From IMG/VR virus record IMGVR_UViG_3300042691_016892, positions 1 to 32,996 of that record: 32,996 nt of DNA; one strand, written 5' to 3'. Source of the DNA: a virus. Position numbers and translations under genes: made by a program. Numbering within the stretch: the first letter of the stretch is position 1; each line of letters opens with the position of its first letter. The notes below the pieces were generated by a model, which worked only from the letters and a program-made list of their open reading frames with translations, was not told the origin of the DNA and searched no databases. Below are positions 1-32,996 of the stretch, piece after piece.

Positions 1-327
1 CGTCGTCGTTTCCAAAGCGATCAAGGGGGAACCGTGGGCGGTCGTGTTCATTGCCGAGCGGATGGAAGGTAAGGTGCGGGACAATCTCAAGATCGAACAC
101 GGGCAGACGCTGCAAATCGTCGAGGAGCTTGTCGAGGCTCCGGGGCAAGTGTTAGAGATGACGCCGGATGACGAGACAACGCCGACAACAACGGAGCAAG
201 CATGAAAGTCGAAATGTGGTCGATTGATAAGGTGATCCCGTACGCACGCAACCCGAGAAAGAACGACGCCGCGGTGCCGAAGGTGATGGCATCGCTGAAG
301 GAATACGGATTCAGGCAACCAATCGTT
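1..327. repeat. Left copy of imperfect terminal direct repeat
   Basis: Bases 1-327 align without gaps to 32670-32996. Over the DUF5681 part (1-201) I count 4 mismatches (positions 70, 166, 184, 200). Over the ParB part (202-327) I count 24 mismatches in 126 bases. The repeat covers the end of one gene and the start of the next, so it behaves like the overlap of a circular or terminally redundant genome, but with two different alleles at the ParB end. Confidence 0.9.
2..205 (+). CDS. DUF5681-type protein (candidate small terminase), C-terminal fragment, left copy
   Basis: An open frame enters from the window edge and ends at TGA 203-205, giving 67 residues nearly identical to the C-terminal half of the complete gene at 32422-32874. 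It ends in an acidic, Thr-rich tail. The stop overlaps the ATG of the ParB gene (ATGA, 202-205), so the two are probably translationally coupled. It lacks the N-terminal basic domain only because the window begins inside the gene. Whether it is a separate second gene or the same gene seen twice across a circular genome cannot be decided here; the latter is more likely. Confidence 0.75.
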   Translation, partial: VVVSKAIKGEPWAVVFIAERMEGKVRDNLKIEHGQTLQIVEELVEAPGQVLEMTPDDETTPTTTEQA

Positions 328-975
328 GTCGACAAGGAGGGCGTCGTGATCGTCGGGCATACGCGACTGAAGGCGGCGCAGCAGCTAGGCATGAACGAGG
401 TGCCAGTCCACATCGCAACAGGGCTGACCGCTTCACAGGTCAAGGCGTACCGCATCGCGGACAACCGGACCAGCGAGGAGGCCGAGTGGGATCAGGAGTT
501 GCTCGGGCTGGAATTGTCCGACCTGCGGGAAGCGGACTTCGACTTGAACCTGACAGGCTTCGACGGCGACACAATCGAGCAGGCGTTGAACCCGGACGAA
601 CCAGCTACATCAGATGGAACATACACCAGAAAGGTCGAGGCACCTGCGTATCAGATAACTGGAGAAAAGCCGGACATCACTGCGCTATACGACAAGTCGA
701 GATATGATCAACTTGTACGCGAGATCAACTCATCATCTATGACTGATGAGCAAAAGCAATTTCTGTTGCTAGCTGCAACAAGGCATATCGTATTTGATTA
801 TCAGAACATTGCAGAGTTCTATGCTCACTCGGATGCATCGATGCAAAAGCTGATGGAGGATAGTGCTCTCATCATCATTGATTTCAATAGGGCTATCGAG
901 CTTGGTTTTGTTCGCCTATCAGATCAGGTCAAAGAGCAATACTCAAAGGACAACAGCGGTGTGTCAGATGAGTGA
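202..975 (+). CDS. ParB/Spo0J-like N-terminal domain protein with an unknown C-terminal domain, DNA-modification linked
   Basis: The protein has 257 residues. Residues 1-130 form a ParB-like domain: NPRKND at 17-22, GFRQPIVVD at 36-44, GHTRLKAA at 52-59 and IADNRT at 85-90. In phages this domain usually sits at the N-terminus of DNA methylases, but no methylase motifs follow here. Instead, residues ~140-250 form a mostly helical region starting TRKVEAPAY and containing TARHIVF-like and SALIIIDFNRAIE-like stretches. I associate this type of tail with phage ParB proteins sitting next to TET-associated glycosyltransferases; that association is recall, not a search. The DNA becomes visibly AT-richer after about base 640. 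The gene overlaps the glycosyltransferase start by 8 bases. A role in DNA recognition or processing during base hypermodification is inferred. Confidence 0.8.
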   Translation: MKVEMWSIDKVIPYARNPRKNDAAVPKVMASLKEYGFRQPIVVDKEGVVIVGHTRLKAAQQLGMNEVPVHIATGLTASQVKAYRIADNRTSEEAEWDQELLGLELSDLREADFDLNLTGFDGDTIEQALNPDEPATSDGTYTRKVEAPAYQITGEKPDITALYDKSRYDQLVREINSSSMTDEQKQFLLLAATRHIVFDYQNIAEFYAHSDASMQKLMEDSALIIIDFNRAIELGFVRLSDQVKEQYSKDNSGVSDE

Positions 976-1837
976 GCGGATATTCTCTGTCATAATCGTA
1001 TCTCATAACCGAGCCGATCGGATTGTCACTGCAAAGACATTGCAGCGTGAAGGCTATACGGGTCGCGTCATCATCCTAATAGACGATGAGGACAAGTCAG
1101 CAGCAGAGTATCACAAGCGATATCCGGGACAGGTTCGCGTGTTTTCTAAAAGAGAAATGGTCGGAACATTTGACCTTGGGGATAATATCCAGAAAAGAAA
1201 CACTGTCACATTCGCACGCAATGCAGCATGGAGTATTGCGCGAAAAGAGGGACTCACTCACTTCCTGTTGCTTGACGACGATTATGTCGATTTTCGGTAT
1301 AAGTCAGACGACAACCATCAATACATCGACAATGCCGATATACACGACCTTGATAGTCTGTTCCAATACACGCTCGACTTCCTAGATTCATCAAATGCTA
1401 TCTGCGTTGCATATTCTCAAGGTGGCGACTTTATGGGCGGAGGTGCTGGCAATTTCGCGAAGTCAGTAAGACTATCTCGAAAGTGTATGAATACCTTTTT
1501 CTGTCGAGTAGATCGTCCATTCACATTTATGGGCAGAATGAATGAGGATGTGAATACATACGTCAGAAATGCCATATGCGGGAAGCTCATGTTCACCATC
1601 AATATGCTCGCTGTAAATCAAACACAGACACAAGCAAACGCAGGCGGACTGACTGATATGTACTTGCAGTTCGGAACATACGTGAAAAGCATGTTCACTG
1701 TCATGTATGCACCATCATGCTGTAAGGTGACGGAAATGGGAACATCGCATCGCCGCCTTCATCATAAAATCTCGTGGAGACATTGCGCCCCCAAAATTGT
1801 TTCAGAATCATTGAGAAAATCGCGAAGCGATGCGTGA
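968..1837 (+). CDS. TET-associated-type glycosyltransferase (TAGT/GREB1 family), putative DNA base glycosyltransferase
   Basis: The protein has 289 residues from ATG 968, which overlaps the ParB stop by 8 bases. Visible motifs are SHNRADR (12-18) at the start of a GT-A-like Rossmann core, an acidic IDDED (38-42), TFARNAAW (81-88), the probable metal/nucleotide-sugar DDDY (103-106), GRMNEDVN (189-196), and a C-terminal block MGTSHRRLHHKISW (257-270). Together these match the TAGT family, known from phages where it is proposed to put sugars on hydroxymethylpyrimidines in DNA; GREB1 carries a eukaryotic relative. No TET/JBP dioxygenase, C5-methylase or hydroxymethylase gene was seen elsewhere in the window, so the acceptor base is unknown. 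The gene is clearly AT-richer than its neighbours (21 of 60 GC at 1141-1200). Confidence 0.83.
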   Translation: MSERIFSVIIVSHNRADRIVTAKTLQREGYTGRVIILIDDEDKSAAEYHKRYPGQVRVFSKREMVGTFDLGDNIQKRNTVTFARNAAWSIARKEGLTHFLLLDDDYVDFRYKSDDNHQYIDNADIHDLDSLFQYTLDFLDSSNAICVAYSQGGDFMGGGAGNFAKSVRLSRKCMNTFFCRVDRPFTFMGRMNEDVNTYVRNAICGKLMFTINMLAVNQTQTQANAGGLTDMYLQFGTYVKSMFTVMYAPSCCKVTEMGTSHRRLHHKISWRHCAPKIVSESLRKSRSDA

Positions 1838-3069
1838 AAACAGTAATATCGCTCCACTATGCACAGCACCGCTTCAGGCGTTCATCCGCAATATACCGCG
1901 GATTCGTCGGCGGACGTGGAGCTGGCAAGTCGTTTGTCGGCGCGTATGACCTGATCCGGCGGGCGCGTCCGGGCAGGCTGTACATGGTGGCAGCTCCAAC
2001 CTATCCGATGCTGCGCGACTCATCGCTGCGGGCGTTCGAGACGTTCGCCCGGTCGATCAACTACCTGCGCGAGTTCAGCCGCGGCGATATGCGAGCCGTC
2101 CTTGGCAACGGTGCTGAAATCCTGTTCCGGTCCGCTGATGAACCCGAGCGGCTCCGCGGGCCTAACCTATCCGGCGCGTGGATGGATGAGGCATCGATCA
2201 TGCACCGCGATGCGTACGACATTATGATTGCGTGTTTGCGCGAGGCTGGCGAACAGGGCTGGTTATCTGCGACCTTTACGCCGAAAGGCCGGGCGCATTG
2301 GACCTACGAAGTCTTTGGCGATCCTGACCGCGAAAACGTCGAGCTGTTTCATGCGAAGACACGCGACAACCCATTCTTGCCGCAGTCGTTCGCGGATACG
2401 CTTGCCGGGCAGTACACATCCGCGTTTGCTGCGCAGGAGATCGGCGGCGAGTTTGTTGACCTGCGGGGAAACATCGCTCAACGGCAATGGTTCCCGGTCA
2501 TCGAGGCGGCACCGCATGAGGCGCAGCACCGCGTCCGGGCGTGGGACTTTGCCGCGTCAGAACGCACGTCCGCGGACTTTACCGTCGGCACGCTGATGAG
2601 CGTGAGCGGCGGCATCTACACCATCGAACACGTTGTCAGGGAAAAGACCGGACCCGCGGGAGTCGAGGAATTGTTGCGACAGACCGCGGCGTCAGACGGT
2701 CCGCACGTTCCGATTGTGCTTGAGCAGGAGGGCGGATCATCCGGCAAGATGATGGCGGCGTCGATGGTTCGGATGCTCGCAGGCTACAACGTCCGAGCGG
2801 TCAGGCCGTCCGCGGACAAGGTGACGCGGGCAATGCCCATGTTCGCACAGGCGCAGGCGGGCAACGTCCGGCTCGTTTCTGGTTCGTGGGTCAAGTCATG
2901 GCTCGACGAGATTTCTATATTCCCGAACGGCGAACACGACGACCAAGTTGACAGCGCGTCCTCGGCGTTCTCCAGTCTTGCCAAACCACTGCCGACTGTG
3001 CCACAACCGCTCGGAGGCCGGATGCGTGCGGCAATCATCACGCGAGGCTCTAGGGAGGTGATCGCATGA
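1834..3069 (+). CDS. terL: Terminase large subunit (packaging ATPase and nuclease)
   Basis: The chosen GTG at 1834 gives 411 residues and a GTGA overlap with the glycosyltransferase stop. A longer GTG start at 1774 exists but would overlap that gene by 64 bases. Residues 26-33 are the Walker A GGRGAGKS, 115-120 the Walker B AWMDEA, and 145-152 the coupling motif SATFTPKG. The RNase-H-like nuclease has RAWDFA (Asp 238) and the late HDDQVD at about 368-373. The N-terminal LHYAQHRFRRS stretch fits the usual lead-in to the ATPase. The protein drives DNA into the prohead and cuts the concatemer. It sits directly before the portal gene with an ATGA overlap. Confidence 0.96.
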   Translation: MKTVISLHYAQHRFRRSSAIYRGFVGGRGAGKSFVGAYDLIRRARPGRLYMVAAPTYPMLRDSSLRAFETFARSINYLREFSRGDMRAVLGNGAEILFRSADEPERLRGPNLSGAWMDEASIMHRDAYDIMIACLREAGEQGWLSATFTPKGRAHWTYEVFGDPDRENVELFHAKTRDNPFLPQSFADTLAGQYTSAFAAQEIGGEFVDLRGNIAQRQWFPVIEAAPHEAQHRVRAWDFAASERTSADFTVGTLMSVSGGIYTIEHVVREKTGPAGVEELLRQTAASDGPHVPIVLEQEGGSSGKMMAASMVRMLAGYNVRAVRPSADKVTRAMPMFAQAQAGNVRLVSGSWVKSWLDEISIFPNGEHDDQVDSASSAFSSLAKPLPTVPQPLGGRMRAAIITRGSREVIA

Positions 3070-5033
3070 GACGAGGCATATTGCAGAACCGTGCGCCGCG
3101 TCCGATTCCTACAAAGGCATCGGGGCAGACGCTCGACCAGAAGCTGCGGAACCTGAACAGGTATCGCGAGCAGTTCAACCCGTTGCGCGGTCTTACCATC
3201 TCGAAGGCGGTCAACTATCTGGAGCAGTACCAGCGCGGGGAATATGCCGACCCGATGTGGGTGTTCTACTTCATTGAGCAGGGCGACCCGGACCTGTTTG
3301 CGCTCATATCACGGCGCACGTCGGCGATTTCAGAACTCGACTGGCAGATCAAGGTCGTCGAAACGGCACAAAGCGACGCGGATAAGGTACTAGCCGAGGC
3401 GCAGGCGGCATACCTGCGAGCCGTTTATGACGGTATCCAGAACCTGAACCAAGGCATCGAGGCACTCGCGCTCGCGACGTTTCGCGGCTTCACGGTCATG
3501 CAGAAGCAGCGGGTCGGCGAGAACGGGCAGCGCACCCCGGCGCAGACAGGGCCGAATCACCTAGAGATTATCGACCCGTGGCGCATCCTCCGCGACGGCA
3601 TGGCAGGCGATTTCTATTTCAACCCCGAGGGTCTGCCGAAAACCGTCACGCGACTTGACGCGGCATACCGGATCGACCCGGCATCCGATGCGGTCATCAT
3701 CCGCGAGGTTGCGCGTCCGCTTATCCGCATCGCGCTGCTCAAGTTTATCCGGGCCAACCTATCCGAGAAGGATTGGGACAGCTTCATCGAGATATACGGC
3801 ATCCCGTCCGCCATCATCATCGGACCGCCTGACGTACCGGAAAGCAAGGCAAGCGAATACCGGGACGCGGCAGAGCAGGCAGCCGAGGGTGGCAGCGGCT
3901 ACCTACCGAACGGATCGAGCGTCTATTTTGGCAAAGAGGCAACGGGTCAAACTCCGTTCAAGGCGCGGCTGGATCACCTGACCGAAAAGCTGATCCTTGC
4001 CGGGACGGGCGGTATGCTCACCATGCTCACGCAGTCCGGATCTGGTACGCTCGCAGGCGGCGCACACTCGGACACGTTCAACACAATCGCACGGGCGGAG
4101 GCTCGCGAGATTTCCGCGCTGTTCCAGAAGTACATCGATGCCGCTGAACTAGATGCGCGTTTCCCCGGTCAACCGCACCTCGCCTATTTCGAGATTGCCG
4201 CCAAGGACAAGGTGGACGTGTCGCAGGTCATCCAGCACGCACAAGGACTGGCGCAGGCGGGCATCTCCGTGGACCTGCAGCAGCTCGGCGAGCTGACAGG
4301 CTACAAACTGACCGCCAGACCCGCAGCGGCACCGACCCCGGCACCGTCTCCGTTCGGTCTGCTGAACCGCGAGGGCGAGATCCTGAACGCGATCGACGAG
4401 GAGAACCCGCGACTAGAACAAAGCGCGTTCGACCGCTTCGACCGTGGCTTTGCCGAGGACGTACGGCGCGACTGGCCGGAAATCTGGCAGGCAGGCGGCA
4501 ACATTCGCGGCAACGAGGCGTACGAGTATTGGGGCAAATACCTAGACGGCGACCGGGGCGAAGGCACGCTGTCGTGGGTCAAGGAGCGCGAAGCATGGGC
4601 GGCACGGCACTACAACGACGGCGCACAATTCAAGGACGCGGGCGTCGAGCCGAACCTGTCCAACATTGCAGGCGTCATCGCGCAGGTGAAGTGGGGCGTG
4701 GTCGGCACTCTCGGCTTGCGCGGCATGAAACGGGTCATTTTCGCGCTCAAGGCGAAACTCCGAGAGGAGGCACGCAATGCGGAACGCGCAGCGGAGCCGA
4801 ACCTGTTCTTGCGACCGCTATTGCAGGCGGCAGGCAAAGACCTCGACCCGGTCAAGGCAAAGGTCCGCGACCTGCTCAAGATCAAGGACGATGCCGCGTT
4901 CGTCGAGGCGTTGAACAGCCTACGAAATGAGCTTCCGCAGATGGTCGGCGACGCTGACAACCTAGCCGCCGCGCTGGAGCAGGCAATGTCGGCAGCATTC
5001 GCAAACGGTATCGAGGAGGGCGCAACACGATGA
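3066..5033 (+). CDS. Portal protein, Mu gp29-like (DUF935), with C-terminal extension
   Basis: The protein has 655 residues. The N-terminal two-thirds resembles Mu gp29/DUF935 portals: the ISELDWQIKV stretch, the RPLIRIALLKF stretch, then the YGIPSAIIIGPP strand, which corresponds to the conserved portal core. A Pro/Ala-rich linker (AAAPTPAPSP, around residue 420) leads to an extra C-terminal part of about 220 residues with WVKEREAWAARH and a VIAQVKWGVVGTLG stretch. I take this as a fused accessory head-morphogenesis segment of unknown role. Portals form the dodecameric vertex ring that receives terminase and the tail. The gene overlaps both terL and the protease gene by four bases. Confidence 0.9.
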   Translation: MRRGILQNRAPRPIPTKASGQTLDQKLRNLNRYREQFNPLRGLTISKAVNYLEQYQRGEYADPMWVFYFIEQGDPDLFALISRRTSAISELDWQIKVVETAQSDADKVLAEAQAAYLRAVYDGIQNLNQGIEALALATFRGFTVMQKQRVGENGQRTPAQTGPNHLEIIDPWRILRDGMAGDFYFNPEGLPKTVTRLDAAYRIDPASDAVIIREVARPLIRIALLKFIRANLSEKDWDSFIEIYGIPSAIIIGPPDVPESKASEYRDAAEQAAEGGSGYLPNGSSVYFGKEATGQTPFKARLDHLTEKLILAGTGGMLTMLTQSGSGTLAGGAHSDTFNTIARAEAREISALFQKYIDAAELDARFPGQPHLAYFEIAAKDKVDVSQVIQHAQGLAQAGISVDLQQLGELTGYKLTARPAAAPTPAPSPFGLLNREGEILNAIDEENPRLEQSAFDRFDRGFAEDVRRDWPEIWQAGGNIRGNEAYEYWGKYLDGDRGEGTLSWVKEREAWAARHYNDGAQFKDAGVEPNLSNIAGVIAQVKWGVVGTLGLRGMKRVIFALKAKLREEARNAERAAEPNLFLRPLLQAAGKDLDPVKAKVRDLLKIKDDAAFVEALNSLRNELPQMVGDADNLAAALEQAMSAAFANGIEEGATR

Positions 5034-6118
5034 AAAACGAAATCCTGAACGCCGAGGGCGCGATCGACGCCAACGGCTGGCTGCATCTAATCGCCTTCGG
5101 GCGCGTTCCGGTGGACGTGGAAACGTCCGACGGGCGGATGGTCAATCTGGTGCAGGTGTATGACCGCGAGGGCATCCAGACGATCGTGAACCGCTTCCGC
5201 GAGCAGCAGCAGACGCAGCAGGCCGATGGGCGTTGGTCTGGTCTGCTCCTCGACTGGGATCATTTCTCCAGCGACACGGACAAGACCAGCGAGGCGGCAG
5301 GCTGGATCATGGACGTCGAGATGCGAGACGACGGACTGTGGGGGCGGATCGACTGGTCGCAGAAGGGGCGCGATGCTGTTATTGGCAAGGCGTACAAGTT
5401 TGCCAGCGTCACGCACTCACTAGCCGACGCCGAGATGATGGGCGACGGTGAAATCCGACCGCTATCCATCAAGAAGGCGGCACTCACCAACGAGCCGCGT
5501 AACCGCCTGTTGAAGCCTTACGACGCCGAGCTTGTGAACCGGGCTACCGCTCCAAAACAAAAAACGCTTGCTGTCGTCGACGACTCTGCTAGTCTCCCGC
5601 CCGAAGCGGTGAACGCCGCAGCAGATCAAACGGAGGGCGCGATGGATTACAAGGCGAAGCTCGTGGAAATGTTAGGCATCCCGGCAGACTCATCGGACGA
5701 GGCCATTGTTGCCGCGATCGAGGCGCACGCGAAGGCGATGCACGAGATGGAAGATCGCGTCAAGAAGGCCGACGAGATGATGAGCGGATACGCTTCCGAC
5801 AAGGAGCAGATGCAAAACAGGATCAAGGATCTGGAAGGCAAGTTAGTCGATTCAGACCTCGCCGAGCACGCTGACGTAATCGGCAACGCTGATGAGATTC
5901 GCGCTGCTCTGCTGAACAACCGTGACGCGACGCTCAAGGTGTTGCGCTCGGTCAGTAAGCCGACGGCGAAGCTGCTGCACAATCGCGGCGGACAGCCTGT
6001 CGCCAGCGGCAACGATTCACAGGTTGCGGCGGTCAACGAGATCCGCAACCGCGACAAGATTTCTTTCGATGAGGCGTGGGATCGCGCCCGTCGTGAGAAG
6101 CCGGAACTGTTCAAGTAA
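5030..6118 (+). CDS. Mu gpI-like prohead protease fused to scaffold
   Basis: The protein has 362 residues. Residues 1-165 resemble Mu-like protein I proteases: an LLLDWDHFS segment (the likely catalytic-His region), AAGWIMDVEM, YKFASVTHS (the likely Ser region) and IKKAALTNEPRN. Residues from about 205 onward are helical and charged, as in phage scaffolds. An internal in-frame start with a strong ribosome-binding site lies at 5642 (separate entry). The protease would cleave scaffold and capsid N-termini during prohead maturation. The position between portal and capsid genes is the standard one. The catalytic residues are assigned from family pattern and not proven. Confidence 0.88.
   Translation: MKNEILNAEGAIDANGWLHLIAFGRVPVDVETSDGRMVNLVQVYDREGIQTIVNRFREQQQTQQADGRWSGLLLDWDHFSSDTDKTSEAAGWIMDVEMRDDGLWGRIDWSQKGRDAVIGKAYKFASVTHSLADAEMMGDGEIRPLSIKKAALTNEPRNRLLKPYDAELVNRATAPKQKTLAVVDDSASLPPEAVNAAADQTEGAMDYKAKLVEMLGIPADSSDEAIVAAIEAHAKAMHEMEDRVKKADEMMSGYASDKEQMQNRIKDLEGKLVDSDLAEHADVIGNADEIRAALLNNRDATLKVLRSVSKPTAKLLHNRGGQPVASGNDSQVAAVNEIRNRDKISFDEAWDRARREKPELFK
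5642..6118 (+). CDS. Nested scaffold protein from an internal start in the protease gene
   Basis: An in-frame ATG at 5642 is preceded by GGAGGG at 5632-5637 with a 4-base spacer, a better Shine-Dalgarno than that of the parent gene. The product would be 158 residues: a helical, strongly charged segment (residues ~40-90 coiled-coil-like) and a C-terminal part ending in a WDRARREKPELF stretch. This matches the arrangement of phage lambda C/Nu3 and Mu I/Z, where a separate scaffold is made from the 3' end of the protease gene. The start falls just after a Pro/Ala-rich linker that ends the protease domain. Confidence 0.65.
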   Translation: MDYKAKLVEMLGIPADSSDEAIVAAIEAHAKAMHEMEDRVKKADEMMSGYASDKEQMQNRIKDLEGKLVDSDLAEHADVIGNADEIRAALLNNRDATLKVLRSVSKPTAKLLHNRGGQPVASGNDSQVAAVNEIRNRDKISFDEAWDRARREKPELFK

Positions 6119-6135
6119 CCAAGGAGGACGCACAA

Positions 6136-6516
6136 ATGGTAGTCAAAGCAAACGCAATCGTCGCCATGACCCCGGCGGCAGATCATTCGACCAAGCAGGG
6201 GTATTTCGTAAGCAACAGCAGCGGCAGCGCGGCCATCGTGTCGAGCGCAACCGCTCTCCCGATGGGCGTGATCCTCGATGGTGAAACGACCAGCGGCAAG
6301 GATAGCGTCGCCCTGATGAACTTCGGCGGAACCGTTCACGTCAAGTTGTCCGGGACCGTATCAGCCAACGACAAGCTGCAGCTCGCCGCTGATGGCACCG
6401 TCGTCGTTGACGCCGCCTCAAGTGCTCGCGTGCTCGTCGCGCAGGCTCTGGAAGCCGGAGTGTCCGGTGATCTGATCGAAGCGGCCCTGTACGGCCCGAT
6501 CGTATACGCCAGCTAG
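6136..6516 (+). CDS. Capsid decoration (cement) protein, DUF2190-like
   Basis: The protein has 126 residues, mostly predicted strands, with the small-residue pattern of capsid cement proteins: an early GYFVSNSS, then LPMGVILDGETT, then GGTVHVKLSGTVSANDKL. It is immediately upstream of the major capsid gene and preceded by AAGGAGG with good spacing. The leader AACCAAGGAGG is shared almost exactly with the major capsid gene, consistent with high expression. Such proteins trim or stabilise the mature shell. Confidence 0.72.
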   Translation: MVVKANAIVAMTPAADHSTKQGYFVSNSSGSAAIVSSATALPMGVILDGETTSGKDSVALMNFGGTVHVKLSGTVSANDKLQLAADGTVVVDAASSARVLVAQALEAGVSGDLIEAALYGPIVYAS

Positions 6517-6536
6517 TCAACCAAGGAGGAACCACA

Positions 6537-7457
6537 ATGCCACTTCGTACCGTTTCCAACATCAATCAGACCCTGACGAACTACGCGCAGGGGCTCGCGC
6601 AGGATCGCCGCTCCGCTCTTGCCGACTTCATTTCCCCGGTCGTCCGCGTCGCCGCGTCGATCGGTCAGTTCAAGAAGTTCAGCGAGAAGAACGATTTCGC
6701 GGTGTACTCGACGGCTCGCGCTGTCGGTGGTTCCGCGACCCGTATCGTGTTCGACGCCAGCGACGCGACCTACAACTGCTTGCCGCAGGCGTTGGAAATC
6801 GCGATCGATGACGCGGAGCGTGCCGCTTCCGGCGAGGATCAGCTCGGCATTGAGCAGAGCAAGGTCGCCAGCGTCGTGTCCGCCGCTCTGCTGGCGCACG
6901 AGGATCAGGTGTTCAGCGCGATCAAGTCGGCGGTTTCGGCTGTCGGCGGCGTCGGCGTGTGGACCTCGGCCAGCAACGACCCCATCGCGGAAATCGACTC
7001 GCAGATCGAGACGATCGCCACGAACACGGGCATCATGCCGAACCGGATCGTGTTCGGTTTGGGCGCGTGGACCAAGTTCCGCAACCATCCGAAGGTCGTC
7101 GCCAAGTTCCCCGGCGCGGCGATTGTCGGCGTCACCACGCAGCAGGCGGCTTCGCTGCTCCTGAACCCCGGCATCGAGGTCCGCGTCGGCGTGATGGGCA
7201 AGGACTCGGCCAAGCTGGGCAACGCCAAGAGCGCGACCAACGTCGTCGGCAGCGAGGTGTTCGTGTTCATCGCGAACGACGCCGCCACGGTGTACGATCC
7301 GTCCTTCGCCAAGTGCTTCATGGCTGGGCAAGGCGGCGTGACCAGCGTCCGCGAATATCGTGATGAATCCGCCCGCAGCGACATCTACGCTGTGGACTGG
7401 GCTCGCGACATTCAGGTCGTTTCCACGGCTTGCGCGAAGCGTATCACCGTCAGCTGA
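6537..7457 (+). CDS. Major capsid protein
   Basis: The protein has 306 residues and a strong leader (AAGGAGGAACCACA before ATG). It is placed after portal, protease and decoration genes, where the major capsid gene belongs. Visible features are an N-terminal FISPVVRVAASIGQFKKF strand region, a central helix-rich segment with a DQVFSAIKSA stretch, the NRIVFGLGAWTKFRNHPKV stretch common in DUF2184/Mu-gpT-like and related HK97-fold capsids, and a C-terminal VREYRDESARSDIYAVDWARDI stretch. The exact capsid family was not resolved by eye. Codon use is the most GC3-rich of the region, as expected for a highly expressed gene. Confidence 0.88.
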   Translation: MPLRTVSNINQTLTNYAQGLAQDRRSALADFISPVVRVAASIGQFKKFSEKNDFAVYSTARAVGGSATRIVFDASDATYNCLPQALEIAIDDAERAASGEDQLGIEQSKVASVVSAALLAHEDQVFSAIKSAVSAVGGVGVWTSASNDPIAEIDSQIETIATNTGIMPNRIVFGLGAWTKFRNHPKVVAKFPGAAIVGVTTQQAASLLLNPGIEVRVGVMGKDSAKLGNAKSATNVVGSEVFVFIANDAATVYDPSFAKCFMAGQGGVTSVREYRDESARSDIYAVDWARDIQVVSTACAKRITVS

Positions 7458-7476
7458 TAACAGGAGGAACCACAGA

Positions 7477-7845
7477 ATGAAGAAGGCATTGACCATCGTT
7501 GCGGCATTGATCGCGGGCGCGGCTTTCGCCGAGGTTCCGCACAAGGCGACGGCTTCGTTCGCTCTGGGCGCGGCCACGATCGAGAACACCAAGGACTACG
7601 TCGTTTGGACTCCGAAGACGATCGACGTATCCGGCGTGCTCCCGGCGGCGGCTACCGGAACGGTGAAGCATGTCGAGGACGGCATCACGAATACCGTTGC
7701 GACGATCACAGTCGCCAGCGGAGTCGGATCGACGACCGTCACGAACGGACCGTACTTGTTCAAGGGCGGTAAGCTGGTGTTCTCCGCTTTCGGAACGAAC
7801 GCCGCTGCTGGCTCCGTCAAGGTCGTGTTCACGCAGTATCCCTGA
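7477..7845 (+). CDS. Small exported protein of unknown function (signal peptide)
   Basis: Start ATG 7477 is chosen because CAGGAGGAACCACA lies just upstream, nearly the same leader as the capsid gene; a longer frame from 7360 would overlap the capsid gene. The protein has 122 residues. The first 18 residues are a textbook Sec signal peptide (MKK, then a hydrophobic core, then GAAFA before EV). The remainder is beta-rich and Thr/Val-rich with GTVKHVEDG and TQYP at the end. A signal peptide directly after the major capsid gene is unusual. It could be a decoration or head-fibre protein that passes the inner membrane, or a host-envelope protein made late. Function is not known. Confidence 0.8.
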   Translation: MKKALTIVAALIAGAAFAEVPHKATASFALGAATIENTKDYVVWTPKTIDVSGVLPAAATGTVKHVEDGITNTVATITVASGVGSTTVTNGPYLFKGGKLVFSAFGTNAAAGSVKVVFTQYP

Positions 7846-7863
7846 CCACAGGCAGGCACCCGG

Positions 7864-7903
7864 ACCCGGTGCAGAGGCTTACCCTTTCTCCTCTGCATCG
7901 GGT
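7864..7903 (+). terminator. Strong stem-loop between capsid block and head-completion gene
   Basis: Arms 7864-7877 and 7890-7903 pair over 14 positions with a single G-U, around a 12-base loop. A short T-run (GGGTTTGAGG) follows rather than a long U-tract, so it may act as a leaky terminator, an RNA-processing site or an mRNA 3' stabiliser separating very high capsid expression from downstream genes. Confidence 0.6.
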
Positions 7904-7925
7904 TTGAGGTTGCGGAGGGTCCGTC

Positions 7926-8369
7926 ATGGCGTGGGTGGAAATCACAGAGGCGGACGTGCAAACCCGATTGGCGGGTGCCGAGCTTTCCGCATATCGCAGC
8001 GCAGCAAAGGCGTCGGGTCAGGCTGACCCGCTCTCCGAAATCATCACCGCCGTCGTCGACGAGGTGCGCGGGTATATCGCCGCTTGTGACCGGAACACAC
8101 TCGGCGCAGGCACGACGATTCCGAGCAAGCTGAAATCCGCCACGCTCAACCTCATACGCTATCGGCTCATCACGCGGTTGCCGATCGCCATTTCCGACGA
8201 GCGTAAGGAGGAGTACCGGGACGCGATCAACCTGCTGGAGCGCGTATCCGATTGCCGTTTCGCGGTCGAGGATCCGATCACAGAAAGCACCGAGACAATC
8301 GCATCGGCCAAGCCGCTTATGGGCGAGCGGACGTTGACCTATAACCGCGACAATCAGGACGGAGCATGA
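7926..8369 (+). CDS. Head-completion/adaptor protein, DUF1320 (Mu gp36-like)
   Basis: The protein has 147 residues. The opening WVEITEADVQTRLAGAEL stretch, the ADPLSEIITAVVDEVRGYI helix and the LNLIRYRLITRLP helix match DUF1320/Mu gp36 proteins, which connect the portal to the tail or close the head. The preceding hairpin and the GGAGGG at 7914-7919 suggest that translation restarts here. Its stop overlaps the next start (ATGA at 8366-8369), tying it to the fibre genes although these are normally far from head-completion genes. Confidence 0.8.
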   Translation: MAWVEITEADVQTRLAGAELSAYRSAAKASGQADPLSEIITAVVDEVRGYIAACDRNTLGAGTTIPSKLKSATLNLIRYRLITRLPIAISDERKEEYRDAINLLERVSDCRFAVEDPITESTETIASAKPLMGERTLTYNRDNQDGA

Positions 8370-10312
8370 CAACAACCGCACGCTGGATCGCTTGGCTGTT
8401 TCTCCCGGCGATGATATTCGCGCAGACGCCGCTGGATATCCGGACCATCACGCGGACAAACAACATCCAAGACACGCGGACCAAGCCGCTGGTCTCGTGG
8501 TATCAGGGTGAAAAGGTTCAATATGACCTGTTCATCCGCAGCAACACGAACGCCGTGTACGTTCCATCGACCGCCGTTCCGATCTGGTATGCGACGGATG
8601 ACACGCTCACGAACTATTTCCTGTTCTGGACAGGGACCGTCATAAACGCCGCAGGAGGGCATGTCCGCTTTGTTCTGCCGTCGGAGTATAGTGCGTTGAC
8701 GGTCAAGACCTACGAGGCGGCTACGGTCATTTATGACGGACTGCCGAGCAATCAGCCGCCGCGCATCGTGGGCGATAGGTTGCAGGCTCGCGTCCTGTGG
8801 TCGCCGCACTACTCCGGCATCTACCGAGGGCCGATCGCCAACCTGACCAACTACCCGCTGGACTCCGGGACGGTCGTTTTCCCGTCGTTCTGGTCGCAGT
8901 ACAAGCCGGACATCCTCGCGCAGCTCAACCTCGACACGAACACGATCACGGGAATCATCACCAACAACACGCTAACGTCCAACGCTCTGGTCGCCGCTGT
9001 GGGGGTCGAGTCTAGCCTACGGGTCGGACTCGAGGCAGCGGTCACATCTTGGCAGGTAAAAGCGCAGGCGGATTTGTCCTACGTATCCAACCTCGCGGAG
9101 ACTGCGACCAGCATCAACTCGGCGCAGGCGGCAAACGCGATCGACCTGTCGAATCGGATAGTCACGGCGCAGGCGACTGGGGATCTCGCGTACTTGGTCG
9201 GGACCGCAGGCAGCAACCTAGCGTACACGGCGAATACGGTTGCGGTTTCGGCGCAGACGACGGGAACGGTAGCATGGACGCGGATCCTGCAGGTCTCCAA
9301 TCTGGCAGCTTCGGCTCTGTCTGCGGCGCAAAACGTCAGCACGATCAACACGACTCTGGGCATGGGAACAAACCGCATCGCGTTTGACCAAGGCAGCCTC
9401 GATATCGTGTACGACAAGTTCGCCTATTGGAGCATTCGGTCGACGCTCTCCGGCGTAACGACGCACCTCATGCCGACGTATGGTGAGCTGCAAGCGGGAT
9501 CCATGATGAGCATAATCGACACGAACGGGGAAGTCGCCTACGGGCCAACGCGCAACGCATACGCGCTCACCAACTTCTCGTTTTTCGTCGTTGGCTCGGC
9601 CATACAGATCGAGCAGAACGAAACTGGCGCATATTGGAACGTGCAGAACGTCGCGACTGGTTCCCCTGTGTACGTGGAGGCCGATCCGAAATGGACTGCC
9701 GTGTCCAACTCGATTGCGCTTGGCATCATCACGGCGAACACCGCAGTCGCTATCGCTAACGCAGCGACCACATCGGCAGCGGTTGCGCTTTCTACGGCAA
9801 ATGCGGCTACGACTACGGCGGGCGCGGCATATACTCTCGCGGCGTCTGCAGTTCCGCTCAACACTCCGGTCGGGTTCAACCGATCCTTCCCGATGACGAA
9901 TGAGCTGAACTACAGCATCGGCGCGTATGATGGTTCGTCTCCCGGATATATGGTCCTGTCGAATGCCGCTGTTGGGTTTGTGTACGTCAACCCGTGGCAG
10001 GGCAATAGCGGCGATGCGCTGATCTATGACGGCACGAACAAGCTGTGGCGGGCGGCTCCGATCACCTACGCGAACAACGCTGGAAATGCGGACCTGCTCG
10101 GAGGTATCCCGGCGGCTTCATATCTGAACGTCAGCTCATTCCAATCGACGCAGACAAACTACGCTCGTTTCGTCTCGGCGGCTCTCGCGCCTACGGGGTC
10201 AACTGCTTCCGGCGTCAACGGCGAGATGCGAGTCGATTCAACGAACCTGTACCTGTACATCGGGCGGAGCAATCGGTGGCTCCGCATACCGGGGAGTTTC
10301 TCATGGCCTTGA
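8366..10312 (+). CDS. Fibre-like structural protein 1 with signal peptide
   Basis: The protein has 648 residues. Residues 1-19 look like a signal peptide (basic start, WIAWLFLPAMIFA, then QTP). Residues ~20-150 form a beta-rich domain similar in pattern to those of the next two genes. Residues ~190-340 are Ala/Thr/Ser/Asn-rich with heptad-like TANTAV and SAQAAN repeats, as in trimeric fibre shafts. An ATGSPVYVEADPKW block follows (~residue 433). A C-terminal LLGGIPAASYL module and an MRVDSTNLYLYIG stretch near the end are common in tail-fibre tips. It is most likely a receptor-binding or head/tail fibre. Export of such a protein is unexpected. Start ATG 8366 gives the ATGA coupling. Confidence 0.8.
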   Translation: MTTTARWIAWLFLPAMIFAQTPLDIRTITRTNNIQDTRTKPLVSWYQGEKVQYDLFIRSNTNAVYVPSTAVPIWYATDDTLTNYFLFWTGTVINAAGGHVRFVLPSEYSALTVKTYEAATVIYDGLPSNQPPRIVGDRLQARVLWSPHYSGIYRGPIANLTNYPLDSGTVVFPSFWSQYKPDILAQLNLDTNTITGIITNNTLTSNALVAAVGVESSLRVGLEAAVTSWQVKAQADLSYVSNLAETATSINSAQAANAIDLSNRIVTAQATGDLAYLVGTAGSNLAYTANTVAVSAQTTGTVAWTRILQVSNLAASALSAAQNVSTINTTLGMGTNRIAFDQGSLDIVYDKFAYWSIRSTLSGVTTHLMPTYGELQAGSMMSIIDTNGEVAYGPTRNAYALTNFSFFVVGSAIQIEQNETGAYWNVQNVATGSPVYVEADPKWTAVSNSIALGIITANTAVAIANAATTSAAVALSTANAATTTAGAAYTLAASAVPLNTPVGFNRSFPMTNELNYSIGAYDGSSPGYMVLSNAAVGFVYVNPWQGNSGDALIYDGTNKLWRAAPITYANNAGNADLLGGIPAASYLNVSSFQSTQTNYARFVSAALAPTGSTASGVNGEMRVDSTNLYLYIGRSNRWLRIPGSFSWP

Positions 10313-12471
10313 AACGTCTTGCCCTCATCCTCGCGCTCGTCACCTGCTCCGCCTCGGCGCAGGTCTATACGTTCACGAACAATATCCTTTCGCTCGATCC
10401 TAACGCGCATCCGATCGACCTGCAGGATGGCTACCCCTTCACCTACACGCTCACGGCGCGGGAGAACGGCAGCGCGTACAACCTGACCGGGCTCGCGGTG
10501 CAGCAGCGGTATAGCGACACCAACGGCAACTTCCTTCTCGCCTATACCGGGACGATCATCACGGCAACCTCGGGTGTCGTGCGGATCAACGCGACGCCGA
10601 CCGCTCCGCCGTTTCTGCTCAACACGCGGTACGTCGCACGTATTCAGGCTTTCAGCGGCACGAACATGATCGCCACGCTCGCGGAGGATTACGCCGTGGT
10701 GAACGAAAACGTGTACGAGGGCGAGTTTGGATCGTTCTTCCAGACATACGCGACCAACACGGCAAGCCTCGGTATCGTCAGCGCGGCGAGCGTCACCGCA
10801 ACCGTTGTCGGCGCAGGCACCTTTTACGGCAACGGCGCACTCCTCTCCGGAGTCGCAACCGGATCGCCGCTCTATACCGTGGACCTTGCACCCTACGCGA
10901 CCGGGACACCGCTTTATGTAGAGGCGGACCCGATATGGACGGCAGCCTCGACCGGATACTTGCCGCGAGTCACGGCGGCCAGCACCTACGCGACCGGATC
11001 ACCGCTCTACAGGATCACGGCGCAGTCAATCAACCTGACCAACGCGGGCATCGAATCGGCGGACTTTCTGGATCTGGACCTTGCACCTACCGGGGCGGCG
11101 GCTGTCGGGCGGATTCAATGGGACACGGCCAACGGCACCCCGGCGGTAACGCTCACGGGCGGCAACATTACGACTCCGCTGTCGCAGCAGATGGTCGCCT
11201 ATGTGCGGAACGCAGAGACGACGACGATACAGAAGGGCGAAGTCGTGTACCTGTTCGGCGCATCTGGGGATCGGGCAACCGTCAAGCGGGCAAGCTATAC
11301 AGGCGACGCGACCAGCGCAAAGACGTTCGGGCTTGTGCTGGAGGCTATCGCGGCGAACGGACTCGGGTTTATCGGTACGCACGGAATCGCAAACAATATC
11401 GATACGTCCGCTTTCAGCGAAGGCGCGGAGCTGTGGCTTGGACTCAATGGCACGTTGCAGACCAATCGCCCGGTCGCTCCGCTGCACGGCGTCCGCATCG
11501 GCGTCGTTGAAAAGTCGAACGTCGGCGCAGGTCAAATCGCGCTGATGATCCAAAACGGCTACGAGCTGAACGAGCTGCACAACGTATTCATCAACGGCGT
11601 CACAAATGGAGACGTTCTGGCATACAACAGCGCGTCGAACCGCTGGGAGAATTACACGCCGACCGCGGCAGGCATCGCGACCGGGACGCCGCTGTACGAG
11701 GTCACGCTGACAAACTACGCAACGCTGCCGGACCTGATCGCCGTGTCGAATGTGGCGGATTCCGCGCTGTCGACGGCAAACAGCGCATCGACAACGTCCG
11801 CGCTGGCGTACGCAATCGCGGTCGTTGCATCGAACCTTGCCAAGAGCGTCGAGCCTATTGCGACAAACGCGGCGCGGGACGTTCTCGGGCTTGGCGTCGT
11901 AGTAAGCAACAACATCGCAAACCTTGTGACCGTCTCGAACACGCTGCAGAGCGTCAACACGAACTTGCTTGCGGGTATCGCGCTGGCGTCCAATGCGCTG
12001 TATATCGTGTGGACGAATCAAGAGGCGTTGCGCATCGGAGCGGACGCGAGCCTGTCGAACAACGTCGACTCGTTCAACGCAACGCTGACGACGAACCTGA
12101 CGACGGTCAGCAACTACTTCCAGACGAGCTTCACCAGCGAGGCCGCGGCACGCATCAGCGCGGATGCTGCGCTGACGGCTGCGCTCCTATCGGCGCAGGC
12201 GGATTACAGCAATCTGGTGAGCAGCGTCAACGCGGCAACGCTCGACGGCTACGACGGCGCGGACTTTACCCTGCTCACGACGTTCCAATCCTACCAGACG
12301 AACGTCATGCGTCGCGTGTTCAGCTATCCGACCAACGGGCAGATTGCAGGCACGCTCTCCGGCGTCGCGTTCACGAATGCAGGCGGGACAAACATCATCG
12401 CCTTCTATTACGAGAACGCCCGCGGGAGTGGCACGGGCGGATGGGTCGAGGTCATCGGGACGCTGAAATGA
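10303..12471 (+). CDS. Fibre-like structural protein 2 with signal peptide
   Basis: Start ATG 10303 follows GGGGAG at 10291-10296 and overlaps the previous gene by 10 bases; upstream in-frame sequence is a shadow of fibre 1. The protein has 722 residues. The first 20 are a signal peptide ending in SASA before QVY. Next is an Ig-like domain with FTYTLTARENGSAYNLTG, recalling BppU-type N-terminal domains. Several ATGSPLY/ATGTPLYVEADP repeats follow, then a fibre module with QQMVAYVRNAETTTIQKGE and ANGLGFIGTHGIA, widespread in phage fibres. An Ala/Ser/Asn-rich shaft then leads to a C-terminal cap (GYDGADFTLL, then GGWVEVIGTLK). It is probably a paralogue of its neighbours. Confidence 0.82.
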   Translation: MALKRLALILALVTCSASAQVYTFTNNILSLDPNAHPIDLQDGYPFTYTLTARENGSAYNLTGLAVQQRYSDTNGNFLLAYTGTIITATSGVVRINATPTAPPFLLNTRYVARIQAFSGTNMIATLAEDYAVVNENVYEGEFGSFFQTYATNTASLGIVSAASVTATVVGAGTFYGNGALLSGVATGSPLYTVDLAPYATGTPLYVEADPIWTAASTGYLPRVTAASTYATGSPLYRITAQSINLTNAGIESADFLDLDLAPTGAAAVGRIQWDTANGTPAVTLTGGNITTPLSQQMVAYVRNAETTTIQKGEVVYLFGASGDRATVKRASYTGDATSAKTFGLVLEAIAANGLGFIGTHGIANNIDTSAFSEGAELWLGLNGTLQTNRPVAPLHGVRIGVVEKSNVGAGQIALMIQNGYELNELHNVFINGVTNGDVLAYNSASNRWENYTPTAAGIATGTPLYEVTLTNYATLPDLIAVSNVADSALSTANSASTTSALAYAIAVVASNLAKSVEPIATNAARDVLGLGVVVSNNIANLVTVSNTLQSVNTNLLAGIALASNALYIVWTNQEALRIGADASLSNNVDSFNATLTTNLTTVSNYFQTSFTSEAAARISADAALTAALLSAQADYSNLVSSVNAATLDGYDGADFTLLTTFQSYQTNVMRRVFSYPTNGQIAGTLSGVAFTNAGGTNIIAFYYENARGSGTGGWVEVIGTLK

Positions 12472-14102
12472 TCAGGCTCGCGGTCATACTGGCGGCACTC
12501 CTGCCCGTATTCGCAGCGCGGGCGAACGTCTACAGCGTGAGCAACGACGTCGTCACGTTTACCTGCACCGACCGGACCCTGCCCGTCGATCTGCGGTACG
12601 GATTTAGGTTCACGGTCAAGGCGTATCAGGGCGCAACCGTTATCGACCTGTCAAACCGCGTCGTGCGGTATAAGGTGTTCGACCTGCGAGACGGCGTATC
12701 GGTGCAGGAATCCGAGGCGGCAGTTGACATCACGAACGACACGGCAACGGCATCGTTGACGCTCACTGGTATTCAGCCGGGCCAATACGAAGGCAAGATG
12801 CTATCATACAACACCAACGATGTGCTCGTTGCCACGCTCTCATGCGATAGGCTCGCGGTATTCTCCGAGGCGCAGAGCATCGCGTGGACGAATACGCTTC
12901 TGACTGTAACCAACCTCGGCGCGTCCGGCGGCGGCGGTGGATCAACTAGCGTGACCGTGACAAATCTTATTGTCTCGACGAACATCATCAGCGTGACCGT
13001 GACCAACACGGGCGGCGGTGGCGGCGGCTCCGGCACGCTGTCCGGCTTCAACTCGGCCACGACTGGCGGCGTGTTCCTCGTCGTCTCGAACGGCTGGGAC
13101 GCATCGATCACCAACGAGGGCAACGTGTTCACGATCACGACCGGATTGCCAAAAGGCGCGACGGGCGTCAATCAGGTGGCGACGTGGAACGGCACGAACT
13201 GGGTGGCACAGGCACTCGGCGCACCGTCTCCGACTCCATTTGTCGGGACAAACAAGATCCAATGGGCGACCGTCTGGGGCGTGACGAATACGTGGGTCGC
13301 ACCTTCGACGCAGATCCTGTTCACGGCGTGGGGCGCGGGTGGTGGCGCAGCGGCAGGCGGTGCTGGTCATGCGCGGGCGATCTGGGTCGGGTCGGCTGGG
13401 ACCGTGTTCGACATCGTGGTCGGGACGGCGGGCAACTCTACAGCAACCAACAATGGTCCTTTCAACGGATATGGAATAGATGGGGCAGGCGCAGGACGCA
13501 CCAATCACGCCAACGGAGGCGGGGCAACGTATATCGCCATCAGCGGAACCACGAATATAATATTGATCGCAGGTGGGTCGGGTGGTGGTGGAAACTCGGC
13601 AGCAATCGGAGGTCCAGGCGGTGGCTTTTATTTTGGAACCATGAATGGTGGTTCACCAACCACAACGAATATTGCATCTGGTCATGGCGCGTGGGCTTCT
13701 AATGAGTACGGACTAGCGGCAACGGCTGGTACAAACTATGCAATCACAGGTACGATCCAAAATGGATCGTATTTACGAGGAGGAAACGCATCAACAAACG
13801 GCGCAAATGTAGGACTAACTTCATGGCTTGGTGGAGGCGGAGGCGGCTGGTATGGTGGAGCTGGGGCAACAAAGACGAACGCTGCGGCTGGAACTTCTTC
13901 AGGGAATACAGGGGCAGGTGGCGGTGGCGGCCTATCGTATGCCGATACTAACTATGTCACATTCGCGCAACTCATCGCAGGACAGGCAGCGATTAGTGGC
14001 GTACCTGCGGCGCAGGATCACCCAACGTACACCGCAGGACGTGGATTAGGGAGCGCACAAAGCTCCGCAGGCGGAGCAGGCTGCGCGGGAGCAATGTGGT
14101 GA
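12468..14102 (+). CDS. Fibre/adhesin-like protein 3 with signal peptide and glycine-rich tip
   Basis: Start ATG 12468 overlaps the previous stop (ATGA). The protein has 544 residues. Residues 1-19 are a signal peptide ending FAARA before NVY. An Ig-like BppU-type domain follows (FRFTVKAYQGATVIDLSNR), homologous in layout to fibre 2. Two Gly linkers (GGGGGS at ~154 and GGGGGGSG at ~180) lead to a glycine-rich C-terminal domain with AWGAGGGAAAGG, IAGGSGGGG, GGPGGGFYFG, LGGGGGGWYGGAG and AGGGGGLSY segments. This resembles the polyglycine sandwich of T4-like gp38 adhesins. The tip-coding DNA is AT-richer (25 of 60 GC at 13621-13680, against 39 of 60 at 12901-12960), suggesting it was swapped in. 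Likely a receptor-binding adhesin. Confidence 0.8.
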   Translation: MIRLAVILAALLPVFAARANVYSVSNDVVTFTCTDRTLPVDLRYGFRFTVKAYQGATVIDLSNRVVRYKVFDLRDGVSVQESEAAVDITNDTATASLTLTGIQPGQYEGKMLSYNTNDVLVATLSCDRLAVFSEAQSIAWTNTLLTVTNLGASGGGGGSTSVTVTNLIVSTNIISVTVTNTGGGGGGSGTLSGFNSATTGGVFLVVSNGWDASITNEGNVFTITTGLPKGATGVNQVATWNGTNWVAQALGAPSPTPFVGTNKIQWATVWGVTNTWVAPSTQILFTAWGAGGGAAAGGAGHARAIWVGSAGTVFDIVVGTAGNSTATNNGPFNGYGIDGAGAGRTNHANGGGATYIAISGTTNIILIAGGSGGGGNSAAIGGPGGGFYFGTMNGGSPTTTNIASGHGAWASNEYGLAATAGTNYAITGTIQNGSYLRGGNASTNGANVGLTSWLGGGGGGWYGGAGATKTNAAAGTSSGNTGAGGGGGLSYADTNYVTFAQLIAGQAAISGVPAAQDHPTYTAGRGLGSAQSSAGGAGCAGAMW

Positions 14103-14683
14103 ACATCATTAAAGTCATAGCCTCTATTGCATTGATGGCGTCGCTTGCGCAGGCGCAGGACTACGTCTACACATTCGAGACGGCAGAGCAGGCGCAGTCC
14201 TGCCCTCCGTATGCGCGTGCGGTGAACGTGGCCGAGCGCGACCCGTACCGGAACCCTGAGTTTCGCGACGTCAACGCTCTGCTGCGGACATACGATCCAA
14301 CGAAGCAGTTCCCTCTGCTCAACGTCGAGGCGCAGACCCTGATCGCTCTCGCGGATGGCGTGTCGGGCAAGACGCTGGAGGAGATCGCCACGAAGCGGGC
14401 GCAGCTTCAACCTCTCGTCTACACGCGACCCATCGAGGCTCCGCAGGTCATCGTGGTGTCAGAGACTAACGCTTTCGGCATTGGCATTGCGGCGGATGAC
14501 GAGGGCAACCTTGTGACGTTCCGGGCGCACTCGTCACCTTATGATCCGGAGACTGCCAAGTCGAACAGGACAGCCGCGCTCGCGTCTGCTAAACTCAAGC
14601 GCGATCAGGCAAAGGCCGATATGAACGGGCAGGTTCAGAAACGGCTTGAGAACATCGAACGTCTGCTCGGAATCAGGGAGTGA
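14099..14683 (+). CDS. Exported protein of unknown function with coiled-coil C-terminus
   Basis: GTG 14099 is chosen over GTG 14096 because it forms a GTGA overlap with the adhesin stop and has GGGAG 8-12 bases upstream. The protein has 194 residues. Residues 1-20 form a clear signal peptide (NIIKVIASIALMASLAQA before QDY). The middle is unremarkable, with PRIEAP-like and GIGIAADDEGNLVTF stretches. Residues ~155-194 are a charged helix likely to coil (KLKRDQAKADMNGQVQKRLENIE). It closes the signal-peptide block and may assist assembly or anchoring of the fibres. I do not recognise a family. Confidence 0.75.
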   Translation: MNIIKVIASIALMASLAQAQDYVYTFETAEQAQSCPPYARAVNVAERDPYRNPEFRDVNALLRTYDPTKQFPLLNVEAQTLIALADGVSGKTLEEIATKRAQLQPLVYTRPIEAPQVIVVSETNAFGIGIAADDEGNLVTFRAHSSPYDPETAKSNRTAALASAKLKRDQAKADMNGQVQKRLENIERLLGIRE

Positions 14684-14685
14684 AT

Positions 14686-14973
14686 ATGACGACGCGAGAA
14701 TTGGAGTTGATGACAACCGTTGGCGCAGGCGCGTGGGCAATGGTGGCGCAGGTCGCAGAAGTACCGGACGTCTCGGTCAATGGCACCGTTGCGCTTATGA
14801 AGCAGGTCGCAACCCTTTCTCCGTCTGCCATTCTCGCATTTGCGGCGTACACGCTTTGGAAGCGTTATACGACCCGCGAGGACAAGCTGTCAGAGCTGCA
14901 GGAACGGAACATTGCAGCGTTGCAACGGGTGGCCGATGCGCTGGACCGACAGCAGGCGCAACCGCGTGCGTGA
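14686..14973 (+). CDS. Small membrane protein, possible holin
   Basis: ATG 14686 is preceded by CAGGGAG with 5-base spacing; a GTG at 14680 is the alternative. The protein has 95 residues, with a weakly hydrophobic first segment (GAGAWAMVAQVAEV), a better membrane segment SPSAILAFAAYTLW near residues 46-60, then a basic stretch and a charged, coiled-coil tail (DKLSELQERNIAALQRVADAL). One or two membrane spans plus a soluble helix, next to lipoprotein and holin genes, fit an accessory holin or antiholin. No family was identified with confidence. Confidence 0.6.
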   Translation: MTTRELELMTTVGAGAWAMVAQVAEVPDVSVNGTVALMKQVATLSPSAILAFAAYTLWKRYTTREDKLSELQERNIAALQRVADALDRQQAQPRA

Positions 14974-15212
14974 GCGGCTGGAAGTCATGCCGTGAATGCC
15001 ACGGGATCGGAACGATCAGGCCGGACCGCAAGAGCCGCGTTGTGTGTCCTGCTTGCGGTGGCGAGCGCTGGGTGTGTTGCGACGCCGGGGCGACGGTTCA
15101 ACTGGTATCCGGTGACAGAGCAGGTCGGGACCGAGCAGGGCGTCGAATGTTATTTCGGAGTCGGCAGGCAATTTTGAACAAGGAGGCAGACTATGAAGGC
15201 AAGCAACCGTAG
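14970..15212 (+). CDS. Small zinc-ribbon (CxxC...CxxC) protein
   Basis: A GTG at 14970 overlaps the upstream stop (GTGA, 14970-14973) and opens an 80-residue frame. Its N-terminal half has CRECHGIGT and, about 18 residues on, CPACGGERWVCC, the spacing of a DnaJ-type or rubredoxin-like zinc knuckle. The C-terminal half is basic and low in pattern. It runs through and beyond the lipoprotein gene in another frame and overlaps the start of the gene at 15193. The Cys pattern and GTGA coupling support it; the overlapping lipoprotein is equally well supported, so one or both may be expressed. Confidence 0.55.
   Translation: MSGWKSCRECHGIGTIRPDRKSRVVCPACGGERWVCCDAGATVQLVSGDRAGRDRAGRRMLFRSRQAILNKEADYEGKQP
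14992..15177 (+). CDS. Small lipoprotein nested out of frame in the zinc-ribbon gene
   Basis: The protein has 61 residues from GTG 14992, with GGAAG at 14980-14984. Residues 1-14 are polar and basic (SERSGRTARA), followed by ALCVLLAVASAGC: a lipoprotein signal with lipobox ASAGC (Cys at 28). The mature part is about 34 residues and ends in GVECYFGVGRQF. Size and position recall an outer-membrane spanin (Rz1-like), and the out-of-frame nesting also recalls Rz/Rz1, but the enclosing gene here is not an obvious inner-membrane spanin. It may act with the membrane protein at 15193. Confidence 0.6.
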   Translation: MNATGSERSGRTARAALCVLLAVASAGCVATPGRRFNWYPVTEQVGTEQGVECYFGVGRQF

Positions 15213-15570
15213 CGGCGAAGTGATGACCATCATGCTGGTCGGTCTAGCGTTTGGCGTGGCTGCGCTCTGGATCGATGCCTATGGTCGAGCGAACGAGCGC
15301 GCCGAGCAGGTTGGCGGCTATGTCTATACGTGGGACATGGTGAAGGAGGACCCGGTCAAGGCGGTGTCATATCCGGTTATCGGTGCCGCGGCTGGTTGGG
15401 GCGTCGGCAAGCTATTGGACGCAGGCGACGGCGGCGGCGGATCATCGCGGGACAATAACATCGAAATCGACTCCGAAGGCGGCGTGTACGTGACCGTTTC
15501 CGGCGATAGTAGCGTGCAGACGGATAGCCGCACCGACATCCGCGAGGATAACAGCCGGACGGATCGATGA
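15193..15570 (+). CDS. Membrane protein, possible inner-membrane spanin-like or virion-associated protein
   Basis: ATG 15193 follows AAGGAGG at 15180-15186. The protein has 125 residues. An N-terminal transmembrane helix (residues ~10-27, MTIMLVGLAFGVAALWI) is followed by a linker with KEDPVKAVSYPVIGAAAGWGVGKL, a second weakly hydrophobic patch. The C-terminal tail is acidic, Gly/Ser/Asp-rich and probably disordered. Its stop overlaps the next lipoprotein start (ATGA). The pairing of an inner-membrane-anchored protein with a tiny lipoprotein fits a spanin-like pair, but it lacks the long periplasmic coiled coil of Rz, so this is tentative. Confidence 0.6.
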   Translation: MKASNRSGEVMTIMLVGLAFGVAALWIDAYGRANERAEQVGGYVYTWDMVKEDPVKAVSYPVIGAAAGWGVGKLLDAGDGGGGSSRDNNIEIDSEGGVYVTVSGDSSVQTDSRTDIREDNSRTDR

Positions 15571-15707
15571 TTAGATTTCTGGCACTTGCGGTTGTGGCGG
15601 TTGTCATTCTGACAGGTTGCGCGTCGGTTGAGGTGCGCGAGCGTGACGGCTACATTGGACCGCCACGCGATGAGCGCGGCAAGCTGATTCAACCGCCGAC
15701 CTATTGA
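15567..15707 (+). CDS. Tiny lipoprotein (outer-membrane spanin candidate)
   Basis: A 46-residue frame starts at ATG 15567 (ATGA overlap). The sequence opens MIRFLALAVVAVVILTGC: a short n-region, a strong hydrophobic core and lipobox LTGC with Cys at 18. The mature part is 29 residues, charged, with GPPRDERGK and a Pro-rich end (QPPTY). Rz1-type outer-membrane spanins are short, Pro-rich lipoproteins, so this is the better o-spanin candidate of the two lipoproteins here. It lies just before the peptidase gene. Confidence 0.7.
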   Translation: MIRFLALAVVAVVILTGCASVEVRERDGYIGPPRDERGKLIQPPTY

Positions 15708-15715
15708 GGCACACC

Positions 15716-16447
15716 ATGCACCTACCATTCGAGCAGATGATTGGCGTTAAGCGGATGCCCGAATATCAGACGCCCATCATGCTCTGGGCAGACTCTGACG
15801 TTGTACCGCAATCGCACCTGACACGCTTTGCCATTCCGACCGACAACCAGCACCATTTTCCCGCGTGCGCCGGATTCGCAACGGCAAACTGGATCGAGAT
15901 CATGCTGCGGAAAACACACGGGCAGGCGATCCTAAAGCCCGGCGAGCAGATCGACGGCATGGCAATCTGGCGCAAGGCGCGTCGGATGTTCTGGGCGCAT
16001 GAGCCTATCGATTCCGGCGGGTTGTTTATGGATCAGGGCTTTCGGGCCGCGGTCGCGCTTGGAATCTTACCGCCTGACACCGTCGTTGAGATGGTGAACC
16101 TTGGCGTTGCTGACCTATCGCGCAAGCTATGCGATCAGCCCGTCTTGCAAGGCACGACCGTATCAAAGGCATGGAGCGATCCGAACCCGCAGAACGGGCA
16201 TATCTCATTCGCAATTCCTGAACCGGGCGGACATGCGACTTGCATCATCGGCGTGCTGGAGCAGGACAACAACCATTTCATCCTATTTCAAAACAGCTGG
16301 GGCGAACGCTGGGGATGGCACGGCTACGGTATGCTGCGTTCGGATCTGTGGGCGCGCAATCTGCTGGGACCGCTGGCGACGGCTCGCCTGTCGCATCGTT
16401 GGCAGCTCTGGAACGGCTGGCGTGATTATGTCGTGATGGCGAAATGA
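15716..16447 (+). CDS. Papain-like (C1-type) cysteine peptidase
   Basis: ATG 15716 is chosen because GAGG lies 6 bases upstream; a TTG 12 bases earlier is in frame. The protein has 243 residues. Catalytic positions match the papain clan: Gln45 and Cys51 (six apart, as Q19/C25 in papain) in NQHHFPACAGF, His173 in PGGHATCIIGV and Asn193 in FQNSWGERWG. The NSWG block followed by HGYGML is diagnostic. There is no signal or pro-peptide, so the enzyme is cytoplasmic or released by the holin. It stands where the endolysin would be expected between spanin-like and holin genes. It may cut peptide cross-links, host proteins or virion proteins; which one is unknown. Confidence 0.85.
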   Translation: MHLPFEQMIGVKRMPEYQTPIMLWADSDVVPQSHLTRFAIPTDNQHHFPACAGFATANWIEIMLRKTHGQAILKPGEQIDGMAIWRKARRMFWAHEPIDSGGLFMDQGFRAAVALGILPPDTVVEMVNLGVADLSRKLCDQPVLQGTTVSKAWSDPNPQNGHISFAIPEPGGHATCIIGVLEQDNNHFILFQNSWGERWGWHGYGMLRSDLWARNLLGPLATARLSHRWQLWNGWRDYVVMAK

Positions 16448-16707
16448 CGCTGCGTGACAGGCTGCGGTGGTGGCTGCTACTGTTCGAGGTGTGGAAGTTC
16501 AACCGTAAAATCAAACGAGGAGTCGACATCATGGAAGCGATACTTGGCGTTGTGCGTGCAATTCTTGCCGCAGTCGGCGGCTATTTCGTGAGCAAGGGCG
16601 TACTGGATGAAGGCGTCGTCAATTCGATTATCGGTGCGCTCATGGTCATCATTACGGGCGTCTGGTCTGTTGTCAGCAAGCGCAAGTCAAACGTCACAAC
16701 CAGCTAG
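16444..16707 (+). CDS. Holin, Pam3-gp28-like, with two possible starts
   Basis: The frame opens at ATG 16444 (ATGA overlap, 87 residues). An internal ATG at 16531 has a much stronger ribosome-binding site (CGAGGAG, 8-base spacing) and gives 58 residues. The shorter form has two hydrophobic stretches (ILGVVRAILAAVGGYF and NSIIGALMVIITGVWSVV) split by KGVLDEGVV and ends in a basic tail, the pattern of Pam3-gp28-type phage holins. The extension adds a hydrophobic and then basic stretch (RWWLLLFEVWKF). A long/short pair could act as inhibitor and effector, as in lambda S. It is directly downstream of the peptidase. Confidence 0.75.
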   Translation: MTLRDRLRWWLLLFEVWKFNRKIKRGVDIMEAILGVVRAILAAVGGYFVSKGVLDEGVVNSIIGALMVIITGVWSVVSKRKSNVTTS

Positions 16708-16725
16708 TCAATACGGGCGCACGAT

Positions 16726-17184
16726 ATGAACCCGATTGATGCGACGCGGCAGGCCGTGCTTGAACGGATGCAGGCTGACCCGGAGCTGCAGAACATTCCT
16801 TGCATACTCGACGAGAAAGGCGACGTCGAGACTGGCATCGAAAAGGCTCTGGCGACGCTAGGCATCGGCGTCATCTTCGAGCTTGAGCGCGGCACGCTTG
16901 ATTATCCATCCGTCGGCGCGTACGTCGTAAACCTAGAACCCGTGTTCACGGTAGTCGAAAACGTCCTGATCAATCGCGACCCTGACAACGTATCGGCGTC
17001 AGGCAAGACCGCCTCCGACGTCATCACGCGGCTGTTCGAGGTGTTCCATCCGCTGAAAACCGCACAACCGATCTACCTGACCGGGTTCGACTTGGTTAGT
17101 GACACCGAAGGCATTTTGACCTATACGGTCAGCGCGAGGGCGAAGGCAAACTGGATTCCGGTGCAGGAACCCGAGGAACCATAG
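16726..17184 (+). CDS. Tail completion/terminator-like protein (gp37-like)
   Basis: The protein has 152 residues, alpha/beta, with a VLERMQADPELQNI helix at the start, central strands (GAYVVNLEPVFTVVENVLINR) and a Pro/Glu-rich end. Size and position, right before the tail tube gene, fit a minor tail or tail-completion protein that caps the tube or joins it to the head. Similarity to Mu gp37-type or phage tail-terminator families is only a pattern judgement. The 27-base gap to the next gene contains the tube gene's own AGGAGG leader. Confidence 0.55.
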   Translation: MNPIDATRQAVLERMQADPELQNIPCILDEKGDVETGIEKALATLGIGVIFELERGTLDYPSVGAYVVNLEPVFTVVENVLINRDPDNVSASGKTASDVITRLFEVFHPLKTAQPIYLTGFDLVSDTEGILTYTVSARAKANWIPVQEPEEP

Positions 17185-17211
17185 CAAGCAGCATAAACAG
17201 GAGGACGACAA

Positions 17212-18165
17212 ATGGCAATTTCACGCAGCAGCATCATCCGCGGTCCGGCAATCGTGCGCATGGGTTCGCAATCGTTCTACAGCAAGGGAGACATCACGGT
17301 CGATATCACGCCGGAGACGTTTGACATCGTAAGCAGCACGGGCGGCAAGCTGTCCGAGCGCACGAGCGATGTTGTCGCTCGCATTACGTTCACACCCGTC
17401 GGCGCGTGGACGGCAAACCAGTTGACCGTGCTGTACCCGTACACGAACCCGACCATCGGCGGCAGCGTGTTCGGATCGTCTGATACCTCTGTGCAGGTCT
17501 GGCCGATTGACGGCACGGAACGGTTCACGTTTGCGTGCGGCGCGATCACGAAGATGCCGAGCCTGATTATGACGCCCGCTGAAACGCTGATGGGCGAGGT
17601 CGAAATCACCTGCATCATCGCGAACAATCAGGAGCGTTCGACGGCTGGCAGCCTGTACACCTACAGCGCGACGGCGGCATTTACTGCGGCACCGAATGAC
17701 GAACGCAACTTTGCTCTGTCGGACGTCCTGACGGTTCCCTACACGGCGACGTTTAGCGGTCCGGCTGGGTGGACATCGCAGATAGAAAGCACGGGCGGCT
17801 TTTCCATCGACTTCGACCTGCAGACGACGCCCATTATGGCGGCGAACATCGGGACCGTTGATCACATCATCAGCGGGCTCGACATCACCTGCACATTTCA
17901 GCCGCTCAACTTCACGGCAAAGCAGTTGATGGATCGTCTCGCGGTAGACGGCAACGCGCTCGGCAAGGATATCAGCAGCGCGGCGGGCAATCTTACGATC
18001 ACGGGCGGAAGCGCAAGCACGCCGAAGGTCGTCCTGAACAACCTGCGGCTCCGTTCCGCTCCGATGCTGTACAGCTTGGAGAACCTGCGCAGCGATGACA
18101 TCGAGTTTTTCAGCACCCGACCGACTGGGGCTGGCACGATGTTCACGGTCGGATTCGGTCCCTAA
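17212..18165 (+). CDS. Major tail tube protein
   Basis: The protein has 317 residues, rich in beta strands and Thr/Gly/Ala, preceded by the strong leader ACAGGAGGACGACAA shared with other highly expressed structural genes here. An early RGPAIVRMGSQSFYSKGDITVDI stretch, paired TFSGPAGWTSQIE blocks and a C-terminal EFFSTRPTGAGTMFTVGFG segment fit phage tail tube proteins. A sheath-type protein is absent next to it, which supports a non-contractile tail. It is followed after 18 bases by a gene whose start lies in a small hairpin. Confidence 0.75.
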   Translation: MAISRSSIIRGPAIVRMGSQSFYSKGDITVDITPETFDIVSSTGGKLSERTSDVVARITFTPVGAWTANQLTVLYPYTNPTIGGSVFGSSDTSVQVWPIDGTERFTFACGAITKMPSLIMTPAETLMGEVEITCIIANNQERSTAGSLYTYSATAAFTAAPNDERNFALSDVLTVPYTATFSGPAGWTSQIESTGGFSIDFDLQTTPIMAANIGTVDHIISGLDITCTFQPLNFTAKQLMDRLAVDGNALGKDISSAAGNLTITGGSASTPKVVLNNLRLRSAPMLYSLENLRSDDIEFFSTRPTGAGTMFTVGFGP

Positions 18166-18183
18166 TGGCGGGCGCGGCTCGCC

Positions 18184-18603
18184 ATGAAAATCGTCATCCG
18201 CGTTTCGTCCGTTGACTACACGCTTTGCGATGGCGCGGCGCGTGGCGTAGACAAGCTCGTCGGGCCGACCGACATTGCGTTCACGATGGGCGCGTTGTCG
18301 CAGACTGATACCATCATCGGCGCGTCGTTCGTCAGCATTACCGACCGGGGCAACCGCTCCGGCACGCTGCGCTTCGGCGTGACAGTCGAAAAGGCAACTA
18401 TCGACGAGGCGTCATATTACGCGCTCTGGTTTCCCGCGCAGGTGAAGCGATACGGCACGTTGCGCATACTCAAGGAGGATGGAACGACGTCAAATATCGA
18501 ATGGACGAATGCGCACGTCGCGCAGGTCGATACGAAGCAGTCCGGCGTGTCAGTTGACATCCAATTCACCATCAACGTCGGCACGACCACGGCAAGCCTA
18601 TGA
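18184..18603 (+). CDS. Tail-associated protein of unknown function
   Basis: The protein has 139 residues, largely beta (MKIVIRVSSVDYTLCDG, GTLRFGVTVEKATI, VSVDIQFTINVG). There is no Shine-Dalgarno; instead ATGGCG (18165-18170) and CGCCAT (18180-18185) pair around the start, so translation likely depends on ribosomes finishing the tube gene. It sits between the tube and tape-measure regions, where chaperones or minor tail proteins are found. Family not recognised. Stop and next start overlap (ATGA). Confidence 0.65.
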   Translation: MKIVIRVSSVDYTLCDGAARGVDKLVGPTDIAFTMGALSQTDTIIGASFVSITDRGNRSGTLRFGVTVEKATIDEASYYALWFPAQVKRYGTLRILKEDGTTSNIEWTNAHVAQVDTKQSGVSVDIQFTINVGTTTASL

Positions 18604-19382
18604 TCGCGGCAAAGCCCATTCCGTTCCGCGACGCGGTGCGGCTGCTTCAGGCGAAGAAGCTGATGCCGACCAATCTGTCATCGGCACAGCTTGAGCAGAT
18701 CGAGGCATCGATCCGGCGGCAATCGATGTTCTCGGCGCGTGTATCAAACGCAACATTTCTGCAGGAGGTAAGCGACCGCATCGCCCGGATGGTTGAACCA
18801 GCGGCAGGCGGCGGCACGCCCGGCAGCTACATGGACGCGACCCGCTTCCGCGTCGAGATGCGTGACATCCTTGATAACCTTGGATACGTGACCAAGGCAC
18901 CCGAGGGCAGCATCACGAACCTGCGCAGCGCGGCGCGGTTGAACCTGATTGCCGACACAAATGTTGCAATGGCGCAGGGCTACGGGCAGCACGTTCAGGG
19001 ACACAGCGAGGAGGGGCTTGACGCATTTCCTGCGCAGGAGCTTTTCCGGCTCGGTGATCGTGAAGTTCCGCGGGACTGGGATACCCGCTGGGCTGACGCT
19101 GGGGGCGTGACCTACGAGGGCCGATATGTCGCGCTGAAAGGCGACCGCATCTGGGAAACGATTTCGCGCTTCGGCAATCCGTACCCGCCGTTCGATTTCA
19201 ATTCCGGTATGTGGGTAAAGGACGTTCCGCGTGCGGAGGCCGAGCGGCTCGGCGTAGTCGCTCCCGGCGAGCGTCCGGCTCCGCGGGTCGATCCGATGCC
19301 CGTCAAGACTGACGCCGGGCGTTCATTCTCTCCGGCAATCGCGGAACGGCTGCGCGAGCTGATGTCCGAGGCGGTGCGCTGA
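18600..19382 (+). CDS. Minor head/morphogenesis-like protein (Mu gpF-like, tentative)
   Basis: The protein has 260 residues. The N-terminal part is helical with DAVRLLQAKK and SSAQLEQIEASIR segments. The C-terminal part has RLNLIADTNVAMAQGYGQ, WRY-like YVALKGDRIWETISRFGNPYPPFDFNSGMW, and a DVPRAEAERLGV stretch. The block aromatic-PPFxxNSGMxxxxVxRxEAExLG is typical of phage head-morphogenesis (Mu gpF/SPP1 gp7-like) proteins. It lies among tail genes here, which is odd. Role in the particle is inferred only. Confidence 0.6.
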   Translation: MIAAKPIPFRDAVRLLQAKKLMPTNLSSAQLEQIEASIRRQSMFSARVSNATFLQEVSDRIARMVEPAAGGGTPGSYMDATRFRVEMRDILDNLGYVTKAPEGSITNLRSAARLNLIADTNVAMAQGYGQHVQGHSEEGLDAFPAQELFRLGDREVPRDWDTRWADAGGVTYEGRYVALKGDRIWETISRFGNPYPPFDFNSGMWVKDVPRAEAERLGVVAPGERPAPRVDPMPVKTDAGRSFSPAIAERLRELMSEAVR

Positions 19383-20089
19383 TGTACCGCGCCGATATCA
19401 GGATCGACACGGCGACGCCGTTCATGCTGCAGAAGGTGAAGCAGATCCGGCAGGAACGGGTCAACAAGCAGATCGGGCTTGCCGGGCGTCTCGCGCTCGT
19501 CGAGTTTTTCACAAAGAAAAACGCCGAGATGAAATCTGCAACATCGACGCATCAGGGCAACCCGAAGCTAGGGCATTCCCGTCCCGGGCTGTTTGAGAAG
19601 TTCGCACGGGCGACTAGTTTCACGGCAACGCCGTCGAGCGTAACGCTGTCCGTTACGCATCCGGCGATCCGGCAGCGCGTCAAGGGTGGCGTCATCAAGC
19701 CCGTTCGCCGCAAGTATCTGACGATCCCGGCGCGAGCTGCGGCATACGGCAAGTCGGCGCGTGAGGTTCCGGTCGAGCTGGAGTTTGCGATGGTCAAAGA
19801 TCCGCGACGCGACGTTATGCGTCCGGCACTTGTTGCGGCGGGCAGGAAAGCAGCGAAGCGCAAGAAGTCGCCCGGATTGCTCAAGAGCTTGCAAAAGCTG
19901 TTCAAGGGTAAACAGCGCAAGCGTGCTGAACCTAAACTGACTGTCGCGCAGGCGGGCGTCTGGTACTGGCTCGCAAAGAAGGTGACGCAGAAGGCGGACC
20001 CGTCCGCGATGATTGGCAAGGATGCGCTCCTCGGCGAGATCCGCAAGAACCTGACCGGGTATATCCAAGGAGGCGCAAGCAATGGCTGA
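19382..20089 (+). CDS. Virion morphogenesis protein, Mu gpG-like
   Basis: The protein has 235 residues, very basic in residues ~150-190 (KKSPGLLKSLQKLFKGKQRKR). The centre has GHSRPGLFEKFARATSFTATPSSVTLSVTHPAI and VIKPVRRKYLTIPA, a pattern of Mu gpG/virion-morphogenesis proteins (tail completion). The C-terminus has an AGVWYWLAKKVTQKADP segment, also seen in that family. The start ATG 19382 shares one base with the previous stop, and the end overlaps the tape-measure gene by 8 bases. Confidence 0.65.
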   Translation: MYRADIRIDTATPFMLQKVKQIRQERVNKQIGLAGRLALVEFFTKKNAEMKSATSTHQGNPKLGHSRPGLFEKFARATSFTATPSSVTLSVTHPAIRQRVKGGVIKPVRRKYLTIPARAAAYGKSAREVPVELEFAMVKDPRRDVMRPALVAAGRKAAKRKKSPGLLKSLQKLFKGKQRKRAEPKLTVAQAGVWYWLAKKVTQKADPSAMIGKDALLGEIRKNLTGYIQGGASNG

Positions 20090-21836
20090 CATCCGCTATC
20101 AGATCGTGTTTCAGGCTATCAGCGCGGGCGACGGAGGGCAGGTACTAGAGCGTCAGTTGCAGCGGCTCAACGAAAGCGTTGCGCAGGTCAATCAGCAGAC
20201 GCAGCAAACGAGCGGAATAAGCACGCTCGGAACGTCGATGCGATCGGCGTCCGATCAAGCGTTGTTACTCGAAGCGCGGGCGCGACTAGCAGCAGGTCAG
20301 ACGGGTGCGCTTGCCAAGTCGTTCCAGAGTGCGTCAGGAACGGCGCAGGTTGTTGCGCAGAACACAGGATCGGCAAATGCAAACCTGTCGCAAGTAGCAC
20401 AGAACGCGGCGAAGGCTGGCGCGTCAATGAACGTGCTGACGAACGCCATGAATAACGGGGCCATCAGCGGCGGCGCATTGGAGGCCGCATTGCGCCTCGT
20501 AAACCTGTCTGGTGGTGGTGCCGTCGGAACAGTAATGAAGCTGGCACTTGCGGCTGGTTTTTCAGTCAAGGCCGCTGACGAACTGGGCGCGCAAATTGCA
20601 AAAGTGATCCTCAATCTTCAGGGCTTCAACGAATCCGGCGTTGACGCCGAACAAGTCATGCTCCGTATCGCGCAGCAGGACATGGCGATGCAGGACAAGA
20701 TCGACAAGGCGAACGAACTGACCGAGGCATTCAAGCGGCAGAAAACACAGCTCGACGCGATGCAATCGCTGTTCGCAGCGCAGCAGCAGGCGCAGATCGG
20801 GCAAGCGATGGCTCGCGAGGAGCGCATCTCCGCGGAGCGCGTTGCGGCTGCTGGCGGTGATCCGGCGGTCAAGCAGGCGGAGGAGGCACGGCTTGCGGTC
20901 GTCCGGGCTGAACTGCAGTCTGCGCAAAAGAGTGCCGAAGCGGAGGCGCAGGTTGCCGCGGCAAAAGCAGATGTTGCGTTTCTGAAAATGACGCAGGCGC
21001 AGGTCGAGCGGCAATCTAACGAAGCGATGGAACGCAAGCGCAGGATCGAGACGGCAATCGAGCAGGCGGCGGCAGAGCTGGGTATCGAGTACCAGAAAGC
21101 GGTTGCGCTCGCGAAGAATGGCAACCTGATTCAAGAGCGGATGCAGAAGGCGCAAGCGCAAGAGACGCCCGCGGGCGCAATGGAGACCGGGTCATTGCAA
21201 CGCCTGCAGGATGCGGTTGCCAAGCTCGACGAGGCGACGCAGGCATCCGCGACGGCGCAAGATGCGTTTCAGGCGAACATGGACAAGCTCAACCAAGCCA
21301 ACATCCGGCTTGAGACTGCGCAGATCGGCGTTGCGACGGCGACGGAACAGATTGCGACAGACCTGATCCAAGCCCGGACGACGGTACAGACGGCGATGGC
21401 TGGGCTGCAGGCGCGACTCGCAGAGGCGACGGCAACGGCGGCGGCGGATGGTCAGGGACAAGGCGCGGTTGCGGCGATACAGCAGATCAACGCGATCCGG
21501 CAGCAGATACAGGAGCTTGCCGCTACGCAGACCGGGCAGGCGCAGCAGGCGGCGCGGCAGGCCGTGACCAGCGGCGAGGTTATCAGCACCGCGGCGCAGG
21601 CATTCGGCACAGCAGCGACGCAGGGCGCGACGTCGATGACGCAGGGCATCTCCGGCATGAGCACCGCGGTGACCGGAATGGCGAACCAGTTCACGAGCAG
21701 CATCAACAGCCTCACGGCGACTATCGCGACGCGGCTTGCGCAGATGGAGGCGAGGATCAGCGGAGCGCAGGCGACGTCCGCGGCGGCGGCAAATGCTGCA
21801 AGCGTCAACAACGCTCAAATCCTATACAACAGGTGA
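20082..21836 (+). CDS. Tail tape measure-like coiled-coil protein
   Basis: The protein has 584 residues, dominated by Ala/Gln/Glu-rich heptads (residues ~195-400) with long uninterrupted helices, one hydrophobic stretch near residues 145-165 (GGGAVGTVMKLALAAGFSV) that could insert in a membrane, and Ala/Gln/Thr-rich repeats to the end (GISGMSTAVTGMANQF). Length, coiled coils and position before the hub gene support a tape measure, which sets tail length and passes DNA across the membrane. It is short for a siphovirus tape measure, implying a tail below about 100 nm. The segment lacks lysozyme or peptidase motifs. Confidence 0.7.
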   Translation: MADIRYQIVFQAISAGDGGQVLERQLQRLNESVAQVNQQTQQTSGISTLGTSMRSASDQALLLEARARLAAGQTGALAKSFQSASGTAQVVAQNTGSANANLSQVAQNAAKAGASMNVLTNAMNNGAISGGALEAALRLVNLSGGGAVGTVMKLALAAGFSVKAADELGAQIAKVILNLQGFNESGVDAEQVMLRIAQQDMAMQDKIDKANELTEAFKRQKTQLDAMQSLFAAQQQAQIGQAMAREERISAERVAAAGGDPAVKQAEEARLAVVRAELQSAQKSAEAEAQVAAAKADVAFLKMTQAQVERQSNEAMERKRRIETAIEQAAAELGIEYQKAVALAKNGNLIQERMQKAQAQETPAGAMETGSLQRLQDAVAKLDEATQASATAQDAFQANMDKLNQANIRLETAQIGVATATEQIATDLIQARTTVQTAMAGLQARLAEATATAAADGQGQGAVAAIQQINAIRQQIQELAATQTGQAQQAARQAVTSGEVISTAAQAFGTAATQGATSMTQGISGMSTAVTGMANQFTSSINSLTATIATRLAQMEARISGAQATSAAAANAASVNNAQILYNR

Positions 21837-21840
21837 TGCA

Positions 21841-23313
21841 ATGCCCGTCTACACGATAAACGGATCAACGCTCGCACAGTTGAAGATTACCGACGCGGCG
21901 GTGACCTACAAATCCGGGCAGGCTGACGAGCTTGTCGTGACGACGGATGCAAGCGCAACGTCGAATCTTGCAGGCGCAGGGTTGAACGGCATTGTTGAGC
22001 TGTTCAGCGACTCGACGCGCATATTCCGCGGGCGATGGGTCAAGCGCAACCTGACGCGAAGCGGGGACCGCGCACGCTGTCAATGGACGGCATTCGGTCC
22101 GCTGTATGAGTTGGACCAGAACAGCCCGACCGGGCCGGAAAACGATGCCAACGTGCAGCTTGCAAACAACATCAAGTCAACCGTCGAACCGTACATCTCA
22201 CAGAGCGGTCATCTGGAGCTGAATAACTACCTGTGCAACGCGGTCACGATATCGCCCGCGCAACGATTCTATGAGGCGACAAAGGGCGATGTCTTGCGGT
22301 ATCTGCTCGGCTTGCAGGCATCGGCAACGACGTCCGTCATCTATTCTACCAGCACGCCGCTCCTGAACATCGCGGACGATTCACTTTCAAGTCCGTCCGC
22401 GGTCAATATTACTGATGCCATATCATTCAACATCACGACGGAGCAGTCCCTGCTTTCAGGATTTCGCACATCGTATGCAGTCGATACGGAATACGAGTTT
22501 CTGCAATCGGTGGACTATCAGAACCCGGCACCGTCAACGACTTCGACCGCATCGAAAAACTATATCGCGTTGCGTGATACGGTCGGTACCTACGCTCCCG
22601 GCAATCGCATCATGGGCGTTCATCGCGAGATCGAGGGACAGCGGAAAATCCGCAGCTTTACATACAGCGACGGAACCGGGTTGACGCTTGACGGCATCTT
22701 CCGCAACTCGTCGAACTACACGGCAGAGGCGGAGCTGAAATCAATCATCCAGACCGTGAACGGAGATTATCGCGATTGGACCGGAACCATTACGACGACA
22801 GGCGCGAGCCTCTCCGTAATCAAGTGGTTCGGGACCGCTCCGACAAGTGCGTCGATAGGCTCCTACCGCTTTTCAAGTCTTGGCGTTCCGTTCGTGAATA
22901 TGCTGCGACCGGAATATCCATCCGCGCCGTTCGTTGCGCTTGTGCGCGGTCAGATTTATATGCGCTCGGGCGGCTCGACTACTGCGGACTTCGTGGATGT
23001 CACCTTTCCGGCGATCTCCTCGGCGGTCGGCTATCGGGAGTCAATCATCGAGTCATATGCAACGCCCGCGGGCGGTTTGTCATCGCAGGCGTTTGCCAAG
23101 CAGAACGCGACGCGATACGACGGCACCATCAGCGCACGCTTCACTTTTACGCCTAGCGGACTCTATGACGCCGTGACCTACGGAGGGACAACCTACCGCG
23201 GCGTGAAGCAATCATCCTATGATCTCAACAGCGAGATCGTCACTTTCACATTCGGCGCAACGAGCGATCTGTCGATTCAGGATGGCGTGCGCACGCTGCG
23301 CGATCTACGGTAG
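21841..23313 (+). CDS. Tail hub/distal tail protein-like
   Basis: ATG 21841 lies 4 bases after the tape-measure stop; longer upstream frame is a shadow of that gene. The protein has 490 residues, rich in strands and Thr/Ser. An N-terminal VVTTDASATSNLAGAGLNG region and FRGRWVKRNLTRSGDRARCQW and GPLYELDQNSP segments recall baseplate-hub or tail-tip proteins (gp27/gp44-like). The C-terminal third has strands and GTTYRGVKQSSYDLNSEIVTF. It likely forms the tail-tip hub on which the fibres assemble. The gene ends 9 bases inside the opposite-strand NinG-like gene. Confidence 0.6.
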   Translation: MPVYTINGSTLAQLKITDAAVTYKSGQADELVVTTDASATSNLAGAGLNGIVELFSDSTRIFRGRWVKRNLTRSGDRARCQWTAFGPLYELDQNSPTGPENDANVQLANNIKSTVEPYISQSGHLELNNYLCNAVTISPAQRFYEATKGDVLRYLLGLQASATTSVIYSTSTPLLNIADDSLSSPSAVNITDAISFNITTEQSLLSGFRTSYAVDTEYEFLQSVDYQNPAPSTTSTASKNYIALRDTVGTYAPGNRIMGVHREIEGQRKIRSFTYSDGTGLTLDGIFRNSSNYTAEAELKSIIQTVNGDYRDWTGTITTTGASLSVIKWFGTAPTSASIGSYRFSSLGVPFVNMLRPEYPSAPFVALVRGQIYMRSGGSTTADFVDVTFPAISSAVGYRESIIESYATPAGGLSSQAFAKQNATRYDGTISARFTFTPSGLYDAVTYGGTTYRGVKQSSYDLNSEIVTFTFGATSDLSIQDGVRTLRDLR

Positions 23314-23691
23314 CGGAATGTGATCCCGCAAAAGCAACAACGCATTGCGACGTCCGATCAGCTCGCTCGTCTTGATCCGGCTGGCACCCTTGGTCCGGGC
23401 GTACAGGGTATCGAGTCCGCCGATTCCGTAGTAATCGATACAACGGCGAAGGAGCGGGTAGGGGTCGAACTCGTGCCGAAGGTTGCAACCGGAGCACATG
23501 ACGACGGCGTTGGCGAGATCCCATCGGGTGCGATAGCTGACGCGGCTGAAGATGTGGCCGCATTGCGGACGCTCCCGGCTTCCGCAGACGAAACAGGTGT
23601 TGCCGTCTCGCTTGCGGATGACTTCGGAAAAGAGCGCATCCAGATCACGGACGAGACGCTTGCGGATCGGGGCTTTGGGTTTCTTGCTCAT
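23305..23691 (-). CDS. NinG/HNH-like zinc-binding recombination nuclease
   Basis: The minus-strand frame gives 128 residues. CFVCGS, then QCGHIFSRVSYRTRWD, then NAVVMCSGCNLRHEF show the Cys4/His pattern of lambda NinG/Rap-type and HNH-related proteins. The N-terminus is basic (SKKPKAPIRKRLVRD). NinG proteins resolve recombination intermediates and may cut Holliday-like structures. It is the only leftward gene inside the large rightward structural block, and its reverse strand is also fully open for 137 codons. Function suits the RecT/nuclease system located at 25966-27365. Confidence 0.78.
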   Translation of the reverse strand: MSKKPKAPIRKRLVRDLDALFSEVIRKRDGNTCFVCGSRERPQCGHIFSRVSYRTRWDLANAVVMCSGCNLRHEFDPYPLLRRCIDYYGIGGLDTLYARTKGASRIKTSELIGRRNALLLLRDHIPLP

Positions 23692-23729
23692 TTGCGCAGG
23701 CTACAAGCCGAGCGGCAGGACGGCAAGAC

Positions 23730-23978
23730 GTGAAGCGCAGGCCGCCCGCGATCTTGGAGCGCAAGCTCGGTCGGCAACGGGCGGCAGGTCAGCACGTATT
23801 CGGAACGCAGGTCATCGAGGTCGACCCGCGACAAACGAGTCGCGAGCGGATGGATACCGTCGTGCATGAGGCGTTGCACTATGCACGCCCGGAGATGAAC
23901 GAGCAGGAGGTGATCCGCGTTGCGCATATCATCGCGGGCGCACTCTGGCGTGACCGCTACAGGAGGCTGCAGGAATGA
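23730..23978 (+). CDS. Mini HExxH metalloprotease-like protein
   Basis: The protein has 82 residues from GTG 23730. TVVHEALHYARPEMNEQEVIRVAHII contains HEALH (46-50) and a downstream Glu, the zincin pattern seen in SprT/ImmA-like proteins; the rest is basic and helical. It is far shorter than full proteases and probably acts as a minimal metallopeptidase or a structural zinc protein. The frame ends in an ATGA overlap with the phosphoesterase. No good Shine-Dalgarno precedes the GTG, so the start is uncertain. Confidence 0.6.
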   Translation: MKRRPPAILERKLGRQRAAGQHVFGTQVIEVDPRQTSRERMDTVVHEALHYARPEMNEQEVIRVAHIIAGALWRDRYRRLQE

Positions 23979-24721
23979 ACGGTTGGCGCAGATTTTTCGC
24001 CGTCAGTTGCTCTCACGGAACCTATCTCAACGATGAATGCCGTCGATTCGTCCTGCGGTTTCTGGATCGATGGAAACCGCACACAGTCGCGCACCTTGGC
24101 GATTGGGTCGACACGCGGGCATTTCGCCGCGGCGCAAAGGGTACGAAGGACGAGACGGCAAACGTGCGCGAGGATCTGACCAGCGGGCAACGGTTCCTCA
24201 ACGAGATGTTCGAGGCACCGGGCGTGCAACGTCGCATCCTGTTTGCTGGCAATCACGAGCACCGGATTTACGAATGCGCGGAGGATCTAGACGCGGTCCG
24301 AGCCGAGGCTGCGCAGATGATCCTTGAAAGCTGGAAATCGTATGCCAAGAAGTGGCGATGCGACGGCGGGCTGATTCCGTACGACATAGAGGACGGCTGG
24401 CGCGAACTCGGCGCGGATTGCGTGCTTGGGCATGGTTATATGTGCGGCAAAAACGCTGTCGCAGCGCACGCCGAGATGCACGGGAGAAGCGTCATTTTCG
24501 GACACCTGCACCGAGTCGAGGCGAGACCTGGCGAGACTATGCAGGCGTCACGCGGATACTGCTGCGGATGGCTCGGCGACCGGATCGGCTATGAGCGGAG
24601 ACGGCGAGCAACGCTGGCGTGGGGCAACGGCGTTGCGTTCGGTGTGTACAAGCCCGGCGGACAAACGGTGGTGACATTATGCGAAAGACCAGCAAGCGGC
24701 GAGTGGGCGTTGCCGATATAG
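23975..24721 (+). CDS. Calcineurin-like metallophosphoesterase
   Basis: The protein has 248 residues with the metallophosphoesterase order of motifs: HLGDWVD (40-46), GNHEHR (92-97), GHGYM (152-156) and FGHLHR (175-180). The first motif, normally DxH, reads C12-S-H14 (SCSHGTY), so the usual first aspartate is replaced by cysteine. Phage enzymes of this class act on nucleic-acid ends, cyclic nucleotides or nucleotide signals. Activity is likely altered but not necessarily lost. The start overlaps the mini-protease stop; the end overlaps the next gene by 43 bases. Confidence 0.8.
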   Translation: MNGWRRFFAVSCSHGTYLNDECRRFVLRFLDRWKPHTVAHLGDWVDTRAFRRGAKGTKDETANVREDLTSGQRFLNEMFEAPGVQRRILFAGNHEHRIYECAEDLDAVRAEAAQMILESWKSYAKKWRCDGGLIPYDIEDGWRELGADCVLGHGYMCGKNAVAAHAEMHGRSVIFGHLHRVEARPGETMQASRGYCCGWLGDRIGYERRRRATLAWGNGVAFGVYKPGGQTVVTLCERPASGEWALPI

Positions 24722-24960
24722 ACGATGCGGTTGATAGGCTCGTCGAATCTCTCAACTCGTCGCAGATGGCTGTGCCGCGTGGATGGGTGGACAGCTACGA
24801 GCTGGGAAGGCGGACCGGACTGGCTCCGGCGGCGATCTACCTGAAGCTGCACAAGGCGGGCGTCCCGTCGCGTCGATACACGGTCCACAGCAGGTCTCGC
24901 ACGTTTTTCGACGCTGCCGAGGCTCTGGCGCGTATTACAAAAAAAACGAAAAAGGTCTAA
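24679..24960 (+). CDS. Small helix-turn-helix protein
   Basis: The protein has 93 residues from ATG 24679 (an in-frame GTG at 24703 is the alternative). The middle contains WVDSYELGRRTGLAPAAIYLK, the layout of a helix-turn-helix with a turn at GLAP, and both ends are basic (RKTSKRRV at the start, KKTKKV at the end). It overlaps the phosphoesterase by 43 bases in another frame. It ends just before the A-rich control region of the early operon, and may bind DNA there. Confidence 0.6.
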   Translation: MRKTSKRRVGVADIDDAVDRLVESLNSSQMAVPRGWVDSYELGRRTGLAPAAIYLKLHKAGVPSRRYTVHSRSRTFFDAAEALARITKKTKKV

Positions 24961-24968
24961 AAAAACAC

Positions 24969-25001
24969 TTTACACTGCAGGCGTAATAAGTAATGTTACG
25001 C
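24969..25001 (+). promoter_or_regulatory. Candidate early promoter with palindromic operator
   Basis: TTTACA (24969-24974) and a weak -10-like TAATGT (24991-24996) are 16 bases apart. A-tracts lie just upstream (24938-24966), like an UP element. GCGTAA...TTACGC (24981-24986 and 24996-25001) is a perfect 6-9-6 inverted repeat over the -10. This is the only gap before the rightward early genes, supporting a regulated promoter. Basis is pattern only. Confidence 0.4.
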
Positions 25002-25049
25002 ACATCGATAGGACGAACCTAGCGAGCAAGACACGAAGGAGCGAACGAG

Positions 25050-25271
25050 ATGAAAACAAGATACTGCCAAGTTGTAATCAATGGGATGGTTGAAGTAGTA
25101 GCGGATTTGTGGGATTGCCAATATCTACAGGAACGATATCTCGACTGCGAGGGCGCGAAAATCCTGCCCGTGGGAAAAAAGACGTTCGGTAATTGTCGTA
25201 GCAGGGTGTACGGACTCGTGAATATGAAAAAGAGATGGTGGATCTTGACCAAGCCGGAGGTGGTCAAGTGA
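25050..25271 (+). CDS. Small early protein of unknown function
   Basis: The protein has 73 residues with AAGGAG just upstream of ATG 25050. It is rich in aromatic, Cys and basic residues (WDCQYLQERYLDCEG, then KKRWWILTKP). It is the first gene after the candidate early promoter. Its stop overlaps the GTG of the next gene. I do not recognise a family. Confidence 0.6.
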   Translation: MKTRYCQVVINGMVEVVADLWDCQYLQERYLDCEGAKILPVGKKTFGNCRSRVYGLVNMKKRWWILTKPEVVK

Positions 25272-25444
25272 CCGCCTCTGCTCATTCAGGAAAGAAACAA
25301 TCCGCGCCGCTTGTGCGCGATGTCTGGTTCGACTGGTTCACTCAATCGTGGGTCGTGCAGATCAAGGACGTTGAAGGCAACCAGATTGGCGATGCCTGTT
25401 TTTTCGCGACGAAGCAAGAGGCGATCAAGGAGGCATCCAAGTGA
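25268..25444 (+). CDS. Small early protein of unknown function
   Basis: The protein has 58 residues from GTG 25268 (GTGA overlap); a longer frame from 25235 is unlikely. It contains VWFDWFTQSWVVQIKD and EGNQIGDACFFATKQEAIKEA, a small alpha/beta unit. Its start AAGTGACCGCCTC is repeated at the start of the next gene (25439-25451). No known function. Confidence 0.6.
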   Translation: MTASAHSGKKQSAPLVRDVWFDWFTQSWVVQIKDVEGNQIGDACFFATKQEAIKEASK

Positions 25445-25632
25445 CCGCCTCCGTTCCCGCTGACTGCGTCGTCTCGTGCAAGCGTTGCCACGCTCGCGTT
25501 GACGAGCTTGCGTTGTTTCCGGGTCGCATCTGCGTGACGTGCTACGAGCGCGTGTACGAGTCGATGGTCCGGCTCAACGGCGGCAAGCTTCCGCGTCCTG
25601 ACTTTTCCAAGATCATCAAGGAGACAAAGTGA
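25441..25632 (+). CDS. Small zinc-ribbon protein
   Basis: The protein has 63 residues from GTG 25441. CKRCHARV and CVTCYERV form a CxxC...CxxC pair about 17 residues apart, as in small zinc ribbons that bind nucleic acid or partner proteins. GAGG sits upstream and GTGA overlaps exist at both ends. It lies in the early operon; its specific role is unknown. Confidence 0.65.
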   Translation: MTASVPADCVVSCKRCHARVDELALFPGRICVTCYERVYESMVRLNGGKLPRPDFSKIIKETK

Positions 25633-25814
25633 ACGAAACACTAAACTACGCGCAGACGCTTATCGTCCGCGTGCCTGTCAAATTGCGCGAGGCGATCCGG
25701 CGCATCGCAGCACGGAACAATCAGTCTGAATCCGAGATGCTGCGGCGTTTCCTCTGGTCGCAGGTGCTGGTCGAACGTAAACGCTACGGGAGCAATGATG
25801 AATCAGCAGATTGA
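25629..25814 (+). CDS. Ribbon-helix-helix (Arc/CopG-like) DNA-binding protein
   Basis: The protein has 61 residues from GTG 25629. TLIVRVPVKLREAIRRIAAR then NQSESEMLRRFLWSQV reads as a ribbon strand followed by two helices. Such dimers are typical phage transcription regulators and could bind the palindrome at 24981-25001 or that at 32310-32336. It overlaps the small membrane protein at its 3' end. Confidence 0.75.
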   Translation: MNETLNYAQTLIVRVPVKLREAIRRIAARNNQSESEMLRRFLWSQVLVERKRYGSNDESAD

Positions 25815-25938
25815 TCACCTTATGCGCATATACGACGAAATCTACAAGTGGCAACGCATTGCGTCGCTGGCGACCGCCGTTGCTGTGTTTTTAGGAATTG
25901 CGTGGGCCGTCACGGTGACGGTCCTTGTATGCAGATAG
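25798..25938 (+). CDS. Small single-span membrane protein
   Basis: The protein has 46 residues from ATG 25798 with GGGAG five bases upstream, overlapping the RHH gene by 17 bases. The first 20 residues are polar (NQQIDHLMRIYDEIYKWQR), then ASLATAVAVFLGIAWAVTVTVLV is a clear membrane helix, ending CR. Small early phage membrane peptides often act in superinfection exclusion or host takeover; nothing here proves which. Confidence 0.6.
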   Translation: MNQQIDHLMRIYDEIYKWQRIASLATAVAVFLGIAWAVTVTVLVCR

Positions 25939-25965
25939 CCGGACAATCCGGCAAGAAAGGGAACC

Positions 25966-26763
25966 ATGAACGAGATGAAGAAAGCTGCCGTGGCGCGTGC
26001 CGCGGATGTGCGGTCCTACCTGTCGCTTGAATCAACCCGCGAGCAGATCGCCCGGGCTTTACCGTCGCACATGACGGCGGACCGGATGTTGCGCGTCGCG
26101 GCGACATCGCTGCTCAAGACGCCGAAACTGATGGAGTGCAGCACGGAATCGTTTGCCAAGGCGTTGCTTGATTGCTCCGCGCTCGGTCTGGAGCCGGACG
26201 GTCGGCGGGCGCATCTTATCCCGTACGGCAACGTTGCAACGCTGATCGTTGACTACAAGGGGCTGATCGAGCTTGCGCGGCGTCATGGTGACGTTGCGCT
26301 ATGGCAACCAGTCAGCGTCAAGGCGAAGGACAAGTTCAGCTGGCGCAACGGCATCATCGAACACGAGATCGACTGGCTGAACGACCGCGGTGCGCTGGCG
26401 GCGGTATACTCGCACGTCCGGTACAAGGACGGGACCGACGATTACGAGGTCATGACGCTGGCAGAATGCGAGGCGATCCGCAACCGCAGTCGGGCAGGAA
26501 AGTCCGGGCCGTGGGTGACGGACTTCGAGGCGATGTGCTTGAAGTCGTGCATCCGCAAGCATTCCAAGCGCATGGTGCTATCCGCCGAGTTCCGCGATGC
26601 GCTGGAGCGTGACGGAGACCGCTTCGAGGATATCCCGAAGGCGGAGGACGTTATCGTTATGCCGAAGCGCAAGGATCCGGCGCAGGACCAGACGCCCGCG
26701 GAACCTGTTGTCGAAACGCCGATGGGCGAACAGATCGACGGCGGCGGCGAGGTAAAGGGCTGA
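25966..26763 (+). CDS. recT: RecT-family single-strand annealing protein
   Basis: The protein has 265 residues. The N-terminal PSHMTADRMLRVAATSLLK region, ALLDCSALGLEPDGRRAHLIPYG, IVDYKGLIELARR, the APVSV-like QPVSVKAKDKFSW, and YSHVRYKDG are RecT hallmarks. RecT anneals exposed single strands to complementary DNA in phage recombination, usually with a 5'-3' exonuclease. The next gene is a PD-(D/E)XK nuclease, its likely partner. The C-terminal 45 residues are low-complexity and acidic. Preceded by AAAGGGAA, 5-base spacing. Confidence 0.93.
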   Translation: MNEMKKAAVARAADVRSYLSLESTREQIARALPSHMTADRMLRVAATSLLKTPKLMECSTESFAKALLDCSALGLEPDGRRAHLIPYGNVATLIVDYKGLIELARRHGDVALWQPVSVKAKDKFSWRNGIIEHEIDWLNDRGALAAVYSHVRYKDGTDDYEVMTLAECEAIRNRSRAGKSGPWVTDFEAMCLKSCIRKHSKRMVLSAEFRDALERDGDRFEDIPKAEDVIVMPKRKDPAQDQTPAEPVVETPMGEQIDGGGEVKG

Positions 26764-26765
26764 CA

Positions 26766-27365
26766 ATGGACTCCGCGATCACATTTGACGCGGAGCGGCA
26801 CGAGTACAGGGACGAGGCTGGCAACCTCGTCCCTTCCGTGACGCAGATCATTCGCGCCGCGGGTCTGTCCGATCCGCGCTGGTACAACGACCGCGCACGG
26901 CTCCGCGGAACGGCGGTGCATACCGCGATCCAGTATCTGAACGAGGGAACGCTTGACCAGTCGTCGGTCATGCCGGAGATCGACGCCTATGTCCGGGCGT
27001 ATCGTCGGTTCATCCAGCAGTCCGGCTTCATCGTGCAGGCGTTCGAGTTGCGCGTGTACAACCGGGCGCACGGGTATGCTGGCACGATGGACCTGCTTGG
27101 AAGCCTGAACGGCAAGACAACCGTGATCGATATCAAGACAGGTACGGTCCCGGTGTGGGCAGGGCTGCAGCTTGCCGCCTACGCCGCGTGCATCCATTGC
27201 GTGCATCAGCGGTTCGCGTTGAATCTGACCGAAGATTCTGTTTACAGGCTGGTCCGGTTTGATGATAAGAGTGATTTCGCAGTCTTCGCGGGCGCGTGTG
27301 CGGTCGCGAAATGGAAGGCGGCGCACAATGTGCCGTCAGAAAAACACGAAGGAGCAGAGACATGA
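26766..27365 (+). CDS. PD-(D/E)XK exonuclease (RecB/Cas4-like), RecT partner
   Basis: The protein has 199 residues. YAGTMDLLGSLNGKTTVIDIKTG contains the catalytic D...DxK (the Asp of GTMD, then DIK), and QLAAYAACI is the typical QxxxY helix. The N-terminal RLRGTAVHTAIQYL is a common lead helix (GxxxH). This is the 5'-3' exonuclease that feeds RecT. It starts 2 bases after the recT stop and runs into the next gene by an ATGA-type overlap. Confidence 0.9.
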   Translation: MDSAITFDAERHEYRDEAGNLVPSVTQIIRAAGLSDPRWYNDRARLRGTAVHTAIQYLNEGTLDQSSVMPEIDAYVRAYRRFIQQSGFIVQAFELRVYNRAHGYAGTMDLLGSLNGKTTVIDIKTGTVPVWAGLQLAAYAACIHCVHQRFALNLTEDSVYRLVRFDDKSDFAVFAGACAVAKWKAAHNVPSEKHEGAET

Positions 27366-28018
27366 ATGAGCAGGCAGAAGTCGAGACGGTGCGCATGGTC
27401 GCGCTGTCATTCCCAGAACGGGCGCGGCAAATCGAGATCAAGACCGCGGATCAATACAGCGCGGCGGCAAACTTCCTCCGCGAAATCAAGACGTGCCGCA
27501 AGCGCATCGCGGATGTGTTCGGACCTATCGTCCGGGCTGCGCATGAGGCGCACAAGCGGGCAAAGGCGGCGCAGAACGAGGCGGATGACCCGCTAGATCA
27601 GGCCGAAGGCATCGTCAAGGCGTCAATGATTGCATATGACACCGAGCAGGCGCAGATCGTCCGTCAGCGTCAGATTGAGGCGGAGGCCGCGGCACGCAGG
27701 GCGGAGGAGCAGCGCATCGTCGAGGAAGCCGCTGCGCTAGAACAGGCGGGCGACGCGCAGGCCGCGCAGGAGTTGATCGAGGCTCCGGTCATTGCTCCGG
27801 TTGTCATGGTCGAAAAGGCGACGCCCGCGGTCGATGGCATAACCTACCGCGAGACATGGCAGTTCGAAGTTATCGACGCAAACGCCGTTCCGCGTGAGTG
27901 GCTGATCGTCGACGAAAAGAAAGTCGGTGCATACATCCGGGCGGTCAAGGGCGCGGCAAATATACCCGGCGTGAAGGCGTACCCTGTCAAGACGATGAGC
28001 GCGAGGGCAGCAGGATGA
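27362..28018 (+). CDS. Recombination-linked coiled-coil protein of unknown function
   Basis: ATG 27362 is chosen (ATGA-type overlap with the nuclease stop); longer frame from 27296 is shadow. The protein has 218 residues. The central two-thirds is a long Glu/Ala/Arg-rich coil (residues ~55-135). The C-terminal part has YRETWQFEVIDANAVPREWL and a basic end. It is a common companion of phage recT/exonuclease genes, but its role is undefined; it may organise the replisome or the recombinase. Confidence 0.65.
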   Translation: MNEQAEVETVRMVALSFPERARQIEIKTADQYSAAANFLREIKTCRKRIADVFGPIVRAAHEAHKRAKAAQNEADDPLDQAEGIVKASMIAYDTEQAQIVRQRQIEAEAAARRAEEQRIVEEAAALEQAGDAQAAQELIEAPVIAPVVMVEKATPAVDGITYRETWQFEVIDANAVPREWLIVDEKKVGAYIRAVKGAANIPGVKAYPVKTMSARAAG

Positions 28019-28680
28019 CCCGCAAACTCGGTCCAACAATGCCGCTTTACGTTGACGATTTCCTCGGCGGCACATTGTCCTTTAGTGCAACAGAGGTGGG
28101 AGCCTATTTCCTACTTTTGGCGCACCAATGGGCAGAAGGTGCTATCGACGACGACGAACGCTCTATCAGCCTCGTGGCGCGGTCTGACTACCAGACCCTT
28201 GCCAAGGTACTGCGCAAGTTCCAAAAGGGCGAGGATGGGCGTTTGCGTAATCCTAGACTGGATCAGATCAGGCAGGAGCGGGTCGAATACGTCCGGTCAC
28301 GGGCTGACAACGCGGCGAAAGGATGGCGCAGGAAGCACGAGGAACAACCTATGCAACCCGTATGCACTGCATATGCAATGCATGAGGGTATGCATACAGG
28401 CTCCTCTCCATCTCCATCTCCAATAAGAGAGAATATATATAAGGGCGAACCGGAAAAGGAATGGACGATGGAAGACTTTCAGAAGGCGGCTGGCGGCGTC
28501 GAAATCAAGGCGGAGGACGTAGAAGCCTGTTTCCATCATTACGCCGCGGTCGGATTCGTTGACGCGGCAGGCCGGAGAATACGGAGCATCAAGAGCCTGT
28601 TGGCGAAATGGGCAGCAGCGCAGCCGTCCCGTGGGCGGGCGCAAAAGTTCGATACAACACACGTGGAGACTGTACTATGA
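28015..28680 (+). CDS. DUF1376 replication protein
   Basis: The protein has 221 residues from ATG 28015 (ATGA overlap). MPLYVDDFLGGTLSFSATEVGAYFLLLAHQW is the DUF1376/YdaU signature, a winged-helix-like replication-initiator module. A His/Met-rich stretch (MQPVCTAYAMHEGMHTG) and a disordered SPSPSP linker separate it from a C-terminal helical region. The stretch that encodes the Met/His run contains a phased repeat array (28350-28397), so the gene may carry its own origin, as lambda O does. Confidence 0.85.
   Translation: MTRKLGPTMPLYVDDFLGGTLSFSATEVGAYFLLLAHQWAEGAIDDDERSISLVARSDYQTLAKVLRKFQKGEDGRLRNPRLDQIRQERVEYVRSRADNAAKGWRRKHEEQPMQPVCTAYAMHEGMHTGSSPSPSPIRENIYKGEPEKEWTMEDFQKAAGGVEIKAEDVEACFHHYAAVGFVDAAGRRIRSIKSLLAKWAAAQPSRGRAQKFDTTHVETVL
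28350..28397 (+). repeat. Iteron-like TATGCA cluster, candidate replication origin
   Basis: TATGCA occurs at 28350, 28361 and 28372, exactly 11 bases apart, and again at 28389. TGCATATGCA (28368-28377), ATGCAT (28378-28383) and GTATGCATAC (28388-28397) are perfect palindromes, so TGCA cores occur six times in 43 bases. An AT-rich run follows at about 28421-28442. The cluster is inside the DUF1376 replication gene. Confidence 0.5.
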
Positions 28681-29222
28681 CGAAGACGTCAGACACATGG
28701 CACCAGACATTCGCGGCGATGTTTTCCAAGCATCTGACCGCAGCGGAAATACAAACCTATCAAAACGAGATTCTTGCCGCGTTCGAGGGCAAGACTCGTC
28801 CTTGGATCGGCGAGGCGGCAGACGCAATCCGGTCGCTCGCGGATAAGTGGCCGAAGGCGTCCGCCGGGCAGTTCGTCCCGGCTCCGTCAGCGCGTGACAT
28901 AATCGGCGAGATGAAGCTGCGCAGGCGCGAGCACGCAACGCAATCGACCGCGCACTTTTGCACGACGATCAGCCGGGTGCAGCTCCAGAACGGAGGCGAA
29001 AGCTTGGAGACACGCCGATATGCCGAGACTTCGCAGGACTGGCAGGCACGGCTCAAGCGGGCGACCGCGGAGGACCGCTGGACGATCATCTGCGAGCCGG
29101 ACAAGGATGAGCAATGCAAGGAGCGGGAACAGTTCTGCGACGCCAACCGTTTGCCGTTCCAGCGGTTCACGCCTCCTGCAAGCTATGGGGCGCGAGTTCG
29201 CGGGCAGGAGGTCGGGAGATGA
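28677..29222 (+). CDS. Replication-region protein of unknown function
   Basis: ATG 28677 overlaps the DUF1376 stop (ATGA). The protein has 181 residues, with helical segments (MFSKHLTAAEIQTYQNEILAAF at ~15-36, DIIGEMKLRRREHATQS) and several Cys near the end (IICEPDKDEQCKEREQFCD). The position, right after the replication initiator, suggests a helicase loader or accessory factor, but no ATPase motif is visible. Family not recognised. Confidence 0.6.
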   Translation: MTKTSDTWHQTFAAMFSKHLTAAEIQTYQNEILAAFEGKTRPWIGEAADAIRSLADKWPKASAGQFVPAPSARDIIGEMKLRRREHATQSTAHFCTTISRVQLQNGGESLETRRYAETSQDWQARLKRATAEDRWTIICEPDKDEQCKEREQFCDANRLPFQRFTPPASYGARVRGQEVGR

Positions 29223-29482
29223 GTCACGAACAGCGTGCATCGGCTTGTCCGGCTTGCGGCGTCGACTGGGCAAACCATCTCGGCATCGTAGGAACGTGCG
29301 CCGAAAATAAACGGCTGCGCGTTCAGATGAGAAAGCGTAGGCATCCGTTGAACGAAATGCGCGACTGTCCAGAATGTGGGCTCATGTTGAAATGGTCTGG
29401 AAATGTTGCCGTTTGCAGGTGTGGATCAAAGATCATATTCAAGAGACCAAAAACGAAGATCAACGAAAAGGATGTGCGATGA
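29219..29482 (+). CDS. Double zinc-ribbon protein
   Basis: ATG 29219 overlaps the previous stop. The protein has 87 residues with CPACG (10-14), later CPECG, then CRCGSKII, giving at least one complete four-Cys ribbon (CPECG...CRCG) and a partial pair at the N-terminus. The C-terminus is basic (RPKTKINEKDV). Small ribbon proteins of this kind bind nucleic acid. The coding DNA is AT-richer in its second half. Specific function unknown. Confidence 0.65.
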   Translation: MSHEQRASACPACGVDWANHLGIVGTCAENKRLRVQMRKRRHPLNEMRDCPECGLMLKWSGNVAVCRCGSKIIFKRPKTKINEKDVR

Positions 29483-29835
29483 GTGACCTATTTCCGCACC
29501 ATGACTTTGGCAAGGTGATCTGGACGCTTGACGCGGACGGAAACGCCCGCAGGCGCGACGGGCTGGACCGGGTCGAGCAGAATGCCGAGGAATGGCTTGC
29601 ATGGATCCGCGCCGAGGCGGTCCGCATCAGCCAAGAGCGCGGCGAAGTATCCGCGGACGATCTGCGCGTTGTGACCGAGCAGGCGCATCGCCACCCGCAC
29701 CATCCGAACGCGTGGGGCGCGGTATTCCGCGGCAACGAATGGGAATTGATCGGGCGGCGGACATCCAGCACGCCGACCGCTCACGCAAGGGAAATCAAGG
29801 TCTGGAGATATAAGGAACAGGAGCAGGTATTATGA
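29479..29835 (+). CDS. Small replication-region protein, winged-helix-like
   Basis: The protein has 118 residues from ATG 29479 (ATGA). RQNAEEWLAWIRAEAVRI-like and VSADDLRVVTEQAHRHPHHPNAWGAVFRGNEW form a helix/wing pattern common to phage proteins beside SSB genes. The HPHHPNAWGAVFRG stretch is the conserved part. It probably binds DNA, but no characterised family is named here. Its stop overlaps the SSB start. Confidence 0.6.
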   Translation: MSDLFPHHDFGKVIWTLDADGNARRRDGLDRVEQNAEEWLAWIRAEAVRISQERGEVSADDLRVVTEQAHRHPHHPNAWGAVFRGNEWELIGRRTSSTPTAHAREIKVWRYKEQEQVL

Positions 29836-30335
29836 TCAATCGGGCAATCATACAGGGCAGGCTTACGAATGAACCGGAGCAGCGGACGACTCCGGGCGGT
29901 CAGCAAGTGACATCCTTTGTCATCGCGAACAACCGCGGTATGCGCAAGTTAGCATCCGGCGAAGAGGTGGAGCGCACGACGTTTATGCCCTGCACCGTCT
30001 GGGGCAAGCTTGGCGACGTCGTGATGAAGTACGTGCGCAAGGGAACGCTTGTCGTCGTCGACGGCGTTCTGGAAACCGAAAAGTGGAACGATCGGAAAAC
30101 AGGCGAGCCGCGGACGAAAACCAATCTGGTCGTCAATGAGGTATCGTTTGCCGGGGCAAAGCAAAACCCGGAGGATCATGTGACCCGTCCGGGCTTGCAG
30201 GATGCAGGCGTTCCGACTGCTAAACCGTCAGCACCTCCGGTCCTCACGATTCAGGAGTCCGAGCAGCATCTTCGCAGCTTGCTGCGCGAGCGGCAGGCTC
30301 CGGCGTTTGCGGACGATGACGTTCCGCCGTTCTAA
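29832..30335 (+). CDS. ssb: Single-stranded DNA-binding protein
   Basis: The protein has 167 residues. The N-terminal OB fold reads INRAIIQGRLTNEPEQR, a loop SGEEVERTTFMPCTVWGKLG, and GTLVVVDGVLETEKW; the C-terminus ends in the acidic DDDVPPF tip that contacts partner proteins. The protein protects single strands during replication and RecT recombination. The 3' end (30244-30335) overlaps the opposite-strand HTH gene, so the two operons converge with no gap. Confidence 0.94.
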   Translation: MINRAIIQGRLTNEPEQRTTPGGQQVTSFVIANNRGMRKLASGEEVERTTFMPCTVWGKLGDVVMKYVRKGTLVVVDGVLETEKWNDRKTGEPRTKTNLVVNEVSFAGAKQNPEDHVTRPGLQDAGVPTAKPSAPPVLTIQESEQHLRSLLRERQAPAFADDDVPPF

Positions 30336-30504
30336 AACGACGCAGCAGGGCTGTGCGGGCATAACCGTGAGGCTCGCACCGTCCCTGTCGCCAGTTCTCA
30401 AGCGTGCGCTGGCTGATGCCAAGGCGCAGGCTGGCGAGTCGGGCATTGTACCCGCTCGCAAGCATCCATGCGGAAAGCGCGTCACGGAAAGCAACTGCGC
30501 TCAC
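30244..30504 (-). CDS. HTH (XRE-like) DNA-binding protein
   Basis: The minus-strand frame has 86 residues from GTG at 30504 (GTGA overlap with the upstream gene). WMLASGYNARLASLRLGIS then QRTLENWRQGRCEPHGYA fits an XRE-type helix-turn-helix, where ENWRQG is the recognition-helix end. It is the last gene of the leftward operon and overlaps ssb head-on by 92 bases. It may be the regulator of the divergent control region at 32306-32421, but no binding evidence exists. Confidence 0.75.
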   Translation of the reverse strand: MSAVAFRDALSAWMLASGYNARLASLRLGISQRTLENWRQGRCEPHGYARTALLRRFRTAERHRPQTPEPAARAASCEDAARTPES

Positions 30505-30770
30505 GACTGCACCTTGATCGGGAAGCGCAGGCGGTCAAGCCGCAGGATCATCTCGTCGAGGTCGATGCTGGCATCCTCGTTGACCTGCGAGCGGAACCAT
30601 GCGAGCAGTCGTTCGCCAGTCTCGCGCTGGTATGCGTGCAGCGTTCCGGTGTGCGTATCGTCGAGCAGGACCGGGCCAAACTCCGTAATGCGGAACCGGG
30701 CGTGGCATAGGTCCGCGGCAATCACGGCGTCGTACAGGTCGAGCGGCATGATTGCAAAATCGTTGCTCAT
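30501..30770 (-). CDS. Unknown protein of the leftward operon
   Basis: The protein has 89 residues from ATG at 30770 (ATGA overlap with the next upstream gene). It is acidic, with a DLYDAVIAADLCHARF segment, YQRETGERLLAWFRSQV and DEMILRLDRLRF helices. Family not recognised. Stop and following GTG overlap. Confidence 0.65.
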   Translation of the reverse strand: MSNDFAIMPLDLYDAVIAADLCHARFRITEFGPVLLDDTHTGTLHAYQRETGERLLAWFRSQVNEDASIDLDEMILRLDRLRFPIKVQS

Positions 30771-30883
30771 TTGACCGCCTCCTCGATCAGACGCCCGATA
30801 AACTGAGTTGCGGTCCAGCAGATGATGTGCGCTGCTACTAGGTAGCAGATGATTGCCTCGGCAATCCGTTTTGCGTTTGTCAT
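30767..30883 (-). CDS. Tiny membrane protein of the leftward operon
   Basis: A 38-residue frame runs from ATG at 30883 and ends in an ATGA overlap. The sequence AEAIICYLVAAHIICWTATQFIG gives one membrane-spanning helix, with a basic start (TNAKR) and an acidic tail (IEEAVK). It is too short for family assignment; supported by coupling and position. Confidence 0.55.
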   Translation of the reverse strand: MTNAKRIAEAIICYLVAAHIICWTATQFIGRLIEEAVK

Positions 30884-30885
30884 GC

Positions 30886-31065
30886 TCACGCCTCCGGTCG
30901 CTCGCTATGCGCGGCGATTATGTCGTCGATCAGTCCCTGCACGTCTTCGATCAGTCCTTGCACGTCTTCGATCGTCGCGTCCGGGTTGGCAAGCACCCTC
31001 TGCACCTGATCCGCGACCCGTTCGGCGCGTTGCTCGCGCTGCTCTCTGATTTCCTGCTTCGTCAT
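30886..31065 (-). CDS. Small acidic coiled-coil protein with internal 7-residue repeat
   Basis: The protein has 59 residues from ATG at 31065, preceded by AAAAGGGAAAACCAA on the minus strand. The first half is a charged helix (EIREQREQRAERVADQVQRV). Residues ~37-50 repeat IEDVQGL twice, then IDDI, encoded by the 21-base tandem repeat at 30928-30969. Function unknown. Confidence 0.65.
   Translation of the reverse strand: MTKQEIREQREQRAERVADQVQRVLANPDATIEDVQGLIEDVQGLIDDIIAAHSERPEA
30928..30969 (-). repeat. Tandem 21-base repeat
   Basis: Units 30928-30948 and 30949-30969 differ at one base. A third partial unit follows. They encode the repeated IEDVQGL of the surrounding gene, so the repeat length keeps the frame. 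Confidence 0.85.
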
Positions 31066-31090
31066 TTGGTTTTCCCTTTTGTTTTGTTGT

Positions 31091-31109
31091 GCCGGGGATC
31101 GGACCCGGC
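31091..31109 (-). other. tRNA T-arm-like hairpin between two leftward genes
   Basis: On the minus strand GCCGGG-TCCGATC-CCCGGC forms a 6-base stem with a 7-base loop. The loop has T, C, G, A at the positions of a tRNA T-loop, except C where psi-55 would be. There is no acceptor or anticodon partner upstream, so it is not a tRNA gene. It could be an attenuator, an RNA stability element or a relic of a tRNA attachment site. Confidence 0.4.
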
Positions 31110-31121
31110 GTGAGTAGTTTT

Positions 31122-31385
31122 TCAGTCTGCCTTGTATCCGTGGCCGACCATGTGAATACGTCCTGTGATTGGTTCGATCCCTACAACCTCGGGCGTGTCA
31201 GCGTGAAAAAATTGTGTTGCGCGTATTACGAGTCCGACTCGCCTCGATTCAACGATTGCCGCCCACGGATATTTCCAGTTCTGCTCATTGCAGACAGCTT
31301 CAAATGCGATCCGCAGCACCGCGATCGTTTCGCCTTCGCGAGTCACTACCGTCTTCGATTCGTACTCTGCGTGTTCAGGTGTCAT
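31122..31385 (-). CDS. Unknown protein of the leftward operon
   Basis: ATG at 31385 is chosen because GAAAGGGAAACACA precedes it on the minus strand; a longer frame to 31484 lacks such a leader. The protein has 87 residues, an alpha/beta mix (KTVVTREGETIAVLRIAFEAV, AAIVESRRVGLVIRATQFF) ending in a GRIHMVGHGYKAD segment. Family not recognised. Confidence 0.65.
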   Translation of the reverse strand: MTPEHAEYESKTVVTREGETIAVLRIAFEAVCNEQNWKYPWAAIVESRRVGLVIRATQFFHADTPEVVGIEPITGRIHMVGHGYKAD

Positions 31386-31401
31386 TGTGTTTCCCTTTCG
31401 T

Positions 31402-31800
31402 TCAGCTAAACCAGCGGCGAACGATAGCCGCCGGAATGTGTTTGCGGGCATTGCGTGCAATCTCCCCGCGTGTCTTGCAACCAACCGTTAGGAAGTGCGC
31501 CCATATCGCTGACATTGCGACCCGGCAGACAGCCAGCCTGTATTCCGTCGGAAAATACTGACAGGCCGTGAAGTCGACAACGCCGTTGCGGATCTTGAGT
31601 CGGTCGGTCTCCATTGCGTAGTTCCAGCATTCGTCGGATACTCCGAGACTGTTACAAGCCTCGAGGATCAGTCGTGCGTGCCGGAGCTGCTTCTGGATTG
31701 TGCGACGCTCTGACGCATAGGATTGGCGGCACCCGTAATTGCCAAACTCAAGACCCGGACGCTGCTCGGCGAACTCTTGCAGTAATGTGATCGTGTTCAT
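31402..31800 (-). CDS. Conserved phage protein of unknown function
   Basis: The protein has 132 residues from ATG at 31800, preceded by AAAAGGGAACACAA. It has FAEQRPGLEFGNYGCRQSYASE near the start and CQYFPTEYRLAVCRVAMSAIWAHF in the second half. I recall this pairing from other phage early proteins, without any assigned function. Cys residues (24, 49, 58, 79, 91) and basic helices suggest a compact fold. Confidence 0.7.
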   Translation of the reverse strand: MNTITLLQEFAEQRPGLEFGNYGCRQSYASERRTIQKQLRHARLILEACNSLGVSDECWNYAMETDRLKIRNGVVDFTACQYFPTEYRLAVCRVAMSAIWAHFLTVGCKTRGEIARNARKHIPAAIVRRWFS

Positions 31801-31818
31801 TTGTGTTCCCTTTTAGTG

Positions 31819-32037
31819 CTAGTCGGCGTTGATCTGATCGTTGATATCGGACTGCATTATGTGAAGGTCATAGTCGCTGATGTGATCAGGACCTACCCGG
31901 AGGCATATCGTGTTGGACGGCTGGCATCCGTCGCGACCTATTTTCACAGAGTCATTCGCTGGTGAGTAGTACATTGCCTGACCTGCACCTAGATACTCAA
32001 TTTCCTTGACCCGCCGCATGATCTGTTCTGCATTCAT
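31819..32037 (-). CDS. Small unknown protein of the leftward operon
   Basis: The protein has 72 residues from ATG at 32037, preceded by GAAGGGAGCACGATA on the minus strand. It starts NAEQIMRRVKEIEYLGAGQAMYYS and ends in acidic IMQSDINDQINAD. It overlaps the preceding gene's stop by one base. Family not recognised. Confidence 0.6.
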   Translation of the reverse strand: MNAEQIMRRVKEIEYLGAGQAMYYSPANDSVKIGRDGCQPSNTICLRVGPDHISDYDLHIMQSDINDQINAD

Positions 32038-32255
32038 TATCGTGCTCCCTTCGTGCTGTATTCGATGTCAGATGACAGGCCGAACACCTTTTCGAGCGGT
32101 ATGACAATGCCGTAACGCTTTACTGCCTTAAACTCGGCATCGGTGACTTGATGGCGGGCAATGATGACCTTTGCCTTTTCGACTTCTTGCATACCGTTGA
32201 GCCAGTAGATTGTGGCTCCTACGGGGATTTGATCTGCTGATGTTGCGTGCTGCAT
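32037..32255 (-). CDS. First gene of the leftward operon, unknown function
   Basis: ATG at 32255 is chosen because GAAGGAGCAACAT lies just upstream on the minus strand; a longer frame to 32306 is less likely. The protein has 72 residues with PVGATIYWLNGMQEVEKAKVIIARHQ and KRYGIVIPLEKVFG, a beta-rich small protein. It stands next to the divergent operator region and may be expressed first. Confidence 0.62.
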   Translation of the reverse strand: MQHATSADQIPVGATIYWLNGMQEVEKAKVIIARHQVTDAEFKAVKRYGIVIPLEKVFGLSSDIEYSTKGAR

Positions 32256-32309
32256 ATGTTGCTCCTTCGTTTCTTTCTGTGTGGGTGTATCCCGCACTTG
32301 ATGCAATAG

Positions 32310-32336
32310 GTGTACTCAATTTGAGTACACGTGTAC
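32310..32336. promoter_or_regulatory. Divergent operator with nested perfect palindromes
   Basis: GTGTACTCAA (32310-32319), one base, then TTGAGTACAC (32321-32330) is a perfect 10-1-10 inverted repeat. Overlapping it, GTACACGTGTAC (32325-32336) is a second perfect palindrome, so the GTGTAC half-site occurs in both. It lies between the leftward (32255) and rightward (32422) operons and touches the candidate rightward promoter, as expected for a repressor or switch operator. Confidence 0.75.
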
Positions 32337-32361
32337 AGCGAAAAGTGAACTTTTTTATCAT
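32332..32361 (+). promoter_or_regulatory. Candidate rightward promoter for DUF5681/packaging operon
   Basis: TGTACA (32332-32337, -35-like, 4 of 6) and TATCAT (32356-32361, -10, 5 of 6) are 18 bases apart, with an AT-rich spacer (GAACTTTTTTATC). The -35 lies in the palindrome, so a protein bound there could block it. Pattern only. TTGACA at 32412 has no matching -10. Confidence 0.4.
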
Positions 32362-32421
32362 CACGAAAACAGGCTGTTTTCCGCATAAATCCTGATCAAA
32401 GCACGGCATGCTTGACAGCCC

Positions 32422-32874
32422 ATGCTACCCTTTCAAGACATGAGCGACGAACAACAGATCAACGCTGACCAGCAGCGAGGAATCAAGGCGTACAGATTCC
32501 GCAAGGGTCAATCGGGCAATCCGAAGGGTAGACCGCCGAAGGCAAGAGCAATCCCGGATATCCTCGCACGCATTACCGCCGAGGACGTACCCGAGCCGTT
32601 GCTGTCCAAGATGCAACAGATGTTTCGTCAGATGCCAGACAACCCGACCATCCTCGAAGCTATCCTGCGCGTCGTCGTTTCCAAAGCGATCAAGGGGGAA
32701 CCGTGGGCGGTCGTGTTCATTGCCGAGCGGATGGAAGGCAAGGTGCGGGACAATCTCAAGATCGAACACGGGCAGACGCTGCAAATCGTCGAGGAGCTTG
32801 TCGAGGCTCCGGGGCAAGTGTTAGAGATGACGCCTGATGACGAGACAACGCCAACAACAACGGAGCAGGCATGA
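32422..32874 (+). CDS. DUF5681-type protein, candidate small terminase (complete copy)
   Basis: The protein has 150 residues from ATG 32422; ATG 32440 (seventh codon) is an equally plausible start, as neither has a clear Shine-Dalgarno. Residues 26-40 read FRKGQSGNPKGRPPK, the DUF5681 signature, a basic DNA-binding stretch. A helical core follows (PEPLLSKMQQMFRQM, AILRVVVSKAIKG, VFIAERMEG) and an acidic, Thr-rich tail. Its place before the ParB/terL genes fits a terminase small subunit. The stop overlaps the ParB start (ATGA, 32871-32874). The 3' 204 bases are ~98% identical to 1-205. Confidence 0.78.
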   Translation: MLPFQDMSDEQQINADQQRGIKAYRFRKGQSGNPKGRPPKARAIPDILARITAEDVPEPLLSKMQQMFRQMPDNPTILEAILRVVVSKAIKGEPWAVVFIAERMEGKVRDNLKIEHGQTLQIVEELVEAPGQVLEMTPDDETTPTTTEQA

Positions 32875-32996
32875 AAGTTGAGATGTGGTCGATTGATAAG
32901 GTGATCCCATACGCACGCAACCCGCGCAAGAATGACGACGCGGTTTCGGTTGTCGCCGCATCGCTGAAAGAGTTTGGCTTCCGGCAACCCATCGTC
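32670..32996. repeat. Right copy of imperfect terminal direct repeat
   Basis: Matches 1-327 at an offset of 32669 bases with no gaps. The identity falls sharply exactly at the ParB start codon (98% before, 81% after), indicating different ParB alleles joined to the same upstream gene. Confidence 0.9.
32871..32996 (+). CDS. ParB-domain protein, second allele, N-terminal fragment
   Basis: Forty-two codons from ATG 32871 to the window edge. The residues match the N-terminus of the 202-975 protein except at five positions (22-42 region: A23D, P26S, K27V, M29A, Y35F), and most nucleotide changes are at third positions. Both copies therefore encode working ParB domains under selection. What follows (same C-terminal domain and glycosyltransferase, or a methylase) lies outside the window. 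Confidence 0.8.
   Translation, partial: MKVEMWSIDKVIPYARNPRKNDDAVSVVAASLKEFGFRQPIV

Follow-up and report, generated by a model that had tools for sequence, protein, structure and literature searches.

A conserved ParB C-terminal domain and a TET-associated-type glycosyltransferase as a candidate two-component effector of phage DNA modification

TET-associated-type glycosyltransferases (TAGTs) whose substrate is known act on hydroxymethylpyrimidines or on their glucosides (PMC13216743, PMC4111573). The T6-type phage enzyme, a member of Pfam family PF20691, carries out the second glucosylation of alpha-glucosyl-hydroxymethylcytosine (PMC13216743, PMC13390438), and further TAGTs belong to the base J pathway and to phage operons of the TET/JBP–TAGT type (Iyer 2013, cited in PMC4111573). 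All of the described TAGT pathways require prior hydroxylation of the base. Solitary TAGT homologues were found in 288 of 753 phage genomes with no alpha-GT or beta-GT, and were proposed to be potentially novel transferases (PMC13216743); the main text of that survey is without ParB, whereas the present analysis identifies both a dedicated partner domain and the unit of exchange. A ParB protein does occur in the thymidine-hypermodification locus of Rhodococcus phage Tonitrus, which consists of ParB, a TET-like protein, aGPT-PPlase2, a kinase and the terminase (PMC11955845). Our literature search, mostly outside the subscription literature, found no publication joining TAGT, ParB and phage, and an earlier ParB–TAGT report may exist. 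Deposited pairs of the two genes are annotated by family names only (‘GREB1-related protein’ in E. coli Rac-type prophages).

The pair described here lies at the start of IMG/VR virus record IMGVR_UViG_3300042691_016892, analysed as one stretch of 32,996 nucleotides (the window; Table 1). As the initial annotation had stated, the ParB and TAGT genes overlap by 8 bases (968–975) directly in front of the terminase gene, which in turn begins 4 bases before the end of the TAGT gene. When the two ends of the window were compared, positions 1–327 proved to duplicate positions 32670–32996, 327 bp with 28 mismatches, of which 24 fall within the start of ParB; the 3′ part of the DUF5681 gene thus recurs at 1–205. 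On this reading the map closes at about 32.67 kb, and two population variants probably meet at the join. The genome had been described as nearly complete, and a TET gene in its missing part was named as one finding that would overturn the idea of a cassette without a hydroxylase. That description was wrong: because the ends overlap, the genome appears to be essentially complete, with no missing part to conceal a hydroxylase, and the proposed refutation no longer applies. No family match to a ParA partner ATPase was obtained among the window open reading frames with Pfam or PHROGs, and the locus is accordingly not classed as ParABS.

Table 1. Features of the cassette and its immediate surroundings, in window coordinates
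Feature	Position	Strand	Details and evidence
ParB gene	202–975	+	257 aa; Pfam ParB_N PF02195 1.8e-6; phrog_620 1.4e-62 over residues 1–242
ParB/Srx N-terminal domain (ParB-N, residues 1–129), exchangeable putative DNA-binding head	202–588	+	Pfam ParB_N; 73% identity to L305 head
ParBC, ~115-aa all-alpha C-terminal domain, proposed obligate TAGT partner	607–972	+	Conservation; AF2; GC3 0.467
TAGT glycosyltransferase gene	968–1837	+	289 aa; ATG 968, stop 1835–1837; PF20691 5.5e-36
Low-GC block coinciding with ParBC and TAGT	649–1860	.	Two-breakpoint likelihood scan
Terminase large subunit (TerL), next gene, context only	1834–3069	+	GTG start 1834; Terminase_6N 1e-14, Terminase_6C 2e-13
DUF5681 gene, immediate upstream neighbour once the map is joined, context only	32422–32874	+	PF18932 7.5e-13
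Start of second, variant ParB-N, same population	32871–32996	+	24/126 bases differ; codons: 13 synonymous, 5 non-synonymous

The earlier call of a TET-associated-type glycosyltransferase is borne out by profile searches, in which the protein matched PF20691 at 5.5e-36 (124.9 bits, against a cut-off of 27.5 bits) and phrog_842 at 1.3e-62. Its family places it in the GT-A class, and the motif residues D104-D105, N192-x-D194 and R263-x-H265-H266 (DD, NxD, RxHH) show conservation of 95% or more over 166 sequences. The T6-type enzyme shares the Pfam family, the GT-A class and the family motifs. The partners differ, since T-even phages make 5-hmC by a thymidylate synthase (TS)-family enzyme, whereas the window has ParBC and no TS. 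In the T4-like phage Aeh1, the TAGT is 24% identical to that of the window, a TS homologue is present in the genome, and neither of the two upstream genes that were searched gave a ParBC match.

ParBC, of about 115 residues, is a previously unnamed domain, distinct at the C-terminus of ParB. Residues 136–257 are strongly conserved over 163 aligned sequences and gave no Pfam match, and Foldseek returned no PDB fold match at E ≤ 1e-3, so the ‘unusual C-terminal domain’ remarked on earlier is real. The domain is predicted to be all-alpha, with AF2 pLDDT above 90 across the core, and the alignment picks out near-invariant residues R194, H195, Y207, E219 and D227, each at least 95% conserved. A known enzyme fold was considered for ParBC and rejected, there being no PDB fold match and only weak PDB profile matches, to designed repeat or coiled-coil-like proteins. 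In a Porphyromonas phage, the partner is degenerate (2.5e-13) and its conserved H is replaced by F, and the accompanying TAGT is only 29% identical. The lack of a PDB fold match and the loss of this H favour an adaptor over a catalyst.

The two genes keep company over a wide range of phages. A tblastn search with the TAGT against annotated phages matched 44 records, and among these matches ParB stands directly upstream of TAGT in Lactobacillus, Salmonella/E. coli, Nocardia, Haloarcula and gut phages. We also scanned sequence collections with ParBC and TAGT profiles, ranking both by resemblance to the window or to its alignment, and so with a bias towards the window's clade: TAGT was present at all 100 loci taken from the ParBC scans (the best 80 of at least 590 viral-contig loci, plus 20 genome-contig loci), nearly always directly downstream, and of 77 new loci from the independent TAGT scan, 74 had ParBC upstream. 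Where the ParBC-scan genes were not directly adjacent, a donor gene or a second TAGT intervened. Of the remaining three loci, two have a TAGT truncated at the end of the contig, and the third (L174) has five TAGTs in a row with ParBC in front. In all, 166 distinct pairs were collected, spanning many bacterial phyla and the haloarchaea.

Within these pairs it is ParBC, and not the ParB-N head, that tracks the glycosyltransferase. ParBC lies within 60 nt of TAGT in 153 of 166; it is fused to ParB-N in 131, stands alone in 22 and is cut in 13. Distances point the same way, the correlation being 0.62 between ParBC and TAGT as against 0.34 between ParB-N and TAGT. At one locus (L203, 2109–8165), two tandem ParBC–TAGT pairs, duplicated as pairs, are flanked by a PolA-type polymerase gene on one side and a clamp-like gene on the other. 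The initial annotation had defined the cassette as ParB plus TAGT; its TAGT part stands, and the standalone ParBC domains (22/166) correct the rest, making ParB-N an exchangeable head. From gene content and spacing, then, the predicted functional unit is ParBC plus TAGT rather than ParB plus TAGT, in near-obligate pairing. No natural ParBC–TAGT fusion was found among the aligned sequences.

Genome context varies around this unit. The same ParBC cassette occurs in Lactobacillus phages c5 and phi jlb1, HHTV-2, Nocardia phage NTR1, Salmonella phage SPF_0923 and E. coli Rac-type prophages, each time in other surroundings. Six unrelated genomes (the window, c5, jlb1, HHTV-2, NTR1 and SPF_0923) were compared by stop-to-stop open reading frames, with HHTV-2 covered to 50.0 of 52.6 kb, and ParB and TAGT were the only genes in common; the idea of a further gene universal among cassette phages was rejected on this result. 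Many other cassettes adjoin the terminase gene on its upstream side. Terminase linkage was likewise rejected as the cause of the pairing, as close TerL relatives are without the cassette. Three arrangements may be recorded for themselves. The row of five tandem TAGTs, with ParBC before it and a cytidylyltransferase after it (L174, 3782–9206), belongs to a 115-kb phage and follows PolA/clamp-like genes and precedes a RecA-like gene. In the tandem locus, the first ParBC–TAGT pair is divergent and its ParBC has H replaced by F. Two standalone pairs have a separate ParB-N gene about 3 kb downstream (L121, 10548–11039; L106, 7799–8302).

Base composition indicates how the window phage may have come by the unit. 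GC content is 0.444 in the block covering ParBC and TAGT compared with 0.592 for the genome (log-likelihood ratio 55.8 in a two-breakpoint scan), making this the lowest-GC 1.2 kb of the genome, and the boundary falls inside the ParB gene: GC3 is 0.805 in ParB-N, which is genome-like, 0.467 in ParBC and 0.471 in TAGT. Of 163 loci compared, 8 show a change in the same direction that exceeds 0.2 from ParB-N to ParBC and none shows one in the opposite direction, and no locus of the 163 has a step of this size between ParBC and TAGT.

The nearest relatives of the window ParB-N are the heads of ParB–methyltransferase fusions. Among the best 80 viral loci for ParB-N, a DPPY-type motif follows the head in 54 and ParBC in none. 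The closest (L305), upstream of a terminase, is 73% identical over residues 1–129, continues into N6_N4_Mtase (2.6e-27), and its identity to the window ParB ends at the ParB-N/ParBC junction. Such phage fusions (phrog_498; PF02195 with PF01555) hold the same position before the terminase, with the methyltransferase half in place of ParBC and TAGT. No methyltransferase domain was matched by Pfam in the C-terminal half of the window ParB, which is ParBC. On the simplest view, a resident ParB head has apparently lost a methylation effector and gained a glycosylation effector in its stead, so that phages may trade methylation for glycosylation on one targeting head. This swap is the strongest argument that the substrate of the unit is DNA.

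The Tonitrus locus, like that of the window, opens a DNA-modification operon with a ParB-N protein upstream of the terminase; unlike the window, it has TET and lacks ParBC and TAGT. We looked for ParBC in it and did not find it.

No TET/JBP enzyme, C5-methylase, TS-family enzyme or hydroxymethyltransferase was found among the 50 window open reading frames (10 + 40) with Pfam and PHROGs, and six-frame searches of the record were negative for Tet_JBP and thymidylate synthase, in agreement with the initial annotation. DNA_methylase, the C5-cytosine methyltransferase family, likewise had no match among the window open reading frames, and neither Pfam nor PHROGs identified among them a GT-B alpha-GT or beta-GT that could add a first glucose. 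In other ParBC–TAGT records, many of them fragments in which a single absence weighs little, Tet_JBP was found in 0 of 53, searched without a control, and then in 0 of 15 further records (68 in total), the latter searched with the window and with Tonitrus as positive control (7.7e-10). The TET/JBP–TAGT operons likewise use a TAGT as their glycosylating enzyme, but the window and these 68 records are without the oxygenase, and the missing hydroxylase is therefore not a gap of the window genome alone. TS was found in 0 of 53 relatives and in 2 of 10 further records, Aeh1 and the ParBC–TAGT phage Vibrio pv27; C5-methylase was found in 3 of 53 relatives, and in two more loci (L010 and L098) by similarity. 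Known hydroxylation enzymes thus appear to be absent from the clade, with rare exceptions.

Genes for sugar handling do accompany the cassette in some relatives. A UDP-galactopyranose mutase (TIGR00031) is encoded immediately after TAGT; it scores above cut-off in L033 and L042, and L060 is similar. In about ten marine loci, ParBC and TAGT are separated by a fusion of His-phosphatase and cytidylyltransferase, which in L099 is itself fused to ParBC. A radical SAM (SPASM) enzyme directly follows TAGT in eight gut-type loci (L008, at 6859–7821, L018, L030, L032 and L036–L039), and one TAGT (L040) has an N-terminal P-loop kinase-like part by a weak match. These neighbours would fit transfer of sugar from varied donors, plus further decoration.

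On balance we favour the reading that ParBC–TAGT is a two-component effector that adds sugar to phage DNA and uses no separate hydroxylase of a known kind. TAGT, as a GT-A enzyme, and ParBC, as its small dedicated partner, would work as one functional unit, with ParBC holding TAGT to ParB-N or to DNA in a putative physical complex, and the ParB-N head, fused to ParBC in most phages, would bring the unit to phage DNA. Sugar would come from the host NDP-sugar pool in the window phage and from phage-made NDP-sugars in some relatives, and TAGT would transfer it onto the DNA. The acceptor would be either a canonical base, glycosylated directly, or one made by the ParBC–TAGT pair itself. The modification would probably serve as protection against restriction and other defences. 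A glycosyltransferase and partner without a base-preparing enzyme points to an undescribed DNA-modification route, in a clade that is widespread and includes prophages in hundreds of E. coli genomes.

A more specific form of this proposal can be put forward only tentatively: TAGT with ParBC might directly glycosylate a canonical, unhydroxylated base, a one-step route that would yield a nucleoside new to DNA and a module able to replace a methyltransferase on the ParB head. The chief competitor of the favoured reading, which we hold to be rather unlikely, retains the known order of hydroxylation followed by glycosylation, with a new first enzyme. A hydroxylated pyrimidine would be needed and would come from an unrecognised hydroxylase, possibly ParBC itself through R-H...Y...E...D. 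The TAGTs of known substrate all use hydroxymethylpyrimidines or glucosides (PMC13216743, PMC4111573), ParBC occurs throughout the clade and has near-invariant polar residues, and Krischvirus SAP has modified cytosine with no recognisable pathway (PMC13390438). Against ParBC as the hydroxylase stand its size, the lack of a detectable enzyme fold and the H to F change in the Porphyromonas phage partner, which suits an adaptor; against another gene stands the six-genome comparison, although a non-homologous enzyme could vary between phages. Either way, a clade that is without known hydroxylases yet keeps ParBC would hold new base chemistry or a new hydroxylase to find.

That the acceptor is a protein (ParB, terminase, capsid or a host protein), the module regulating packaging or host takeover, seems to us improbable. 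GREB1, a eukaryotic relative of TAGT, has been reported to glycosylate protein, and the radical SAM/SPASM enzymes that adjoin eight cassettes belong to a group that often acts on peptides. However, the ParB head is common to DNA methyltransferases, a ParB-N protein opens the TET thymidine-hypermodification locus, close TerL relatives do without the cassette, and some cassettes lie among replication genes.

The initial annotation, whose observation of a TAGT without a visible hydroxylase has held up and extends to the 68 other records, had offered a host-modified base as acceptor. Supply by the host would account for a phage without a hydroxylase, but the same pair is found in phages of haloarchaea, Nocardia, Lactobacillus, Clostridia, Bacteroidota (including Bacteroidales), Kiritimatiellae and E. 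coli. To our knowledge these hosts have no form of base hydroxylation in common, and the known host DNA marks of E. coli are methyl groups without hydroxyls. With hosts so different, a host-modified base is very unlikely as the general acceptor.

An inactive or incidental pair that merely hitch-hikes is hardly credible: decaying copies exist in the E. coli K-12 Rac prophage (ynaK/ydaY), Lactobacillus phage Ld25A and E. coli NR3736, but conservation of the catalytic and partner residues stands at 95% or more across 166 divergent sequences, and the pair stays joined across phyla.

The decaying copies may themselves be useful. At least 80% of the cassette is present in 885 of 5,426 complete E. 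coli genomes (16%) and part of it in 1,562, counts that reflect sequence coverage and not intact frames, as the broken ParB of NR3736 shows. In K-12 MG1655, the Rac prophage ynaK–ydaY region by trkG (L126, 3878–4481) is a truncated remnant that keeps only the start of ParB-N. In Ld25A (L007, 3–515), a deletion joins the start of ParB to the end of TAGT, giving a natural knock-out to set against the intact cassette of c5; together with this natural intact/deleted pair, the E. coli prophages provide existing test strains.

Three further features of the window lie outside the cassette. A NinG/HNH-like endonuclease gene (23305–23691) is on the minus strand within a run of plus-strand genes. A papain-family cysteine protease is encoded near a holin-like gene (15704–16447; PF00112, 7e-6), the sole such match among the window open reading frames. 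Three consecutive tail-like proteins (8366–14102) have hydrophobic, signal-peptide-like N-termini and similar opening domains, which is unusual among phage tail genes.
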